NCBI RefSeq assembly: GCF_001552075.1
Contig: NZ_BCQM01000003.1
Location: 186,001 to 250,000, forward strand
From: Arthrobacter luteolus NBRC 107841
GTDB taxonomy: Bacteria > Actinomycetota > Actinomycetes > Actinomycetales > Micrococcaceae
Direction of reading: 5' to 3'
DNA: 64,000 nucleotides
The position numbers and the translations under genes are program-made. Positions 1-64,000 of this stretch are shown one piece after another; the stretch's first letter is position 1, and the number at the start of each line of letters is the position of its first letter. The notes beneath the pieces are model-generated. The model saw only the letters and a program-made list of their open reading frames with translations, had not been told where the DNA came from and ran no database searches.

Positions 1-237
1 GGCCGGTTCCTTGATGGGTTTGGCCGGAGTGGCCGGCCCGCGGTCGGCGGGGGTCTGGGGTTCCGTGACGGGCACACCGGCGGCGGGCTGCATGGGCTCG
101 GTGATCTGCTCGGTCCGGGCGCGGCTGGACGGCACCTCTTTGAGGTGCGGGTAGTGGTCTAGGTGAGCGCGGGGGACGGTGTGCGGCAGGATTTCGTTGG
201 TGCGGGTGTCGCGCACGCGGATCCATTCGGCTGGCAT
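1..237 (-). CDS. Hypothetical phage protein (partial, runs off window)
   Basis: The frame is open from an ATG at 237 to the window edge (79 codons). The N-terminus (MPAEWIRVRDTRTNEILP) resembles small proteins found after head-tail connector genes in actinophages, and the tail of the visible part is Pro/Ala rich. An AGGAGG sits 6 nt upstream of the ATG, and the upstream gene stops about 10 nt before it, so it belongs to the structural operon. Function unknown. Confidence 0.6.
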   Translation of the reverse strand, partial: MPAEWIRVRDTRTNEILPHTVPRAHLDHYPHLKEVPSSRARTEQITEPMQPAAGVPVTEPQTPADRGPATPAKPIKEPA

Positions 238-246
238 GGGTGCCTC

Positions 247-666
247 CTAGGTGGTTTCGAGCCGCCACGGGGCGGGCAGCATGAAGCGGGCCGGGGTTTC
301 GGATGAGTCCCGGAGAGGGGTTTCCTGGCGGAACCCGTCAGGGTTTAGCAGGATGTGCGCGGTGCCGAGGGGCAGGTTTGTGAGGGTGCGGCGGACATCG
401 TGGGCGACCCGGGCGCAGATGTCGGCGTCGGCAGCCACGGCCTTGGATTGGAAGTCCCAGCGCAGGCCCTGCAGGTCGACCAGGTTGGAGAGGTCCCGTT
501 CCGGGATTTCGTCCCCGATCCCGCCGTGGAATACGACGTAGGGGAGGACGAACCCGGCAGCGTCCGTTGGGACTTTCGCGGGCACGTATCCGTCGTAGAC
601 CGTGACCCCGCGGAGCGTGCGGAGGGCTGCCAGGACGCCGGCGCGGTACAGGATTGGGTCAGCCAT
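247..666 (-). CDS. Putative tail terminator / tail completion protein
   Basis: A 139-aa soluble protein. The call rests mainly on position: it follows an HK97-gp10-like gene and two connector-type genes in the usual siphovirus order adaptor, stopper, gp10-like, terminator. No catalytic motif is visible. Its start overlaps the end of the previous gene by 8 nt and has a GGAGGAGG ribosome site. It could be another minor tail component. Confidence 0.5.
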   Translation of the reverse strand: MADPILYRAGVLAALRTLRGVTVYDGYVPAKVPTDAAGFVLPYVVFHGGIGDEIPERDLSNLVDLQGLRWDFQSKAVAADADICARVAHDVRRTLTNLPLGTAHILLNPDGFRQETPLRDSSETPARFMLPAPWRLETT

Positions 667-1027
667 TCAGGCCCTCCTCCGCGATCTGGGCCAGGGCCTG
701 GGCAAACGGTCCTTCGTTGCGGTCCGCGGCCGGACCCATGAACGGCTGGGCAGGGGCGCGGCTAGTGCCAAGTTCCAGGAAGACGCCGTAGTTAGCGGTG
801 GGACCGATCTCCACGGAGAGGTCACCGGCGCGCCCGACGCTGCGAAGGTCGGAGTGCCCGATGGAAGCGCGGAGGTTTCCCGTGTCGACCGGGGCGAGCA
901 GCTTGGCGTCCTTGACGACGTCCCGGGCCGTCTTGCGGACCACGGTCTGCGTGAGTAGACCGGTAGTTACCTGAGCGCGGGCGATGTCGGCGGCGAACCT
1001 GCGGACTTGCGAGTTCTCGAAGCCCAC
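659..1027 (-). CDS. HK97 gp10-like head-tail protein
   Basis: A 122-aa protein with the marks of the HK97 gp10 family: a central LAPVDTGNLRASI segment and a later YGVFLELGTSRAPAQPF segment ahead of an amphipathic C-terminal helix. Family members act at the neck or in tail completion. The start is a GTG at 1027, because TAGGAGG lies 6 nt upstream and no good site supports the longer frame above it. Confidence 0.75.
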   Translation of the reverse strand: MGFENSQVRRFAADIARAQVTTGLLTQTVVRKTARDVVKDAKLLAPVDTGNLRASIGHSDLRSVGRAGDLSVEIGPTANYGVFLELGTSRAPAQPFMGPAADRNEGPFAQALAQIAEEGLNG

Positions 1028-1037
1028 GGCGCGCCTC

Positions 1038-1448
1038 CTACGGGTTTTGCTGGGTGAGGTTGTCCACGCAGGTGAAGTCCCGGCCCCACGCGAGTTCGCC
1101 GAACTGTTCGCCGATGATCCGGAAGGACCGGCCCAGAACGTGGACGACGTCGCCCAGTTCGCCGGAACGGATGGGCGGCCCGCCGGCAGGTGCGCTGACG
1201 AGGTATTCGCGGGTTTGGGTGGGCTGGTCGGCCTGCTCACCGGTGGCTTCGCGTTTCAGCGCCTGCACACGGACCGTGGTAGACCAGATGGTTTCCGAGC
1301 CGTCCCAGCCATCGGGGAGCGGGTACGGGGCCGGGCCTCCGGAGACGCGTATGAACACGGCTTTCGCGGTCTGCGTGCCGTCCAGGGTGGGGCGGTGATG
1401 GTCAGCCCAGCCCGCGGGGATGACCGGGTAGCGGGGGAGCGGGCTCAC
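1038..1448 (-). CDS. Putative head-tail stopper (DUF6093-like)
   Basis: A 136-aa protein between the adaptor gene and the gp10-like gene, the usual place of the head-tail stopper. The C-terminal half (GELGDVVHVLGRSFRIIGEQ) looks like a small beta-barrel; it resembles actinophage neck proteins I associate with DUF6093, recalled rather than searched. It overlaps the adaptor gene by 4 nt, suggesting translational coupling. Confidence 0.5.
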   Translation of the reverse strand: MSPLPRYPVIPAGWADHHRPTLDGTQTAKAVFIRVSGGPAPYPLPDGWDGSETIWSTTVRVQALKREATGEQADQPTQTREYLVSAPAGGPPIRSGELGDVVHVLGRSFRIIGEQFGELAWGRDFTCVDNLTQQNP

Positions 1449-1807
1449 AGCCGGTACTCCTCGCCCTCGAGGTGCCCGTACGGCTGGAAAGGGATGACGT
1501 CGAACCCGTCCACGGCCGCGGCGTCTTCGGCGGCGGCCCGGGCGCGCAGCTCGGTGGCCTGCTTCCGCAGTTCAATAGCAACGGCTGGCCCGTCGGTGGA
1601 GAGGTCCTGGGTGCGGATCTTCTTCGAGACCAGCACCTCGGACGTGGCGATCGCGTCCAGGGCATCGGCGGATGCCCGGAGGACGTTCTGGTCGTTCAGG
1701 TCGAGGTAGCCGCGCAGGTGCTCGTCGGTGAGCAGGAACGCGGCCTCATCGAGGTCAGCGATGCGGAGGCGGACCCGGCCCAGATCAGAGGTGAAGTCGA
1801 TGGCCAT
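1445..1807 (-). CDS. Head-tail adaptor (gp6-like connector)
   Basis: A 120-aa protein with the typical adaptor pattern: an N-terminal segment with VRLRIADLDEAAFLLTDEHL, then an Ala-rich helical bundle and a short charged tail. Such proteins bind under the portal ring. The ATG at 1807 has GGAGG with CACCC between it and the start. It is the first connector gene after the major capsid gene. Confidence 0.65.
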   Translation of the reverse strand: MAIDFTSDLGRVRLRIADLDEAAFLLTDEHLRGYLDLNDQNVLRASADALDAIATSEVLVSKKIRTQDLSTDGPAVAIELRKQATELRARAAAEDAAAVDGFDVIPFQPYGHLEGEEYRL

Positions 1808-1845
1808 GGGTGCCTCCGCTATCGCTATGAAAGTTTGGGGGTGGC

Positions 1846-1886
1846 CCCCGCGCTGGGATTGATTAGCCCTATTCGTCAGCGCGGGG
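1846..1886 (-). terminator. Stem-loop after the major capsid gene
   Basis: A perfect 10-bp inverted repeat (CCCCGCGCTG at 1846-1855, CAGCGCGGGG at 1877-1886) with a 21-nt loop lies between the capsid stop and the adaptor gene. No T-tract follows on the minus strand, so it may reduce read-through or stabilise the capsid message rather than act as a full terminator. Confidence 0.4.
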
Positions 1887-1897
1887 ACCGGTTGGAG

Positions 1898-2965
1898 CTA
1901 GGCTCCGTTGGACGCCCAGACGCCGGGAGTGAACCCGGGGTCGATGCCGTAGACGTCGCGGCCACGGAACCAGATGGTGTCGTCGTTGAAAGAGCCGTCC
2001 TCAACGGACACTGCGCCGCCGCCGACGCGCTGGCCCTGGTCGGACTTGACCCGGATGTCGACCGTTTCCTCACCCGAGAGCAGGGTGCGGATGATGGACG
2101 GGAGGTCCGAGGACTTGCCCTGCACGAGCGCCCAGGCGGTGGCCTGCGCGGTGCCGAGACGCTTGCCAGCAGTGCGGGATTCCAGCGGGGTGACCACGTT
2201 GGTGAACGGGTTCTGGATGCGGGTCTTGGTAACCTTCTGGCCACTGGTGACCTGCATTTCCAGTTCGGTGGCCTTGAGCACGCGATTCACTTCGCCGCGC
2301 AGCGCCGGCCCGTGCACCAGCACGAGGTCGGAAGTGTCCACCAGCTCATCCCGGTGGTTCTCGCGCTGGGCGAGTTCCTTGAGCGCGGCGTCCAGTGCCT
2401 CCGGGGAGAACGGCACGGAGGCCACGGAGCCGAAGAACTTCGTGCTCCAGCCGCCATTGCCGACCAGGAGGTCCGCGACGGCGTTGTTCTGGCCCTTGAT
2501 GGACCCGTTGCCGAGCATCTTGGGGAAGTTCGCCAGCTCCGAGAAGCGCCGGCTGCGGCGCAGCTCCCACGTCAGCCCGTAGGACTTACCGTGCTTGGCC
2601 GCCTTGTGCTTCAACTCGGTCTCGTTGAGCGAGCCGCCCTTGTACTCTTCGCCCTGGGCTACGGGCTCGAAGGCGTCGCCGGACCAGAGGTCAACGAGCT
2701 TGTGCTCATCGAACGTGTCGACGGTGACGTCCACGAGCAGCGGCTCGAACTCCTTGACGGCGTCCTGCTGTGCCTTGATGGCCTGCTTGGCGAACGCGTC
2801 ACCCAGCAGGACGGGGAAGTCGCTCGTGCTGAACGCTTCTAGGAGCTTGGCCTGGGTGAAGTGATCGGCGCCGGACTTGCCCTTGGCGAAGAGCTTGGCG
2901 GCTTCGTACACGCGCTCGTCCCGGGTGGGCGCGGCGCGGAAACCTTCTTTTGCGAGGATGTCCAT
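1898..2965 (-). CDS. Major capsid protein
   Basis: A 355-aa protein directly after the protease-scaffold and cement genes, the expected slot for the HK97-fold major capsid subunit. It resembles the gpT/HK97-like actinophage capsid proteins: an N-terminal helical stretch, a central domain with KSYGLTWELRRSRRF and a C-terminal part with DPGFTPGVW. AAGGAG lies upstream of the ATG at 2965. The stem-loop after it suggests its message is differentially handled, as expected for the most abundant virion protein. Confidence 0.8.
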   Translation of the reverse strand: MDILAKEGFRAAPTRDERVYEAAKLFAKGKSGADHFTQAKLLEAFSTSDFPVLLGDAFAKQAIKAQQDAVKEFEPLLVDVTVDTFDEHKLVDLWSGDAFEPVAQGEEYKGGSLNETELKHKAAKHGKSYGLTWELRRSRRFSELANFPKMLGNGSIKGQNNAVADLLVGNGGWSTKFFGSVASVPFSPEALDAALKELAQRENHRDELVDTSDLVLVHGPALRGEVNRVLKATELEMQVTSGQKVTKTRIQNPFTNVVTPLESRTAGKRLGTAQATAWALVQGKSSDLPSIIRTLLSGEETVDIRVKSDQGQRVGGGAVSVEDGSFNDDTIWFRGRDVYGIDPGFTPGVWASNGA

Positions 2966-2977
2966 GTGTTTGTCTCC

Positions 2978-3328
2978 TTACGCGCCGACGGCGGTCTGAG
3001 TGGTGTAGCCGATCGGGGCTACTTCGAGGGGGCCCGTCGCGGCGGCCTTGGTTCCCAGGGCGACGCCGAACAGGTAGTTGCCGGTGCCGGTCGCGCTGAG
3101 CGTGCCGTCGGACTTGATGAAGACCGGAAGGCCGACCGATGCGACGGCGCCGGCGACCTGCAGGTCATAGGAACCGTCCAGCCATACGGTGACCGGCTGG
3201 CCGGACTTCGCGTCGATCTGGGCGACGCCGCAGATGTTGTTGACGCGGACCGGGTCGCCGGACTTCACATCGCGGGGTGCCGGCACGCTGATGTGCTGGG
3301 CGTTGGTGTAGCGCTGGTTCTTCGCCAT
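2978..3328 (-). CDS. Capsid cement/decoration protein (DUF2190-like)
   Basis: A 116-aa protein between scaffold and capsid genes. The VSGDPVRV-like segment near residue 25 and the repeated short beta segments ending in GVALGTKAAATGPLEVA fit the DUF2190 family, which decorates capsid shells. The ATG at 3328 lies 3 nt after the stop of the protease-scaffold gene; GGAGAGG is upstream. Confidence 0.65.
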   Translation of the reverse strand: MAKNQRYTNAQHISVPAPRDVKSGDPVRVNNICGVAQIDAKSGQPVTVWLDGSYDLQVAGAVASVGLPVFIKSDGTLSATGTGNYLFGVALGTKAAATGPLEVAPIGYTTQTAVGA

Positions 3329-3330
3329 GG

Positions 3331-3711
3331 TTACTTGGCCTCTCCGTCGAGCGCGCCGAGGATGTCGGCGTCGGTGATGGTCTTGGACTCGGTGACGGCG
3401 GTCGTGTCTCCGACGCCGCGGACGGTGCCTTCGCCGTGGGCTGCACGCCATTCGGCTGCGGACTCGGTTGCTTCGGCCTTCAGGGCTTCGGCGTCCAGGG
3501 TGCCGTCTTCCTTGACCGTGTAGGACTCGGCCAGGCGGGTGATGGTGCGGGGCGCGTCGATGCCATCGAACGCTTCGGCGACGATCTTGGCGGCCTCGGC
3601 CTTCAGTGCGCTTTCGCGCAGCTTCCGGTTCTCGGCTTCCAGCGCGGCGGCCCGGCTGGCATCTGCACGGAGGGCCGAGAGCTCGGACTCCTCGATGTTG
3701 GTAGTAGCCAC
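3331..3711 (-). CDS. Nested in-frame scaffold protein (internal start)
   Basis: Inside the protease-scaffold frame a GTG at 3711 is preceded by AAGGAG with a 6-nt spacer, as good as the main gene starts here. It would give a 126-aa product beginning ATTNIEESELSALRADAS, exactly the coiled-coil half. This matches the lambda C/Nu3 arrangement, where a protease gene also makes free scaffold. Translation from it is inferred. Confidence 0.6.
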   Translation of the reverse strand: MATTNIEESELSALRADASRAAALEAENRKLRESALKAEAAKIVAEAFDGIDAPRTITRLAESYTVKEDGTLDAEALKAEATESAAEWRAAHGEGTVRGVGDTTAVTESKTITDADILGALDGEAK

Positions 3712-4518
3712 GGTGGGCTCCTTCCTGTTTTCGGTAACCCCAGCCGGGTTCGACGGGGAATCAGCGGGGGCCGACTCAGCGGCCGGGGCGACGGGCACGA
3801 ACCGGGTTTCGATACGGACTTCGACGGGGTCGCCGGTGAGCGTGACGGTGTTCCCGGCGAGCGTGTAGCCCTGCTGGTAGATGTGCTCGGCGTCGTCCTC
3901 GCCGTAGGTCGCGTACCAGACGATGGAGTCGTCGAAGTCGCGGACCCAGGCGTACCGGCCGCTGCCGGCGTCCTTCACTGCGGCGTTGAGGTACTCGCGG
4001 GTGTCGTTCGCGGTAGCTTCAATGACTCGGCGGGCTGACTCCAGGACTTCGGCGATCTTCCCGCCGCGGCCGGCCTTGGTAACAAAGTCGACGGACTCGG
4101 CGTGCAGCAGACGGGTGATGGTCCGCTTCCCGTCCTTCTCGTCCATCTGGGCGGAGGCACGGATGCTGACCCCGATGTCTTCGGCCATCTCGGCAATGGC
4201 CTCCCGCCAGTGCGGGAACACCTTGGCCTCGGCGTAGAGCGCTTCCTCGGCGGCGTCGTAAACGGCGTCCGAGGTCAGGACCGCGGCGAGGTCCTTGATG
4301 GTCCGCTCCGGACGGTCGTAGGACTCCTGGGCGCCGGGGTGGTCGGCGTACATATGCGTGCCAGCAGAGAAGACCTTGTCCTTCGCGGCGGCCTTGATCG
4401 TCTCCGTCGGGTAGGTGCCGGAGGACCCCTCGCCGGCGTCGATGATCTTGATCCGGATCCGGCCAGGACCGGACTTCGTGGCGTTCAGGGCCACGGATTC
4501 GGTGATGAGCTTCGGCAA
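3331..4518 (-). CDS. Capsid maturation protease fused to scaffold
   Basis: A 395-aa protein. The N-terminal half carries candidate protease residues: a His in MYADHP (about residue 57), a Ser in GVSIRAS and a further region SVDFVTKAGRGG, in the order of herpes/HK97-fold prohead proteases. The C-terminal part, about 120 residues, is Ala/Glu-rich coiled coil typical of scaffolds. The start is a TTG at 4518 because AGGAGG sits 6 nt upstream; the ATG 24 nt further up has no such site. A second start lies inside the gene at 3711. Exact protease family not settled. Confidence 0.75.
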   Translation of the reverse strand: MPKLITESVALNATKSGPGRIRIKIIDAGEGSSGTYPTETIKAAAKDKVFSAGTHMYADHPGAQESYDRPERTIKDLAAVLTSDAVYDAAEEALYAEAKVFPHWREAIAEMAEDIGVSIRASAQMDEKDGKRTITRLLHAESVDFVTKAGRGGKIAEVLESARRVIEATANDTREYLNAAVKDAGSGRYAWVRDFDDSIVWYATYGEDDAEHIYQQGYTLAGNTVTLTGDPVEVRIETRFVPVAPAAESAPADSPSNPAGVTENRKEPTVATTNIEESELSALRADASRAAALEAENRKLRESALKAEAAKIVAEAFDGIDAPRTITRLAESYTVKEDGTLDAEALKAEATESAAEWRAAHGEGTVRGVGDTTAVTESKTITDADILGALDGEAK

Positions 4519-4564
4519 GGGGTGCCTCCTGTTGGGCGTCAAATGGCAAGCGATACGAGGTGGC

Positions 4565-4570
4565 TAGGCT
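4565..4570 (+). promoter_or_regulatory. TAGGCT -10 box for a leaderless gene
   Basis: TAGGCT on the plus strand ends 6 nt before the GTG at 4577, the same geometry as at 14,618 and 20,068. The -35 region is weak. Confidence 0.45.
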
Positions 4571-4576
4571 GTGAGT

Positions 4577-4735
4577 GTGGGCATGGATGATGCGAACGTC
4601 GGCGGCCGGCCAGGGGAGTGCCCGGGTCACGCCTGGGTGCTGCACGGGCTGCAGTTCGACCTGAGCGGCGCCCGCATGTCCCGGCAGTGCCGGTGGTGCG
4701 GAGCTTTGAGCTATACGCCGTCCAAGCAGGACTAA
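4577..4735 (+). CDS. Small zinc-ribbon phage protein on the opposite strand
   Basis: A 52-aa frame with CPGHAW near the N-terminus and CRWCGA near the C-terminus, the paired Cys/His pattern of a small zinc ribbon seen in many actinophages. It is coded against the structural operon, between protease-scaffold and MuF genes. The GTG at 4577 is chosen because it fits a leaderless transcript; an in-frame ATG at 4583 would give 50 aa. Its TAA overlaps the TAG of the MuF gene tail to tail. Confidence 0.6.
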   Translation: MGMDDANVGGRPGECPGHAWVLHGLQFDLSGARMSRQCRWCGALSYTPSKQD

Positions 4736-5787
4736 CCGGCCAGCGCTCGCAGGTCCCGGACCGGGGTTACGTGCATGGCATCGCGCCACCCGTCGGTGCT
4801 GACCTTCGTGGACAGGTCGTCCCAGCCGATGGTGCCGCTGTTGAGCAGTTCGAGCCGGTCTCGGCCCATGATCCGCGCCTGGGTGTCTGCGGTGAGGCCG
4901 TCGAACCATTCCCTTGAATCCGGCAGCAGGTCGTCGGGTTCGTCGAGATTGAAGCCGAGTTCCCGCCAGGACTTCGTTTTGGGGATCCGGTCACACCGTC
5001 CCTGATGGTGGTCGATCGGACCCTCTTCGTCCACGGGGTGGAGCTTGCCGTGCTGGGCGAGGCAGGACGGGCAGGTGCGGGCATCCAGGGATGCTCCCCA
5101 TAGCCAGCCGGCCATCAGATCGGTGTTGGCTTCGTCGGCAGCTTTCGTTGCTGCGCGGTGCGCGTCCAGCATCTCCGTGCGGGCTATGGTCATGGCCCGG
5201 GTGAGCCCGCCGTTGAAGCCCTTCTCAGCCTGCCTGACCATGTTCCGGGCAACCTTGCGAGGGTTGTCCCCGATAGCGATGCCCCGGATGAGGTTCCGCT
5301 TCATCATGGCCACAGCATCATCGGAGAGGGGCAGCAGCCCGGTCGTGATGTTCTGGGCCGTGCGTGCAACGATGGCATCCATCGCCGAGTCGGAGACCCG
5401 CGTCCAGGTTGGCATGACGCTCACCCGATGATCCGTAGGCATCTGCGAGACCGCGACGTCGATCTGGGACTGGGCTGCAGCCAGCGCGGTACGCATGACC
5501 TCGGCTTTCGCGGTCACATCAGCCATTTGTGCGAGTTCGTCGAGTCGGTCAGCTGCGAGGCTGAGGGCCTTCCGGAGCCGGATGTTCTTCGCTGCCTGGG
5601 AGCCGGTGACGCGCCCGTTCTTCGCGGACGTCATCAGCTCGGTCAGCGCGGCGTCGAACTCCGCGGCCAGCTCATCCCAGGCCATGGCCCACGCACTGAT
5701 TAGTGCAAGGTCAAGGTCAGCGAGGATCTGATCCAGGTCGGTGCGGCGCCCGGACAGGAGGGCGAGGGTCTGGCTCGTTATCGCCAT
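4732..5787 (-). CDS. MuF-like minor head protein
   Basis: A 351-aa protein with a C-terminal Phage_Mu_F-type domain: ARTEMLDAHRAA followed by TCPSCLAQHGKLHPV and a distal His/Cys pair (DHHQGRC). These proteins associate with the portal and are present in few copies. The N-terminal 190 residues are largely helical. The ATG at 5787 has GGAGG 6 nt upstream; the longer frame to 5817 has no better site. It lies between portal and protease, as usual. Confidence 0.75.
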   Translation of the reverse strand: MAITSQTLALLSGRRTDLDQILADLDLALISAWAMAWDELAAEFDAALTELMTSAKNGRVTGSQAAKNIRLRKALSLAADRLDELAQMADVTAKAEVMRTALAAAQSQIDVAVSQMPTDHRVSVMPTWTRVSDSAMDAIVARTAQNITTGLLPLSDDAVAMMKRNLIRGIAIGDNPRKVARNMVRQAEKGFNGGLTRAMTIARTEMLDAHRAATKAADEANTDLMAGWLWGASLDARTCPSCLAQHGKLHPVDEEGPIDHHQGRCDRIPKTKSWRELGFNLDEPDDLLPDSREWFDGLTADTQARIMGRDRLELLNSGTIGWDDLSTKVSTDGWRDAMHVTPVRDLRALAG

Positions 5788-5866
5788 CCGTGTCCTCCAG
5801 ATCCTCGATGAGTTCAAACTCGGCCTCGACCAGTCGGCCGAGCTTCCCGAACTGGGTGACCCTCAT
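5717..5866 (-). CDS. Small ORF coupled between two head genes
   Basis: A 49-aa frame starts with an ATG overlapping the TGA of the upstream gene (ATGA) and runs 71 nt into the MuF gene in another frame. The N-terminal 30 residues are helical and acidic, the rest Pro/Arg rich where it overlaps MuF. No clear ribosome site beyond coupling. It may be a translational bridge rather than a functional protein. Confidence 0.35.
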   Translation of the reverse strand: MRVTQFGKLGRLVEAEFELIEDLEDTDGDNEPDPRPPVRAPHRPGSDPR

Positions 5867-6132
5867 GCGGCTTGCTCGTCCGCCCGCTGCCTGATCCGTT
5901 CCAGCGCGAACGCATTGACTTGGTCAGGGTGCAGCCCGGACAACTGGCAGTAGTAGTCAGCTATCCGGACAGCGCCGGGCCGGTGAGCGTTCTTCATTGC
6001 GTACGCAATGAAGAACAGCTCGCAGGCAACAGCAAGGGATGACTGCAGGGGCGGCAGATAATCGCCAATGTCAGCCCGCGCTTCCGGGAGTAAGGATGCC
6101 ACAGCGTTCTGTACGCGTCTGAGGTCGCTCAT
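5863..6132 (-). CDS. Hypothetical phage head-region protein
   Basis: An 89-aa mostly helical protein between portal and MuF genes. A hydrophobic stretch near residues 32-47 (SLAVACELFFIAYAM) is probably a buried helix rather than a membrane segment. Its ATG overlaps the portal stop (ATGA) and AAGGAGG lies upstream. No family recognised. Confidence 0.6.
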   Translation of the reverse strand: MSDLRRVQNAVASLLPEARADIGDYLPPLQSSLAVACELFFIAYAMKNAHRPGAVRIADYYCQLSGLHPDQVNAFALERIRQRADEQAA

Positions 6133-7652
6133 CGGATGGCCTCCTTGTTCTCACCGCGCCGGAACGCCTTCACGGCTGTGTCGCCGGCGCTGGCGTCGGG
6201 GTCTACCCAGTTGCCGTCGTCGTCGGTCACGTCCGCGAGGATTTCGTCGACGTCTCGCACGCCGAGGGCACGGAGCATGAGCCGCAGGGTTACGAGCGGC
6301 GGCATCTTGCCGGTGCCGTCCGCTTCCACGATCGCTTTCATGATCGTTTCGACGGGCAGCTCGTTGATGTCCGGCCACGCAATGTCCAGGGTCCGGTCAG
6401 TGTTCCCGGCCAGCTGGACGGTGAGCGTGTTCTGCTCCCGGGTGACGGTGCCCTTGAGTGGGCCACGCGGTGCGATGACTGCTTGGTCGATGACGTATCC
6501 GAGGATTGCGCGGAACGCTTCGGTCCACAGTTCCTGCCGGCCCTTGAACTCCAGCCGGGTGGGCTGGTTCAGGGTCTCTGCAACGGCGCGGGCGCCGGTC
6601 TGGCCTGGGTCAGCCATGAGCGTTGTGACGGGGATGCCGAGGCCGGCGGCGACTTGTGTGGCGACGGGCCGCCCGGATTCGGAGTCGATGGTGGCCCCGG
6701 TCTTCGGGACAGCCTCGATCTTCTGATCCCCGGTCGTGGCCACACTGGAGCCAGCCGGCATCTGCTGCAGCGCGGCACGGGTCCGCTGGGACATGGGGGT
6801 CTTGGACTTCGACATCTGGAACGCGATCCGCGACAGGGCCTTGACGAGCAGGACCCAGTCCTCAAGGAACTCCTTGTACGCCCGTGCCCAGGGGAGGGAT
6901 GCATAGGCGTCGCCGATGCCGAACTTCCAGCCGTCAAGGCCGTTGTCCTGCAGGTGGTAGACGGGGGAGTCCCACATGATCGGGTAGCTGTTCTGCCCGT
7001 CCGTCCATGACTTGGTGCGGGTATTGGGCCGCCACCGGATGTCCGGGTAGTAGGCCGTATGCGGGGAGCCGTTCTCTTCCCAGTCCCGCCGGTAGAACAT
7101 GGTGGTCATCCGGTCCCCGGGTACGGTGACCTTGTCCGCGATCTCATCGAACGGGAGGGTGCGGGGGATGACCTTGCCGGTGAGCGGGTTCGTGAACAGG
7201 GCAATGAACACGTTGCCGTCGGTGCCGATCGCGGTTTCCAGCCGGAGTTTCGCCTGGTGCCCGGTCAGCGCGGCACGGGACGCGTCGTCGTCGAGGAAGT
7301 CCTGCACGACGACGTTCACGTCCTGCTGGCCCTCAGTGCCGTCGGAGCGGGCGGTGATGCCAACACCCTGCCCATGGACGTATGACGCCCGGATGGCGAG
7401 GCCCCGCTTGATGAGCGGGTTAGCGATCGCCATCATGCGGGAGAGTTCCGCGGCGCGCTTCAGGCCTTCACGGCTGAACTCGTTCGAATACTGGCCGAGC
7501 AGTTTCTCCCAGCCCATGTCCTCCATGGCCAGCTGCATCTGCACCATGGATTCCTGCAGCTTCTCCGCACGGTACTCCGCCGTAGCGAGTGCACCCTCGG
7601 TGACGGTGTTGGCGGATTCCTGGAGTCCGAAGAACTGGGCGAGCTTACCCAT
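6129..7652 (-). CDS. Portal protein
   Basis: A 507-aa protein directly after the large terminase gene, with the size and composition of siphovirus portals. It should form the ring through which DNA enters the head. The N-terminal 80 residues are helical; a C-terminal segment carries conserved-looking TLDIAWPDINELPVETIMKA. CTAGGAGG precedes the ATG at 7652. The call rests on size, order and overall resemblance to actinophage portals. Confidence 0.8.
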   Translation of the reverse strand: MGKLAQFFGLQESANTVTEGALATAEYRAEKLQESMVQMQLAMEDMGWEKLLGQYSNEFSREGLKRAAELSRMMAIANPLIKRGLAIRASYVHGQGVGITARSDGTEGQQDVNVVVQDFLDDDASRAALTGHQAKLRLETAIGTDGNVFIALFTNPLTGKVIPRTLPFDEIADKVTVPGDRMTTMFYRRDWEENGSPHTAYYPDIRWRPNTRTKSWTDGQNSYPIMWDSPVYHLQDNGLDGWKFGIGDAYASLPWARAYKEFLEDWVLLVKALSRIAFQMSKSKTPMSQRTRAALQQMPAGSSVATTGDQKIEAVPKTGATIDSESGRPVATQVAAGLGIPVTTLMADPGQTGARAVAETLNQPTRLEFKGRQELWTEAFRAILGYVIDQAVIAPRGPLKGTVTREQNTLTVQLAGNTDRTLDIAWPDINELPVETIMKAIVEADGTGKMPPLVTLRLMLRALGVRDVDEILADVTDDDGNWVDPDASAGDTAVKAFRRGENKEAIR

Positions 7653-7672
7653 GCGGGCCTCCTAGGATCGGG

Positions 7673-9178
7673 TTAGACGGGGGAGATGCTCCACCCGTGC
7701 GTGTTTTGGAAGTCGTACTCATCCGGCTCGGTGACGTCGTCCCTGGGGCTGGGGATCGGCAGGAGCAGGAGCCGGTTCACGGCTTGGGACAGGGCGTCGA
7801 TGGTGTCGTCGTGGGCGCTGTTGGGGAAGTTCTTCGCTTCCTCGATCAGCTCGTCCACGTTCGGCAGCAGCTCCGCCTCGGGCAGGACCACGTTCCAGGA
7901 TTCGGCCAGCGGGGACACCGCCGATGCGCGGGCGTACTTCGACCCCTCCGGCTCGATGGGGATTAGCCCGATCACGGTCTTGCCGAGGGCGTTCATGACT
8001 GCCGGCCCGTTGGCCTTGTCTTCGACGAACTTGGCCACGGCTTGTGGCCACTTCGCGGACATGTCCTTGATGGCCTGACAGGTGGCGGTGAAGTTCAGGC
8101 GTGCCCGGACCTGGTCGAGCAGGTATGCGTGGACGCCGACCCGCAGCCACACCTGCCCGACCACGTAGTCCGAAGACTTGGTGTCCTTGAACGCGAGGTC
8201 CCAGGACTGCACCAGCTCGTGATCGTCACGGCCTATGCCGGGGACGGTGCGGGTGCCGTCCGGGTTCTCCTGCCAGAGCGGGGAGCTGTAGCGCGCCCAC
8301 TCGGCAGGGAACACGCCACCCTCATCGGGGGATGGCCGGCCTTGGTAGAGACTGGCCCACGTACGGGCGCCGGAAGCGATCTTCCGTTTCACCCACTGGA
8401 GGCGGGTTCGCCGGCGGGCGGATTCCATGAACTCGCCCGGCTGCCGGCCAAGCGGGTCCGTTTCGCCTTTCTCGGGGCGGTGGTCCGCTTCGGCGGGAAT
8501 GTTGATGACCTTCCAGTCCTTCCCGTCCTCGGCTGCGAGGAGGCAGCCTGCGAGGTCGTCCGCGTGCCAGCGGGTCAGGATCAGGATCACGGGTGCCCCG
8601 GGTGCGAGGCGGGTGAGCGCGGTGTCTGTCCACCAGTCCCAGGCGCGCTCGCGGTAGACGTCGGAGTCGGCCTGTTCGCGGTCCTTGATGGGGTCGTCGA
8701 TGATGAGCAGGTCCACGGGCCGGCCGGTGAGGGCACCGCCGATACCAGCGGTGTAAACGCCGCCTTCGTGGCCTTCAAGCGACCATTCGTGCTGCGCGGC
8801 AAGATCGGGGCGGACACTGAGCCCGAGTTCTTTGCCGTGGGTGGTGATGTCGTCACGGATAGCGCGACCCCACCGGCGGGCAACATTCGACTCATACGAC
8901 GCGATGGCGATACGCAGGTCATTGTTCTGGGTGAGGCACCAGAGCGGGAAGCGGCGGGACGCCCGCTGCGACTTCCCCTCCTGCGGCGGCATGCTGATGA
9001 TCAGCCGGGAATCCGGGGTGTTGAACGCTTCAACCAGGGCCGCGTCGATCAGGTCCAGCGCCGGCGTCTGCACGGTCTTGTGATCCAGGGCGGCAGCCAT
9101 GTCGCCGGGGGTGGCCCACTTCGGCGGCGCCGGCGGCTCGAACATGCGGGCCGCGGCTTCCCACATGGTCAAGCTCAC
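7673..9178 (-). CDS. Large terminase subunit (TerL)
   Basis: A 501-aa packaging motor. A Walker A-like PPQEGKS lies at residues 64-70 and a Walker B LLIIDD at 157-162. The C-terminal RNase H-fold nuclease is marked by WDLAFKD, FVEDKANG and a late HDDTIDAL acidic site. The start is GTG at 9178 with AGGAGG 5 nt away. It is separated from the small terminase by an HTH gene and a 660-nt region with possible regulatory RNA. Confidence 0.92.
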   Translation of the reverse strand: MSLTMWEAAARMFEPPAPPKWATPGDMAAALDHKTVQTPALDLIDAALVEAFNTPDSRLIISMPPQEGKSQRASRRFPLWCLTQNNDLRIAIASYESNVARRWGRAIRDDITTHGKELGLSVRPDLAAQHEWSLEGHEGGVYTAGIGGALTGRPVDLLIIDDPIKDREQADSDVYRERAWDWWTDTALTRLAPGAPVILILTRWHADDLAGCLLAAEDGKDWKVINIPAEADHRPEKGETDPLGRQPGEFMESARRRTRLQWVKRKIASGARTWASLYQGRPSPDEGGVFPAEWARYSSPLWQENPDGTRTVPGIGRDDHELVQSWDLAFKDTKSSDYVVGQVWLRVGVHAYLLDQVRARLNFTATCQAIKDMSAKWPQAVAKFVEDKANGPAVMNALGKTVIGLIPIEPEGSKYARASAVSPLAESWNVVLPEAELLPNVDELIEEAKNFPNSAHDDTIDALSQAVNRLLLLPIPSPRDDVTEPDEYDFQNTHGWSISPV

Positions 9179-9197
9179 TGGTTCCTCCTGGCTCGGA

Positions 9198-9330
9198 TAT
9201 ACTTCCTGCAGCGATACCTTCGCGGCGCCTATGGCAATGCGTTAGTTGCGGACAACAGATGCCGGCTAGCAGGGCACTCATGTTCAAAGGCTGTTGAGCG
9301 GGTCACCGACGGGTGGCCCGCTTTCCTTTT
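9198..9330 (+). ncRNA. Candidate small RNA with promoter and terminator
   Basis: A perfect-looking -10 TATACT (9198-9203) on the plus strand is followed about 95 nt later by a strong intrinsic terminator (9298-9330). No convincing coding frame lies between. The transcript would start near 9210, run against the TerL leader and be about 120 nt long. I could not fold it into a tRNA. The -35 is unclear. Confidence 0.3.
9298..9330 (+). terminator. Intrinsic terminator, plus strand
   Basis: A 10-bp stem (9298-9307 with 9312-9321) containing one U-G pair that works only on the plus-strand RNA, a short loop, then TTTCCTTTT. No annotated plus-strand gene lies just upstream. Confidence 0.6.
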
Positions 9331-9339
9331 GCCCTGAAG

Positions 9340-9486
9340 TCAGAGGTTCGCTTCGATGTAGGCGTGACCGTCGGGCGTTGTCGTGACGCCCTTCGCCGGA
9401 TTAGCGCAGTCGCAGCCTTCGACCCAGACAGGTGCCGACTGGTCAGGCAGGGCAGAAAGCGCCTTGATCAGCTCTTCAACCGTCAT
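9340..9486 (-). CDS. Small acidic phage protein
   Basis: A 48-aa frame beginning MTVEELIKALSALPDQ, with a CDC motif near the middle. The helical start and codon use look like a real gene. GAGG lies 5 nt upstream of the ATG. It sits between the structured leader element and TerL in the same direction. No family recognised. Confidence 0.6.
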   Translation of the reverse strand: MTVEELIKALSALPDQSAPVWVEGCDCANPAKGVTTTPDGHAYIEANL

Positions 9487-9570
9487 GGAATCCTCGGAAG
9501 TTGTTGACGGCTACTGGCTCGCCCCGCTGGAGTGTGGGTGGGTCGGGGGTTTTCGCCGTCAAGTTTGTTG

Positions 9571-9689
9571 GGTGCTGGCGCGCAGGTCGCGTTCATGGCA
9601 AGGGGCAGAAAGACCCACGGTCGGGGACCCTCGAACGGCCTTCACCGGAAGCGGTGCGCTTCGTGGGTCGGCGTTGACGCGCCAGCGCC
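9571..9689. ncRNA. Nested inverted-repeat element, possible structured leader RNA or packaging site
   Basis: A 12-bp outer stem (9571-9582 with 9678-9689) encloses an 8-bp perfect stem (9612-9619 with 9662-9669), which encloses CACCG/CGGTG closed by four bases and GGTC/GACC closed by three. The minus strand is favoured because a near-consensus leftward promoter (9783-9811) lies upstream; one outer pair is a wobble only in the plus-strand RNA. It could be an RNA leader, or a DNA site for terminase given its place beside terL. Confidence 0.5.
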
Positions 9690-9699
9690 AAGAATGGGG

Positions 9700-9734
9700 G
9701 AGGCCCCGCGGTCATGGGGAATTGGCGGGGCCTC
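9700..9734. terminator. Perfect 10-bp hairpin in the terL leader
   Basis: GAGGCCCCGC (9700-9709) pairs perfectly with GCGGGGCCTC (9725-9734) around a 15-nt loop. It lies about 45 nt after the expected start of the leftward transcript. No T-tract follows, so attenuation or RNA stability is as likely as termination. It shares GGCCCCG with the stems at 16,207 and 26,842. Confidence 0.45.
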
Positions 9735-9782
9735 GTGCGTGTGGGGGCCGGTCTCAGGAGCCACCACTCGCACTATGCCTAC

Positions 9783-9811
9783 AGGCTACGTTGCAGTTTT
9801 CAGACTGTCAA
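9783..9811 (-). promoter_or_regulatory. Leftward promoter ahead of TerL (candidate late promoter)
   Basis: On the minus strand, TTGACA (9811-9806) is followed after exactly 17 nt by TAGCCT (9788-9783). This is the best match to a housekeeping promoter in the structural region. Transcription would begin near 9776, run through the hairpin and nested element, and on into the 48-aa gene and terL. Confidence 0.65.
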
Positions 9812-9836
9812 GCACTGCTTGCTGATACGCCAACTA

Positions 9837-10694
9837 TTAGGCGGCGAGCTGCGAACGCTTGTAGCCAGCGGCCTTCGTTGCGGCCCATAGGTCCCGCACA
9901 TCGGCGATGAGGTAGACGGACCTGCCGTCCCGTGTGCCCGTGGCTACGAGCTTGCCTCGGTTCGCCCAAGATCGGATGGTGGCTTGGGGGAGTGCCTCGC
10001 GGGTGACGGGGTCGGAGAGCATGCGGCTGATCTCTGCCGCGGTGCCGTGCTGCAGCTCGGCTGCGGCAAGTGCGCGTTCCCGCCAGTCACTCACGTCCCA
10101 TTCCTGGCCGCAGGCTCGGCAGTGAGCGTATGGCCTGCCGGTGAGCGCGTACAACGGCTGTCCGCACTCGAAGCCTGCCTCATCCAGGGTGGGGCACATG
10201 CCGGCGAATACCCGCTGCCCGGCCCGGTCGGTGGCGCGGGCGCAAGCGTTCAGGGCGTCGCGGAGTTCGGTGAACAGGTCGCCCGCCCAGGCTTGCCGGC
10301 GGATGAGGTTCAGCTGGGAGACAAGCCACCCGGCGACGGCGGGTGCTTCACCGGCGGGAATGAGTGTGGGGAGGTGGCTGGCCCAGCCGGCGAGGATCAC
10401 GGACAGGGTTTGCGCCTGGTCTAGGGCGTCGAGGTTGGCGGGCTCCGCAGGCGATGTACTGCCGCCGAGTCCGCCAACACTGCCAGCTCCGACGTCGAGC
10501 TTGCACGCACTGGTGCGGATGCTCGACCATGTGCCGGGCACTTCCCGGAGTGCTGCCTCGAGCTGCTCGGTGTGCCGGTGGCAGAGGGTGATGCCGGCGG
10601 GGAGGGGTGCTGTGCAGGTGGGGTGGGTGCATCTGCTCCCGTGGGCACTGTCCGCTACCTGGATGATGGTGCCCTTGATTCGCTGCCCGCTCAT
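9837..10694 (-). CDS. Zinc-finger and MerR-like HTH phage protein
   Basis: A 285-aa protein with an N-terminal Cys/His cluster (CTHPTCTAPL then CHRH), a second cluster in the middle (CGQPLYAL, CRACGQEW) and a C-terminal winged-helix-like region (ATIRSWANRGKLVATG) typical of MerR-type DNA binding. It lies between TerS and TerL, so it may bind DNA in packaging or late regulation. GAGGTGGAG precedes the ATG. Precise role unknown. Confidence 0.6.
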   Translation of the reverse strand: MSGQRIKGTIIQVADSAHGSRCTHPTCTAPLPAGITLCHRHTEQLEAALREVPGTWSSIRTSACKLDVGAGSVGGLGGSTSPAEPANLDALDQAQTLSVILAGWASHLPTLIPAGEAPAVAGWLVSQLNLIRRQAWAGDLFTELRDALNACARATDRAGQRVFAGMCPTLDEAGFECGQPLYALTGRPYAHCRACGQEWDVSDWRERALAAAELQHGTAAEISRMLSDPVTREALPQATIRSWANRGKLVATGTRDGRSVYLIADVRDLWAATKAAGYKRSQLAA

Positions 10695-10757
10695 GCTCCA
10701 CCTCGTATACCCGCCAACACTTCCCAGTCTACCAACTGACAGTAGGCATTTTGGGCA

Positions 10758-11378
10758 TTATTCAGCGGCGAGTGCACGCAATTGTTGGGGCACCACGGTC
10801 TGCACCAGCTTCCACTGCTTCGCCGACAAGTCCAGGGCTTCGAGGATCCCGCGGATCACCCTGGCCACCAGCTCACCCTGGGACTCTGCCAGGCGGACCT
10901 TGCGTTCCTCGATGCCCGCTTTGAGCGCCGCGGTGGTGACCTTGACCAGGTGCTCCCGCTCGCGGAGGTACAGCTGGTACCAGACGGACGGTTCGGCCTT
11001 CATGGTGGTCTTGTCGATCGGCCCCTCCGGGCCGATGCCTTCCTCGTGGGAGACCTTGCCCCACGCCAACGAGTCCGCGTCCAGCTCGGCGACCTTCCCG
11101 CGCAACCACTGCACATGCGCGTAGGTCACACTGATCTCCTCCAGCAGGGCCTTGCCTGGGTCGATATCGGCGTACTTCTCCGTGATCCCCAGCATCCGTA
11201 CAGCCCGGTCAGCTTGTTCCGCCGCCTTCCGCTCGGCCAGCCGACGCTCCGCCGCCTTCTTCGCCTGCGGCGACTTCCCGCCGTGCCGTCCGCAACGCTT
11301 CTGACCCTTCATCGGCGAGGCAGCGCACGGGTTGCCGTCACGCTTACGGGCACCGCATATTGACGCGTTTTTCTTCAC
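10758..11378 (-). CDS. Putative small terminase subunit
   Basis: About 206 aa, with the N-terminal CGARKRDGNPC, a basic KGQKRCGRHGGKSP stretch (HGGxP type) and a long helical C-terminus, as in proteins annotated as small terminase in actinophages. The GTG at 11378 is favoured because it overlaps the upstream TGA (GTGA) and has GGAGG at good distance; the ATG 3 nt earlier is too close. The assignment rests on this motif and on position before terL. Confidence 0.6.
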   Translation of the reverse strand: MKKNASICGARKRDGNPCAASPMKGQKRCGRHGGKSPQAKKAAERRLAERKAAEQADRAVRMLGITEKYADIDPGKALLEEISVTYAHVQWLRGKVAELDADSLAWGKVSHEEGIGPEGPIDKTTMKAEPSVWYQLYLREREHLVKVTTAALKAGIEERKVRLAESQGELVARVIRGILEALDLSAKQWKLVQTVVPQQLRALAAE

Positions 11379-12604
11379 CATTCTCCTCCCACGTATCTGA
11401 GCTCACCAGGCGGCCGGGCGTGTATAGGTACATAAACTATCGCCGCTTCCGGATCGAGCCTCATTTCTTCCGCGGATCCGCTGAATTCACAGTTCATAAA
11501 GCCGACCTTCGGGGGTGTGGAATTCCGTGAGGTCACCCTGACAACGTCAGGGGATTCGAAAGTGCAGCCGCTGAATCGAATCGATGAAGGGTTCCCAACG
11601 AAGGTTATCGTCACATCTCCGGATATGAATCGGCAATCCATAAACTCCAGGTACATTGCTTGGCCCATGAAGGGAGTCACATAAATACTCCCTCCGTCGA
11701 AATCACAGTCGGCAAAGGTGATACCCACCTCGCTCTCTTGCAGTGCGGGCGTTATCTCCAGTTTCCCGCCCTCGAACTCTGCCTCGAGAAACCAGGGATT
11801 GGTGAAGTCGCCCTGGAGGGCCATAACGCCACTCTGCAGTTGGAGCCCCTTGATCATTCCAGTCTCGTGCCAGGAGCAGTCACGCAAAATCAGTTGACCG
11901 CCCCGAACGGCCGCGTCGAGTAGCTCGAACCCCAAGTCAGCCCGCTGAAGTGTCATGGCGCTTCCGCTCCAGCTCCGGTCTGTGCCGGAAAGATCCTTTC
12001 TGATCCGTGACGCAACGATTGACACTGCCTCTGCCGCTGCGCTGGATCCAGGCTCCTCGGATGCTGAGTCCTTGATGAACGAACAAAGAAGGGCGATGCA
12101 CACCTGCTGCTCGTCGAAATTACCAAGGGCTGCCCAGTCATCGGATAGGGAGGCCAGAGAATGCAAGCCGGCCAGCTGCACAGCGCTTCTGTCACTTCCC
12201 AGCTGCTCAGCAGAACGGGCGTAGCGGTTCCGCAGTTCGCCGACCTTCTCAAGATCATGTTTATCCAAGCTCAGATTCAAGGTGTCCTGTGCCACCCGCT
12301 GAGCTTCAGCTGCTGTGTTCTGTGCCTCTTGCGCGAGTCTTTGGGCGTTCTCCGCCGTCTGCTGCTTCCGGTAGGAGAAGAAGATAGTCACCCCTACGAC
12401 GAGGGCGCCAGCTAAGGTGACTGCGTTCCGCGTGATCGAGAAATAAACCTCCTGGTCCAATTGGGATAGCCAGAATTTTTTTCTTCCGGCGGCCTGCCAT
12501 GCGAAGAACCAGAAGCAGGATCCGATGATAGCCAGGGAGAAACCAATGCCGGATAAAAATACGTTGCGCAGCTTCATCGGCTTCCGCTCTTTGGATTTCC
12601 TCAC
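11375..12604 (-). CDS. Membrane-anchored coiled-coil protein with pentapeptide-like repeats
   Basis: A 409-aa protein with two N-terminal membrane segments (about residues 14-35 and 57-76), a coiled coil (AENAQRLAQEAQNTAAEAQ), a helical RYARSAEQLGSDRSAVQLAG segment, then beta-rich repeats with regularly spaced Cys-x-Phe units (FADCDFDGG, FMDCRFISG, FSGCTFES). Similar architecture occurs in actinobacterial pentapeptide-repeat membrane proteins. Its TGA overlaps the GTG of the terminase gene. More AT-rich than neighbours, so it looks acquired. The GTG at 12604 is uncertain; an ATG 27 nt inside is also possible. Confidence 0.6.
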   Translation of the reverse strand: MRKSKERKPMKLRNVFLSGIGFSLAIIGSCFWFFAWQAAGRKKFWLSQLDQEVYFSITRNAVTLAGALVVGVTIFFSYRKQQTAENAQRLAQEAQNTAAEAQRVAQDTLNLSLDKHDLEKVGELRNRYARSAEQLGSDRSAVQLAGLHSLASLSDDWAALGNFDEQQVCIALLCSFIKDSASEEPGSSAAAEAVSIVASRIRKDLSGTDRSWSGSAMTLQRADLGFELLDAAVRGGQLILRDCSWHETGMIKGLQLQSGVMALQGDFTNPWFLEAEFEGGKLEITPALQESEVGITFADCDFDGGSIYVTPFMGQAMYLEFMDCRFISGDVTITFVGNPSSIRFSGCTFESPDVVRVTSRNSTPPKVGFMNCEFSGSAEEMRLDPEAAIVYVPIHARPPGELRYVGGEW

Positions 12605-12613
12605 GCCGAGACT

Positions 12614-12793
12614 CTATCGTACGTGTCGCCCATCATTCGCATGCAACCGCGCCTTCTTTCCCTTGTGAATTAATGACGGCCGTCGGCCGTGACGGTGGTG
12701 GTATCGCCGAATCTTTCGGTAGAAGGCGCGCTCTGCATGCCGTTCCTGCCGCAGCTCTTTGGCAGCCTGGGAGATGTCTTGGGTGAGTGTCAT
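12614..12793 (-). CDS. Small basic phage protein
   Basis: A 59-aa, strongly basic frame (FYRKIRRYHHRHGRRPS in the middle) starting MTLTQDISQAAKELRQE. AAGGGG lies 6 nt upstream of the ATG and the stop lies 9 nt before the membrane protein gene, so the two may be co-transcribed. It could bind nucleic acid, but no family is recognised. A longer overlapping frame exists and is less convincing. Confidence 0.5.
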   Translation of the reverse strand: MTLTQDISQAAKELRQERHAERAFYRKIRRYHHRHGRRPSLIHKGKKARLHANDGRHVR

Positions 12794-12943
12794 GGTTGGC
12801 CCCTTCCGGCAGGATCAGCTTCGCGTCCATCTGCCTGTCGGCGGAACCTGAGTTGCTCCGGCCGTGGACGCCGACCGGCCGCCCGTGGGCCTGTGCAGGA
12901 CCGGTCATGATGGTGGGGCTCCGGTGCACTTCCTGGCCCCACA

Positions 12944-12949
12944 TATGCT
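12944..12949 (+). promoter_or_regulatory. Possible -10 box for the plus-strand membrane gene
   Basis: TATGCT lies about 38 nt before the GTG at 12988. The rest of the 12,794-12,987 interval, between divergent genes, shows no other clear signal. Confidence 0.3.
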
Positions 12950-12987
12950 GGTCTGCGTCATCGTCTGGTTTTTCTTTGGGGGAACGC

Positions 12988-13542
12988 GTGGAAGTGGATA
13001 TGCAGGAGTTCGTGGGGAGCGAGATCTTTTGGGGAGCGCTGGCCGTCATCGTCGCGTTGGCCGGGTCCGTGGGCTCTGCGCTGGCATTCGGAATCACCGC
13101 GTGGCTCCGGCATCGAGAACGGCCGAGTGCGGATTGGGCTGTCGAAATGAATGGCTCTGCCTATTGGGAAGGCTCGCCTGCACGCAGCGGGTACATGCTC
13201 AACGGGCACATTTCCAACGCTGGTGACGGAGAAGCGTTTCGGGTTCGCTTGGAAGCACGTGGGTGCGAAGTCGATCTTTTTACACCATCGTCTGGGGGGA
13301 GGGTCGCTCTCGTATCTCCGGGAGAGCAAGTGCACTTCCGGATCATGGCTCGACTGGATGCTTGGGCGACCGCAAATGTGGAAGTGGTTTGGATCGAACC
13401 GCCCACCCGTCTCCAAAGGGAATCTCGTGTGCCGTTGCACCCGCGACTTCATATGGAACGCCCGGAAGTGACCGAAGACGTGACGAACCCAGAGACTGGC
13501 GTTGTAAGCCAGGTCGTCATAGATCCAGCGACCTACGCGTAG
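12988..13542 (+). CDS. Single-pass membrane protein on the opposite strand
   Basis: A 184-aa protein with one N-terminal membrane helix (about residues 12-35, GALAVIVALAGSVGSALAFG) and a soluble beta-rich domain with NAGDGEAFRVRLEARGC and SPGEQVHFRI, suggesting an Ig-like fold. It runs against the prophage operon and is probably a moron. The GTG at 12988 is chosen for the GGGGGAA upstream; an ATG 12 nt later is possible. Function unknown. Confidence 0.55.
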   Translation: MEVDMQEFVGSEIFWGALAVIVALAGSVGSALAFGITAWLRHRERPSADWAVEMNGSAYWEGSPARSGYMLNGHISNAGDGEAFRVRLEARGCEVDLFTPSSGGRVALVSPGEQVHFRIMARLDAWATANVEVVWIEPPTRLQRESRVPLHPRLHMERPEVTEDVTNPETGVVSQVVIDPATYA

Positions 13543-13642
13543 AAGCTTGCAACCTCTCAACGCGCTCATGTCATTTTCTCCGGTTCTGGGTGGTCTGGGC
13601 AGTCGTCCCGTAGCGGGTGTGGTGCCAGACTGGTTTGGGGTC

Positions 13643-13792
13643 TCAGAGCCGTGGCTCGGAGAACCAGTCGCAGGTGCAGTCCGGTGTGCGGGTGGGCGCC
13701 GGCACAGGTGGGAGAAGGCGGGCGTAAGCGGCTTGCCAGTCCCGCTCCTGGGCGCGCTCGATGCGACGGATGGCCTCGCGTGCGTTACTCAT
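13643..13792 (-). CDS. Small phage protein with CTCDW motif
   Basis: A 49-aa frame: a basic amphipathic helix (MSNAREAIRRIERAQERDW), a Pro-rich linker and a C-terminal CTCDWF. The start overlaps the end of the upstream gene by 8 nt, suggesting coupling; there is no strong ribosome site. Function unknown. Confidence 0.5.
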   Translation of the reverse strand: MSNAREAIRRIERAQERDWQAAYARLLPPVPAPTRTPDCTCDWFSEPRL

Positions 13793-14453
13793 GGGAGCCC
13801 AAAACTGTCGGGTCTTCAGGCACTATTGGATCCGGAAACTTGCTGGCTTCAAACACAGTGTTGAACCATGCCAGAGCCTTCACCAGGCTCATATCCAGTG
13901 GAAGTCCCTCAACAAAGGCCTCATATGCAGGCCGCTTGTCTGGCTGCTGATCGTAGCGAGTGCCGATTATCTCCGCAGCCTCCATCCAGCGATTCGATGG
14001 GCTGATGTAAATGACCCCATCACCACCGGGTGGGACCAGGAAGTCTCTCTTCGCGCCACCGGCTGCGGTCACGAGGATCTCGTGGGCATGACGGTTACGA
14101 AGCCAGGACATCCCGTTGACTATGCATCCGTCCGGGTCAGCATCACGCGCTTCGGTATATATGCGGTTGAGGTGTTTCTTGAGGGCATCGTCCAGTGCAA
14201 TTGCCCACCAAACGCCTTCGACGGCGCCAGTCCAGGAATCGAAAGCGTCCCGGTGTCCAGCACGGCTGATACATGCGGCGAGGGCGGACTTGCTCCAGTG
14301 CATTGCTTGGAGCTGGTCAGGGTCAGGAATTCGAGGAGCTTTCTTGATCCCTTCCCAATAGGGAGCGGCCTGGTGATCCATACTGCGGGCCCGGATGCTG
14401 GCGGTCGGTGCTGGCCGGCGCTGCTGGCGCGGGGTTTCGGAGTGCTCTGTCAT
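13785..14453 (-). CDS. HEPN-like protein (possible RNase)
   Basis: A 222-aa protein. The first 40 residues are basic and disordered; the rest is helical. A RNRHAH segment fits the Rx4H motif of HEPN ribonucleases, preceded by EGVWWAIALDDALKK and a helix with Tyr-Thr-Glu-Ala-Arg, a common HEPN layout. The start is an ATG at 14453 that overlaps the upstream stop (ATGA). HEPN proteins act in toxin-antitoxin and abortive-infection systems; here that is inference from one motif, with no obvious antitoxin beside it. Confidence 0.5.
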   Translation of the reverse strand: MTEHSETPRQQRRPAPTASIRARSMDHQAAPYWEGIKKAPRIPDPDQLQAMHWSKSALAACISRAGHRDAFDSWTGAVEGVWWAIALDDALKKHLNRIYTEARDADPDGCIVNGMSWLRNRHAHEILVTAAGGAKRDFLVPPGGDGVIYISPSNRWMEAAEIIGTRYDQQPDKRPAYEAFVEGLPLDMSLVKALAWFNTVFEASKFPDPIVPEDPTVLGSHE

Positions 14454-14590
14454 TTGCGCATCGTATAGGTTTGGTCCTCGGGGCCGGGCGGTGTCCATCC
14501 GTCGGCGACCAGGGCCGCAGCGGCATCCTGGGTGACGGCGCACCCGTCCGCGAGCCGCGGGGACACCATGACGGTGACAAGCGCACCCAT
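14450..14590 (-). CDS. Small phage protein upstream of the HEPN-like gene
   Basis: A 46-aa frame beginning MGALVTVMVSPRLADGCAV. GGGAGG with a CACCCTG spacer precedes the ATG at 14590, and its TGA overlaps the next ATG, so the HEPN-like gene is probably translated from the same message. Function unknown. Confidence 0.55.
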   Translation of the reverse strand: MGALVTVMVSPRLADGCAVTQDAAAALVADGWTPPGPEDQTYTMRK

Positions 14591-14604
14591 CAGGGTGCCT
14601 CCCG

Positions 14605-14610
14605 TAGACT
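14605..14610 (+). promoter_or_regulatory. TAGACT -10 box for a leaderless gene
   Basis: TAGACT ends 7 nt before the ATG at 14618. It overlaps the ribosome site of the divergent 46-aa gene, so the two may interfere. Confidence 0.5.
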
Positions 14611-14617
14611 CAAGCCC

Positions 14618-15217
14618 ATGTTTCGGGGAATTGTCTTGGGGGAACTTTGGGGAGTAGACGAAGGCGTCTGGGTCCAGCTCTGGTCAGGATTTCTGGGCGC
14701 CGCCATGTCAGCAGGTGTTGCGGCTTGGGTTGCAGTGTCCGTGCTGAAGCGATCGAACAAGCACCAGAAAGCCTTGGCGGATAGGCAACGGGAGATGTCG
14801 GCTATGGCTGACCTGCTTGCGGCAGCCAGCCGGTTTGAGTACACGCCGTTCGATGCCACACACACAGTCATCCTGGAACAGGATGCGGGTTTTCGGGCTG
14901 CGGTATACCGGTGGGGTCTAGAAACGCAAGAGATGACGTTCCTCGGAGAGCTGGACCGCGCCTCGCATGTTCTCACAGCTGGAAGCCTCGCCGCGATTGA
15001 CAAATCCTCGAACGCCTCTGATCGGGGGCTGTGCATATCAACGGTGCAGGAGATGGTATCTGCCCTCACAGAATTCGGACTTGCTTGGTACGCACCCGAC
15101 AAAGGTGACCGCGAGCGATCGGGACGCAGGCTGACCGCGACAATCAACAGACTGCGCAAGCGGCTCGCGGCCGTATTGGATGACGGGCCCCTTGCTACAG
15201 ATACCCCAGCGCTGTAG
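14618..15217 (+). CDS. Single-pass membrane protein on the opposite strand
   Basis: A 199-aa protein with one N-terminal membrane helix (about residues 20-44, LWSGFLGAAMSAGVAAWVAV), then a basic coiled region and a helical cytoplasmic domain. Its ATG fits a leaderless transcript. It runs against the prophage operon and ends 7 nt from the convergent Cys-rich gene. Likely a moron; function unknown. Confidence 0.55.
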   Translation: MFRGIVLGELWGVDEGVWVQLWSGFLGAAMSAGVAAWVAVSVLKRSNKHQKALADRQREMSAMADLLAAASRFEYTPFDATHTVILEQDAGFRAAVYRWGLETQEMTFLGELDRASHVLTAGSLAAIDKSSNASDRGLCISTVQEMVSALTEFGLAWYAPDKGDRERSGRRLTATINRLRKRLAAVLDDGPLATDTPAL

Positions 15218-15224
15218 CCGCGGC

Positions 15225-15488
15225 TCATTCATCCGCCTTCCGGTCGTGGATGGCTTGGACGAGGGCGTGGCCTTCGGGGTCCGCGGCGTAGGTCTCGACC
15301 GCGTGGGCGGCGAGCCACTGTTCCTCGGTGATGGTCTTGCATGTTCCGTCGCATTCCTGCATGGCGCCCGTCCAGCGGGAGCACCATTCGCACAGCTGCG
15401 GTTCGGGCTGACGAGGCGGGGCGGGCTCCCAGCAGGCACCATCGCACCCGGCGCACGCAGGGCCGGCGATGTAGGGGCAGCCGTTCAT
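15225..15488 (-). CDS. Cys-rich small phage protein
   Basis: An 87-aa protein with at least eight Cys in pairs (CAGCDGAC, CEWC, CDGTC) in the first 55 residues, consistent with one or two zinc sites, and a helical C-terminus. It starts in an ATGA overlap with the next gene upstream. Function unknown. Confidence 0.6.
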   Translation of the reverse strand: MNGCPYIAGPACAGCDGACWEPAPPRQPEPQLCEWCSRWTGAMQECDGTCKTITEEQWLAAHAVETYAADPEGHALVQAIHDRKADE

Positions 15489-15808
15489 GCGTCCCCCTTG
15501 ATGGAGTGTGCCCGCTGCCGGAGCCAGACGCTGGCTTTGTCCGCGCCAAGCAGGCTTTCGATGGGCATCTCGTCGGCGGCGGCCAGGAGTGCTTCCTGCA
15601 CGTTCCCGTACCCGGCCTTGGTGAGTTCCTCGGCGACGTGGGCGGCGTGTAGGTCGTCCCGGTCGTTCGGCTCACCGAGCGTCTCGAGGTAGAGCCGCGC
15701 CCCGCAGTCGCAGACCGCCACGTCGGTGTAGCCGTACGTGGGGTGGTCCTCGATCTCGGGGCCCGCGTAGGCGTGCGCCGCGATCACGTCCGCCATTCCG
15801 GCGCTCAC
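15485..15808 (-). CDS. Hypothetical phage protein
   Basis: A 107-aa acidic protein with a CDCGARLYLET segment resembling half a zinc ribbon and helical flanks. ATGA overlaps at both ends place it in a coupled three-gene set (15,225-16,176). No family recognised. Confidence 0.6.
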   Translation of the reverse strand: MSAGMADVIAAHAYAGPEIEDHPTYGYTDVAVCDCGARLYLETLGEPNDRDDLHAAHVAEELTKAGYGNVQEALLAAADEMPIESLLGADKASVWLRQRAHSIKGDA

Positions 15809-16176
15809 GCGGCAGCCTCGGCAGGGTCAGTGACGAACCACCATTCGATCCATTCCTCGCAGAACGAATACTCGATGGTCCCTTCCTGGCGAAGGACGTC
15901 GGGGAGGCCGTTGTCCCGCATATCGGTGGCGTCTTCGCCGGCGTATACGGCGGCATCATTGTCGAACCAGCCGTGCAGCCAGCATTCGTCCTGCTGCACG
16001 GGTTCGTGGCCGGGGCCGTAGTCCTTGGCATGGTGCTCGTTCCAGCTTTCACAGTCGCACGCCGGGTAGATGCGGCAGGCTGCAGATGCGCTGCCCAGGC
16101 ATTCGAAGTGCGGAACGGTTGTGCGGTTCGGGCCTTCCTTGAGGGAGACCTTGTGGGTGTTGCTAGTCTTGGTCAT
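15805..16176 (-). CDS. Hypothetical phage protein, Cys/Trp rich
   Basis: A 123-aa acidic protein with Cys in the centre (CRIYPACDCESW, CWLHGWF) and a Trp-rich C-terminus. It is the first gene of a coupled set and follows a leader with a promoter-like box and a 12-bp hairpin. AAGGAG precedes the ATG. Function unknown. Confidence 0.6.
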   Translation of the reverse strand: MTKTSNTHKVSLKEGPNRTTVPHFECLGSASAACRIYPACDCESWNEHHAKDYGPGHEPVQQDECWLHGWFDNDAAVYAGEDATDMRDNGLPDVLRQEGTIEYSFCEEWIEWWFVTDPAEAAA

Positions 16177-16206
16177 ACCGAATCTCCTTGCTTGTTATTC
16201 GGTCAC

Positions 16207-16238
16207 GGCCCCGGAGTGTTCGAACCACTCGCGGGGCC
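16207..16238. terminator. GGCCCCG stem-loop in a leader
   Basis: GGCCCCGGAGTG pairs with CACTC-G-CGGGGCC (one bulge) around a 7-nt loop. On the plus strand TTTGCGTTTCCGTTT follows, like an intrinsic terminator; on the minus strand it is a 5' leader hairpin 31 nt before the ATG at 16176. Its role is unclear. Confidence 0.5.
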
Positions 16239-16253
16239 TTTGCGTTTCCGTTT

Positions 16254-16259
16254 AGTCTA
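16254..16259 (-). promoter_or_regulatory. Possible leftward -10 box (TAGACT)
   Basis: TAGACT on the minus strand about 78 nt before the ATG at 16176; transcription from here would pass through the GGCCCCG hairpin. The -35 is not clear. Confidence 0.35.
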
Positions 16260-16278
16260 CCTTGTGATGCTTGGTAAA

Positions 16279-16503
16279 TCACCTAGCACTGCTTGGCATT
16301 TCGGTGATGGTGATGACCAGTTCTTTCGGTGCCCCGGGCCGGTAGATGATGGCCGGCATGGGCTTCTCCATGAACTCGGGGGTGTCATCCGGAACGATCC
16401 GGTGGTCCCACGCCTTCGTGCCCGCCAGAGCGTCACACAACGGTTTGAGAGTCCAGGCGGCATTGTCCTCGTCGCGCTTGGTCTTTCCGGGAGGTACCCA
16501 CAT
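16279..16503 (-). CDS. N-terminally short RusA-like protein
   Basis: A 74-aa protein with the RusA-type acidic core: KRDEDNAAWTLKPLCDAL then IVPDDTP. RusA resolvases are about 120 aa and cut Holliday junctions as dimers. The N-terminal 40-45 residues are missing here, yet an AGGAG lies 8 nt before the ATG, so it is probably translated. It may be a remnant; a full-length homologue lies at 17,596. Confidence 0.5.
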   Translation of the reverse strand: MWVPPGKTKRDEDNAAWTLKPLCDALAGTKAWDHRIVPDDTPEFMEKPMPAIIYRPGAPKELVITITEMPSSAR

Positions 16504-16585
16504 GCACGTGACTCCTATTGTGCTCGCAGGCTAGCGCGGTCAAGGGAAGGTTAGTCCACTCGGGGCGGCTGCAGCTGCGCCTCTG

Positions 16586-16963
16586 CTACGCCGCAACTTT
16601 GGTGACTACGACGAACCCTGCATACAGCATAAAGATCACAGCAGAGAGCCGGATTGCGACGTCGCCCCACACGCAGAATTGGTAAAAGCGCTTCCTTTTT
16701 TTGCTGAGGGCTTGGATTCGCTGAATATGATTGCTGTGCGTGTTGCTTCGTATAGCGATATGGCAGAAGAGGTCAAAAAGCAGGGAGCGCGTAGTGAGGC
16801 CGCGCACAAAGTTGAGTCCGTCGTCTGCTGCATCCTTGGTGCCGTCACCACCGTCACCGGAGGGTGTCGACTCTACGGGTTTCAGAATGGTGCCGTTCAG
16901 GATGGCCTGTACTTCTGCCCCGCTCGCATTCCCTCGTGGTGAGGGGGTGTCCTCATTGGTCAT
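16586..16963 (-). CDS. C-terminal single-pass membrane protein paired with ImmA/IrrE
   Basis: A 125-aa protein with a disordered N-terminal half, a basic region (ALSKKRKRFYQF) and one C-terminal membrane helix (about residues 103-121). Its ATG overlaps the stop of the ImmA/IrrE gene, so the two form a coupled pair. More AT-rich than the early genes. Function unknown; pairing with a peptidase suggests a regulatory or protective role. Confidence 0.55.
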   Translation of the reverse strand: MTNEDTPSPRGNASGAEVQAILNGTILKPVESTPSGDGGDGTKDAADDGLNFVRGLTTRSLLFDLFCHIAIRSNTHSNHIQRIQALSKKRKRFYQFCVWGDVAIRLSAVIFMLYAGFVVVTKVAA

Positions 16964-17484
16964 GCGGGGAAGAAGCTCTTCCTGTACCGGAGGGAGCCAA
17001 GAGCGACACCAAACTCGTTAGCCATGGCAAGGTCCGACATGCCCTTCTCCATCATGGACACGAGCTTCTGCCTTGGCATCAAAAGAGCACCAGCAAAGTG
17101 GTCGGCGAAGATCTCGTCCTCTGGTTTCTCCCAGGGTGCGACTGACTCGTCGGAGCGGCGATCTACGTAATTGGAGGGCGCATCGAGGCTGCCGCTACGT
17201 TCCACGTAGTGTCCAATTTCGTGAGCACACGTAAACCTGTATCGGTTCCGGGGTTGGTCTTCGTCCAGATAGATGGAGGCGCCGGATGGGTCGCCCATGA
17301 TCATGCCGATGACATCGTTGCCTAGCTGAGCGTTGAATACTTCCGCGCCCAGCCTGCGGGCTATTACTACTGGGTCAATCGGAAGGTCGTCGTCTGACCA
17401 GTACTCTTCAAGCACAGCCTCGGCTAGGTCTTCAGCAGACTGCCGCAGCGCCGGATGACTATTCGTTGTCAACGTTCTGCTCAT
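16960..17484 (-). CDS. ImmA/IrrE-type metallopeptidase
   Basis: A 174-aa protein with the zinc motif HEIGH at residues 88-92 and a downstream acidic helix (DEIFADHFAGALLMP) supplying the third ligand. In this family such peptidases cleave repressors to induce mobile elements or stress genes. It is far from the repressor genes at 28 kb, which have their own ImmA-like neighbour, so its target is unknown. GGGGGAG lies upstream of the ATG and an inverted repeat lies 30 nt further up. Confidence 0.75.
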   Translation of the reverse strand: MSRTLTTNSHPALRQSAEDLAEAVLEEYWSDDDLPIDPVVIARRLGAEVFNAQLGNDVIGMIMGDPSGASIYLDEDQPRNRYRFTCAHEIGHYVERSGSLDAPSNYVDRRSDESVAPWEKPEDEIFADHFAGALLMPRQKLVSMMEKGMSDLAMANEFGVALGSLRYRKSFFPA

Positions 17485-17512
17485 TAGGTCTCCCCCTTCC
17501 GTCTCTCAATTA

Positions 17513-17528
17513 TGCATGACTTGATGCA
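17513..17528. promoter_or_regulatory. Inverted repeat TGCAT-N6-ATGCA upstream of ImmA/IrrE
   Basis: A 16-bp element with 5-bp arms about 30 nt before the ImmA/IrrE start, overlapping a CATAAT-like sequence on the minus strand. Plausible operator; unproven. Confidence 0.35.
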
Positions 17529-17595
17529 CGCAAAGTCTGTGTGTACCTATAGCGGCCGTGTCGCGTCAATTTACTCAGGGATCGCGTGGTTGTGA

Positions 17596-17952
17596 TCATG
17601 AGGGTTCGATGGTGATGACCAATGCAGCCGGACCGATTCCACCATGCCGCAGGTCTGGTCCGTCCACGTGGAGCCAGTCATCATCCGCGAGTAAGCCGGC
17701 CTCCACTATGCCGTCCACGCAGGCTTTCGCGGTGGGGTAGAGGTTGCCCGGATCATAGCGGCCGCGGCGGGTTTTCCAGACACGGGCGACTATTCGGACC
17801 TTGCCCACTGCCTGGTCGGTCTCCGGTACTGCAACGCGTGCCGCTTCGCGCCACAGTGCAGTCAGCTTCGCCACCTGCATCCGGTGCATCCGTTGGTTCG
17901 AATTTATCCAACCCGCCGGTGCCGGAATGGTCAGGGTGATTGGGTCTCCCAT
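17596..17952 (-). CDS. RusA-like Holliday junction resolvase
   Basis: A 118-aa protein of normal RusA length. It has an N-terminal strand with PAPAGWINSNQRMHR, then YDPGNLYPTAKACVDGIVEAG and LLADDD, matching the metal-binding Asp residues and Lys of the family. It should resolve branched DNA from replication and RecT recombination. It precedes a set of tiny coupled genes. Start at ATG 17952 with AGGA upstream. Confidence 0.7.
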   Translation of the reverse strand: MGDPITLTIPAPAGWINSNQRMHRMQVAKLTALWREAARVAVPETDQAVGKVRIVARVWKTRRGRYDPGNLYPTAKACVDGIVEAGLLADDDWLHVDGPDLRHGGIGPAALVITIEPS

Positions 17953-18048
17953 ACGGGTCCTGCTTTCGTGTGAGTTTGGTGGGTTTGGTATGTTCCCAAG
18001 AGCCGCTGTCCGCCTCTGTGCGGGGTCGGTTTGGACTGGGACGGGGAA

Positions 18049-18138
18049 TCACCCCAGTCGGGGTGTTGTCGCTTCGCAGTGGGCGTTCTGGCAAGTGTGG
18101 CTGGGTGTTGCGGGCATGGCTTTGTGGGTGGGGTTCAT
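18049..18138 (-). CDS. Very small coupled ORF (29 aa)
   Basis: Starts in an ATGA overlap with the stop of the upstream gene and has AGGAGG with a 7-nt spacer. The 29-aa product contains two Cys (CQNAHC). Strong signals for so short a frame suggest real translation; function unknown. Confidence 0.4.
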   Translation of the reverse strand: MNPTHKAMPATPSHTCQNAHCEATTPRLG

Positions 18139-18506
18139 GGGGTGGCCTCCTGGGTGGTGTTGGTCGCCCCTACGGGGTGGGTCGGTGTGATGTGCTCGGG
18201 CAGGACATGGACGGGGTTGCGGTGTAGGTCATAGGCCACGAGGTATGCAGTGAAACTTTCGGTCGGCGTATAGCTGTTCCCTGCCCCCTCGCCGAGCCAG
18301 ATCACAGCGCCATTGGAGAGGGTGCGCTTGCCTACGATCATGCCTTCACCGCCCGGCCAGCGGTGTTCCTCCCAGCCGGGGCCGGAGAATGGCCCTGCGT
18401 TGGGGGACCAAATTTTGTCGGGTCCGCCGAACTCTCCGGGCTGGGCACTGCGCCGGCGGAGGTGTTCGGTGTAGGCCACGCGCTGTCCGAGTTGGAAGTC
18501 GCTCAT
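18135..18506 (-). CDS. Hypothetical phage protein
   Basis: A 123-aa protein starting MSDFQLGQRVAYTEH, with beta-rich stretches (IVGKRTLSNGAVIWLG) that look like an SH3-type barrel. Start fixed by the ATGA overlap with the upstream gene. No family recognised. Confidence 0.6.
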   Translation of the reverse strand: MSDFQLGQRVAYTEHLRRRSAQPGEFGGPDKIWSPNAGPFSGPGWEEHRWPGGEGMIVGKRTLSNGAVIWLGEGAGNSYTPTESFTAYLVAYDLHRNPVHVLPEHITPTHPVGATNTTQEATP

Positions 18507-18916
18507 GCTGTGGTCTCGCTTTCGGGTTGGTATTTCTTGCCGATGTGGGTGGGTGGTCGGTGTCCGGTCTTGACGTCTGCCCAGCAGCACCGGCAGTTGC
18601 GGGCTGGTTCTTCGGGGTGGTCTTCGCAGGGTGGGCCTTGGGGGAGTGCGGCCGGGTTCGTGGCCGTGGCCGTCCAGTGTTGGCCGTCCTCGGGGTAGAG
18701 GTTCGGTGTGCGTTTCGCTGGCCTCCCGTCTGGGCCGGTTTCGGTGGCGTAGTGGGCGAGGGCCCGGATGGTGTGGCCGAAGTCCTGTGCGTGGATGAAG
18801 CCGTCGCCCTGGTTGACGGTGTGGAGGAGGATGCCGGGTTTGTTCGGGGTCCAGTCGGGCCGCATGACGATCATGATTGCTGCGAGCCGTTGGCCTTCCT
18901 GGTCGGTGAGTTTCAA
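18503..18916 (-). CDS. Hypothetical phage protein with C-terminal Cys cluster
   Basis: A 137-aa protein with a TTG start (AGGAG, 5-nt spacer). Residues 1-60 include HAQDFGHTIRALAHYA; a CEDHPEEPARNCRCCW cluster in the C-terminal third could bind zinc. Early-region phage gene of unknown role. Confidence 0.6.
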   Translation of the reverse strand: MKLTDQEGQRLAAIMIVMRPDWTPNKPGILLHTVNQGDGFIHAQDFGHTIRALAHYATETGPDGRPAKRTPNLYPEDGQHWTATATNPAALPQGPPCEDHPEEPARNCRCCWADVKTGHRPPTHIGKKYQPESETTA

Positions 18917-19068
18917 GCTTTCTCCTACTGGGTTTACTGGCGGCGTGCGTCCTGGTGTCTCGCGTTAAGTGAGCGACGATCGCCGCTTTCTTTCTTCAAG
19001 GTCTTTGAAAAGCAACCACGCTGGTAGGTGAGATAGGCACTCAAGTAAGTTCTAGAGTTCTTACCTTC

Positions 19069-19141
19069 TGCCACTGCGTTTGCCACGTGTTTTGCCACTG
19101 TTTTGAGTAGCAATTGCCACTCCTTTTGCTACTTTTGCCAC
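19069..19141. repeat. TGCCAC iteron-like direct repeats (candidate replication origin)
   Basis: TGCCAC occurs at 19069, 19081, 19093, 19115 and 19136, with a variant TGCTAC at 19127; several copies are embedded in TTTTGCCACT. Main spacings are 12, 12 and about 22 bp, near the helical repeat. The stretch is AT-rich and lies just after a replication-type gene, as phage and plasmid origins often do. The remaining part of the 18,917-19,147 gap shows no gene. Confidence 0.55.
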
Positions 19142-19147
19142 TTGGTT

Positions 19148-19579
19148 TTAGGCCCCTTTCTGGGTCACATTGGGGTCCTTCAGCCACTCTTGGTCGCCTG
19201 CTGCGTCGTCCTGACAGAAGCCGCAGGACTCGTCATAGATGAACCGCTTGACGTGGTTCTTCACGTGCCCGCCGCGGCCGCCGGCACGTTTCCGTTCCGT
19301 GATTATTCGAGCCAGGGTTTGGTGCTTCTCGTAGTCGTGGACCCGGTACGTCCTGGCATCCACCTTCACCAGCAGCCCAGCTGTGACGAGCTCCTTGAAC
19401 CCTGCGTCCCCACGGGCTTTCGCAGCCCGGAGAGACACTTCCCCGTCCTTCTGCTGACGGGCTGTCCGGAGCATCAGTTGAAGGTGCAGCAGCTGGGCTG
19501 TGTCGCTCAGCGCGTCGATCTTCGGGTTATCGAAGTAATCCAAGGAGAGCTTGATCCACGGGCGTTCGTCCTGGGCCAT
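19148..19579 (-). CDS. Putative replication initiator-like winged-helix protein
   Basis: A 143-aa protein beginning WIKLSLDYFDNPKIDALSD, the opening typical of phage replication proteins with an N-terminal winged helix, continuing through GFKELVTAGLLVKVDARTYRVHDY. The rest is short and Cys-containing. It overlaps the HNH gene by 53 nt and is followed by iteron-like repeats. No helicase-loader domain is visible. Confidence 0.55.
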   Translation of the reverse strand: MAQDERPWIKLSLDYFDNPKIDALSDTAQLLHLQLMLRTARQQKDGEVSLRAAKARGDAGFKELVTAGLLVKVDARTYRVHDYEKHQTLARIITERKRAGGRGGHVKNHVKRFIYDESCGFCQDDAAGDQEWLKDPNVTQKGA

Positions 19580-20033
19580 CAGTCCTGACTCCCTTCTTCG
19601 AATTGCATGGCCTGCACAGCGTTTGCAGGTTCTCGTAGGTGTCCGGCCCGCCCTTCGAATACGGCCAAATGTGGTCTAGGGATAGGTTCTCCGTCGTCCC
19701 GCAGTGGAGGCACCGGCAACCGTCGCGCTCGTACACCGCTGCGCGCAACTGGACCGGTATCGGGAACCGGTCATAGCGAACAGACCAGAACTCACCGCCT
19801 TCCAGGAAATCCCAGCCACCCGGCACCGGCTGCCAAAACCCAGCACGCACCAGACACCGAGCCAGGGCCCTGCCCCGCGGGAACGAACGGACATACTCCG
19901 ACGATGCGAAGCCGGGATTCCGGGTAGCCACGGAATGGCACCCAGCCACCACCCACAGGCCGAGAGCTTCCAGCCCTGCAGCGCGGGCACTTGGGTGGGA
20001 GTGCATCTTGTCAGCAGCGTTAAACCAGGCCAT
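19527..20033 (-). CDS. HNH endonuclease
   Basis: About 168 aa. The C-terminal HNH motif is clear: CRCLHCGTTENLSLDHIWP followed by NLQTLCRPCNSKK, with two CxxC pairs for structural zinc. The N-terminal half (ADKMHSHPSARAAGLEALGLW) resembles phage proteins that recognise DNA or partner proteins. The ATG at 20033 is chosen because the sequence looks coherent from there; upstream starts at 20045 and 20084 are possible. It lies in the early/replication region. Confidence 0.8.
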   Translation of the reverse strand: MAWFNAADKMHSHPSARAAGLEALGLWVVAGCHSVATRNPGFASSEYVRSFPRGRALARCLVRAGFWQPVPGGWDFLEGGEFWSVRYDRFPIPVQLRAAVYERDGCRCLHCGTTENLSLDHIWPYSKGGPDTYENLQTLCRPCNSKKGVRTDGPGRTPVDQALLGLLR

Positions 20034-20060
20034 TGGGGTAACCATTTCTGTTAGTAGGCT
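20033..20060 (+). promoter_or_regulatory. Plus-strand leaderless promoter
   Basis: TTGGGG (20033-20038), a 16-nt spacer and TAGGCT (20055-20060), ending 7 nt before the ATG at 20068. Confidence 0.5.
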
Positions 20061-20067
20061 GTCGGGC

Positions 20068-20400
20068 ATGGAAATATCTCTCACACCGGATTCCGCTGGC
20101 GTCTACGCGCAGATCTTCGCCGCGCTGCTCATTGCGTTGGCACTGGAGCGCTTCGAATCTCTGTCTAAAGAAGCTCCGTTTGCCGCCCGTGCTATCGATC
20201 TCTTCAGTCGCATGTCGCGAGCTCTCGGTGTCTTTACAGCGGCTGTAGCCGTAGCCATTCTGTTTCCCGTCATTGGTGGGGCCGAGGTGAGCGGCTTCGC
20301 CACTGTCTGGGTGCACGTAACCACCTATATCTGTTCTATTGCCCTCGCCTCCTGGGCAGGCGTCCGGATTGGCATGATGTTCATCGACGCTCGGAATTAG
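20068..20400 (+). CDS. Small three-helix membrane protein on the opposite strand
   Basis: A 110-aa protein with hydrophobic stretches near residues 15-27, 52-69 and 83-103, so probably three membrane passes. It is divergent from the HNH gene and has its own leaderless promoter, so it can be expressed when the lytic operon is off. Possible superinfection-exclusion moron by position and topology; no family recognised. Confidence 0.55.
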   Translation: MEISLTPDSAGVYAQIFAALLIALALERFESLSKEAPFAARAIDLFSRMSRALGVFTAAVAVAILFPVIGGAEVSGFATVWVHVTTYICSIALASWAGVRIGMMFIDARN

Positions 20401-20411
20401 CATTCCCGCTG

Positions 20412-21071
20412 TCACCGGTGGCCGTCACAAGCCTGGACGACTGCGACTTTGTATCCCCCGAAGGGTGAACCTCCCGGAACGTGCCTGGTAGCGAATTTGG
20501 TGGTGCCGCGGCAGTCCTTGATGGGTGCCCCAGGCGAATTCCATTCCCCGGGGTAATCGCCGGGGAACGTGAACACGTAGTCGTAGCCTTTCGTCTTGGA
20601 TTCGAGGACCGGCAGCTCGTTCCACCCGGGCCAGCAGTGGTCCAGGTATGCTTCGGCGGCCTGGTTCTCGCCTGTGTGGATTGGCGTCCACCAGTCGCAG
20701 CCGGCGCAGTAGACCCGGTAGAGCATTCCGCGGCCAACGCATTGGCAGGAGCCGCGTTTGCGCTGCTCGGCTGTGGTCTCGCGCCAGTGATTGCAGCCGG
20801 GGTCCGCCGTGTAGGTGAATGAGGGATGCGGGCCACCCATACCGTTTCGCCCGGTCATGGACTCGTGCCAGCCCGGGAAGGCCTTCCAGTCCTGCCAGCG
20901 AACGCCTTGGTACCCGTCCACCCAGCGGTGGTGGAGCGCGTCGAGCTTGTCCGGGTCGGTCTCGTAGTAGGTCCACCCGGTGAGGCTGGAGCGATCCTGA
21001 GATGTCTCGGATGCTTCGAGCTGGCCCAGCAGGACGAGCAGATCCAGCTGACCCTCCAACTGCGCGGTCAC
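20412..21071 (-). CDS. Cys-rich phage protein (DUF6349-like)
   Basis: A 219-aa protein with clustered Cys/His (CNHW, CQCVG, YCAGCDWW, DHCWPGW) and a C-terminal FATRHVPGGSPFGGYKVA segment, resembling an actinophage family I recall as DUF6349 (not searched). A GTG at 21071 with GAGGA is chosen; it overlaps the upstream TGA. The much longer frame above it is not supported. Confidence 0.6.
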   Translation of the reverse strand: MTAQLEGQLDLLVLLGQLEASETSQDRSSLTGWTYYETDPDKLDALHHRWVDGYQGVRWQDWKAFPGWHESMTGRNGMGGPHPSFTYTADPGCNHWRETTAEQRKRGSCQCVGRGMLYRVYCAGCDWWTPIHTGENQAAEAYLDHCWPGWNELPVLESKTKGYDYVFTFPGDYPGEWNSPGAPIKDCRGTTKFATRHVPGGSPFGGYKVAVVQACDGHR

Positions 21072-21211
21072 GGTTCTTTCCTCAGGATGCTGCGGCAGTC
21101 TTTGCAGTGGGTGTTGGGGCGGCCGGTGAAGTCGATGCCGCATCGTTTGCAGATGAACTCGTCGCAGCGCAGTTCCCGGATCGGCAGTATCCGGGTCGCC
21201 AGGATCGTCAT
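21068..21211 (-). CDS. Small two-CxxC zinc protein
   Basis: A 47-aa protein with FICKRCGIDFTG and NTHCKDCRS, a textbook zinc-ribbon spacing, and a basic tail. ATGA overlap at its start and GTGA overlap at its end fix both limits. Too short for routine gene calling. Confidence 0.65.
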   Translation of the reverse strand: MTILATRILPIRELRCDEFICKRCGIDFTGRPNTHCKDCRSILRKEP

Positions 21212-21471
21212 GCCACTTCGCCGAACGGGTGGGGTTGTCCGTACTCGCGGGCGCCGAGAGGTTCGGCCGGGGCCGTGGCGGTGACGACGAATGCCGCGCC
21301 TTGAGAGCCAGGGATGCGGCGGCCGGGGCAGACGGCGAAGCTGGGTTCGCCGGTGATCCGGACACGGTGCCGTGCGGCAACGGCGGGCAGGTCCCGGTGC
21401 GCTTCGACGAAGAGCAGGGTGGCCGCCATGCCGGCGTCGACGATGGGCCAGACGGCTTGGAAGGTGCCCAC
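21208..21471 (-). CDS. Hypothetical phage protein
   Basis: An 87-aa protein starting at a GTG that overlaps the TAG of the 24-aa gene upstream. Segments such as AATLLFVEAHRDLP and GAAFVVTATAPAEP suggest an alpha/beta fold. Function unknown. Confidence 0.5.
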   Translation of the reverse strand: MGTFQAVWPIVDAGMAATLLFVEAHRDLPAVAARHRVRITGEPSFAVCPGRRIPGSQGAAFVVTATAPAEPLGAREYGQPHPFGEVA

Positions 21472-21545
21472 TAGTCGGAGCACCTGCACTCTCCGGTGGC
21501 CCGGATGATGGTCAGGCAGCTGGGGCACTGGTCACCGGGGTTCAC
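21471..21545 (-). CDS. 24-residue zinc-ribbon-like peptide
   Basis: GTG at 21545 overlaps the redoxin stop (GTGA) and its TAG abuts the next GTG (TAGTG). The product, with CPSC and CRC separated by 11 residues, could bind zinc alone. Coupling on both sides argues for translation; no independent evidence. Confidence 0.5.
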   Translation of the reverse strand: MNPGDQCPSCLTIIRATGECRCSD

Positions 21546-21802
21546 GCTGCAGCCTCCGTCGTGGCGTAGCGGGTGAGGAAATCGGGGTGAAAGCCGTACC
21601 AGTGGAGGTCGTTCTCGGGATTGCCGGTGGAGACGACGATGACGGGCGCTGATGCGTATCCGAGTTCTCGGACGGCGGCCAGGTCTGCGGGGGATTCGCT
21701 GAGGTCCACGGTCTCGAAAGGGATTTCCCGGTCAGTGAGCCAGGTCTTGGTCAAGCGGCATTGCCGGCAGTCCGGGGTGGTGTAAACGGTGATCTGTTTC
21801 AA
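21542..21802 (-). CDS. Glutaredoxin/NrdH-like redoxin
   Basis: An 86-aa thioredoxin-fold protein with CRQC at about residues 11-14 after ITVYTTPD, then SAPVIVV with the cis-Pro. Phage redoxins of this type feed electrons to ribonucleotide reductase. The start is TTG at 21802 with AGGAG and a 7-nt spacer. It follows ssb after a leader-type hairpin. Confidence 0.75.
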   Translation of the reverse strand: MKQITVYTTPDCRQCRLTKTWLTDREIPFETVDLSESPADLAAVRELGYASAPVIVVSTGNPENDLHWYGFHPDFLTRYATTEAAA

Positions 21803-21824
21803 GGTATTTCTCCTGGTGGTTGGT

Positions 21825-21860
21825 GTTGTGCCGCCCGCTGTTTGGCGCGGACGGCACAAC
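21825..21860. terminator. Intergenic hairpin between ssb and the redoxin gene
   Basis: GTTGTGCCG (21825-21833) pairs perfectly with CGGCACAAC (21852-21860); inside, CCGC pairs with GCGG. It lies after the ssb stop and before the ribosome site of the redoxin gene. Likely attenuation or mRNA-stability role. Confidence 0.45.
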
Positions 21861-21874
21861 AAAAGATGGGTGGT

Positions 21875-22336
21875 TTAGAAGGGTGGTTCGTTGGTGGTGG
21901 CGGCGCCCCACCCGTTGGTGGAGCCGCCCCAGCTGGACGTGCTCGCCGTCGCCGGGGCCCCGCTTCCGGAGCGTTGGGTGCGGGTGACCTTCGCGGACGC
22001 GTACCTGAGACTGGGGCCGATCTCGTCGACCTCCAGCTCCATGACGGTCCGCTTCTCGCCTTCCTTGGTCTCGTAGGAGCGCGTGGTGAGACGTCCTTGG
22101 CAGACGACGCGGGTTCCCTTGGTCAGGGTTTCGGCCACGTTCTCCGCGGCCTCACGCCAAACGCTGCAGCGGAGGAACAGGGTTTCCCCGTCCTTCCACT
22201 CATTGGACGGCCGGTCGAACGTCCGCGGAGTGCTGGCAATCTGGAAGTTCGCCACCGCGGACCCCGACGGCGTAAACCGAAGCTCCGGATCCGCGGTCAG
22301 ATTCCCCACTACAGTGATGGTTGTTTCGCCTGCCAC
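21875..22336 (-). CDS. ssb: Single-stranded DNA-binding protein
   Basis: A 153-aa protein with the SSB OB-fold: [46 protein letters not shown] and [14 protein letters not shown]. The linker is Gly/Ser/Thr rich and the C-terminal tip reads NEPPF, a variant of the acidic DDDxPF tip that binds partners. It works with the RecT and exonuclease genes upstream. Confidence 0.9.
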
Positions 22337-22338
22337 GG

Positions 22339-22755
22339 TTACGCCACGTCCTTGAATTCGTCGACGTGGTCCTTATAGATCAGGACCTTCTCGTTGGTGA
22401 TGCCGGCGATGCCGACGGAGGCCGCGCCCCAGATGCTTTGGCCTTCGAAAAGGACGACGATGGGCGTTCCTGGCAGGTCTTCCCATTTGTCGACACCCAC
22501 GGCCTCAAGGACTCGCATGATGTGGTCGAGGCCGTAGGCCGTGCCGAAGCGTCCGAGGTGATTGTCCTCCTCGGCTCGCCTCGGGGTGTCGAGAGTCATT
22601 CCGCCGACACCGACGCCGCCGCCCTTCCATTCGACGTGCAGCATCCCGGTCATGACGCCGTGGTGTTCTGTGCCCAGGCTGGTGCTCTTGATGGTTCCGA
22701 TCTGTCCGCCGTAGGTCTTGCCGTCGTGCTTGATAGTGATGGTCATGTTGCTCAT
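22339..22755 (-). CDS. Hypothetical phage protein
   Basis: A 138-aa alpha/beta protein starting [19 protein letters not shown] after a possible MSN leader. Its ATG overlaps the recT stop (TAATG). The C-terminal half ([20 protein letters not shown]) looks globular. No family recognised; placement suggests recombination or replication. Confidence 0.55.
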
Positions 22756-23681
22756 TACGCGTCCTTCGCTGCGGACGCGGCGGAGGCGATGGCATCCAGT
22801 ATCTCGGGCGCCGCACCGGCGTCAGCCGCCGCCGTCCAGAGGGCACGCAGGGCGGTAACGTCGCCGGCGGCGAGGTCAATCTCAGCGAGCCAGTCACGTT
22901 CCGACGGGAGTTCACCGGTCTCCTGATCCACGACGTCGTCCTGAGGCTTTGCCTCTGGTTCGGGTTCAGGTGCCGGCGGGTCGGTCACGACGTCGGGAAC
23001 CGCCGGGACAGGGGGCTGCCGCCGCTTCACCGTGCGCTTCTGCTTCTCAACCGCGGGGGCGGCCGGCGCCGGGGAACTGATGGTCTCGCCCATGTCCTCC
23101 AGCTCGACGTCCTCGACGGAGTACGCGGCCACGCCGGTCAGCACATCCGGGGCGATGGTGCGGCAAGCCTCTGCCTGGGCCTTGGCCGTCAGCATGGCGA
23201 TCGGGTCGGTGTTGTACTTCTTGTTGCTGAGATAACCGGCCTGCCGGGCGCGCTCGATGGTCCAGGTGAACTCCTGCCACTCCTGCTGGCCCTTCCGGCG
23301 GCCGAGGATGGTCACAGTCTCCGGGGTGGCGGCGGTGCGCCGGACGTCGTGGCCTGCAGACAGCACGAGTGCCACCATGGTCCGGGCGTACATGGCCGGG
23401 CGGCCCTGCACCACGAAGATGTTGGACAGCGAGTTCATCGGGTCCAGGCCGAGTGACTTGCCGGCCAGGATGGCGGCTGCCGCGGCGTCAGGCTTGCCGC
23501 GGAAGGGCGCCGGCACAAACTCGGTACCGCAGAGCGCGGTGCCGAGACGGTGAGCGGCGTCCAGCTCCTGCGCCCACTCCAGCAGGGACACGGTGGTGGC
23601 GGTCAGGTTCAGCGCCGGGGCGCCAGCGGCGGACGGAACGGCAAGAGCATTTGCCTGGGGGAGTGTAGCGAGTTCGGTCAT
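22755..23681 (-). CDS. recT: RecT-family single-strand annealing recombinase
   Basis: A 308-aa protein with the RecT core at residues 30-200: MNSLSNIFVVQGRPAMYART, VALVLSAGHDVR and a late AQAEACRTIAPDVL. After residue 205 comes a Pro/Glu-rich linker and a small helical tail. It anneals strands after the exonuclease resects DNA; the exonuclease gene lies one gene upstream. The start at 23681 overlaps the small gene upstream. Confidence 0.85.
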   Translation of the reverse strand: MTELATLPQANALAVPSAAGAPALNLTATTVSLLEWAQELDAAHRLGTALCGTEFVPAPFRGKPDAAAAAILAGKSLGLDPMNSLSNIFVVQGRPAMYARTMVALVLSAGHDVRRTAATPETVTILGRRKGQQEWQEFTWTIERARQAGYLSNKKYNTDPIAMLTAKAQAEACRTIAPDVLTGVAAYSVEDVELEDMGETISSPAPAAPAVEKQKRTVKRRQPPVPAVPDVVTDPPAPEPEPEAKPQDDVVDQETGELPSERDWLAEIDLAAGDVTALRALWTAAADAGAAPEILDAIASAASAAKDA

Positions 23682-23899
23682 GACTGGGTTCCCTTCGGGA
23701 ATCGGATATTGATGTCGGCTTGCATGGTGGTCAGGGCTTCGATGAGCAGCTGGACCGCTGGCGGGTTGAGGAATACCTCGTGATAGGTGGTCGTTCCTTC
23801 ACACCGCATCCACGTATTCACGGCGATCTGGTCATCCTCGTAGTAGAGGGCGACCCCCCTTTCGCGTTCGTGATCGACGAACTCGAAAGGAGCACTCAA
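23678..23899 (-). CDS. Small hypothetical protein between exonuclease and recT
   Basis: A 73-aa acidic protein (DHERERGVALYYEDDQIAVN, then a helical C-terminus) with ATGA overlaps on both sides. It is locked into the recombination operon. Function unknown. Confidence 0.6.
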   Translation of the reverse strand: MSAPFEFVDHERERGVALYYEDDQIAVNTWMRCEGTTTYHEVFLNPPAVQLLIEALTTMQADINIRFPKGTQS

Positions 23900-24813
23900 G
23901 CTGCTGCGCTCATTTCGGTGTTCGGGGTGGTGAGCGGTTCGCCGATGATGGCGTCCCGCTCCTTGGTGGTCTTGTGAGTGAAGGCCGCAGCCAGGAACAG
24001 CTGGTAGTGGCGTTCGATCGCTTCCTGGTCCGGAGCCAGGGTGTAGAGGCTGGTGCCGAGCGGCGCGGCAGCGTACCGGGCGTTCGCACCGTCCCGATCC
24101 GTTGGGGTTACGTGGGCGACGTACGTGGCATGGACTTCAGGCATGGGCTGTTCGTGCCCGTCCGCGTCGACGTAGAACTCGGCCTTGGAGTACGCGCCGG
24201 TCTGCAGCGCGGTCTCCCCGTAGACGCCCTTCGATGTCTTGATGTCGATCTGCACGAGCTTCCCGCCAGCGAGGAACGGGGACGTGGCCAGGAGGTCGAA
24301 GGTGCCGGCCCACCAGTCCTTCCGGTTCCCGCACGGACGCTCCATCAGCACCGGGGTGATCTGGAAGTCGTCCAGGAACTGGACGTACCCCTCCACGAAC
24401 CCGAGCAGATCCTCCGGCACATCAGGTGCTTCGCCGGTGCGGTGCAGTTCCTCCGCCTGGGCGTGCACCGCGGTGCCACGAATGCCGGCGGCGTCGCGCT
24501 CCTTCGTCGGCAGCTCTTTCAGCTCCCGAACAGCGGTTACCGGGTCGCCGGCGAGCAGCTCCTCGAGGCGCTCGCGGTTAGCAGGGTCCGTCACCCACTC
24601 GGCGACGACCTTCGGCGCCCAGCGAACCAGCGCCGGCTTCGGCACACCGCCGCCGAGCAGCGTGGTCACACCGGTGACGGGCAGGAACTTGTTGCCAGCG
24701 GTGATCGGGCCGGGCTTCTCGGACATCTTGTACCGGTGGCCGTTGTGGGTGAACACCAGACCAGCAGGGACCGGGGCGAGGCGCGGCTTCGGGCCGGGGA
24801 GTTCGTTGTTCAT
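23896..24813 (-). CDS. RecB/Cas4-type PD-(D/E)xK exonuclease
   Basis: A 305-aa protein with nuclease core residues: a His in GTAVHAQAEE, an Asp in AGTFDLLA, then VQIDIKTSKG (D-x-K) and ALQTGAYSKAEF (Q-x-x-Y). This is the RecB-like fold used by phage exonucleases that pair with RecT. The ATG at 24813 overlaps the stop of the 45-aa gene. The longer frame upstream is out of character. Confidence 0.8.
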   Translation of the reverse strand: MNNELPGPKPRLAPVPAGLVFTHNGHRYKMSEKPGPITAGNKFLPVTGVTTLLGGGVPKPALVRWAPKVVAEWVTDPANRERLEELLAGDPVTAVRELKELPTKERDAAGIRGTAVHAQAEELHRTGEAPDVPEDLLGFVEGYVQFLDDFQITPVLMERPCGNRKDWWAGTFDLLATSPFLAGGKLVQIDIKTSKGVYGETALQTGAYSKAEFYVDADGHEQPMPEVHATYVAHVTPTDRDGANARYAAAPLGTSLYTLAPDQEAIERHYQLFLAAAFTHKTTKERDAIIGEPLTTPNTEMSAAA

Positions 24814-24950
24814 CAGTTCCACCAATCTGTCTTGGGTTCCGGCGTGTAGAAGAACCCGCCCTTGTTGTTGTGCACGCCGCAGAACGCGCCGTCCTTCTCT
24901 GCCTGTTCGGTGATGACCCTGCAGTCGCACCGGTATGGGTCTGGGCTCAT
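24813..24950 (-). CDS. Small Cys-containing phage protein
   Basis: A 45-aa protein (RCDCRVITEQAEKDGAFCG, ending TDWWN) held between two genes by an ATGA overlap at its start and a TGATG at its end. Three Cys and a His may bind metal. Function unknown. Confidence 0.55.
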   Translation of the reverse strand: MSPDPYRCDCRVITEQAEKDGAFCGVHNNKGGFFYTPEPKTDWWN

Positions 24951-26152
24951 GCTGCGACCGCGCCGTCTTCGATGGTGATGCCGAAGTCGCCGGTTTCGTC
25001 GACCATCTCGATCCACACCTGGTAGTCGGTGGCCACGGCCATTTCCTCGATGAGCTGCAGGTTCGTCGAGTCGAGCAGGGAGCCGTCAGCGATGCGAATG
25101 ACCCGGAGCCCGGGGTTCAGCGCGATGGCCATGGCCAGGGAGACGCGGAGCTGCTCGGCGCCGGAGGCCTGCTTGAACGGGACGCCCTGGTAGGTGACGC
25201 CGTCCTCGTCGAAACCGAGGCCCTCGACGGGGAAGGTTGCGGCGGCGAGCCCGTCAGCTTTCCGCTTGTCGATGGAGTCCAGCTGCGCGGTCAGGAACTC
25301 CGCATCGCCCTGCAGGCTCGCAAGCCGCTCGGCCAGTTCGCGGTGCGCTTTCGCGGCCCGGACGCCGGCGTTGATCTGCTCAGCGTTGTCGATCTGCGAC
25401 TGGATCGCCTCGAGGTCGATCGGGGCGGGGAGGAGCGAGACTTCCTTATCGATCTCTGCCAGCTTCGCCTCAGCCTCTTGGAGTTCCTGACGGAGGATGT
25501 CCACTCGCTCGGCATGATAGGCGGCTTGCCTACGCATGTTGGAAGCGCGAGTGTTGGTGTCCTGGGCTTCCCGGTATTGGGTGAGCAGCGCGGATACGCT
25601 GACCTCTTCCTCGGGCACGTCGGTGGGGAGGGTGTAGCCGGCGGCCTGGCCCTGCAGCTCCTTGATCCTCCGGTTCACGTCTGTACGCTCAGCGAAGACC
25701 TTCGCCCGGTCAGCTTCCAGCTTCGCCGGATCGAACGGCAGCTCCACCAGATCGTGGAGCGTCTTGAGCTGCTCCTTCTCGGAGAGCTGGGTGAATGCCA
25801 ACGGGTCCAGCGACAGACGGCCCAGCAGCTCGTCGAGCTTCGCCTGCCCCTTCGAGAAGGTCGAACCGTCCTTGCCTTTGACGGTCAGCTTCGACGTCGT
25901 GCCGGAGAACGTGCGGGTGACGATCAGGTCCTCCGTCTCCAGAACGATCTGCGCTTTGTTCTCGCCGTCGCGGATGGGCCGGGGGAGTGCCTTTGTGCTG
26001 GTGCCGCCCAGCGCTGCGGTGATCGCGTCGAGGACGCTGGTCTTGCCCTGCCCGTTGCGGCCGGCGATCACGACCAGGTTCCCGTCCGGGTTGATCTCCA
26101 CAGCGCGGAGACGTTTAAAGTTGCTGGCTTCCAGCTTCACGATCTTGCTCAT
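24947..26152 (-). CDS. SbcC/RecF-like AAA ATPase
   Basis: A 401-aa protein: Walker A GRNGQGKTS at residues 29-37, a central coiled coil (about 150-300) and a C-terminal ABC-type part with SGAEQLRVSLAMAIALNPGLRVIRIADGS in pieces, where the signature is degenerate. Such single-chain proteins act in phage recombination or repair. Start ATG 26152 overlaps the preceding stop (TGATG). No SbcD-like nuclease is next to it, but the RecB-type exonuclease may be its partner. Confidence 0.75.
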   Translation of the reverse strand: MSKIVKLEASNFKRLRAVEINPDGNLVVIAGRNGQGKTSVLDAITAALGGTSTKALPRPIRDGENKAQIVLETEDLIVTRTFSGTTSKLTVKGKDGSTFSKGQAKLDELLGRLSLDPLAFTQLSEKEQLKTLHDLVELPFDPAKLEADRAKVFAERTDVNRRIKELQGQAAGYTLPTDVPEEEVSVSALLTQYREAQDTNTRASNMRRQAAYHAERVDILRQELQEAEAKLAEIDKEVSLLPAPIDLEAIQSQIDNAEQINAGVRAAKAHRELAERLASLQGDAEFLTAQLDSIDKRKADGLAAATFPVEGLGFDEDGVTYQGVPFKQASGAEQLRVSLAMAIALNPGLRVIRIADGSLLDSTNLQLIEEMAVATDYQVWIEMVDETGDFGITIEDGAVAA

Positions 26153-26286
26153 CAGGATTCTTCTTTCTTGAGGTGGTTGAGTTTCATGTGCTTGCCCCGG
26201 ATGCCGCAGTGCGCGAGCCAGGCGGTGACGGCTCCGGCTAGGTAGACGGAGTCTGGAAAGTCGAGGAGGTCGAGGAAGGCGTCCAT
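26152..26286 (-). CDS. Small hydrophobic-start phage protein
   Basis: A 44-aa frame (MDAFLDLLDFPDSVYLAG, basic tail HMKLNHLKKEES) coupled on both sides: it starts in a TGATG overlap and ends overlapping the ATPase start. Function unknown. Confidence 0.5.
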   Translation of the reverse strand: MDAFLDLLDFPDSVYLAGAVTAWLAHCGIRGKHMKLNHLKKEES

Positions 26287-26444
26287 CAGGGCGCCGAAGC
26301 AAAGTGGGCTTCGGCAGCTGCGTCGAGGGCGGCTTCCGCCTGGGAGATCCCGACGCCGCCCAGCAGGTCCAGCCATGACGGTTCCGGATTGGTATCCAAG
26401 GGGACGTGCTTCTCCCACCACGTACGGAACCATGCGCGGATCAT
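26286..26444 (-). CDS. Small Trp-rich phage protein
   Basis: A 52-aa frame, MIRAWFRTWWEKHVPLD at the N-terminus and an Ala-rich helix at the end. The start overlaps the upstream TGA (ATGA). Probably real by coupling and composition; function unknown. Confidence 0.55.
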   Translation of the reverse strand: MIRAWFRTWWEKHVPLDTNPEPSWLDLLGGVGISQAEAALDAAAEAHFASAP

Positions 26445-26815
26445 GCTGCGGCTGCCATCTGCACCGTGCGCTGCTCACCGAAGCGTTGAATCGGACCCGC
26501 AGGGAAACCGGCTGCGTCCAGAGCGCCGTTCACTGCCGCGTTCAGGTCCGCGTCGTAGGTGTCGCGCCGATCGTGCGGCTGGTCTCCCCAGTAAACGTCC
26601 ATGAGATTCTCGAATGCTTGGAGGACATCCAGCAGATAGTCCCGGAAGTCACGGGTGTTACCGCCGCCGATCTTCCAAGCGAGGCTCTCCGCGAAGTACT
26701 CCAAGCGGCCGGTGTTATCCACCCCGTGGTTGTGGTGGTACGTCCCGGTGAGCTGGCGAACAACAATGTCCACCTCAGCCCTCGGGAGCTGTTCGGTATG
26801 CTGGGTGATGGTCAT
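26441..26815 (-). CDS. Hypothetical early phage protein
   Basis: A 124-aa helical protein (LEYFAESLAWKIGGGNTRDF, LLDVLQAFENLMDVYWGD). GAAGGAG precedes the ATG. A GGCCCCG-type hairpin lies 27 nt upstream in the 69-nt gap after the excisionase-like gene. No family recognised. Confidence 0.6.
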   Translation of the reverse strand: MTITQHTEQLPRAEVDIVVRQLTGTYHHNHGVDNTGRLEYFAESLAWKIGGGNTRDFRDYLLDVLQAFENLMDVYWGDQPHDRRDTYDADLNAAVNGALDAAGFPAGPIQRFGEQRTVQMAAAA

Positions 26816-26841
26816 CGGTACTCCTTCAGTGGCGGTGACTT

Positions 26842-26869
26842 GAGGTCTCGGGTCGCACCCCGGGGCCTC
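26842..26869. terminator. GGCCCCG stem-loop upstream of an early gene
   Basis: GAGGTCTCGGG pairs with CCCGGGGCCTC over 11 bp; two pairs are wobbles that hold only in plus-strand RNA. TCTTCGTTT follows on the plus strand. Same stem sequence as at 9,700 and 16,207. Confidence 0.4.
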
Positions 26870-26884
26870 TCTTCGTTTGGTGGG

Positions 26885-27064
26885 TCAGGAAGCGAGTGGC
26901 AGGTTCTCGGCGTATGTTTCGAGGTCGGACGCCCGGTAGTAGATGCGTCCTCTGTGCTTCACCCAGGGAGGTCCCTGCTGGAGGCAGCGCCAGTTGCGGA
27001 GCGTCTTCTCGGTCAGGCCGAACATCTTGGCCACCTCGGTGGTGGTCAGCAGCGGTCCTGCCAT
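26885..27064 (-). CDS. Excisionase/MerR-type helix-turn-helix protein
   Basis: A 59-aa single-domain DNA-binding protein: LLTTTEVAKMFGLTEKTLRN is the helix-turn-helix, followed by a wing with KHRGRIYYRASDLE. This is the usual form of phage excisionases and small regulators. ATG at 27064 overlaps the preceding TGA (TGATG). Excisionase is a guess, since it is 2.4 kb from the integrase. Confidence 0.7.
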   Translation of the reverse strand: MAGPLLTTTEVAKMFGLTEKTLRNWRCLQQGPPWVKHRGRIYYRASDLETYAENLPLAS

Positions 27065-27357
27065 CAGGCGGCCGCCTTCCGGTATGACTGATTCGGCAGA
27101 CCGCGCCAGAAAGCCCGCATGCTGCCGTTGCTGCTTGGGCGGCGTGATTTTCGGTGTTCCACGTAACTGATGAGGCCGGCGTTGGCTGCCGCTTGGAACA
27201 GCGGCCCCCAGTTGTTGGGGTGTGGCGGTGGCCGGAGTCCGTGCTTGGACTCCAGTGCGTAGGCGTCGAACACTTCGCCTGATTCGGCTACGCGGGTCAA
27301 CACTTCCCAGGCATCGGTTCGCCAAGTGGTGTCTTCAAGGACTGCGGGTGAGCTCAT
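27064..27357 (-). CDS. Hypothetical early phage protein (winged-helix-like)
   Basis: A 97-aa protein with LRPPPHPNNWGPLFQAAANAG, a segment common in small phage proteins of the early region, followed by a basic stretch. Coupled on both sides. Possible DNA-binding role, not established. Confidence 0.55.
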   Translation of the reverse strand: MSSPAVLEDTTWRTDAWEVLTRVAESGEVFDAYALESKHGLRPPPHPNNWGPLFQAAANAGLISYVEHRKSRRPSSNGSMRAFWRGLPNQSYRKAAA

Positions 27358-27512
27358 GAGTCTTCCTCCGGTTCGGTGAGGGGCAGTTGCAGGGCCCGCT
27401 CCAGTTCGAGGAGCCCGTTGTGCAGGTCATCGGTGCTGGCCTGCCCGTAGCGCGTTTCTTCAATGAGGTTCCTGAGGTTCTGAGTCAGGGCCCCAGCAGT
27501 CCTGACGGCCAT
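27354..27512 (-). CDS. Small helical early protein
   Basis: A 52-aa frame: LTQNLRNLIEETRYGQAS then an amphipathic ELERALQLPL helix. Start overlaps the preceding stop (TGATG), end overlaps the next ATG. Not recognised. Confidence 0.55.
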   Translation of the reverse strand: MAVRTAGALTQNLRNLIEETRYGQASTDDLHNGLLELERALQLPLTEPEEDS

Positions 27513-27880
27513 CAGGCTGCCTGGGCCTGCGATTTCGCCCGGCGATTGATGGGATGTCTACTAGCAGGCGATATTTCGGGGTCGAAAAGGGCACGGATGG
27601 GCACTTCAAGAGCCTCCGCGATGCGCTCTGCAACCTCCGGTGTGCAACTGCGCTTGCGGCCCGCCGTCAGGTGGTTGATGAAGCTCGGCGCGACCTGGGC
27701 CCTTTCCGCCAGCAGTCGCTGGCTGATCTTCCGGCTATCCACCCGGTCCGCCCGCCCAGAGTTGATGAGGTCCATGTCGTCCCTCGTTAGTACGTATGCC
27801 CGGAGTCGATCCTGACTGATTCGCATATAGGTTCCTTTCGGCCAGACTGTGCGCTTCCGGCGCATCATGATCACGGTCAT
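27512..27880 (-). CDS. XRE-family regulator, first gene of the leftward early operon
   Basis: Up to 122 aa with a helix-turn-helix at about residues 53-75 (QRLLAERAQVAPSFINHLTAGR) that is clearly Cro/C1-type. Position just left of the operators, read leftward, fits a Cro-like early regulator. The ATG at 27880 has GGGGAG 4 nt away; an internal ATG at 27826 with AAAGGA would give 104 aa, closer to the family start. Which is used is open. Confidence 0.7.
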   Translation of the reverse strand: MTVIMMRRKRTVWPKGTYMRISQDRLRAYVLTRDDMDLINSGRADRVDSRKISQRLLAERAQVAPSFINHLTAGRKRSCTPEVAERIAEALEVPIRALFDPEISPASRHPINRRAKSQAQAA

Positions 27881-27895
27881 TTAGCTCCCCTTCAT

Positions 27896-27923
27896 TCTCT
27901 AGTGGTAGGCGGCTACCTGTCAA
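27896..27923 (-). promoter_or_regulatory. Leftward early promoter, proximal
   Basis: TTGACA (27923-27918), 16-nt spacer, TAGAGA (27901-27896). A GGTAGGCG operator copy lies in the spacer, so repressor binding would block polymerase. Confidence 0.6.
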
Positions 27924-28071
27924 CTACTGATAGACAGACTATCGCCTACCGGTAGGCGGGGTGTCAAGCCCAGAATCCGAAGAATCCCTAGAAGATACAA
28001 AAGAGTCCGTCTACTGCTGGTCGAATTGGTAGGCGCTATGGGTAACATTGGGCGAGAAACAACGGTAGGCA
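27904..28071. promoter_or_regulatory. Operator array GGTAGGCG of the lysis-lysogeny switch
   Basis: Half-sites GGTAGGCG occur at 27904-27911, in a perfect palindrome CGCCTACCGGTAGGCG at 27943-27958, at 28028-28035, and as GGTAGGCA at 28064-28071. They fill the gap between the divergent Cro-like and repressor-like genes. TTGACG-TG-CGTCAA at 28090-28103 is a further palindrome near the repressor start. Confidence 0.65.
27938..27967 (-). promoter_or_regulatory. Leftward early promoter, distal
   Basis: TTGACA (27967-27962), 18-nt spacer, GATAGT (27943-27938). The 16-bp operator palindrome lies in the spacer. Confidence 0.5.
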
Positions 28072-28125
28072 TGTTCGCCAAAACACGTATTGACGTGCGT
28101 CAAGCAGTAAGGGAAGTTTCAAACC

Positions 28126-28599
28126 ATGACGAAAAACAGTCCTGAAGGAGGCCTTCCGGAGTTGATCCTGAATCACAAAGGGACCCGCTCCTTCGACGAC
28201 CTCAGCCGCGCATGCGGAGGAAGTCCGAGCGGCAAACGACTGCATCAAATGGTCAGCAAGCCAATGCGGAGCTTCCCGGATCCGGACACCATCAAGGGAC
28301 TTGCGAGAGGACTCAATGTCTCCCAGATGGATGTTCTCCTCGCCGCGGCTCGATCCTTGGGGCTCCGAGTGTCGGACTCAGACACCTCGGTCCTCGTCCT
28401 CCAGGAGGCCGGCACGTTGCCACCGGATCGCCAGGAACTCATCATCTCCGTCGCACGGGCCCTGATCGAGGGCAATGAGGCGATGAACAGCGGTGCAGAA
28501 GCGGACCACCCCATGGACGCAGACCTCACCCAAGACATGCACGACCTCGCGGCGCATAAAGGTGACAAAAAAATCGGCCCTTACGACCTACCCGAATAG
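28126..28599 (+). CDS. Repressor-like protein A
   Basis: A 157-aa protein. Residues 10-75 form a helical DNA-binding-type domain (RSFDDLSRACGGSPSGKR, FPDPDTIKGLARGLNVSQ) as in many actinophage immunity repressors; the rest is acidic and partly disordered. It diverges from the early operon across the operator array. GGGAAG lies upstream. It is paralogous to the next gene. Repressor role is inferred from place and family resemblance. Confidence 0.6.
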   Translation: MTKNSPEGGLPELILNHKGTRSFDDLSRACGGSPSGKRLHQMVSKPMRSFPDPDTIKGLARGLNVSQMDVLLAAARSLGLRVSDSDTSVLVLQEAGTLPPDRQELIISVARALIEGNEAMNSGAEADHPMDADLTQDMHDLAAHKGDKKIGPYDLPE

Positions 28600-28608
28600 G
28601 ACAACCCC

Positions 28609-28998
28609 ATGCGAGAAGCGTTTCCCGAGAGGGGAATCCAGAACCTCATCATCCGGCACAAGCGCGACCGCAGCTACGAACGAATGGCTGCAGTTACCAA
28701 CCATGCACTGAGCAGCAAGCGCATCCAGCAGCTGGCCACCCAGCCCATGCGGAACTTTCCCGACCCCGGGACGATCGCCAACCTGGCTCAGATCCTCAGC
28801 ACAACCAGCAACGAGGTGCTGCTGGCCTGCGCGGTATCTCTGGGGCTGGATGTCCGCACCGGTGACACACACGACCTCGTGTTGCCCGGGGCAGGGACAC
28901 TCCCAGAATCGTCGCAGGACCTGCTGCTCAGCATGTCAGCGGAGATGCAGGAACTCCATGAGCTGACCAACGCGCAGGACCAGGGAGTCAAGCTCTGA
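28609..28998 (+). CDS. Repressor-like protein B (paralogue of A)
   Basis: A 129-aa protein 9 nt after gene A and alignable with it: RHKRDRSYERMA against NHKGTRSFDDLS, PMRNFPDPGTI against PMRSFPDPDTI, and AGTLPESSQDLL against AGTLPPDRQELI. The two are a tandem duplication that has diverged. It may be a second repressor with different specificity or a partner in a hetero-oligomer. Confidence 0.6.
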   Translation: MREAFPERGIQNLIIRHKRDRSYERMAAVTNHALSSKRIQQLATQPMRNFPDPGTIANLAQILSTTSNEVLLACAVSLGLDVRTGDTHDLVLPGAGTLPESSQDLLLSMSAEMQELHELTNAQDQGVKL

Positions 28999-29029
28999 AC
29001 GTCACACCCAGCACCTACCGTTAGTTGCC

Positions 29030-29434
29030 ATGAAGTTAGAGAGTATTGCGGCTGACTTGGGGGTCAGCCTCCGGGAGGGACCTTTGCCTCCCGGTTGGTG
29101 GGGAGCCTATGACCATAGGATCCACACCATCACCCTCCTTCCCAACCTGCCGCCCATTCAATACCGCCACGCCTTTGCGCACGAGCTGGGGCACGCGTTT
29201 TACCGGCACCCTACGAGCACCCCACGCAACGAATGGGAAGCATCGGCCTGGGCCGCCAAGCAGCTCATCACCTTCGAGGCACTATTGGAAGCCACACTGG
29301 GCGCCGACACAGTGACCGGAGTGGCAGCCATCCTGCAAGTCATGCCGATCGACGTCGAAACGTACACGCAGTGTATGAGCGAATACCAAACGCAAAAAGT
29401 CATGGAAACACTCACGAGCGTCAAATCCTGTTAG
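29030..29434 (+). CDS. ImmA-like metallopeptidase of the immunity module
   Basis: A 134-aa protein with HELGH at residues 51-55 and an acidic third-ligand region (NEWEASAWAAKQLI). Peptidases of this type next to phage repressors cleave the repressor on induction, as ImmA does for ICEBs1. A TACCGT box 8 nt before the ATG suggests a leaderless start. It is transcribed with the two repressor-like genes and the integrase. Confidence 0.75.
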   Translation: MKLESIAADLGVSLREGPLPPGWWGAYDHRIHTITLLPNLPPIQYRHAFAHELGHAFYRHPTSTPRNEWEASAWAAKQLITFEALLEATLGADTVTGVAAILQVMPIDVETYTQCMSEYQTQKVMETLTSVKSC

Positions 29435-29443
29435 GAGCGGAGC

Positions 29444-30652
29444 ATGGGGCGTCCGGTAATGCCCATTGGCGGGCACGGAAACATCAGTGCGACGAAGCTG
29501 GAAGACGGGCAGTGGCAGGCGCTGGCACGGTTCCGGGACCGTGATGGCGTTACCCGCCGGGTCAAAGCCACGGGCCGCAACAAGACGAGGGCAATTCGTG
29601 CGCTGGAGGACAAGCTGGAGCGCCGCGCCCGGCTCGGCGGCCAGGACCTGACAGCGGATTCCAAAATCAAAGATCTGGCCGAAGCATGGTTCGCCACGGT
29701 CGACAAATCCCCAGGCACCCGCGACACCTATAGAGGACTGCTGAATAGCCACATCCTGCCAAGGCTGGGCGAGAACCGGTTGTGGGAAGTAACAACCGGC
29801 CGGGTCGAGCAATTCATTGCCGCTGTAGCCGAACCATCAACCCTCGACATCGTTGCGAAGAACGGCCGGCCGATGACCGTAAAGAGCGGCGGCCCGACCG
29901 CGGCCCGCATGTCCCGCACCGTCCTCGGTTTGATGTTCCGGCTAGCCGTCCGCCACGACGCAGTCGCCTCCAATCCGGTCAGGGAATCGGTTCCACCCAA
30001 AACCGCGAGAGCGGATATTCGGGCGCTCACAGTCGAGGAATTCGGGCGGCTACGGGCGAACGTCCTTGAATGGCAGGACTCCGGGGTGATGGGCCCCCGC
30101 AAGTCCAAGGACCTCATCGACAAGGTCGACCTCTTCATAGCGACAGGTCTTCGACCAGGAGAGCTACTGGGTCTCCTTTGGAGCGACGTCGACTTCACCT
30201 CGAACCCGGCGACCATCGAAGTCACCGGGACCATCAAGCGGACAAGCGAGAAGGGGCTGCATCGGCAGGCGTATCCCAAGACGGAGCATGGCAAGCGGAT
30301 CCTGGGCCTGCCGGCATTCGCGGTGACAATGCTGAGGCGAAGGAAGCTCGCCCAGGATCCCGACAATCCATTGGGATTGATCTTCCCCTCGGCTGCAGGC
30401 AGCGTGCTGGATCCCGGCAACTTCCGGCGGCAGTGGGTAGATGCCCGCGGAGAGGAATTCGAGTGGGTGAAGCCAGGCGGGTTCCGAAAGGCCGTGGCCA
30501 CCCTCATCGAGCGGGACGCTGGTTCGATGGTCGCCTCGCAGCAGCTGGGACATTCTTCCGACGGCCCTACGCGCCGGCACTACATCGAACGGAACCGCTT
30601 GGCACCGGACACGACACGCATCCTGGAGCGGTTCGCTGGAGGGGACGGTTAG
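29444..30652 (+). CDS. int: Tyrosine integrase
   Basis: A 402-aa site-specific recombinase. An arm-binding N-terminal segment (about 10-55) is followed by a core-binding domain (about 65-170) and the catalytic domain: Arg in TGLRPGELLGLLW, a second Arg in GGFRKAVATL, LGHSS and the nucleophile Tyr in RRHYIER. The usual His of the HxxR motif is replaced by Gly (GGFR). AGGAGCGG precedes the ATG. It points at the attachment site 150 nt downstream. Confidence 0.9.
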   Translation: MGRPVMPIGGHGNISATKLEDGQWQALARFRDRDGVTRRVKATGRNKTRAIRALEDKLERRARLGGQDLTADSKIKDLAEAWFATVDKSPGTRDTYRGLLNSHILPRLGENRLWEVTTGRVEQFIAAVAEPSTLDIVAKNGRPMTVKSGGPTAARMSRTVLGLMFRLAVRHDAVASNPVRESVPPKTARADIRALTVEEFGRLRANVLEWQDSGVMGPRKSKDLIDKVDLFIATGLRPGELLGLLWSDVDFTSNPATIEVTGTIKRTSEKGLHRQAYPKTEHGKRILGLPAFAVTMLRRRKLAQDPDNPLGLIFPSAAGSVLDPGNFRRQWVDARGEEFEWVKPGGFRKAVATLIERDAGSMVASQQLGHSSDGPTRRHYIERNRLAPDTTRILERFAGGDG

Positions 30653-30786
30653 GGGACGGAAACTCCCGGAAAGGGACGTTTACGGGACGGAAACGCCGGG
30701 ACACTGATCGGACACCAGCGGGACACTTGGCCAGCCGATCCCGCTGGCTGAGCGGCGCGGGGGATCTCGGCGGGACATGCGCGGGA
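30642..30786. repeat. GGGAC direct repeats near attR (candidate integrase arm sites)
   Basis: GGGAC occurs at 30642, 30653, 30673, 30684, 30698, 30720, 30772 and 30782, with GGACAC at 30710, often spaced 10-14 bp. Several extend to GGGACGGAAAC or GGGACAC. Arm-type sites of tyrosine integrases look like this. The first copy lies in the integrase stop region. Confidence 0.5.
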
Positions 30787-30799
30787 CGCGGACCATTTA

Positions 30800-30836
30800 A
30801 CGGTGTGTTGTCGGTTCGAGTCCGACCTGGGGTACC
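30800..30836 (+). other. tRNA 3'-end fragment marking attR
   Basis: GTCGG-TTCGAGT-CCGAC is a perfect T-arm, followed by the seven-base acceptor strand CTGGGGT, a discriminator A and CC. No D-arm, anticodon arm or matching 5' acceptor lies upstream; that sequence is phage. So this is the duplicated 3' end left at the right prophage boundary. The complete tRNA should lie at the left boundary, outside the window. Isotype not determinable here. Confidence 0.7.
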
Positions 30837-31127
30837 TGAATTCCCGGTTGACGGGCCGTCCGGCGCCAGCCGGGCGCTATCCGATGCGCTGAGATGCAGC
30901 GCCGAGATATCTCGTTAAGGGTTAACGTTTCCAGCCGCACATAATGACCCCTCAGCAAGCACATACCTACGCACGATGTATCATTCGCGCCACAGGTGTG
31001 ATGAGTGTTACAAGGCTGTAACCGGAACCCCTTATCTTCGTCACATTATTCAACTAGCTTTTCTTCCACCAGGAACACCTGGTGACAGCATCAAAGGCAC
31101 CCGCCTTTCGATCGGGGAGAAAAGTAC
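30837..31127. promoter_or_regulatory. Intergenic region between attR and the binding-protein gene
   Basis: About 290 nt without a gene. It holds the palindrome CGTTAA-GGG-TTAACG (30913-30927) and a CRP-like site (30997-31012). GTTAC-N6-GTAAC (31007-31022) overlaps the latter. No clear -10/-35 pair was chosen. Confidence 0.4.
30997..31012. promoter_or_regulatory. CRP/GlxR-like site upstream of the binding-protein gene
   Basis: TGTGA-TGAGTG-TTACA matches TGTGA-N6-TCACA at nine of ten fixed positions. A similar site lies before the permease operon at 36,892. Confidence 0.5.
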
Positions 31128-32522
31128 ATGACTGCACTTCGCAATACCGGGCCGCTTGGCCTCGGGGATGGGTATGGCCGCGCCGCAAAAATCGCAGCAC
31201 TGGGCATGGGTATTGCCCTGTTCGCATCGGCCTGTGCCAGCGGCGGCGACTCCGGAACGGAGTCCTCACCGTCTGAAGAATCTTCGTCATCGACTGCCAG
31301 CTCTGTACTGAGTTGCCCGCCCAGCCAGGGCGGCACCGGCGAGGACCCCGGAGAAAAGGGCGACCCCGCAGCCGTTCCGGCCTCCACCGGCACCACAGAC
31401 GCTCCGCTGAAGCTCGGCACCCTGCTGCCGACCACCGGCGCTCTGGCCTTCCTCGGCCCGCCGGAAATCGCCGGCGTGGACCTGGCGGTCCAGGAAGTCA
31501 ATGCCTCCGGCGGTGTGCTGGGCAAGCCGGTTGAGGTTGTCCACCGAGATTCCGGTGACACCACCACGGACATCGCCACCCAGTCCGTAACGGACCTGCT
31601 CGGCCAGGACGTCAGTGCCGTTATCGGTGCTGCTTCTTCGGGTGTTTCCAAGACGGTCATCAACCAGATCACCGGCGCCGGCGTCATCCAGTTCTCCCCG
31701 GCCAACACCTCGCCTGACTTCACCGACTGGGACGACAACGGCCTGTACTGGCGCACCGCACCCTCCGACGTTCTCCAGGGCCGCACCCTGGGCAACTACA
31801 TCATGGAGTGCGGCGCCCAGACCGTCGGCATGATCGTCCTCAACGACGCCTACGGAACCGGCCTGCAGTCCAACATCAAGAGCTCCGTCGAGGCCGCGGG
31901 CGGCCAGGTTGTCTCCGAGGCAATGTTCAACGAAGGCGATTCCCAGTTCAGCAGCCAGGTTGATGCCGTGACCGGCGCCAACCCGGACGCGATCGTGGTC
32001 ATCAGCTTCGACCAGGCAAAGAGCATCGCGCCCCTGCTGACCGGAAAGGGCGTGGACCCGTCGCAGATCTTCTTCGTGGACGGCAACACCTCCGATTACA
32101 GTGCAGACCTTGAAGCAGGCACGCTCGAAGGAGCCCAGGGCACCATTCCTGGCCCGTTCGCCTCGGAAAACTTCAAGAACGCCCTGCTGGAAATTGATCC
32201 GGCGCTCAAGGACTGGGCCTATGCAGGTGAGAGCTACGACGCCGTGACCCTGCTGGCGCTGGCCGCTGAAGCTGCCGGCAGCACCGACGGGCAGGCGATG
32301 GCCGCAGAGCTCCAGGGCGTATCGCAGGACGGCGAGAAGTGCTTCGACTACGCCAGCTGCGTCACGATCCTCCGCGGCGGCGGGGATATCGACTACGACG
32401 GCTACTCCGGGCCGGTGAGCTTCGATGAGAACGGCGACCCGACCGAGGCCTTCATTGGCATCTACCAGTTCGACGCCGACAACAAGCCGGTGCCGAGCCG
32501 CTCGGAAGTGGGCAAGCTCTAA
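31128..32522 (+). CDS. ABC transporter substrate-binding lipoprotein (branched-chain amino acid type)
   Basis: A 464-aa lipoprotein: basic start, hydrophobic segment and lipobox ASAC (Cys 36), a Ser/Glu-rich linker, then a Peripla_BP_6 fold from about residue 92 (LKLGTLLPTTGALAFLGPPE, NDAYGTGL, YDAVTLLALAAEA). It should capture amino acids or related small molecules for the permease genes, which here lie convergent to it. GGGGAG precedes the ATG. A strong terminator follows. Exact substrate unknown. Confidence 0.85.
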   Translation: MTALRNTGPLGLGDGYGRAAKIAALGMGIALFASACASGGDSGTESSPSEESSSSTASSVLSCPPSQGGTGEDPGEKGDPAAVPASTGTTDAPLKLGTLLPTTGALAFLGPPEIAGVDLAVQEVNASGGVLGKPVEVVHRDSGDTTTDIATQSVTDLLGQDVSAVIGAASSGVSKTVINQITGAGVIQFSPANTSPDFTDWDDNGLYWRTAPSDVLQGRTLGNYIMECGAQTVGMIVLNDAYGTGLQSNIKSSVEAAGGQVVSEAMFNEGDSQFSSQVDAVTGANPDAIVVISFDQAKSIAPLLTGKGVDPSQIFFVDGNTSDYSADLEAGTLEGAQGTIPGPFASENFKNALLEIDPALKDWAYAGESYDAVTLLALAAEAAGSTDGQAMAAELQGVSQDGEKCFDYASCVTILRGGGDIDYDGYSGPVSFDENGDPTEAFIGIYQFDADNKPVPSRSEVGKL

Positions 32523-32567
32523 GCGCCGCGCACCAGGGCTGACCCGGTTCACGGGCTCACCCGCACC

Positions 32568-32605
32568 AAAGGAAGGGCTCCCGCCACGGCGGGAGCCCTT
32601 CCTTT
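32568..32605. terminator. Bidirectional terminator between convergent transporter units
   Basis: An 18-bp near-loopless perfect stem (AAAGGAAGGGCTCCCGCC and its complement) with A/T ends on both sides, placed between the stops of the binding protein and LivF genes. Confidence 0.85.
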
Positions 32606-32639
32606 GCGATGGTGTGACTCGTGCTGGCCGGAAGGCGGG

Positions 32640-33386
32640 TCAGGCGGTATCGGCCAGTGTGCCGAGGTAGAGCTGGATGACCTTGGGATCCTTCATCAGT
32701 TCCCGGCCGGTGCCGGTGTAGGCATCCTTGCCCTGGTCCAGGACATAGGCCCGGTCGCAGATCTGCAGACAGCGGCGGGCATTCTGTTCCACCATGATCA
32801 CCGAAACACCGGCCCGGTTGATCTCGTGGACCCGCAGGAAGGTTTCGTCCTGCTTCACGGGGGAGAGGCCGGCGGAGGGCTCATCGAGGAGAAGCACGGC
32901 CGGTTCCATCATCAGCGCGCGCCCCATGGCAACCATCTGCCGTTCGCCTCCGGAGAGTGAACCTGCCCGCTGGCTCCGGCGTTTCTTCAGCTCGGGAAAC
33001 AGTTCCGCCACGAACTCGAAACGGTCCTTGAAGTTCTTCGGCTGCTGGTAAAGGCCCATCTGCAGGTTCTCTTCGATGGTCAGCGAGGCAAAGACGTTAT
33101 TGTTCTGCGGGACAAAACCGACGCCCCGGGTCACCAGTTTGTTCGCCTTCAGGCCGGTCAGGTCCTGGCCGCGCACCATCACCGTGCCTGAATGCACCTT
33201 GACCAGGCCGAACATCGCCTTCAGAAGTGTGGACTTGCCGGCCCCGTTGGGCCCGATGATGCCGATAAGTTCACCCCTGCGGGCTTCGATCGAACAGCCG
33301 TTCAGGATATTGACGCCGGGAATGTAGCCGGCCACCAGATCAGTAACCTTGACGACGGAATCGCCCTCGAAGTTCTCTGCGCTCAT
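32640..33386 (-). CDS. livF: ABC transporter ATP-binding protein LivF
   Basis: A 248-aa ATPase with Walker A GPNGAGKST, signature LSGGERQ and Walker B LLLDEPSAGLSP, followed by the family-typical VEQNARRCLQICDRAYVLDQG. It powers import with LivG. Last gene of the leftward operon; its ATG overlaps the livG stop. Confidence 0.9.
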   Translation of the reverse strand: MSAENFEGDSVVKVTDLVAGYIPGVNILNGCSIEARRGELIGIIGPNGAGKSTLLKAMFGLVKVHSGTVMVRGQDLTGLKANKLVTRGVGFVPQNNNVFASLTIEENLQMGLYQQPKNFKDRFEFVAELFPELKKRRSQRAGSLSGGERQMVAMGRALMMEPAVLLLDEPSAGLSPVKQDETFLRVHEINRAGVSVIMVEQNARRCLQICDRAYVLDQGKDAYTGTGRELMKDPKVIQLYLGTLADTA

Positions 33387-34471
33387 GCCAGGTCCTTACG
33401 TTCGTGGATGGTGGGACTGGACAGGTCATCGTCGGGCCGGATGTCCGATTCGGGGTCCCTTTCCAGCACGGCCTCGAGTTTCTCGAAGCCTTCGGAATCA
33501 CCCAGATCGACGTCGTGATGGGCGCCCAGATAGGCATCGATCACAGCCTGGTCCTTCATGACCTCACCGGGCGGGCCCTCGGCCACGACCTTGCCTTCGG
33601 CCATCACAATCACCCAGTCGGCAATATGGCGGACCATATGCATGTCGTGTTCCACAAACAGGACCGTCATGCCTTCGGCCTTCAGGTTCTTGATGTGGTC
33701 CAGCAGCGACTGGGTCAGGGCAGGATTCACTCCGGCCATTGGCTCGTCGAGCATCACCAGCCTGGGATTGACCATCAGCGCACGCGCCATCTCCAGCAGC
33801 TTGCGCTGCCCGCCGGAGAGCGACGCCGCGTACTCGGTGCGTTTGGTGTCCAGCTTGAACTTTGCCAGCAGGCGGTCCGCCTGTTCGGTGATTTCGTCCT
33901 CGCGGCCCTTCCACAGCGGGCGGAACAGCGCCCGGCGCAGCGCCTCGCCGGGCTGCTTGTTCGCACCCAGCCGCATGTTCTCCAGAACGGTCAGCTTCCC
34001 CATCACTTTTGTCAGCTGAAAGGTCCGCACCATGCCCAGGCGCGCCACCCGGTAGGCAGAGACGCCAGCCAGATCCCGGTCCTCGAACTTCCACTCTCCG
34101 GACTGCGGGGTATCAAACCCGGTCAGAAGGTTGAAGAGCGTGGTTTTGCCGGCACCGTTGGGCCCAATCAGCGCCGTGATCTTATGCCGCGGGATTTCCA
34201 CGTGCTCGACGTTGACGGCGTGGATGCCGCCGTAGGTGCGGGTCACGTTCGAGGCCACCAGGATAGGGTCGCGCTTGCGGCAGCCAGGCACCGCGGCGCC
34301 GGTGGAGATTGGGCGCTCATCGATCATGTACTGGTTCTCGGCCCAGCTTTCCTCCGGGCCGGAGTCTGCCGGTTCCGCCGCCGGTTCCGCTGATGGTGCC
34401 TCCGCGGCAGGAACGACGGCGTGGGCGCCGTCGCGGCGTTTCGGCTGGGGGCTTTGTGCTTCATGGCTCAT
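33383..34471 (-). CDS. livG: ABC transporter ATP-binding protein LivG
   Basis: A 362-aa ATPase, longer than the usual 255-300. About 65 extra N-terminal residues are Pro/Ala/Glu rich and about 50 acidic residues follow the core. Core motifs: GPNGAGKTTLF, LSGGQRKLLEMARAL, MLDEPMAGVNP, FVEHDMHMV. The NBD core is intact, so the extensions are probably regulatory or neutral. Confidence 0.9.
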   Translation of the reverse strand: MSHEAQSPQPKRRDGAHAVVPAAEAPSAEPAAEPADSGPEESWAENQYMIDERPISTGAAVPGCRKRDPILVASNVTRTYGGIHAVNVEHVEIPRHKITALIGPNGAGKTTLFNLLTGFDTPQSGEWKFEDRDLAGVSAYRVARLGMVRTFQLTKVMGKLTVLENMRLGANKQPGEALRRALFRPLWKGREDEITEQADRLLAKFKLDTKRTEYAASLSGGQRKLLEMARALMVNPRLVMLDEPMAGVNPALTQSLLDHIKNLKAEGMTVLFVEHDMHMVRHIADWVIVMAEGKVVAEGPPGEVMKDQAVIDAYLGAHHDVDLGDSEGFEKLEAVLERDPESDIRPDDDLSSPTIHERKDLA

Positions 34472-35448
34472 GCGAATGACAGCTCCTTCTTATTGCCCAG
34501 CACGCCCTGCGGCCGGAAGATCATCAGCAGCATCAGCGCCACACCTACAAGGATGTAACGAAGCTGGCCGGCCTGGGTAGTGGTCAGGAAAGTGATGAAC
34601 CCGGACTCGATGGCGCCGTAGAGCAGTCCCTGGGTAAGGGAGAGTACTGCCCAGAAAATCATGGCGCCGATCACCGGCCCGAGGACCGTGGACATACCGC
34701 CCAGGAGCAGGGCCGTATAGAGGAAGAACGTGAGTTCAGTGCCGTAGTTGGCCGGCTGGACGGCTCCGCGGGGGAGGGTGAAGATGATGCCCGCAAGTGA
34801 GCCGAGCAGGCCGCCGATGATCAGCGCCTGCATTTTGTAGGCGTACACGTTCTTACCGAGCGAGCGCACCGCGTTCTCGTCCTCGCGGATGCCCTTGACC
34901 ACGCGGCCCCAGGGGCTGCGGACCAGGAGCCAGACCACCAGGCAGGCCAGTGCGACGACGCCCCAGGCCACGACCCGGATCCAGAGGTCCCGCTCGTTGA
35001 GGCTGAACGGCCCCAGCGTGTAGACGCCCGGTGGGAACGGGTTCAGTGCATAGAACCCGCCTTCGAAGGACGCCAGGCCGTTGGCGGAGCCGGTGACTTC
35101 CGTCAGCCCGTTCGTGGTGACAATGTAACGGACGATTTCCGCGGCGGCGATGGTGACGATTGCCAGGTAGTCCGCCCGCAGCCGCAGGGTCGGCAGGCCC
35201 AGGATCACCGCGAACGCCACAGAGGCCAGCATGGCAATCAGCAGTGCCACCGGCAGCGGTGCATTGAAGCTCAGGGTGGGAATGGCGAAGCCGTAGGCTC
35301 CGATGGCCATAAAGCCGGCCTGCCCGAAGTTCAGCAGCCCGGTGTAGCCGAAGTGCACCGCGAGGCCCAGCGCGGCCAGCGCGTAAGCCGCCGTGGTGGG
35401 AGTGAAGAATTCGTTGACTGCACCCAGCAGTATGTTTCCGAAGTCCAT
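34468..35448 (-). CDS. livM: ABC transporter permease LivM
   Basis: A 326-aa polytopic protein with eight or more hydrophobic segments and the coupling-loop region GRVVKGIREDENAVRSLGKN typical of LivM. Coupled to livG by a 4-nt overlap and 10 nt after livH. Confidence 0.9.
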   Translation of the reverse strand: MDFGNILLGAVNEFFTPTTAAYALAALGLAVHFGYTGLLNFGQAGFMAIGAYGFAIPTLSFNAPLPVALLIAMLASVAFAVILGLPTLRLRADYLAIVTIAAAEIVRYIVTTNGLTEVTGSANGLASFEGGFYALNPFPPGVYTLGPFSLNERDLWIRVVAWGVVALACLVVWLLVRSPWGRVVKGIREDENAVRSLGKNVYAYKMQALIIGGLLGSLAGIIFTLPRGAVQPANYGTELTFFLYTALLLGGMSTVLGPVIGAMIFWAVLSLTQGLLYGAIESGFITFLTTTQAGQLRYILVGVALMLLMIFRPQGVLGNKKELSFA

Positions 35449-35458
35449 GTCGAAGCCC

Positions 35459-36829
35459 CTAACCTATGCGCTCACGGCGGCCGAGGATGCCCTGCGGCCG
35501 GACCAGGAGGACGAGAATCATGATGAGCAGCGCGCCGACGTACTTCAGGTCCGCCTCGAGCCAGAGCGTGGAGATCTCCACGAAGAGTCCCACGATGATG
35601 GAACCGATCAGGGCGCCGAAGACTGTGCCGAGCCCGCCAAGCGTCACGGAGGCAAAGATCAGCAGCAGGATCTGCTGCCCCATGTTGAAGGAGACCCCTG
35701 GGCGGTAGTAGGCCCAGAGAATGCCGCCCAGGGCAGCCAGCGCACCGCCGGCCATCCAGACGATCCGGATCACCCGGTCGACGTCGATGCCCGACGCTGC
35801 AGCCAGCGGCGGGTTGTCAGCGACCGCCCGCGTGGCCTTGCCGATCCGGGTGCGCAGCAGCAGGGCTGCAACCACTAGGATGACGGCCAGGGAGACGCAC
35901 AGGGACACCAGGTTGTTCCGTGAGATCGAGACGGGACCGAGTTCGAGCATCGGACTCTGGGAATCGGGCAGCTGCTGGGTCGCTCCGCCGAAGAAGAAGA
36001 GGATCGTATAGCGCAGGGCCAGTGCCAGTCCGATGCTGACGATCATCATCGGGACCAGGCCGGTGCCGCGCATCCGCAGCGGTTTCCACAACCCGGCGTC
36101 CTGCACGTAGCCCAGACCCGCACCGCCGGCCACCGCAAGTATCAGCGCCAGCCACAGCGGCAGGCCGGCGGCGGAGAAAGCGAAGGCCAGCACAGCACCG
36201 AACGTGACCATTTCTCCGTGCGCGAAGTTGGTCAGTCCGGTGGTCCCAAAGATGAGCGAGAGCCCGACGGCGCTGAGCGCGAGCAGGAGCCCGAAACTGA
36301 GTCCGGCGACGGCCCGCTCGATGAGTTTGGTCCCGAAGCTGTCTCCCTGGAGGACGATGCCCTCGCCGAGGAGGAAAAGGGTGGTGATGTTGGAGGTGCC
36401 GGCGAACGTCACCGTACGGGGGTTTTCCTGCCCTTCGGCGAGTCCGAGGCCCTCGGGGAGGGTGGACTCATCGAGTTCCACTTCGTAGGCTCCCTGTTCC
36501 GGGACGCCGATGGACCAGGAACCGTTTTCAGCCGTCTGCGTCTGCGCTTCATAGCCGTTGGCGCTCGCCTTGATCGTGACCCCGGAGACCGGAGAGCCCG
36601 CGTTCCGCAGGACACCGCTGATGCGGTCCTGGTATTCGGCCCCGTCCGTGACGGTGCCGCCGGGGCTTTCGGATTCTCCGGCGCCTGTCTCAGATGCGGG
36701 GCTTTCTGATGCCGAGGGTGGAGCTGTCGTTGCATGCACGGCAGGGGCGGCGAGCAGGAGACCGGCAAATATGCCGGCCACCGCCGCGAGCGTCCCTATA
36801 TACCGGGCGAGTGCCGATATTCGTCCCAA
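35459..36829 (-). CDS. livH: ABC transporter permease LivH with extracytoplasmic N-terminal domain
   Basis: A 456-aa protein. It begins with a signal-like segment (about residues 2-33, ending APAVHA), then a Ser/Glu-rich linker and an approximately 80-residue Ig or carboxypeptidase-regulatory-like domain (ISGVLRNAGSPVSGVTIKAS, GSWSIGVPEQGAYEVEL). The LivH permease follows from about 165, with TTGLTNFAHGEMVTFGA and coupling loop GKATRAVADNPPLAAASGID. LivH is normally about 290 aa. The start is TTG with GGAGG 9 nt upstream; the much longer frame runs into the promoter. Confidence 0.8.
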   Translation of the reverse strand: MGRISALARYIGTLAAVAGIFAGLLLAAPAVHATTAPPSASESPASETGAGESESPGGTVTDGAEYQDRISGVLRNAGSPVSGVTIKASANGYEAQTQTAENGSWSIGVPEQGAYEVELDESTLPEGLGLAEGQENPRTVTFAGTSNITTLFLLGEGIVLQGDSFGTKLIERAVAGLSFGLLLALSAVGLSLIFGTTGLTNFAHGEMVTFGAVLAFAFSAAGLPLWLALILAVAGGAGLGYVQDAGLWKPLRMRGTGLVPMMIVSIGLALALRYTILFFFGGATQQLPDSQSPMLELGPVSISRNNLVSLCVSLAVILVVAALLLRTRIGKATRAVADNPPLAAASGIDVDRVIRIVWMAGGALAALGGILWAYYRPGVSFNMGQQILLLIFASVTLGGLGTVFGALIGSIIVGLFVEISTLWLEADLKYVGALLIMILVLLVRPQGILGRRERIG

Positions 36830-36854
36830 AGTGAATAACCTCCGCCGGGGTATT

Positions 36855-36881
36855 AGTGCGCCGGTTTTCGGCGCACTTTTT
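36855..36881. terminator. Hairpin with T-tract in the livH leader
   Basis: A 9-bp perfect stem (AGTGCGCCG / CGGCGCACT) with TTTTT on its plus-strand 3' side. In the leftward transcript it lies 25 nt before the TTG of livH. It could stop antisense transcription or act as a leader element. Confidence 0.5.
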
Positions 36882-36891
36882 GTGTGACCAA

Positions 36892-36907
36892 TGTGATGTG
36901 CGTCACG
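36892..36907. promoter_or_regulatory. CRP/GlxR-like site upstream of livH
   Basis: TGTGA-TGTGCG-TCACG, nine of ten fixed positions of the CRP consensus. Placed about 65 nt before the livH start. Confidence 0.55.
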
Positions 36908-37104
36908 GGTGTGGATCATGCTACCCGGCAGATGTTTCAGTGGGGTGACCGGACAAGTGAGCTTTTGTCGCGATCGTGTAACGACTCCGCTGGGGTGCTT
37001 CATTATGGAAGCCGGAGGCCGGATGCGGGTCCAATGGTGCCAAACCGTTATCAACCGATTCTGTCCCTGCGGAATCTTCCGGCGCCGCCGCACGTTCTGG
37101 TTGA

Positions 37105-37110
37105 TAGGCT
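37105..37110 (+). promoter_or_regulatory. -10 box for the Bax-inhibitor-type gene
   Basis: TAGGCT about 40 nt before the ATG at 37149. The rest of 36,908-37,104 shows no gene. Confidence 0.4.
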
Positions 37111-37148
37111 CATTTACAACCAAGCCCCCCAAGATGGAGGACATTTTC

Positions 37149-37997
37149 ATGGCACAAGGCGGTAACCCGGTTTTCAACGGAAAGAATTTCCGTTCCCAGA
37201 CCCGTGGCGGAGCAGCCACAGTACCGGCCAGTGGACCGTTTGCAGGGCAGGACCCCATGAGCCCGCAGCAGCTGCAGGACATGTATGCCGCACCCTCGGC
37301 CGGACCCGCCCAGACCGGCCGGATGACCTATGACGACGTCATCATGAAGACGCTGGGCTGCCTGGCCGTGGTCCTCCTCGGGGCTGCCATTCCGGTGTTC
37401 GTACTGCCCGGCGCGGCCGGCCTGCTGATGATCGTCGGCGCCCTGGGCGGTTTCGCCCTCGGCCTGGTCAACTCCTTCAAGCGGGAACCGGTTCCGGCCC
37501 TCATCCTGGCGTATGCCCTCCTCGAAGGTATGTTCCTCGGTGCACTGACCCAGGTCCTCGACGCCATGTACCCGGGCATCGGGCTGCAGGCCGTACTGGG
37601 CACCCTCGCCGTCTTCGCCGTGACCCTGGTGCTGTTCAAGAGCGGCAAGGTCCGCGCCACGCCGAAGGCCATGCGCTTCTTTATGATCGCGATGATCGGC
37701 TACCTGGTGTTCTCGCTCATGAACATGGGCCTGATGATCTTCGGTGTTGTGGATGACCCGTGGGGCGTGCGCGGCGTGGAGATCGCCGGAATCCCGCTGG
37801 GCGTCATCATCGGCCTGCTGGCCGTGGGCCTGGCTGCCTTCTCGCTGATCATGGACTTCACCTCGATCGAGCAGGGCGTCAAAGCCGGCGCCCCGCAGCG
37901 CTACTCCTGGACCGCTGCCTTTGGCCTGACGGTCACCCTGGTCTGGCTCTACGTGGAAATCATCCGCATCCTCGCGATCCTGCGCGGAAGCGAATAG
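37149..37997 (+). CDS. Bax inhibitor-1/YccA family membrane protein
   Basis: A 282-aa protein with a disordered 65-residue start and seven hydrophobic segments. The C-terminal part (FTSIEQGVKAGAPQRYSW) carries the conserved acidic and aromatic residues of the BI-1 family, thought to be pH-sensitive ion leaks. GGAGG precedes the ATG at 37149. A terminator follows. Confidence 0.85.
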   Translation: MAQGGNPVFNGKNFRSQTRGGAATVPASGPFAGQDPMSPQQLQDMYAAPSAGPAQTGRMTYDDVIMKTLGCLAVVLLGAAIPVFVLPGAAGLLMIVGALGGFALGLVNSFKREPVPALILAYALLEGMFLGALTQVLDAMYPGIGLQAVLGTLAVFAVTLVLFKSGKVRATPKAMRFFMIAMIGYLVFSLMNMGLMIFGVVDDPWGVRGVEIAGIPLGVIIGLLAVGLAAFSLIMDFTSIEQGVKAGAPQRYSWTAAFGLTVTLVWLYVEIIRILAILRGSE

Positions 37998-38020
37998 CCT
38001 TCAGCCTCCGGGCATCATCC

Positions 38021-38060
38021 GCGGGACCGCAGCTGCCAAGCTGCGGTCCCGCGGCTCTTT
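38021..38060 (+). terminator. Intrinsic terminator
   Basis: A 14-bp perfect stem (38021-38034 with 38039-38052), 4-nt loop, then GGCTCTTT, after the BI-1 gene. Confidence 0.8.
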
Positions 38061-38128
38061 AACCGGCAATACGCTTCTGCCGAGCAGCGGTCAACCGTAC
38101 TATCAGGGCCACTGATCTAGGGGGAAAA

Positions 38129-38848
38129 GTGACCGAGGAACATACCGGGCACGCTGCGGCGTTCCAGGAGCTGCTGCTGGGTGCGGAAGAACTGGAGGCA
38201 TTCCTGGCCGGGGTGGCGGGGCTGGCCGCCGCACACCTGGGCGCAGACGGGGTCCGGGGCTGTTCCCTGGTCATCGAGCGGGCACGCCGTGCCAGGGCCG
38301 CAGCGGACAGCGACGAACGTTCCGCCCGCATGGCTGCCGCGGCCTTCGGCAACGGCGGACCAGGACTCGCGGCACTGGCCGAGAACCAGTCCGTGGCGGT
38401 CACGGACGCCTGGTCTGAAACCCGTTGGCACGGATTCCCGGGAACGGCGGCCGCCGACGGAATGCGTTCCATGGCCGCTGTTCCGCTGGCCCTGGAGGGA
38501 ACCGCCCGGGGCGCCCTGTGCGCCTACTCTCCGCGCCCGCATCTCTTTGCACCCCAGATGCTCCGGACCGTCGAGAAGGTCGCAGGAGAAGCCTCCCGGA
38601 CCCTGCGGCTGGCACTGCGGATCGACGCGCACCTCCATCGCGCGCGCAACCTTCAGGCCGCCTTGGAATCCCGGACCGTGGTGGACCTTGCGGTCGGCAT
38701 CATCATGGGACAGAACGGCTGCAGCCAGCAGGCCGCCGTCGAGATCCTGCGCAGTGTTTCCAACACCCGGAACGTGAAGATCCGCAGTGTCGCGGCCGGT
38801 GTGGTGGCTGCCGTGAGCGAACGGGTCAGTACGCACTTTGACGAGTAG
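38129..38848 (+). CDS. GAF-ANTAR transcription antiterminator
   Basis: A 239-aa protein. Residues 10-165 form a GAF-type sensor; the C-terminal 60 residues are an ANTAR RNA-binding domain with ESRTVVDLAVGIIMGQNGCS and ILRSVSNTRNVKIRSVA. ANTAR proteins bind paired hairpins to prevent termination; its targets are not visible here. GTG start with GGGGAAAA upstream. A lone regulator without a nearby kinase, common in Actinobacteria. Confidence 0.85.
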   Translation: MTEEHTGHAAAFQELLLGAEELEAFLAGVAGLAAAHLGADGVRGCSLVIERARRARAAADSDERSARMAAAAFGNGGPGLAALAENQSVAVTDAWSETRWHGFPGTAAADGMRSMAAVPLALEGTARGALCAYSPRPHLFAPQMLRTVEKVAGEASRTLRLALRIDAHLHRARNLQAALESRTVVDLAVGIIMGQNGCSQQAAVEILRSVSNTRNVKIRSVAAGVVAAVSERVSTHFDE

Positions 38849-38892
38849 CCTCCGGCCAGCCGCCAGGAGCGTCCCGGGACTAGGCTGGGGCC

Positions 38893-39816
38893 ATGACAAC
38901 CGTGAACAACAAGCTCCAGCCCGCCACCGGCGAACAGTTCCGGCTCACCCAGGGCAGTTCCGCCGCCGTCGTGGCCTCCCTGGCCGGAGCCCTGCGCAGC
39001 TACACGGTCGGCGGGACGCAGCTGGTGGAAACCTACGCTGATGACGCAGTTCCGCCGTCAGCGGCCGGAATCCTGCTGGCGCCCTGGCCCAACCGCGTTG
39101 CGGGCGGGCGCTGGGAACTTGAGGGGCAGCGGCAGCAGCTTGATATCACCGATCCGGCCCACGGCAATGCGATCCATGGCCTGCTGCGGAACACCGGCTA
39201 CGCCGCGGTGGAGGCATCGGCCAGCAGTGTCCGGCTGACTGCGGTGATTTATCCGCAGCACGGGTATCCGTTCCACCTGGAACACGGAGTCCGCTACAGC
39301 CTCGACGCGGACGGAGGGCTGAGGGTCAGGCAGTCGGTCACCAACCTCTCCGGCGCCCGGGCGCCGTTCGCCCTCGGCGCGCATCCCTTCCTCCGGCTCG
39401 GGGAGGTCCCCACCGAGGAACTGACGCTCCAGGTCGACGCCGCCACGACCCTCATCACAAACGAGGCGATGATACCCACCGGGCATGTACCCGTGAGCGG
39501 CATCCGCGATCTGCGCCTGCCCAGGAAGGTCGGGCCGCTTGCGCTCGACGCTGCCTACACCGGTCTGGCCGAACGCGGCGGCAAGCACCGGCACACACTC
39601 TCCGCGGATGACGGCCGCTCGGTCGAGCTGTGGTCGGACACCGCCTTCGGGTACGTCCATGTGTTCGTCACGGACAAGTTCCCGGGGCGTTCCTGCGCCG
39701 TCGCGCTGGAACCCATGACCGCCCCGGCCAACGCGCTGAATTCCGGTGCCGGGCTGCGGTGGCTGGAGCCCGGAGGCACCTTCAGTGCCGAGTGGGGAAT
39801 CCGGGCGGACCTGTAA
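38893..39816 (+). CDS. Aldose 1-epimerase family protein
   Basis: A 307-aa galactose mutarotase-fold protein with PWPNRVAGGRW, HGNAIHGLLRN (catalytic His) and LGAHPFLRLG (second His), and a late Glu in ALEPMTAPANA. It interconverts sugar anomers. A TAGGCT box 6 nt before the ATG marks a leaderless transcript. Confidence 0.85.
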   Translation: MTTVNNKLQPATGEQFRLTQGSSAAVVASLAGALRSYTVGGTQLVETYADDAVPPSAAGILLAPWPNRVAGGRWELEGQRQQLDITDPAHGNAIHGLLRNTGYAAVEASASSVRLTAVIYPQHGYPFHLEHGVRYSLDADGGLRVRQSVTNLSGARAPFALGAHPFLRLGEVPTEELTLQVDAATTLITNEAMIPTGHVPVSGIRDLRLPRKVGPLALDAAYTGLAERGGKHRHTLSADDGRSVELWSDTAFGYVHVFVTDKFPGRSCAVALEPMTAPANALNSGAGLRWLEPGGTFSAEWGIRADL

Positions 39817-39873
39817 AAGTCCCGAAGGCGTAAAGGTCAGGGATTGCCCACCCAAATATGGAAAGATGACCCC

Positions 39874-41151
39874 ATGAGACCCCATGCCCGACGGGTAGCC
39901 GCGCCCAAAGCCGTCCAGGCCGCAGCGGTGCGCTCCAGCCGTGCCGGTGACGATGTTCCGTATGCCCTGCGGGTCAGTGCCTCATGGGCCTGGCGGCTCG
40001 GCGTCGTCCTGGTTGTCAGCGGCGGACTGATCTGGATCCTCAGCCACTTCTCCCTGCTGATCATTCCGCTGATGGTCGCGGCCCTGCTGGCCGGACTGCT
40101 GTCGCCGATCAGTTCCTGGCTGCGCCGTAACAAGGTGCCGTCCGGCCTGGCGGTGGCAGTGACAATCGTCTCCTTCCTGGGGCTGATCGTCGCAGCCCTC
40201 ACCCTGGTGGGCAGGCAGCTCGCCCTGGGGTTCCGGGATCTCTGGGACGAAGTGCTCACCGGGTTCGACCAGATCCAGGAATGGCTGGCTGCCGGGCCCC
40301 TGCGGGTCACCTCAACCCAGATAGACAGCCTGCTGGGCGAGGCCACCTCGGCGCTGCAGCAGAACTCCGCCAGCATCCTCTCCGGCGCACTCAGCGTTGG
40401 GAGCAGCGCCGGGCACTTCGCCGCAGGCGTCCTGCTCACTCTGTTCGCGCTCGTGTTCTTCCTGCTCGACGGACGCCGGATCTGGCGGTTCCTGGCCGGC
40501 ATCATGCCGCGCCGGGCCCGTGCGGCCGCCTATGGCGCCGGCATCCGCGGCTGGGAATCCATGACCACCTATGTCCGGGTGCAGCTGCTGGTCGCGTTCA
40601 TCGACGCAGTGGGGATCGGCGCCGGCGCCGCGATTATCGGTGTGCCGCTGGCCCTGCCGCTGTCCGTGCTGGTTTTCCTGGGCTCGTTCATCCCGCTCAT
40701 CGGTGCCTTCGTGTCAGGTTCGATCGCCGTCCTGCTGGCGCTGGTCGCCAACGGCTGGCTCAATGCCGTGATCATGCTGGGAATCGTGCTGCTGGTCCAG
40801 CAAATCGAATCGCACATCCTGCAGCCGCTGATCATGGGACGGGCGGTGTCCCTGCACCCGCTGGCAGTGATCCTGGCAGTCACCGGAGGAACGCTCGTCG
40901 CCGGGATCGCCGGTGCGCTTTTCGCGGTTCCCGTGATGGCCATCCTCAACTCTTTCGTCCGGTATATCGCCGGCCGCCGCTGGGAACAGGACCCGCTGCT
41001 GGCCGGGGACAGCAGTTTCGGACCGCCGGGATCGCCACCGCCGGATCCCGACCGGGAGGACGAGGCGGATGACTTTGAAGCAGCAGCTCCGACCGGCAGA
41101 ACCACCGCAGCCGACCACACCACAGCAAACGAAGAAGAGAACCGACGTTGA
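39874..41151 (+). CDS. AI-2E family transporter
   Basis: A 425-aa membrane protein with about eight hydrophobic segments, including the family pattern VFLGSFIPLIGAFVSGSIAVLLAL and ESHILQPLIMGRAVSLHP, and an acidic disordered C-terminal tail. Substrates vary; quorum-signal export is only one proposed role. Its stop overlaps the TTG of ilvA, so the two genes are coupled. Confidence 0.85.
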   Translation: MRPHARRVAAPKAVQAAAVRSSRAGDDVPYALRVSASWAWRLGVVLVVSGGLIWILSHFSLLIIPLMVAALLAGLLSPISSWLRRNKVPSGLAVAVTIVSFLGLIVAALTLVGRQLALGFRDLWDEVLTGFDQIQEWLAAGPLRVTSTQIDSLLGEATSALQQNSASILSGALSVGSSAGHFAAGVLLTLFALVFFLLDGRRIWRFLAGIMPRRARAAAYGAGIRGWESMTTYVRVQLLVAFIDAVGIGAGAAIIGVPLALPLSVLVFLGSFIPLIGAFVSGSIAVLLALVANGWLNAVIMLGIVLLVQQIESHILQPLIMGRAVSLHPLAVILAVTGGTLVAGIAGALFAVPVMAILNSFVRYIAGRRWEQDPLLAGDSSFGPPGSPPPDPDREDEADDFEAAAPTGRTTAADHTTANEEENRR

Positions 41152-42389
41152 ACGACTTTCCCCAGCTGCCCGTAACCCTCGACGACATCCAGGCGGCAGC
41201 CAAGCTGCTGGACGGCGTCATTGCCCACACACCGATCGAACAGTCCCGGGCGCTGGGCAGGATCACCGGATCCGACGTCTTCCTCAAGTGTGAGAACCTC
41301 CAGCGCGCAGGATCCTTCAAAGTCCGCGGAGCCTACGTACGGATGGCCAAGCTGAGCGAGGAGCAGAAGGCCAGGGGCGTAGTCGCGGCCTCCGCGGGAA
41401 ACCATGCGCAGGGTGTGGCCGTGGCTGCGGCCCGGCTGGGGATCAAGGCCCGGATTTTCATGCCGCTGGGCGTCGCCCTGCCGAAGCTGGCTGCTACCCA
41501 GGGCCACGGCGCCGAAGTGGTGCTTCACGGCCACAACGTCGATGAGGCCCTGGCGGAAGCCCAGCGCTACGCGGACGAGACCGGAGCCGTTTTTGTGCAT
41601 CCGTTCGACAACGTGGACATCGTGGCGGGGCAGGGAACGCTCGGACTGGAACTGCTGGAGCAGATCCCCAACCTTGACACCGTGCTGATGGGCGTCGGCG
41701 GGGGAGGGCTGCTGGCCGGCGTGGCGGTCGCCATTAAGGCGCGGGCCAAGGAGCTGGGCCGGGAGGTCCGGATCATCGGTGTCCAGGCGGAGAACGCAGC
41801 AGCCTACCCGCCGTCGCTGGCAGCCGACGCCCTGGTGCCGCTGAGCAAGGTCTCGACCATCGCCGACGGCATTGCCGTGGGGCGGCCGGGCCAGCTGCCG
41901 TTCTCCATCATCCGTGAACTGGTGGACGACGTCGTCACTGTCAGCGAAGACGCGCTGGCACGGGCACTGATCTTCCTGCTGGAACGCGCCAAGCTCGTCG
42001 TCGAGCCGGCCGGGGCAGTTGGCGTGGCCGCCATCATGGAAGGCAAAATCGAGAACCCGGGGAACACTGCAGTGATCCTCTCGGGCGGAAACGTGGATCC
42101 GATGCTTATGCTGAAGGTGATCCAGCGCGGCCTCGCGGCTGCCGGACGGTACCTCGTGGTACGGATCCTGCTGGATGACCGTCCCGGTTCGCTGGCCACG
42201 ATTTCGCGCATCATCGCCGAATCCGATGCCAACGTCACCGGCGTGGACCACACGAGGGTTGGAGGATCGATCAGCATGGGAGACGTCGCCATCACCATCA
42301 ACATGGAAACCAAGGGCCACGAGCACGGTGAAAAGGTGCTGCAGAACCTGCGGGCCGAAGGTTTCCACCCCGTCGTGCTGCACGGCTAG
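41148..42389 (+). CDS. ilvA: Threonine ammonia-lyase
   Basis: A 413-aa PLP enzyme making 2-oxobutanoate for isoleucine synthesis or catabolism. The PLP Lys lies in AGSFKVRGAY (about residue 58), with ASAGNHAQGVA and the phosphate loop GVGGGGLLAG. The C-terminus holds one ACT-like domain (LDDRPGSLATISRIIAESDA). About 410 aa is the single-ACT form. TTG start overlapping the upstream stop. Confidence 0.9.
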   Translation: MNDFPQLPVTLDDIQAAAKLLDGVIAHTPIEQSRALGRITGSDVFLKCENLQRAGSFKVRGAYVRMAKLSEEQKARGVVAASAGNHAQGVAVAAARLGIKARIFMPLGVALPKLAATQGHGAEVVLHGHNVDEALAEAQRYADETGAVFVHPFDNVDIVAGQGTLGLELLEQIPNLDTVLMGVGGGGLLAGVAVAIKARAKELGREVRIIGVQAENAAAYPPSLAADALVPLSKVSTIADGIAVGRPGQLPFSIIRELVDDVVTVSEDALARALIFLLERAKLVVEPAGAVGVAAIMEGKIENPGNTAVILSGGNVDPMLMLKVIQRGLAAAGRYLVVRILLDDRPGSLATISRIIAESDANVTGVDHTRVGGSISMGDVAITINMETKGHEHGEKVLQNLRAEGFHPVVLHG

Positions 42390-42392
42390 CCG

Positions 42393-42983
42393 ATGCTGGC
42401 CCAGCGAGCAAAGAGCGCGCTGTTTCTTTCCGCCTGCCTCACGGCGGGAATCTGGCTGGTGTATTTCCTCACCCTGCCCTTCCAGGCCACCCTGCTGCCT
42501 GCCCTGGGGATCCTTCCCCGGCAGCTGGAGGGGCTGGACGGCATACTGTTCGCGCCGCTGCTGCATGCCGGAACCGGGCATCTGCTGAGCAACAGCCTGC
42601 CCCTGCTGGCGTTCGCCTTCCTGGTGCTCCTGGAAGGCGTGCGGAGGTTTGCGGCGGTCGCCGCGATCTGCTGGCTCGTGTCCGGGACCGGTGTCTGGCT
42701 TCTGGGCGGAGGACTCACCATCGGAATTTCCGGTGTGGTGTTTGGACTGTTCGCCTACCTGATGGTGCGGGGCTTCTATAACCGGGATCTGCTGCAGATC
42801 CTTATCGGGGGAGTCCTGTTCCTGGTCTACGGGTCGCTGCTGTGGGGGATCCTGCCGACGGCGGTGGGGGTTTCGTGGCAGGCGCACCTCTTTGGCGCCG
42901 CGGGAGGCGTTATCGCAGCGCTGGTGCTGCGCAGCCGTGGCGATACCGACCGGTTCCGGACGCAGAAACGGGCCCGCCAATAG
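42393..42983 (+). CDS. Rhomboid family intramembrane protease
   Basis: A 196-aa protein with six hydrophobic segments. GISGVVFGL carries the catalytic Ser (GxSG) and SWQAHLFG the catalytic His; HAGTGHLLSN is the conserved early His region. Both active residues are present. It starts 3 nt after ilvA. Confidence 0.85.
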   Translation: MLAQRAKSALFLSACLTAGIWLVYFLTLPFQATLLPALGILPRQLEGLDGILFAPLLHAGTGHLLSNSLPLLAFAFLVLLEGVRRFAAVAAICWLVSGTGVWLLGGGLTIGISGVVFGLFAYLMVRGFYNRDLLQILIGGVLFLVYGSLLWGILPTAVGVSWQAHLFGAAGGVIAALVLRSRGDTDRFRTQKRARQ

Positions 42984-42992
42984 GCGGACCCG
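42969..42992. terminator. Hairpin at the end of the rhomboid gene
   Basis: CGGGCCCGCC pairs with GGCGGACCCG (one mismatch) around AATA, between convergent rhomboid and greA. Confidence 0.4.
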
Positions 42993-43016
42993 CTGCGAAC
43001 CGCCGGTGGCGGAAAA

Positions 43017-43508
43017 CTACCCGGCGTAAGGCTTGGCCGAAACAATCTCGACTGAAATGCTCTTGCCGTTGGGGGCGGTGTAGTGCGTGGTGTCTCCGGT
43101 CTTCAGACCCGAGATCGCGGCACCCAGCGGCGACTTCTCGCTGTACACGTCAATGTCGCTGTCGCCGGCGATTTCGCGGCTGCCGAGCAGGAAACGCTCC
43201 AGGTCCCCGGCGATCTTGGCTTCGACCAGCATGCCCGGCTCCACCACGCCGTCGTCAGCCGGAGCCTCGCCGACCTGCGCGTCGCGAAGAAGCTGTGTCA
43301 GCTGGCGGATACGGGCCTCAGCCTTGCCCTGCTCCTCCTTGGCAGCGTGGTAGCCGCCATTCTCCTTCAAGTCGCCTTCGGACCGTGCCTGTTCAATACG
43401 TGCAACAATTTCGGTCCGGCCGGGGCCCGAAAGGTGGTCCAGTTCCGCCTTCAGGCGGTCGTAAGACTCCTGCGTGAGCCAGGCGACAGATGCGCTGTTG
43501 GTAGACAC
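43017..43508 (-). CDS. greA: Transcription elongation factor GreA
   Basis: A 163-aa protein: N-terminal coiled coil with the acidic tip region (ARSEGDLKENGGYHAAKEEQ) and a C-terminal FKBP-like domain (YSEKSPLGAAISGLKTGD). It rescues stalled RNA polymerase. GTG at 43508 with GGAG and a 6-nt spacer; the longer frame upstream is not supported. Confidence 0.9.
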   Translation of the reverse strand: MSTNSASVAWLTQESYDRLKAELDHLSGPGRTEIVARIEQARSEGDLKENGGYHAAKEEQGKAEARIRQLTQLLRDAQVGEAPADDGVVEPGMLVEAKIAGDLERFLLGSREIAGDSDIDVYSEKSPLGAAISGLKTGDTTHYTAPNGKSISVEIVSAKPYAG

Positions 43509-43600
43509 GGGTCTCTCCTTATATGACATCCGAATCCTCGGAACAGATTCGGCTTGGCTGAAAATTGCTGTGCGGCCGGGGTGGCCTGACAAGCAAATAC

Positions 43601-43658
43601 CCCGCCGGACGGTGACCGGTTGCTCTGGCTGGTATTCCGGCAGTCACCTGGGCGGGGC
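43601..43658 (-). terminator. Terminator after the DUF4307 gene
   Basis: CCCCGCC/GGCGGGG outside and GGTGAC/GTCACC inside; on the minus strand TATTTGCTT follows. Confidence 0.55.
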
Positions 43659-43746
43659 GTTACGTAGCCTCCATACTAGTCAGCCGGACGGACAAACCCA
43701 AGACATCCGCACGGGGTTTCGCTTTCCGGCTAATTGTGCCCGGAGG

Positions 43747-44217
43747 CTAGAGCTGTGCGTCCTCGACCAGCCAGCAGGCGTTCACTCCGCCGGTGACACC
43801 GAGCGAATCGGTGCGCAGGCTGATGCGCTGGGATACGGTCTCTGTCTCCGCCGGGCCGATTCGGACCGTTTTCCAGCCGACCACCGCATAGCTGTCATTG
43901 AGCACCTGGACGGCACACTCAACCGTGGCATCTGAGGGCTTGGTGACGTTGAAGTCCACCACCGCGGTGGAGGCGTCGGGAATCGAGAAGCCAACATCCT
44001 TGGGTGTGATGGAGCCGGATCCGGAAGGCACCGCCATCAAAGCGACGACGACGACGGCCGCCAGTCCGGCGACGGAGGCCAGGACCGCTTTGGTGCGCCG
44101 GCCGAGGCCGGGCTTGGGGGTGCCGTAGCGATTGGCTAACCTTGGGGTGGATGACAATCCGTCCGCGGGGCGCTCTGGAACTGGCAGACCGGCAGAACCT
44201 TCCTCAGTGCTCACCAC
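43747..44217 (-). CDS. DUF4307 membrane protein
   Basis: A 156-aa protein with one membrane helix at about residues 43-63, a cytoplasmic Pro-rich start and an external beta domain (VVDFNVTKPSDATVECAVQV). This layout, next to mca and greA, is typical of DUF4307 in Actinobacteria. Function unknown. Divergent from mca across 56 nt. Confidence 0.75.
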   Translation of the reverse strand: MVSTEEGSAGLPVPERPADGLSSTPRLANRYGTPKPGLGRRTKAVLASVAGLAAVVVVALMAVPSGSGSITPKDVGFSIPDASTAVVDFNVTKPSDATVECAVQVLNDSYAVVGWKTVRIGPAETETVSQRISLRTDSLGVTGGVNACWLVEDAQL

Positions 44218-44273
44218 TTCATTTTACCGAACATTCTTGTCGGCGTTTTCCGCCGACCGTCAGGAGTACCGCG

Positions 44274-45185
44274 TTGTCCACCGAACCGAGCTTTGCACCC
44301 GACGGCGAACTGCGCCTGCTGGCTGTCCACGCCCACCCCGACGACGAGGCCAGCAAGGGTGCCGCCACGATGGCGTCCTACGCCGCTTCCGGCGTGAAGG
44401 TCATGGTGGCCACGTGCACCGGAGGTGAACGCGGTGACGTGCTGAACCCCGCAGCGGCGGACGAGCCGGCTGCCAAGCGCGACCTGGCCGGACTCCGGCG
44501 CAGCGAAATGGCTGCCTCACAGGCAGCGCTGGGCATCGAGCACCGCTGGCTCGGCTTTATGGACTCCGGCTTGCCCGAAGGCGATCCCCTGCCGGAACTG
44601 CCGGCGGGCTGCTTCGCGCTCCGTCCGCTGCAGACCGCAGCGGCTCCGCTGGTGAAGCTGGTGCGTGAGTTCCGTCCGCACGTCATCATCAGCTACGACG
44701 AAAACGGCGGTTATCCGCACCCCGACCACATCATGGCCCACCGGGTCGCCGTCGAGGCCTTCCACAAAGCCGGTGATCCGGCGGCGTACCCGGGCACCGG
44801 GGCAGCCTGGGAGCCGCTGAAGCTCTACTACGACCGCGGCTTCAACCCGGAACGCTTCCGCGCCCTGCACGAGGCGCTGACCCGGGCCGGGCTGGAATCC
44901 CCGTACGCGGAACGCCTGGCAGCCTGGCTGGAGGCAGAGCCGGAGGGACACCAGCCGCCGCCGCCCCTGCACCCGACCACCACCCAGGTCGAATGCGGGA
45001 AGTTCTTCCCGGCACGCGACGCCGCCCTGAAAGCGCACCGTACCCAGGTCGACCCGGAAGGATTCTTCTTCGCCGTCAGCACCGACCTGCAGCGCGAGGT
45101 GTGGCCGTGGGAAGACTATTCACTGATCGAATCCCGCGTCCCGGCCTCCGTGCCTGAAACCGACCTCTTCGCTGGCATACGATAG
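44274..45185 (+). CDS. mca: Mycothiol S-conjugate amidase
   Basis: A 303-aa LmbE-fold enzyme with zinc motif AHPDDE near residue 20 and HPDH near 150. It cleaves mycothiol conjugates during detoxification, which fits a mycothiol-making actinobacterium. The close homologue MshB is similar; length and the DENGGYPHPDH segment favour Mca. TTG start with AGGAG, 7-nt spacer. Confidence 0.88.
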   Translation: MSTEPSFAPDGELRLLAVHAHPDDEASKGAATMASYAASGVKVMVATCTGGERGDVLNPAAADEPAAKRDLAGLRRSEMAASQAALGIEHRWLGFMDSGLPEGDPLPELPAGCFALRPLQTAAAPLVKLVREFRPHVIISYDENGGYPHPDHIMAHRVAVEAFHKAGDPAAYPGTGAAWEPLKLYYDRGFNPERFRALHEALTRAGLESPYAERLAAWLEAEPEGHQPPPPLHPTTTQVECGKFFPARDAALKAHRTQVDPEGFFFAVSTDLQREVWPWEDYSLIESRVPASVPETDLFAGIR

Positions 45186-45236
45186 AGGGTAGATACGGCG
45201 TCCGTGCGCCGGCTTCTGCCAAGAGAGAGATACTTC

Positions 45237-45602
45237 GTGAACCTGCTGTACAGCGTGTACCTGACGGTCAACCCTGCCCCGATCGAGGGCGACCTCAAGC
45301 CGGGTCTGGAAGAAGGGGACATCACCCCGGGCCTCCTGGGCTTCCTCGCAACCCTGTTCCTTGCCCTGTGCGTGGTGTTCCTGATCCGCGACATGGTCAA
45401 GCGGATCCGCCGCGTGCGCTACCGGGCCCAGGCCGCTGAAGCCCAGCAGGCAGCTGCTGTGGACGGGGACCAGGAAACTCCTGCCGGTGGGATTGCCGGC
45501 GAGGATCAGGAGGTGGCTGCAGCAGTGTCTTTGGACACCGGTGACGCAGTGTCCCTGGAGGCCGGCGAGGCTGCCGGGAAGCGTCCGGGAACGGACGGAT
45601 AG
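45237..45602 (+). CDS. Small single-pass membrane protein
   Basis: A 121-aa protein with an N-terminal periplasmic part (PAPIEGDLKPGLEEGD), one membrane helix at about 39-57 and an acidic disordered tail. GTG at 45237 after GAGAGA. It lies between mca and the DUF255 gene, 5 nt before the latter. Function unknown. Confidence 0.65.
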   Translation: MNLLYSVYLTVNPAPIEGDLKPGLEEGDITPGLLGFLATLFLALCVVFLIRDMVKRIRRVRYRAQAAEAQQAAAVDGDQETPAGGIAGEDQEVAAAVSLDTGDAVSLEAGEAAGKRPGTDG

Positions 45603-45607
45603 TCCGC

Positions 45608-47728
45608 ATGGCGGAGAGGCTGAGGAACCAAGCATCGGCCTATCTCCGCCAGCACACCGGAAACCCGGTTGACTGGTGGCCCTTCGGCGGCGATGCGTTC
45701 GCTGAAGCCCGCCGCCGGGACGTTCCCGTTTTCATTTCGATCGGCTACGCCGCGTGCCACTGGTGCCATGTGATGGCCCACGAGTCCTTTGAGGATCCGG
45801 AGACTGCCCGGGTGCTCAATGAGAACTTTGTCAGCATCAAGGTGGACCGGGAGGAACGCCCCGACGTCGACGCCGCGTACATGGCGGCCACCCAGGCGCT
45901 GACCGGGCAGGGTGGCTGGCCGATGAGCGTGTTCACCCTCCCCGACGGGCGGACGTACTACGCCGGCACCTACTTTCCGTCCCAGCCGCTGCAGGGCACA
46001 CCCTCCTTCCGCCAGGTCCTCGACGCCGTCGTCACTGCCTGGACCGGGCGCCGGGAGGATGTTGAGGAAAGCGCCGCCCAGATCGCCGCGCACCTGGCTG
46101 CCGGGCAGCTTGCGAACCAGCACCTGCTGGGAAGCCTCGCCGGCACCGCCGTTCCAGAAACCCCCAGCGGCGGCGACGGCGGCTGGGCAGCGGACGCGCT
46201 GGGCGCCGCCGTCGGCGTCCTGGCCCACAATGAAGACCCTGATTTCGGCGGATTCGGGGGAGCCCCGAAGTTCCCGCCGTCGCCCGTCCTGCGTTTCCTG
46301 CTGGCCCACGGCCACAGCAGCGCCCCCACGGCCGGGACCGCTGCCGGGCTGGCTGCCCGGACCCTGACCGCAATGGCGCTGGGCGGGCTGTATGACCAGG
46401 TCGAAGGCGGATTCGCGCGGTACGCGGTGGACCGCCGCTGGCAGGTCCCGCACTTCGAAAAAATGCTCTACGACAATGCGCAGCTGCTCCGGTTGTATGC
46501 GCATTACTCCCGTGCGGAAACAGACCCGGACCACCACGGCCTGGCACTGCGGGTAGTAAGGGAGACCGCCGAATGGCTGACGCACCGGATGCGGCTGCCG
46601 GGCGGTGCCTTCGCTTCCTCACTGGACGCAGACACCGTGGTGAACGGCCGCCGCGTCGAGGGCGCTACCTACGTCTTCACCCGTGCCGAGCTTGAACAGG
46701 CTCTCGGAACCGGCAGCCCTGCCCTGGATCTGCTTGACCTGGACGACGACGACGGTGCCTCCCACCGGCTGCCCGGCAGCACACTTCGCCTGGCTGCAGT
46801 GCCCACAGCGGAGCAAACCGCACTGTGGGCCGGGGCCAGGGCAGCCCTGGCCGGGGTCCGGCAGCAGCGTCCGCAGCCGGACCGGGATGAGAAAGTCGTT
46901 GCCGGCTGGAACGGCCTGGCCATTGCCGGGCTGGCCGATGCAGCGCTCGCCCTGGCGGATGCCGGAGCACCGGAACCCTGGATCCTGCGCACCGCCGAAG
47001 CTGCGGCGGAGTACCTCCTGCGGGTCCACTGGAACGGTTCGCTCCTGTACCGGGTTTCCCACGACGGTGCGGCACAGGGGATAGAAGGTCTGCTGGAGGA
47101 CTATGCCGGAGCCGCGGAGGGGCTATTCGCGCTGTACGCAGCCAGCGGAGACCCGCGCTGGTTCGAGGCCGCACAGTCCCTGGTGGCAGCGGCCAGAAGC
47201 CGTTTCCTGGCCGACGGGACACTTTCGGATACGGCGGCTGAATCCGCGGAGGTCCGGCGGGCGCAGGGCGGGGTGGTGGCAGCCAACCCGCTGGATGACG
47301 CAGTCCCCAGCGGTGTGGCCCTGTTCGCCGGGGTCCTGCTGACCTCTTCGGCGTACAGCGGGGCAGTGCAGGACCGTGCCCTCGCGGAAGCGCTGACCGC
47401 ACACCTGCGCCGTGCTGCCCCGGCCGCGCCTCAAGCGGTGGGATGGGCCATGTCGGTGCGGCAGGCGCTGGAGGACGGACCGCTGGAGCTGGCGGTCACC
47501 GGCTCCGATCCCTCGGCGGTGGCAGGGCTGCTGGCCGCCGGGCGGGATGCGGGCGGCCCGTCGCTCGTCGTCGCCCATGGTCCGTCCAGCGGGGTTCCGC
47601 TGCTGGCTGGGCGGGAGACCGAAGCGCCAGCGCTGGCCTATGTCTGCCGCGCCATGCTGTGCCGCCGGCCGGTGGACAGCGCAGCGGAACTGCAGGAGCA
47701 GCTCCAGTCCGGGACGCCGGCTGGCTAG
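45608..47728 (+). CDS. DUF255 thioredoxin-like protein (YyaL/SSP411 family)
   Basis: A 706-aa protein. Residues 1-160 form a thioredoxin-like domain with the diagnostic NPVDWWPF and CHWCHVMAHESFED; the remainder is an (alpha/alpha) barrel-type region like sugar epimerases (GGLYDQVEGGFARYAVD, HFEKMLYDNAQLL). Function unsettled in bacteria. Its stop overlaps the convergent hemolysin III gene by 4 nt. Confidence 0.88.
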   Translation: MAERLRNQASAYLRQHTGNPVDWWPFGGDAFAEARRRDVPVFISIGYAACHWCHVMAHESFEDPETARVLNENFVSIKVDREERPDVDAAYMAATQALTGQGGWPMSVFTLPDGRTYYAGTYFPSQPLQGTPSFRQVLDAVVTAWTGRREDVEESAAQIAAHLAAGQLANQHLLGSLAGTAVPETPSGGDGGWAADALGAAVGVLAHNEDPDFGGFGGAPKFPPSPVLRFLLAHGHSSAPTAGTAAGLAARTLTAMALGGLYDQVEGGFARYAVDRRWQVPHFEKMLYDNAQLLRLYAHYSRAETDPDHHGLALRVVRETAEWLTHRMRLPGGAFASSLDADTVVNGRRVEGATYVFTRAELEQALGTGSPALDLLDLDDDDGASHRLPGSTLRLAAVPTAEQTALWAGARAALAGVRQQRPQPDRDEKVVAGWNGLAIAGLADAALALADAGAPEPWILRTAEAAAEYLLRVHWNGSLLYRVSHDGAAQGIEGLLEDYAGAAEGLFALYAASGDPRWFEAAQSLVAAARSRFLADGTLSDTAAESAEVRRAQGGVVAANPLDDAVPSGVALFAGVLLTSSAYSGAVQDRALAEALTAHLRRAAPAAPQAVGWAMSVRQALEDGPLELAVTGSDPSAVAGLLAAGRDAGGPSLVVAHGPSSGVPLLAGRETEAPALAYVCRAMLCRRPVDSAAELQEQLQSGTPAG

Positions 47729-48462
47729 CCCTGAACCGACAGCACGGCGATCATGATGGCCACGTAGTGGCAGGCAAATCCCACCAGGGTAAAAGCATGG
47801 AAGATCTCATGGAATCCGAACCACGTCACAGACGGATTGGGACGTTTCAGGGCATAGATCACGGCACCGGCGATGTACGCAGCCCCGCCGGCGATGACCA
47901 GGACGGCAACGGCGGCGTTCACGGACCAGAAATCGGGAATGTAGAAAACAGCTGCCAGCCCCAGAGCGATATAAACCGGGGTATAAAGCCAGCGCGGCGC
48001 ATTCAGCCAGAGCAGGCGGAACGCCACGCCGGCGGCGGCACCGGACCAGATGATCCACAGCAGCAGCACCGCTGTTTCCCGGGGCAGCAGCGACCAGGCC
48101 AGCGGGGTGTAGGACCCGGCGATGACCAGCATGATGTTGGTGTGATCCAGGCGCTTGAGGATCTTCTTCACCCGCGGCGTCCAGTTTCCCCGGTGATAGA
48201 CGGCTGAGACACCGAACAACAGGATTCCGGTCAGGGCGTACACGGCGCAGGCGATGCGCGTTCCGGTTGTTGGAGCCAGGGCCACCAGGACGATTCCGGC
48301 CGCCAGCGCCAGGGGCGCAGCCCCCGCATGGAGCCAGCCGCGGAAGCGGGGTTTGATGTCCAGCACATCTGCCACGGATTCAACGGCGGATTCCAGCGGT
48401 CCCGGGGCCGTGCGAGAGTCCGGGTCCTGCTGGACCGGCCCTCGCTGCGAGGGTGAAGTCAT
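47725..48462 (-). CDS. Hemolysin III / PAQR family membrane protein
   Basis: A 245-aa protein with seven hydrophobic segments and conserved residues YHRGNW, LDHTNIMLVIAGSYTPL and HEIFHAFTLVGFACHY, which supply the zinc-binding His of the PAQR family. A TAGGAT box 7 nt before the ATG suggests a leaderless start. Confidence 0.85.
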   Translation of the reverse strand: MTSPSQRGPVQQDPDSRTAPGPLESAVESVADVLDIKPRFRGWLHAGAAPLALAAGIVLVALAPTTGTRIACAVYALTGILLFGVSAVYHRGNWTPRVKKILKRLDHTNIMLVIAGSYTPLAWSLLPRETAVLLLWIIWSGAAAGVAFRLLWLNAPRWLYTPVYIALGLAAVFYIPDFWSVNAAVAVLVIAGGAAYIAGAVIYALKRPNPSVTWFGFHEIFHAFTLVGFACHYVAIMIAVLSVQG

Positions 48463-48551
48463 GCTGTTAATCCTAACTTACGATCCGGTAGGTTACTAAG
48501 CGGTAGTGTCGTTCCCGCTCCGTGATGCACGGCAGCGGCGGTGTCGCGCGG

Positions 48552-48557
48552 TAGCCT
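48552..48557 (+). promoter_or_regulatory. -10 box before uppS
   Basis: TAGCCT, about 60 nt before the GTG at 48619. It argues against the upstream in-frame start at 48541. Confidence 0.4.
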
Positions 48558-48618
48558 TGAAAAAGCAGATTCCGTGTTCGAACGGATCCCCAACACACAA
48601 GAGGCAGGTGAATCACCC

Positions 48619-49380
48619 GTGCGGTTTCCCGGTGTGGTCTACGCCTATTACGAGCGGAAGCTGCGGCGCAGCCTGGCCAAGGACAGCATCCCCGAGCACA
48701 TTGGGGTGATGGTTGACGGGAACCGCCGCTGGGCCAAGCTTGCCGGTGCCCCAACTGCCGACGGGCACCAGGCAGGCGCAGATAAGATTCTGGAGTTCCT
48801 GGGCTGGTGCGAGGAACTCGGCGTACGGGTCGTGACGCTCTATATGCTCTCCACCGACAACCTTAACCGCGACCCGGACGAACTGGAACCGCTGCTGGGC
48901 ATCATTGCCAACACCCTGGACCGTCTCGGCGAGAAGGGGGATCTGCGGGTCCAGCCCGTGGGCGCCCTGGAAATCCTTCCGCCAGAGCTTTCGGACCAGC
49001 TCTCGCGGCTGGGCGAGAGCACGGCAGCCGCTACGGGACTGCACGTCAATGTGGCCATCGGATATGGCGGCCGGCGCGAAATTGTCGACGCCGTCAAGGA
49101 ACTGCTGCGTGACGCCCAGAAACAGGGCAAACCCATCGAAGAGATCACCGAAGACCTCTGCGACGCGCAGATATCCGAGTATCTCTACACCCGCGGCCAG
49201 CCGGATCCCGAGCTGGTCATCCGGACCTCCGGGGAACAGCGTTTGTCCGGCTTCCTGATGTGGCAGAGCGCCTACAGCGAGTTCTATTTCTGCGAAGCGC
49301 TGTGGCCGGACTTCCGCCGGGTGGACTTCCTCCGCGCGCTGCGGGATTACGCGAGCCGCCAGCGCCGGTTCGGCTCGTAG
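48619..49380 (+). CDS. uppS: Isoprenyl transferase (cis-prenyltransferase)
   Basis: A 253-aa enzyme with VMVDGNRRWAK (catalytic Asp), GHQAGADKI, VTLYMLSTDN and the C-terminal PELVIRTSGEQRLSGF. The short N-terminus with YERKLRRSLAK resembles the Mycobacterium Rv1086 type, which makes a shorter Z-prenyl diphosphate, but product length cannot be read from sequence. GTG at 48619 chosen by homology and promoter position. Confidence 0.85.
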   Translation: MRFPGVVYAYYERKLRRSLAKDSIPEHIGVMVDGNRRWAKLAGAPTADGHQAGADKILEFLGWCEELGVRVVTLYMLSTDNLNRDPDELEPLLGIIANTLDRLGEKGDLRVQPVGALEILPPELSDQLSRLGESTAAATGLHVNVAIGYGGRREIVDAVKELLRDAQKQGKPIEEITEDLCDAQISEYLYTRGQPDPELVIRTSGEQRLSGFLMWQSAYSEFYFCEALWPDFRRVDFLRALRDYASRQRRFGS

Positions 49381-49615
49381 ACCGGGCGGTTCGGCGAACA
49401 GCGGGTGAACAGCTGAAACTGCCCCGTGTCCCTGTGTTCTGCGGGCCGGAGGCTGGCGTAGCTTGGACCTACCGATCAGTCCCATGCTGACGGAACCGGA
49501 GGCCGGATGTTCACACTTGGTGTGCTGAGGAGGCCGCAGCCGGCCTCCTGTGCCGGCCTGCGGATAACCACGCTTCTAGCTAATCGGGGCCCCTGGCCCC
49601 GGACTGGAGATCCAA
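49381..49615. promoter_or_regulatory. Intergenic region before the PhoH gene
   Basis: About 235 nt without a gene. It contains a GGCCTCCT-type inverted repeat and, just before the ribosome site, a short CGGGGCC-CCT-GGCCCCG hairpin that may affect translation. No clear promoter chosen. Confidence 0.3.
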
Positions 49616-50956
49616 GTGGCCGTATCCAAGATTTCCTTTCCCGCCCACGCCGGCACGCAGGCGCAGCCGCTCGGGTTTGTGCTTGATACCTCCGTCCTGC
49701 TCTCGGATCCGAAGGCGATCCTGCGGTTCGCCGAGCACGAGGTCATTCTGCCCCTGGTGGTTATCAGCGAGCTGGAAAGCAAACGCAGCGATCCGGAACT
49801 GGGGTATTTCGCCAGGGGCGCGCTGAGGCTCCTGGACGACCTGCGGGTGGAACACGGCGGCCTCGACCGGCCGGTTCCGATCGGTGAAGCAGGCGGAACG
49901 CTGCGGGTCGAAGTGAACCACATCTCCCTGGACGTGCTGCCGATGGGGATCCGGGGAACGGACAACGACAGCCGGATTCTCGCCGTCGCCCGCAGCCTGG
50001 CGGACGAGGGCCGGCGGATCACCGTGGTGTCCAAGGATCTTCCCCTGCGGGTGAAGGCAGCAGCTGTGGGGCTCACCGCCGACGAATACCGCAACGAACT
50101 GGTCCGCGACACCGGGTGGACCGGGATGGTGGAACTTGAAGTCGGTGACGCCGAGGTCAACGCCCTCTATGACCATGAACCCGTCTTCCTGCCGGAGGCT
50201 GCGGAACTGCCCGTCAATACCGGCCTGGTGCTGCTGGCAGGACGGTCGTCTGCCCTGGGGCGCCTGGGTGCGGACAAGCAGGTGCGGCTGGTCCGCGGCG
50301 ACCGTGACGTTTTCGGACTGCACGGGCGGTCAGCGGAGCAACGCCTGGCGATAGACCTGCTGATGGACCCGGAGGTCGGAATCGTCTCGCTGGGCGGACG
50401 CGCCGGCACCGGTAAGTCCGCGCTGGCGCTGTGCGCCGGGCTGGAAGCGGTGCTGGAGCGCCGGGAGCACCGGAAGGTGGTGGTCTTCCGCCCCCTCTAC
50501 GCCGTCGGCGGCCAGGAACTGGGGTACCTCCCCGGCAGCGAGGCGGAGAAAATGGGGCCCTGGGGGCAGGCTGTCTTCGACACACTCGAAGCCCTGGTCT
50601 CCCGGGAAGTGGTTGAGGAAGTCCTGGACCGCGGCATGCTGGAAGTGCTGCCGCTGACCCATATCCGCGGCCGCTCCCTGCATGATTCCTTCGTGATCGT
50701 GGACGAGGCCCAGTCGCTGGAGAAGAACGTCCTGCTGACCGTGCTCTCGCGCATCGGACAGAACTCCAAAGTGGTCCTGACCCACGACGTCGCCCAGCGG
50801 GACAACCTCCGGGTCGGACGGCACGACGGTATTGCCGCGGTGGTGGAAACCCTGAAAGGGCACCCGCTGTTCGGGCACATGACCCTGACCCGGTCTGAAC
50901 GCTCCCCAATCGCTGCCCTTGTCACCGAACTGCTCGAGGACGGCCAGATCGCCTGA
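49616..50956 (+). CDS. PIN-PhoH ATPase (PhoH2-type)
   Basis: A 446-aa protein: N-terminal PIN RNase-like domain ([23 protein letters not shown] supply acidic residues) and C-terminal PhoH ATPase with Walker [11 protein letters not shown] near residue 262 and [17 protein letters not shown]. PhoH2 proteins unwind and cut RNA in vitro. GTG start with GGAG. Confidence 0.88.
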
Positions 50957-51030
50957 GCCACGTCTGAGCCGCCAGGCCCGCCGGCTCAGTTTAGGCCTCC
51001 GGCAGCGCAGGCCTCCGGAAGGGCAGGCAT

Positions 51031-51067
51031 CCGGCCGCGCCGGCCATGATCGAGCCGGCGCGGCCGG
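51031..51067. terminator. Hairpin between convergent PhoH and AztD-like genes
   Basis: CCGGCCGCGCCGGC pairs perfectly with GCCGGCGCGGCCGG around a 9-nt loop; no T-tract. Confidence 0.6.
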
Positions 51068-51073
51068 TTCGTC

Positions 51074-52453
51074 CTACAGGTCCCGGCGCTTGACCTCTCG
51101 GCCACCCTCTTCCTGTGCGTGGTGATGGCCGGCTGCGTGTGCATGGTCAGCACCGGCGGCTTCCGCTTCACCGGTCACCACCGTGAGTTCAACAGGCGTC
51201 TCGGGAAGGTCGAAGCTGGACAGAACGGAACCGGCGGCGACATCAACCACGTGCAGCTTCCTGGCAGCAGGCTCGGTGACATAGACGAGCCCATTGGTGC
51301 CGGCTGTCACCGCCGGTGCGGGCGACTGCCATTCCTGCGGCTCCTCCCAGGGTCCGACAACCCGCACCTTATGGATGAGCTCACCGGTTTCCTCGTCGAG
51401 GACGTTCAGTTCGCCGTCACCGGTCAGGATCACGGCTTCGCCTGCCGCTCCCCGGGCGAGCGAGCGGAACCAGTAGGGCGAGCCCAGATCCACCGTGGTC
51501 ATCGAGTTGGTGCGGGTGTCGATCAGCCCGATGCGGGTGGGCCGTTCCAGTTCCGCATCGGGATTGGACTTGTAGTCGGCCAGGATGATGGGGGATGCGT
51601 GGCTGCCGGCCTGGTTGCCCGACCGCTGATAGGCCTCCGCGACCGGCACCTTATGGAAGGCACCGTTCCGGAAAATCACCGGACCGTTCTCGCATCCCAG
51701 GGAGATCACATCTCCTTCGGGCGTGGGCATGGCGGCTGCTTCGCCATGTACGCCCGGACAGTCCGTGGTTTCCGCGAGGACCTCGCCCTTGGGGGAGCGG
51801 ACCTGGACGGTGGAGCGTGATTCCTCCGTGCCCTGGGTGAGCAGCAGGTCACCGCTGCTTAACGGAACGGCAACACCGTGGTGCGCGGCGCCGGCGGAAT
51901 GTTCCTCCACCTCGTCCGCGGTAACCTCCCCGTCCGCGAACGCCGTGGAATCGAGCACGCTGATGGTTCCCGTGCCGTCGGCGAAAAGGGCAGTCCTGCC
52001 TTCGTGCGTGACGACGTGCCCGGCGTCGGCGGCTTTCACGGCAGAACCGGTCAGGGCAGGTGCCTGCTCGTAGTAATGCCGGTGATCGCCATGCGCCTCC
52101 ACGATCAGGCCTGTGTCGAACACGCGGAATTCGTGGCCCGCACTGACCAGGACGTGCCGCCCGTCGCCGGCGTTGTTAAGCCGCAGGAAACCCTCCGTCC
52201 CGGTGCTGGTCACCGCACCGCTCCCGGTATCCACCGTCATCAGGCCGCCGTCGTAGGTAAGGACGGCGCGCGGAGCCAAGGCGGCAACTTCGCGGCGGTC
52301 GGGGGCGGCGGCCGTGTTCCCGGCAGCGGCGGGGGAGGTATTCAGTGAGGTGCTGGAATCAGGTTCTGCCGATCCGGCAGTGGAACAGGCGGACAGGAGC
52401 AGGGCGCCAACCACGGCGGAGGACAGGGACAGGGTTCGTGGAGATATCGACAT
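51074..52453 (-). CDS. AztD-like zinc metallochaperone lipoprotein
   Basis: A 459-aa lipoprotein: signal with lipobox LSAC, Ser/Ala-rich linker, then a beta-propeller with repeated short blades (GGLMTVDTGSGAV, GDGRHVLVSAG, GLVYVTEPAARKLHVVDV), and a His-rich C-terminus (HAHAAGHHHAQEE). AztD delivers zinc to AztC. No aztABC genes are beside it. A Zur-like box overlaps its promoter. Confidence 0.7.
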   Translation of the reverse strand: MSISPRTLSLSSAVVGALLLSACSTAGSAEPDSSTSLNTSPAAAGNTAAAPDRREVAALAPRAVLTYDGGLMTVDTGSGAVTSTGTEGFLRLNNAGDGRHVLVSAGHEFRVFDTGLIVEAHGDHRHYYEQAPALTGSAVKAADAGHVVTHEGRTALFADGTGTISVLDSTAFADGEVTADEVEEHSAGAAHHGVAVPLSSGDLLLTQGTEESRSTVQVRSPKGEVLAETTDCPGVHGEAAAMPTPEGDVISLGCENGPVIFRNGAFHKVPVAEAYQRSGNQAGSHASPIILADYKSNPDAELERPTRIGLIDTRTNSMTTVDLGSPYWFRSLARGAAGEAVILTGDGELNVLDEETGELIHKVRVVGPWEEPQEWQSPAPAVTAGTNGLVYVTEPAARKLHVVDVAAGSVLSSFDLPETPVELTVVTGEAEAAGADHAHAAGHHHAQEEGGREVKRRDL

Positions 52454-52459
52454 GCCCAC

Positions 52460-52489
52460 AGACTAAATGCAAATGGTTCTCATTATCAA
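52460..52489 (-). promoter_or_regulatory. Leaderless promoter with Zur-like box
   Basis: On the minus strand TTGATA, an 18-nt spacer and TAGTCT, ending 6 nt before the ATG. The spacer contains AATG-GTTCT-CATT (full box 52468-52488), the symmetric core of actinobacterial Zur sites. Zinc-bound Zur would block transcription. Confidence 0.6.
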
Positions 52490-52675
52490 TTGTGTCGTGC
52501 GGCACCGTCCGGCGCCGCGGTGGTGGTTTGCTGGACGTGCGGGAAAGCGCGGGGTGCGGGGACCGTCCTGTGGAGCAGCTTCGGGCTGCTGTCAGCAGGA
52601 CCGAGCGCCCGTGCCTTGTCCACAGGACCGGCCGCCCCATGACCGACTCCTGGCCGATGCCGTACGGTGTTGCCC

Positions 52676-53188
52676 ATGTGGGGGATCGTGGGGGATTACT
52701 GGGTCCAGGAGCCGGCAGCTGCGTGGCTGCTGCTGGCCGCCCTGGGCTATCTGGCCGTGCTGTCCGTCCTGCTGGCGGCGGAAGACATCCGCAGCCACCG
52801 GCTGCCCGACCGGCTGGTGCTCCCGGCCTATCCAGCCGCGGTGCTGCTGCTTTCAGCGGCGGCGCTGGCTGCCGGAGACCCGGGCCGCCTGGCGGGAATG
52901 GCGGGAGGCTGCCTGGCGCTGCTGGCGGGGTATTTCCTGCTGCGGGTGATCAGCCCGGCCGGGCTGGGCCTGGGGGACGTGAAGCTGGCCGGAGTGCTCG
53001 GGATCTTCCTGGGCTACGCCGGCTGGGCGCAGGTGGCAGCAGGCACGGCGGCGGGGTTTGTGCTGGGCGGCCTGTGGGGCCTGGGCCTGATCGTGACGGG
53101 GCGGGGCACAGGGAAAACCAGGATTGCCTTCGGCCCTTTTATGCTCGCCGGCGCTGCCGTGGCACTCCTTGGCCCTGGCCTACAGTAG
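52676..53188 (+). CDS. Prepilin peptidase (A24), catalytic part only
   Basis: A 170-aa polytopic protein with the two aspartates of the family: AAEDIRSHRLP and GLGLGDVKLAG (GxGD). It lacks the N-terminal zinc/methylase domain of full PilD and is of the short TadV/FlaK-like type. TACGGT 7 nt before the ATG indicates a leaderless start. Confidence 0.8.
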   Translation: MWGIVGDYWVQEPAAAWLLLAALGYLAVLSVLLAAEDIRSHRLPDRLVLPAYPAAVLLLSAAALAAGDPGRLAGMAGGCLALLAGYFLLRVISPAGLGLGDVKLAGVLGIFLGYAGWAQVAAGTAAGFVLGGLWGLGLIVTGRGTGKTRIAFGPFMLAGAAVALLGPGLQ

Positions 53189-53192
53189 GAGG

Positions 53193-53663
53193 ATGCCCAC
53201 GCCCGACTTTGTCCTGTCCCTGCGCGAAAAGATAGGCCATGAGCTGCTCTGGCTGCCCGGTGTTGCCGCCGTCGTCTTCAACGAAGCCGCGGAGGTTCTC
53301 CTTTGCCGCCGGGCGGACAACGGCAGGTGGACCATCATCACGGGAATGCTTGACCCGGGGGAGGAACCAGGCCCCGGGCTGCTCCGCGAAGTCGCCGAGG
53401 AGACTGGTGTGCAGGCCAGGATTGAGCACCTGATCCATGTTGGCGCCACTGACCCGGTAGTGTTCCCCAACCAGGACCAGTGCCAGTTCCTGAACCTCGT
53501 GTTCCGGTGCGCCTACGTCAGCGGAACCGCCCGGGTAAACGACGACGAGTCCAGCGATGTCCGCTGGTTCGCCCTTGATGCCCTGCCGGAGCTCAATGCC
53601 AGGCATCGGATGCTGATCGATCTGGCACGCAGCTCCACGGGTGTTCCGGTCTTTGAAACCTAA
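53193..53663 (+). CDS. Nudix hydrolase
   Basis: A 156-aa protein with a complete Nudix box GMLDPGEEPGPGLLREVAEE then TGV. It probably hydrolyses a nucleoside diphosphate derivative; substrate unknown. TACAGT ends 6 nt before the ATG; the intervening AGGAGG is too close to act as a ribosome site. Confidence 0.88.
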   Translation: MPTPDFVLSLREKIGHELLWLPGVAAVVFNEAAEVLLCRRADNGRWTIITGMLDPGEEPGPGLLREVAEETGVQARIEHLIHVGATDPVVFPNQDQCQFLNLVFRCAYVSGTARVNDDESSDVRWFALDALPELNARHRMLIDLARSSTGVPVFET

Positions 53664-53685
53664 GCCAGGCCGGCGCCCTTAACGC

Positions 53686-53719
53686 CGATGGACCGGCACC
53701 CAATGGTGCCGGTCCATCG
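53686..53719. terminator. Terminator between Nudix and MFS genes
   Basis: A 15-bp perfect stem (53686-53700 with 53705-53719) and CAAT loop between convergent genes. Confidence 0.75.
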
Positions 53720-53751
53720 CCGCCGCAGCGGAATGCTGGTGCAGGGAATGC

Positions 53752-56147
<2,396 letters not shown>

Positions 56148-56158
56148 GGAGTAAAGTT

Positions 56159-56183
56159 TTGCACTATGGGTAAATAAGTGCAA
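56159..56183. promoter_or_regulatory. TetR-type operator
   Basis: TTGCACT-N11-AGTGCAA, 7-bp perfect arms over 25 bp, 12 nt before the GTG of the regulator. Confidence 0.65.
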
Positions 56184-56197
56184 ACCGCCGGAACGGG

Positions 56198-56230
56198 TAA
56201 GGGCGCCCGGCCAGCGGCCGGGCGCCCTTA
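56198..56230 (-). terminator. fumC terminator
   Basis: TAAGGGCGCCCGGCC pairs perfectly over 15 bp around AGC, 20 nt after the fumC stop. Confidence 0.8.
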
Positions 56231-56249
56231 GCGGGAATGTGCGTTCCGG

Positions 56250-57671
56250 TTATGCCTGCGGGGGCTTGGTCATGGACAGCACGTCCAGAGCCGAATCCAG
56301 CTGTTCCTCGGTCACTTCGCCGCGTTCCAGGAAGCCCAGTTCAATAACGGACTGGCGGATGGTCTTGCCTTCCTTGACTGCGAACTTGGCGATCTTGGCA
56401 GCGTTCTCGTAGCCGATGTACTTGTTCAGCGGCGTGACGATGGAGGGGGAAGCCTCGGCCAGGTAGCGTGCGCGCTCCACATTGGCTTCGATGCCGTCGA
56501 TCATCTTGTCCGCCATGATCACCGAGGAGTTGGCGAGCAGGCGGATGGACTCGAGCAGGTTCGAAGCAATGACGGGGATGCCGACGTTCAGCTCGAAGTA
56601 GCCGAAGGTGCCGGCCCAGGCGATGGCGGCGTCATTGCCCACGACCTGTGCGGCAACCTGCATGACGGCTTCGGAAATGACGGGGTTGACCTTACCCGGC
56701 ATGATCGAGGAGCCCGGCTGCAGGTCGGGGATGGCGATCTCGCCGAGGCCGGTGTTGGGGCCGGAGCCCATCCAGCGCAGGTCATTGGCGATCTTGGAGA
56801 AGGAGACCGCGATGGTGCGCAGCATGCCGGAGACCTCAACGAGGGCATCACGGTTGGCCTGGGACTCGAAGTGGTCCCGGGCCTCGGTCAGCGGCAGGCC
56901 GGTGTCGGCAGCCAGCAGCTCGATCACGCGCTGCGGGAAGCCTGCCGGGGTGTTGATTCCGGTGCCCACGGCGGTGCCGCCCAGCGGAACCTCGGCCACA
57001 CGGGGCAGTGACGCCTGCACACGCTCGATGCCGTAGCGGACCTGCGCGGCGTAGCCGCCGAACTCCTGGCCCAGGGTCACCGGGGTGGCGTCCATGAGGT
57101 GGGTGCGGCCGGACTTGACGACGTCCTTGAACTCTTCGGCCTTGCGCTCCAGCGAGGCAGCCAGGTGGTCCAGGGCCGGGATCAGGTTGTTGATCAGGGC
57201 GGACGTGGCGGCGACGTGGACCGAGGTGGGGAAGACGTCGTTGGAGGACTGCGACGCGTTGACGTGATCGTTGGGGTGGACCGTGGTCTCGCTGCCAGCT
57301 GCCTTCAGGGCGCGGTTGGCGAGTTCGGCCAGGACCTCGTTGGTGTTCATGTTGGACGAGGTTCCGGAGCCGGTCTGGAAAACATCGATCGGGAACTGGC
57401 TGTAGTGCTTGCCGGCCGCGACTTCGTCAGCGGCGGAAGCAATGGCCTTGGCACGCTCGTCGTCGAGCACTCCCAATTCGGCGTTGGCAGCGGCAGCGGC
57501 CTTCTTGATGCGTGCCAGCGCCTCCACGTGCGCGTCATCCAGGGTCTTGCCGGAAATCGGGAAGTTTTCGACGGCGCGCTGGGTCTGGGCGCGGTAAAGG
57601 GCGTTTACCGGGACCCGGACCTCACCCATGGTGTCATGTTCAATGCGGTATTCAGCGGAGTCAGAAGTCAT
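56250..57671 (-). CDS. fumC: Class II fumarate hydratase
   Basis: A 473-aa TCA-cycle enzyme with the signature [12 protein letters not shown], the substrate regions [14 protein letters not shown] and SSNDVFPT, and normal length. TAGGCT 7 nt before the ATG indicates a leaderless transcript. Confidence 0.93.
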
Positions 57672-57745
57672 GGCTCCCAGCCTAGTGGGCGTGGGGGCCG
57701 GGGCTAAAACGCGTGTCGCAAAGCAGCGCTGCCCGATGCCTCGGC

Positions 57746-58411
57746 CTAGCCGGCGGCCAGGTCCCCGACGCCGGTGCTGAGGTTGCCGATGCTGGAGACC
57801 AGCTCCGCCCGGCCTTCGGCGAGGTGGTAGGAAAGGCCGACGACGGCGGCGCGCCCGGTGGCAACCGCATCGGAGATCAGCCGGGAGTCCTCCACCAGCC
57901 GTTCCGCCGTTTGCCGGGTGTGCTCCACCACCATGTCATTGACCTCGCTCAGTCCGTTCCGCTGGGCGGCAAGGACGGAGGGTGTGATGCGCTCGACCAG
58001 TGTGCGGACGTGCCCGGCGGGCATGGAACCGGTGTCGACTGATTCCTTCGTGGCGGTGACCGCACCGCAGCTGTCGTGGCCGAGGACCACGATCAGGGGA
58101 ACGCCCAGGACGCCGACGCTGTATTCGAGGGAGCCGAGGACGGCGTCGTCGGTCACCTGGCCGGCGGTGCGGACGACGAAGGCGTCGCCAAGGCCAAGGT
58201 CGAAGATGATTTCAGCGGCGAGCCGGGAATCCGAGCAGCCGAAGATAACCGCGAAGGGATTCTGCTGGTTGACCAGCGAACTGCGCCGCGGGGCGTCCTG
58301 GTTGGGGTGCTGGGAGCTGCCGGCGATGAAACGGTCATTTCCGTCGCGGAGCCGCTGCCACGCCTCTGCCGGAGTGACGGGAGAACTAAGGGGGCTGTTG
58401 ATTTCAGTCAC
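57746..58411 (-). CDS. Beta-carbonic anhydrase
   Basis: A 221-aa enzyme with zinc ligands in FGCSDSR and GHDSCGAV (Cys, Asp-Arg dyad, His, Cys). Interconverts CO2 and bicarbonate. GTG start 6 nt after TATTGT. Confidence 0.9.
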
Positions 58412-58507
58412 CGTTCAACAATAATGCCCCGCGGGCCTTCCCGGGGTTCTGTGACTGCCGCAGGGGACCGGACGGCGACGTTGGAACCCGGCCGGAGCTG
58501 CCCCGGC

Positions 58508-59098
58508 CTAGCTGCCGGATGCCGCTGCGAGGTCCCGGAGGGCGGCCTCGGCAAGCAGGTCAACGGTCGCCAGGTCAGCGTCGGAGCTGAGGACCACTGT
58601 CATGCCATCGACCTCGGTCACAAGGTGGGCCTCGCCGTCTGCGCCGTCCCGCAGCTGCCACGTGGTTCCGCCCACGGTCCGTTCACCGGCAACCACGGAA
58701 TCGTCGGTGGTCTGGGAAACCCAGGTGGGGTTGGCTGAGGCGGTCTGCGTGAGGCGGATGAAGTCCCAGTCCGGAGTGAGATATCCCACTTCCCAGGCAG
58801 GGACACCGGAATTGACTCCTGAATCCCAGCGGGCGTAGTTGGCGGTCCAGCCGTCCGGCAGCTCGGGGGCCAGCGGATCGTAGCCTGCATCGGCCGCTGC
58901 CTCGGAAGCGATCGCCTGAACATCGACGTCGCGCACCTGCGGCTTCTGGTACGGGTTCAGCAGTACCGGAAGCAGCACGATTGCCAGGGTAATGCCCGTA
59001 GCAATGAGCATGCCGATCACCGTTGCATTGGCGCGTTTGGCCTGCTTGGTGGTCAGGGTCGGGGTAACTGCGGGTTCTTCGGGCTGCTGGTCGCTCAC
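58508..59098 (-). CDS. DUF4245 membrane-anchored protein
   Basis: A 196-aa protein with one membrane helix at about residues 28-47 and an external domain (LPDGWTANYARWD, WEVGYLTPDWDFIRLTQT). Common beside glpX in Actinobacteria; function unknown. GTG start inferred at 59098. Confidence 0.75.
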   Translation of the reverse strand: MSDQQPEEPAVTPTLTTKQAKRANATVIGMLIATGITLAIVLLPVLLNPYQKPQVRDVDVQAIASEAAADAGYDPLAPELPDGWTANYARWDSGVNSGVPAWEVGYLTPDWDFIRLTQTASANPTWVSQTTDDSVVAGERTVGGTTWQLRDGADGEAHLVTEVDGMTVVLSSDADLATVDLLAEAALRDLAAASGS

Positions 59099-59219
59099 CC
59101 TTCCATAATCGCCTATGCGGCCCGGCAAGTCCTATTCCGGTTGCTTTCCGGCCGGGCCGCTGCCCTGGCCTGCGGGGGTAAAACGGAGACTGCTGCGGTG
59201 CTCTGAACCCGTTGGCGAC

Positions 59220-59225
59220 TATGAT
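59220..59225 (+). promoter_or_regulatory. -10 box before glpX
   Basis: TATGAT about 72 nt before the ATG. Confidence 0.45.
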
Positions 59226-59296
59226 CGAACCAAGGATCAGCCAGCGGGTGGCTGCAAGGTGTCACTCACCGAACGGCAGGAACCCGAATTTCAAAG

Positions 59297-60337
59297 ATGA
59301 GGTTAAACGTGTCCCAAGGTGCCCAGTACTCAACGCTTTCACCCGCCCTGGCAGTCGGAGACGACGAGCCGGACCGGAACCTCGCGCTCGAACTGGTGCG
59401 AGTCACTGAGGCCGCGGCGATCGCCGGTGGCCACTGGGTTGGTTTCGGCGATAAGAATGCTGCTGACGGTGCGGCCGTTGACGCAATGCGTTCGCTGATT
59501 TCGTCCGTTCATTTCAACGGCGTTGTGGTCATCGGTGAGGGCGAGAAGGACGAAGCCCCCATGCTGTACAACGGCGAGCATGTGGGAGACGGCACCGGCG
59601 CCCTGTGCGACGTCGCAGTGGACCCGATTGACGGCACCCGCCTGACGGCGATGGGCATCAATAATGCGCTGGCAGTACTCGCCGTCGCCGAACGCGGCAC
59701 AATGTTCGATCCCTCGGCGGTGTTTTACATGGAGAAGCTGGTCACCGGCCCCGAAGCCGCAGACATGGTGGACCTCCGCCTCCCGATGAAGCAGAACCTG
59801 CACCTGATTGCCAAGGCCAAGGGCAAGAAGATCAACCAGCTCAACGTGATGATCCTGGACCGCGACCGGCACAAGCCGCTGGTGCAGGAAATCCGTGATG
59901 CGGGCGCCCGCACCCGGATGCTGATGGACGGAGACGTCGCCGGCGGCATCGCCGCAGCCCGCGAAGGCACCGACGTCGACGCGCTGATGGGAATCGGCGG
60001 AACGCCCGAAGGCATCATCACCGCCTGTGCCATCAAGACGCTCGGCGGTGTCATCCAGGGCCGCCTGTGGCCGACCTCGGATGAGGAGAAGCAGAAGGCG
60101 ATCGATGCCGGCCACGACCTGGACCGCGTGATGACCACCAACGACCTGGTGACCAGCGACAACTGCTACTTCGCCGCCACCGGCATCACCGACGGCGACC
60201 TGCTGCGCGGCGTGCGCTACAAGAAGGACCGGGTCCTGACCCAGTCGATCGTGATGCGTTCCAAGTCCGGGACGATCCGTGTGGTCGACGGCGAACACCA
60301 GTCACACAAGTGGGAGTCCTACGCGCGCCTGCGCTAA
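59297..60337 (+). CDS. glpX: Class II fructose-1,6-bisphosphatase
   Basis: A 346-aa gluconeogenic enzyme: VIGEGEKDEAPMLYNGE and AVDPIDGTRLTA carry the metal-binding residues, and GIGGTPEGIITACAIK is family typical. The start may be ATG 59297 or the GTG 12 nt later. Divergent from DUF4245. Confidence 0.92.
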   Translation: MRLNVSQGAQYSTLSPALAVGDDEPDRNLALELVRVTEAAAIAGGHWVGFGDKNAADGAAVDAMRSLISSVHFNGVVVIGEGEKDEAPMLYNGEHVGDGTGALCDVAVDPIDGTRLTAMGINNALAVLAVAERGTMFDPSAVFYMEKLVTGPEAADMVDLRLPMKQNLHLIAKAKGKKINQLNVMILDRDRHKPLVQEIRDAGARTRMLMDGDVAGGIAAAREGTDVDALMGIGGTPEGIITACAIKTLGGVIQGRLWPTSDEEKQKAIDAGHDLDRVMTTNDLVTSDNCYFAATGITDGDLLRGVRYKKDRVLTQSIVMRSKSGTIRVVDGEHQSHKWESYARLR

Positions 60338-60370
60338 CCCCTCTTCCCGGCACCCCGGCGAAGGGATGCC

Positions 60371-60411
60371 AGCAGCAGGAGCCGGCCCGCAGCGGGCCGG
60401 CTCCTGCTGCT
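60371..60411. terminator. glpX terminator
   Basis: AGCAGCAGGAGCCGGCCCG pairs with its complement over about 18 bp; TTTGG follows. Confidence 0.8.
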
Positions 60412-60472
60412 TTGGCGCTCCGGGAAAGTGCCGCTTGAGTTCCGGCTCAACTGTCCGCTGCCTGCTGGCGGA

Positions 60473-61318
60473 TCAGCTCCGGCGGGCGGCAGCCACCCGC
60501 GCGGCGGCGGTGACGGCCACGATGATCAGCGCCGCTGCAGCGGCAGCCACGGCGGTCGGAACGGACACCAGTTCGCCGTTGATTCTCGAGACGGCGATCC
60601 AGGACAACCCCCATGCCAGTGCTGCGGCCGGGGCCAGGCGGCCGCGGCCGTAGAGGGCCAGGCCCACACCGACTGCGGCGGCTGCGGCCAGGACGGCGGC
60701 CGCCCAGACCACGGGGTCCAGACCAAAGCCGTCGAAACCGCCCGCGGTCAGGGTCGAAGCAATGTTGGCGCAGATCGCCACGGACACCCAGCCCAGATAA
60801 AGCCCGAGCGTCCCGTCAACCACTGCGGCACCTGCCCAGCTGTCCGGACGCGAACGTGCACAAAGCCTAAACACCAGGGCAAGGATCACCAGCAGGGCGG
60901 TGATCATCGCGACGGAGAGCGCAAGTGAACCGGCCTGCACACTGAGGATCCACGCGGCGTTCAGGAGCATGGACACCGCGGCGAGCCAGCCGAGGGAACG
61001 CTGCCGCCGGGAGGCGCGCTGTGCGGGCAGCCACTGATAGACCGTGAAAGCACCCAGGCCGGCGTAAACCACGGACCAGATGGAAAACGCCGGGCTGGCG
61101 GGGGCGAGATAGGTGGCATCGGCGCCGAGGGCACCCCCGGCAGCCTCCGCGATGGGGGTCCCGCCGAAGACACCAACCCCGATCATCGAACCAATGATGC
61201 AGAGCAAAAATGACACGGTGACGCTTAGCTGCCGGACGATGTCCCAGCGCTCGGAGCGGTGCTCCGGTGAGCCGCCGGGGCCGGATGGACTGGAATCATT
61301 TGACGTCGAAGTAGCCAT
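60473..61318 (-). CDS. TspO/MBR-like tryptophan-rich membrane protein
   Basis: A 281-aa polytopic protein with ASPAFSIWSVVYAGLGAF, LNAAWILSV and a later WVSVAICAN segment, as in TspO-related proteins, but longer than the usual 150-160 residues. Role unknown. ATG at 61318; a TACGCT box lies 5 nt upstream. Confidence 0.65.
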   Translation of the reverse strand: MATSTSNDSSPSGPGGSPEHRSERWDIVRQLSVTVSFLLCIIGSMIGVGVFGGTPIAEAAGGALGADATYLAPASPAFSIWSVVYAGLGAFTVYQWLPAQRASRRQRSLGWLAAVSMLLNAAWILSVQAGSLALSVAMITALLVILALVFRLCARSRPDSWAGAAVVDGTLGLYLGWVSVAICANIASTLTAGGFDGFGLDPVVWAAAVLAAAAAVGVGLALYGRGRLAPAAALAWGLSWIAVSRINGELVSVPTAVAAAAAALIIVAVTAAARVAAARRS

Positions 61319-61427
61319 GTTCGAGCGTAACAAAGCCTGCTTGGTTTCCCGCCGGGAAACCAGGCGGGTGTTGCCCGGCGGGCGGCCGGTTCGGAGCGCA
61401 CGCAGGCTTGCACGTAGGCTTGTTGGC

Positions 61428-62462
61428 ATGACACTGAGCGTTACTTCCTGCACCGATCCCTCTGACTGGGACGGCTGGGTCAACCGGTTCAACGGGCACC
61501 CGCAGCAGCTGTGGGGCTGGGGTAAGACGAAGGCAGAGCACGGATGGCGCGCAGAACGCCTGCTGATTTCCGACGCCGGTGAGGTAGTGGGCTGCGCGCA
61601 GCTGCTGATCCGCCGGCTGCCGTTCCCCTTCCGGGCACTCGCCTACATCCCGCGCGGACCGCAGGGAGAGAAAGGCCGGGAAACACAGCTCCTCGATGCC
61701 GCCGCGGCCTATGCCAAAACGGCCCACCGGGCCGTGGCCCTGACAATCGAGCCGGACTGGGACGCCGATGCCGCGGCCACAGCTGCACTGCCGGCCGCCG
61801 GCTTCCGGCACAGTGCCAACACCATCCTCATCCCGCGCACCCTCATCCTGGACCTCACGCTCAGTGAAGAGGACCTGCTGGCGGGCATGAGCAAAAAGCA
61901 CCGCCAGTACATCCGCAAGTCCGGCCGTGAGGAGCTGGACTACCGGACGGTTTCCCGCGAAGAGATCCCGCAGTGCCTGGCGGTCTACAAACAGACCGCT
62001 GAACGCGCCGGATTCGGTATCCACGAGGATGCCTACTACCAGGACATCTTTGACAACCTCGGCGCAGCCTCACCCGTCTACGCGGCGTTCAAGGAGAACG
62101 AGGTGGTCGCGTTCCTGTGGCTCTCCGCGAGCGCTTACACCGCCTTCGAGCTGTACGGCGGCATGAGCGAGGAAGGCGAACGGCTACGGGCCAACTACGC
62201 CCTGAAATGGCTTGCCATCCGGGAGATGAAAGAGCGCGGACTCACCCGCTACGACTTCAACGGACTGCTGAACGACGGTGTGTCCAAGTTCAAGATGGGC
62301 TGGGCGCAGCACGAGGACCTGCTGGCGGGAACATGGGACAAACCCCTTTCCCCGCTGTACCCGGTCTTCACCACGGCGCTGCCGCTCGCCAAGAGCACGC
62401 TGCGCAAGGCCCGCAGCGTCCTGTCCGGGATCCGCGGACGCCTTCGGGGAGCAAACTCCTAG
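61428..62462 (+). CDS. FemAB-type aminoacyltransferase
   Basis: A 344-aa protein with two GNAT-like halves: QLWGWGKTKAEHGW, AYIPRGP, KKHRQYIRKSGRE and YDFNGLLNDGVSKFKMGW. FemX-type enzymes add amino acids to lipid II bridges using aminoacyl-tRNA. ATG at 61428 fits TAGGCT-7 nt. Its stop overlaps manA by 4 nt. Confidence 0.82.
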   Translation: MTLSVTSCTDPSDWDGWVNRFNGHPQQLWGWGKTKAEHGWRAERLLISDAGEVVGCAQLLIRRLPFPFRALAYIPRGPQGEKGRETQLLDAAAAYAKTAHRAVALTIEPDWDADAAATAALPAAGFRHSANTILIPRTLILDLTLSEEDLLAGMSKKHRQYIRKSGREELDYRTVSREEIPQCLAVYKQTAERAGFGIHEDAYYQDIFDNLGAASPVYAAFKENEVVAFLWLSASAYTAFELYGGMSEEGERLRANYALKWLAIREMKERGLTRYDFNGLLNDGVSKFKMGWAQHEDLLAGTWDKPLSPLYPVFTTALPLAKSTLRKARSVLSGIRGRLRGANS

Positions 62463-63790
62463 ATCTCCAGCTGCGGTTCGTCCGTCCCAGCGGCCGCCGG
62501 AACGGTGCCGGCGGTCACCGCGAAGGCCAGCGCACCGTCGTCGTGCTGTGCTGAATGGGCGGCGAGCTTAGCGATCACCGGTGCCTCGTTGGCCGGAATG
62601 AAAGCACAGTCGCCGGGATGCAGGACCAGATCCTGCTTCGGCGAATCCAGAACCAGCGATCCGCGCAGCGCGATGACCAGAGTAGGGCCGTTCTGCAGCA
62701 CCGGGACGTCGGCCGCTGACATGCTGGGCCCGGCGTCCCCTGCAGACTGGGCCAGTTCCAGCCGCTGCAGGGAGAACTCGCTGAACGGGGGCTGGTAGAT
62801 TTCCTGTCCCAGCCCGGTGAACCCGGCTTCGAGGCGTGGAACCCCCAGCGGGCGGAAGTCCACGGTTTTAAGCAGCTCGGGTATGTCCACGTGCTTCGGT
62901 GTCAGGCCGCCGCGGAGCACGTTGTCCGAGGAAGCCATCACCTCCACCCCCAGGCCGCTGAGGTAGGCGTGGATGTTGCCGGCCGGCAGGTAAATGGCCT
63001 CTCCGGGCTGCAGCGACACACGGTTGAGCAGCAGCGAGATGAGCACGCCCGGGTCTGCGGGGTAGTAGCCGTCCAGGTCAGCGATGGCAGCGAGGGCCGG
63101 GTCCAGGGCAGCACGCTGCCCGTCGCCGAGGCTGCGGACCGTTTCCGCGGCGGCCGTTACGGCGCCGCGGACGTCCTCGCCGCCCATGATCAGGCGCCGG
63201 AACACCTTTTCGAGTTTTTCGGCCGCAGGCCGGCCGGACTCCAGATCCGACACAGTCTCCGCCAGCAGGGCAGGGGAGGGCCGGCCGGATGCCTCGACCA
63301 GCCGCGCCAGGTCACGGAACAGCCGGGCGGCGTCGCCGGGCGCGCGGAAGCCGCACAACGCCTCGAACGGGGTCAGCGCGAAAATCATCTCCGGCTTGTG
63401 GTTCGCATCCTTGTAGTTCCGGTCGGAGGCCGAACGGTCGACGCCGGCGGCGTCTTCAGCGGCGAAGCCCGCCTCCGCCTGGTCCCGGGTGGGGTGTACC
63501 TGCAGGGACAAGGGGGACCCCGCAGCCAGCAGTTTGGCCAGGAAGGGCAGAGCAGGTCCGTGCTCGGCGACGGTCCCGCGGCCGAGCGCAGCCTCCGGGT
63601 CCGCGGCGATGAGCTCGTCCAGCGTCTCGGCGGGACCCTGGGGATCAACGATCCGCGACGGGGCGCCGGGGTGGGCTCCGTACCAGAGCTCGGCCTCGGG
63701 TTCCCCGCTGGGGTCCCGGCCGAAGAGCTCGGCCATGGCGGTCATCGATCCCCACGCGTAGGGGCGGAGATTTCCGGCGAGCAGATACAT
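62459..63790 (-). CDS. manA: Mannose-6-phosphate isomerase, class I
   Basis: A 443-aa zinc enzyme with PFLAKLLAAGSPLSLQVHP, the His/Glu metal-site region KPEMIFALTPFEALCGFR and the late IYLPAGNIHAYLSGLGVEVMASSD in pieces. Interconverts fructose-6- and mannose-6-phosphate. GAAAGAGG precedes the ATG. Confidence 0.9.
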   Translation of the reverse strand: MYLLAGNLRPYAWGSMTAMAELFGRDPSGEPEAELWYGAHPGAPSRIVDPQGPAETLDELIAADPEAALGRGTVAEHGPALPFLAKLLAAGSPLSLQVHPTRDQAEAGFAAEDAAGVDRSASDRNYKDANHKPEMIFALTPFEALCGFRAPGDAARLFRDLARLVEASGRPSPALLAETVSDLESGRPAAEKLEKVFRRLIMGGEDVRGAVTAAAETVRSLGDGQRAALDPALAAIADLDGYYPADPGVLISLLLNRVSLQPGEAIYLPAGNIHAYLSGLGVEVMASSDNVLRGGLTPKHVDIPELLKTVDFRPLGVPRLEAGFTGLGQEIYQPPFSEFSLQRLELAQSAGDAGPSMSAADVPVLQNGPTLVIALRGSLVLDSPKQDLVLHPGDCAFIPANEAPVIAKLAAHSAQHDDGALAFAVTAGTVPAAAGTDEPQLEI

Positions 63791-63805
63791 GGTCCTCTTT
63801 CAAAT

Positions 63806-63841
63806 GCACCGCACCTGCGGATGCGGCCGCACGTGCGGTGC
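63806..63841. terminator. Hairpin before manA
   Basis: GCACCGCACCTGCGG pairs with CCGCACGTGCGGTGC (one mismatch, 6-nt loop), after the stop of the partial gene. Confidence 0.5.
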
Positions 63842-63853
63842 GGGGAACGTCGG

Positions 63854-64000
63854 TTAAGCGGCGCTGCAGACGCCGTTGTTGTCCAGGAGCATGCCGAGTG
63901 TGGCAGTGTCGCCGATCGTAGCAAGTTCCTGGAGGTATTCCGCGGTGATCTCCGGGCCGGCCGGTGCCGGGGTCTCGGTGGCAGGCGCAGCTGGAGCGGG
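63854..64000 (-). CDS. C-terminal end of an unidentified protein (partial)
   Basis: 48 codons open to the window edge: a Pro/Ala-rich stretch, then EITAEYLQELATIGDTATLG and a final NNGVCSAA. The rest lies outside, so no family can be given. Confidence 0.5.
   Translation of the reverse strand, partial: PAPAAPATETPAPAGPEITAEYLQELATIGDTATLGMLLDNNGVCSAA

Follow-up and report, generated by a model that had tools for sequence, protein, structure and literature searches.

The phi29 pRNA is about 120 nucleotides (nt) long, has a closed stem, is encoded in the packaging and head neighbourhood and is represented by an Rfam model. The hammerhead ribozyme is a three-way junction in which the hairpin loops are in contact and the joining strands, CUGANGA and GAAA, are conserved. 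Packaging sites of phage DNA often lie near the terminase genes. Prophage hammerheads are located between genes and have been suggested to cut long phage transcripts, according to excerpts of PMC3088659. GOLLD and ROOL, both in Rfam, are structured phage RNAs of unknown function that are often found near tRNA genes, and GOLLD often exceeds 800 nt, as described in passages of PMC12286853. In lambda, late genes are controlled by Q at pR′, and the Q families are PF06530, PF03589 and PF06323, as given in part of PMC7171158.

Here we describe a control segment (9504–9811, minus strand) located between an HTH gene with cysteine motifs (9837–10694) and the gene encoding the terminase large subunit (terL; 7673–9178). 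The window, the whole 64,000-nt stretch of DNA analysed, is part of an actinobacterial genome; the genes around the segment are prophage genes on the minus strand, and the IMG/VR viral contig L009 carries an identical segment. The segment comprises separable conserved parts, namely a sigma70-type promoter, a 10-bp hairpin (HP2), a core RNA of about 120 nt (9571–9689) and a 3′ hairpin. The features are as follows, with the basis of each assignment in brackets where one applies.

9837–10694, minus strand: 285-aa protein, phrog_908, with invariant C-x9-C and C-x2-C motifs and a MerR-like C-terminal HTH
9783–9811, minus strand: sigma70-type promoter TTGACA-17-TAGCCT (pattern count in relatives)
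9768–9777, minus strand: motif CATAGTGCGA, located at the predicted start (unchanged among the window, L002, L003 and L049; similar in others)
9735–9773, minus strand: HP1, GTGCG..CGCAC hairpin after the promoter (fold; relatives by eye)
9700–9734, minus strand: HP2, 10-bp GC-rich hairpin with a C-rich loop and, here, a weak U tract (covariation)
9571–9689, minus strand: core, predicted kissing-loop RNA with P1, P2, P3, P4 and GAAGG/CUUUC (covariation)
9678–9689 and 9571–9582, minus strand: 5′ and 3′ strands of P1 (covariation)
9670–9673 and 9643–9646, minus strand: 5′ strand CGCC of P2 and its partner GGTG (covariation)
9628–9633 and 9599–9604, minus strand: 5′ strand CGAGGG of P3 and its partner CCCTTG (covariation)
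9662–9669 and 9612–9619, minus strand: P4, with its 5′ strand GACCCACG in the P2 loop and its 3′ strand CGTGGGTC in the P3 loop
9639–9643, minus strand: GAAGG joining strand, possibly pairing with CUUUC at 9608–9612 (hardly varies, no covariation support)
9504–9562, minus strand: HP4, the 3′ hairpin, TTGACGGC..GCCGTCAA with an inner CCCCCG/CGGGG
9340–9486, minus strand: 48-aa ORF between the leader and terL, with a plausible ribosome site (ORF list)
7673–9178, minus strand: terL, phrog_38 (family search)
6129–7652, minus strand: portal (family search)

The order of the locus, with a regulator-like gene followed by a sigma70 promoter, a hairpin that is terminator-like in some relatives, and late genes, resembles that of the lambda pR′/Q region, whereas the phrog_908 protein falls outside the Pfam Q families and the U tract of the window HP2 is weak. 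The core shares with the hammerhead a predicted three-way junction with loop contact and a position between phage genes, but its joining strands are GUCAA, AAGG and CCUGC (by eye) and no Rfam hammerhead family matched it in the loci searched. Like GOLLD and ROOL, it is a structured phage RNA with tRNA genes as frequent neighbours in the pre-terminase slot; however, it measures 96–142 nt across 28 distinct cores, also occurs among head genes, and matched neither the GOLLD nor the ROOL covariance model in the 20 of 28 loci searched. ROOL is also far longer than the core. With the phi29 pRNA it has in common a length of about 120 nt, a closed stem and a packaging or head neighbourhood, whereas the core lacks an Rfam match (20 of 28 loci) and is absent in close relatives, which indicates that the packaging motor does not require it. 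None of the 4227 families of Rfam 15 matched the core in these 20 loci, of which the window was searched at gathering scores only (reached by no family there), three core loci up to E 1 and 16 up to E 0.5. A search of open-licence PMC papers returned no description of the core RNA, which may be in print elsewhere. We place the core among the structured phage RNAs, alongside GOLLD, ROOL and the prophage hammerheads, and there is a fair chance that it constitutes a new RNA class.

The first-pass annotation, made from the window alone, had placed the element just upstream of terL, in a stretch without a good gene. The segment is indeed near terL but does not directly adjoin it, as the 48-aa minus-strand ORF (9340–9486), which matched no Pfam family, intervenes. 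The second statement agrees with our judgement by eye: 9487–9836 holds no convincing gene, and nothing supports the plus-strand frames of 175 and 97 aa that a mechanical ORF list places there. A strong inverted repeat (9296–9323), terminator-like on the plus strand in a scan, lies between the 48-aa ORF and terL. Folding of 9560–9780 gave a z score of −3.16 on the minus strand (1 of 200 shuffles as good) and −1.96 on the plus strand (7 of 200), and the longer stretch 9179–9780 reached only −1.62.

The previously noted promoter is present on the minus strand, with TTGACA at 9811–9806, a spacer of 17 and TAGCCT at 9788–9783. A sigma70 scan of 5000–15000 listed no promoter (1.1 expected by chance); it missed this one because it requires four of six positions per hexamer and TAGCCT has three. 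Among the relatives, the pattern TTGNNN-16..18-TANNNT was found in 13 of 19 pre-terminase regions (0.9 expected) and its stricter TTGAYN form in 10 of 19 (0.11 expected), whereas neither occurred in the 12 other contexts (0.05 expected for the TTGNNN form); the 19 regions include three without a core (L049, L021 and L010), and L082 is counted among the 12 others. The promoter thus belongs to the slot, and the core is a module. The perfect 10-bp hairpin of the earlier annotation was likewise confirmed as HP2 (9700–9709/9725–9734, minus strand), which was spotted by eye, and covaries, in 16 of the 19 regions, and was not seen in L073, L078 and L085. Pairing was retained in 91.8% of 171 HP2 cells (79.9% in shuffled alignments), 7 of 11 pairs were changed on both sides, and the covariation score was 0.373 versus 0.169 shuffled (0 of 500 as high); the shuffles ignore relatedness, for which slid versions, scoring at most 0.133, correct. 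The U tract of HP2 ranges across the regions from one to six T in the next eight bases, with two in the window, one in L003 and L071, and five or six in L005, L012 and L057, where HP2 is terminator-like. In HP4 of L011, the letters of the inner stem are changed and the pairing is kept (by eye).

DNA similarity identified the segment in L002 and L003, of the same genus (3 of 29 genus genomes, including the window's own). In both, a homologue of the HTH gene immediately precedes it, and terS and a different type of terL follow (by eye); the segment thus goes with the HTH gene rather than with one terL. An alignment of the window with L002 and L003 contains compensatory changes in the stems. These two loci share another stretch (GCAGGACC.ACCGAAAGG..GGTGACTGTATCTA; L002:1771–1845 and L003:1085–1170) between the core region and terS. 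The next-closest terL relatives after the identical L009 (L029, 93%; L010, 87%) had no match to covariance model R1, and homologues were therefore sought through DNA similarity, the HTH gene, covariance models (R1 from 9 cores, R2 from 17) and patterns. The window leader and L079 gave no blastn match in the phage records, and L081 gave only matches of 26–28 nt. In a sample of the family, 14 of 395 genomes matched at E 0.01, and 10 were kept; the four dropped as chance (27–32 bits; by eye, without a pair test) were L075 and L076, which look as if they lie inside coding sequence, and L074 and L077, which are one chromosomal site in two genomes. In the order, 13 of 396 genomes matched at E 0.001, and 12, in six families, were kept, with L087 (28 bits) dropped as doubtful. 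Only the window and L087 were recovered from 396 genomes of the phylum at E 0.001 with stricter filters, and none outside the order; the three genome samples overlap. Among 25 phage and viral records, many of them fragments, seven matched R2 at E 0.1, six strongly and Hum25 weakly (15.1 bits). The 28 distinct cores comprise the cores in hand, those from the genome searches and those from two DNA-pattern scans of viral contigs; L087, a weak second match in L101, the L101 copy identical to L081, L088 (the same core as L082) and repeats were left out of the alignment.

In the isolated Arthrobacter phages TripleJ and Kukla, whose records open with terL at base 1, the core lies in noncoding DNA close to the end of the genome. 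Another noncoding block, at 2583–2773 in L056 and close to the right end of the genome, matches 34 Arthrobacter phage records in parts; TripleJ and Kukla are among the matches listed for this block, and the matching piece of Richie is preceded by a tRNA-Trp and followed by an HNH gene. In L049, the promoter, HP1, HP2 and HP4 are present and the core is cleanly missing, with no core match elsewhere in its contig; an HNH gene, with an AP2 domain just under the Pfam cut-off, and then terL follow downstream. HNH/AP2-like genes lie in the slot beside leader parts at L049:5082–5573 (Pfam) and upstream of the core in L073 (by eye). The clean absence from L049 and the 19 of 25 records without a strong match indicate that the core is dispensable. 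In L010 and L021, a promoter-like sequence and HP2 are followed by a different conserved noncoding stretch, beyond which lies a tRNA. This second stretch (CGCGCACGCCGCTCGC..GGACCCGGGAGGACTGCAGAACCTCCCGGGT-like), between HP2 and the tRNA, occupies L010:4390–4580 and L021:3360–3510, and a piece similar to it precedes the core in L078 (by eye). Before terL in Montesquieu (L063:2987–3052), where relatives carry the RNA segment, there are four direct repeats (GGTGTCAAGACTACTA-like).

The alignment of the cores predicts a closing stem, P1, that holds the hairpins P2 and P3, the loops of which kiss through P4 in the long-loop form. The first-pass annotation had described 12-bp and 8-bp nested stems. 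Both sets of arms stand, the 12-bp pair (9571–9582/9678–9689) being 11/12 complementary and the 8-bp pair (9612–9619/9662–9669) perfect, but the homologues place the 8-bp pairing between the loops of the P2 and P3 hairpins, and the nested reading of these arms was dropped. The search for compensatory changes in homologues that the first-pass annotation had proposed found them in P1, P2, P3, P4 and HP2. Across the 28 cores, 90.8% of 607 pair cells were standard (64.0% shuffled), 19 of 22 pairs were changed on both sides (13.6 shuffled), and the covariation score was 0.600 against 0.154 shuffled (0 of 500 as high); these shuffles again ignore relatedness, for which the slid versions (at most 0.100) correct. 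The R1 and R2 alignments are biased towards the structure built into them, first deduced by hand. This is answered in part by the 11 cores outside the R2 training set, in which 97.1% of pair cells (231 of 238) were paired, compared with 70.0% with permuted partners (0 of 1000, kinship ignored); most of these 11 were found by the models and hence selected for pairing, whereas L098, L099 and L100 came from DNA patterns.

Complementarity between the P2 and P3 loops was 14.36 for own partners, compared with 11.62 (s.d. 0.50) for permuted ones in the 28 cores, and 17.75 compared with 13.83 in the 18 long-loop cores (0 of 2000 in both, kinship ignored). The contact is weak in L078 and L002 (ranks 16 and 11 of the 18) and was not seen by this test in the 10 short-loop cores. 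The joining strands hardly vary: GUCAA is present in 27 of 28 cores, AAGG in 27 and CCUGC in all 28. CUUUC is present in 22. One P3 pair is kept as G-U in 25 of 28 cores, which points to the minus (late) strand as the RNA. With the promoter pattern in 13 of 19 regions, HP2 in 16 of 19 and a covarying core in 28 loci, these elements are not chance.

The cores occupy two slots in late operons. Seventeen of the 28 precede the terminase genes (the window, L002, L003, L005, L012, L025, L053, L056, L057, L070, L071, L073, L078, L082, L085, L086 and L098) and eight lie among head genes (L031, L069, L079, L080, L081, L084, L089 and L100); the assignment, based on the ORFs of the core's own strand, covers 25 of 28 cores and excludes L072, L083 and L099. 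Recognition of the terminase rests on a family search for the window, annotation for L056 and L057, tblastn for L005, L012 and L025, and inspection by eye for the other 11. PHROGs place the core between the major head protein and a head–tail adaptor in L069, L079 and L100, after a head maturation protease and the major head protein in L084, and between the scaffold and the major head protein in L101, the core of which is identical to that of L081; the head-gene context of L031, L080 and L089 was assigned by eye. The core begins 4–19 nt after the upstream stop codon in L031, L069, L073, L079, L081 and L084 (63 nt in L100), and a start codon follows it by 19–27 nt in L079, L080, L081, L084 and L089. 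tRNA genes often adjoin the pre-terminase cores, as in L002, L025, L082 and L086, and also in L012, where the anticodon is unclear. Genome G299 has three cores: those of L082 and L088, equal in score and sequence and with the same near flanks, lie beside a tRNA and an HNH-like gene, and that of L089 lies among head genes. A further copy (L072:1501–1604; 58 bits with R1 before its use in training) lies beside a sugar-epimerase-like gene at a site that looks chromosomal (by eye), and is possibly a relic or a host-used copy. To judge from these positions, the core is a movable RNA module of late operons, found before the terminase or among scaffold, capsid and head–tail genes.

The protein search for the HTH gene found it in 3 of 297 genomes of the order, one being the window's own. 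Among the pre-terminase loci, similarity supports the upstream HTH gene of the window, L002, L003, L053, L056 and L085, and that of L070, L086 and L098 aligns at 23–49% identity; L005, L012 and L057 have a different cysteine-motif protein upstream of the core, and in the remaining loci the HTH gene was assigned by eye or is not visible. No Pfam family matched the phrog_908 protein at E 0.01, and thus none of the three Q families named above. Its structural model (pLDDT 74.7, pTM 0.47) matched no solved fold at E 0.001 in Foldseek, and its C-terminal part resembles BldC without reaching significance (probability up to 0.99, E 0.2). We infer that it is a candidate late regulator, controlling transcription here; the modelled likeness to BldC, a DNA-binding fold of the activator type, would suit promoter activation as well as antitermination.

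Our leading explanation, to which we give somewhat less than an even chance, is that the late operon of a temperate actinophage starts at this locus, with the core acting in cis on late mRNA ends. Control of the late promoter would be exerted near the hairpin, in the manner of Q at lambda pR′, with the adjoining HTH protein as the candidate controller. The core would fold while the late messenger is made and fix an RNA end at the gene border, by guiding cleavage or by stopping an exonuclease, which would allow the RNAs upstream and downstream of it to be handled separately. The earlier suggestion of a leader RNA for late-gene control survives in part: a structured late leader is supported by the conserved promoter, the compensatory changes and the place between a regulator-like gene and the terminase, and the core also lies among head genes. 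The presence of cores beside packaging or coat genes in related viruses suggests a role in handling late transcripts, and action in cis on RNA ends is favoured by how closely the core is fitted between a stop and a start codon at several head-gene loci.

The closest competitor, plausible and close behind, is a trans-acting small RNA, which would be co-transcribed with the late genes, freed by processing at P1 and have the host or the virion as its target. The freedom of place, before the terminase or among head genes, would be immaterial to such an RNA and, together with the tRNA neighbours, favours it nearly as well. P1 would close the core on itself, certain joining strands are kept, and tRNA genes are frequent neighbours in the pre-terminase slot, as reported for GOLLD and ROOL in the passages of PMC12286853. 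Against this, the phage genes on which the slot assignment rests share the core's strand in all 25 assigned cores (only that strand was scanned), which is needless in trans; several head-gene cores are wedged between a stop codon and the next start; and the promoter pattern is found in none of the 12 other contexts, so that the core there would lack its own promoter of that type. Placement at gene borders itself would suit a trans-acting RNA, or cargo without a function for its neighbours, as well as the cis role.

A new self-cleaving ribozyme cutting the late transcript would be a special case of the favoured cis role and is unlikely in its own right. A three-way junction, loop–loop contact, little-varying joining strands and a position between phage genes like that of the hammerheads in the excerpts of PMC3088659 are all consistent with it, but no Rfam ribozyme family matches (20 of 28 loci), the sequence alone names no cleavage site, and the short-loop cores lack the loop contact. 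Slightly more doubtful still is the idea that only the promoter and HP2 matter, as a late control region like lambda pR′, with the core as a passenger. The promoter, or a promoter-like sequence, and HP2 do persist without the core in L049, L021 and L010 (L010 fails the TTGNNN-16..18-TANNNT pattern), whereas the fold is kept by compensatory changes in 28 loci, including eight head-gene contexts without the promoter pattern. A cos- or pac-type packaging site, as also raised by the first-pass annotation on account of the nearby terminase genes, is very improbable, because the core has no fixed place and also lies among head genes, is absent in L049 despite the same flanking hairpins, and conserves pairs more than letters, with one G-U kept in 25 of 28, and because Montesquieu, a relative with a 60.4% identical TerL, is reported as headful by PhageTerm in the text excerpted from PMC9331655.

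Returning to action in cis, the core may, as a tentative possibility on a par with the trans-acting RNA, represent a new RNA class built as a three-way junction with kissing loops, perhaps a self-cleaving ribozyme of a new kind or an exonuclease-resistant RNA, that serves as a portable joint dividing the actinophage late transcript at the terminase and capsid borders. The core of about 120 nt in the isolated phages TripleJ and Kukla offers a concrete object for tests of cleavage, exonuclease blocking and protein binding. If these readings are correct, the locus would be a pR′-like late control region beside which lies the regulator-like phrog_908 protein of unknown function, and phages of the window's order would share a portable, folded late-operon RNA to which no Rfam 15 family was matched in the loci searched.
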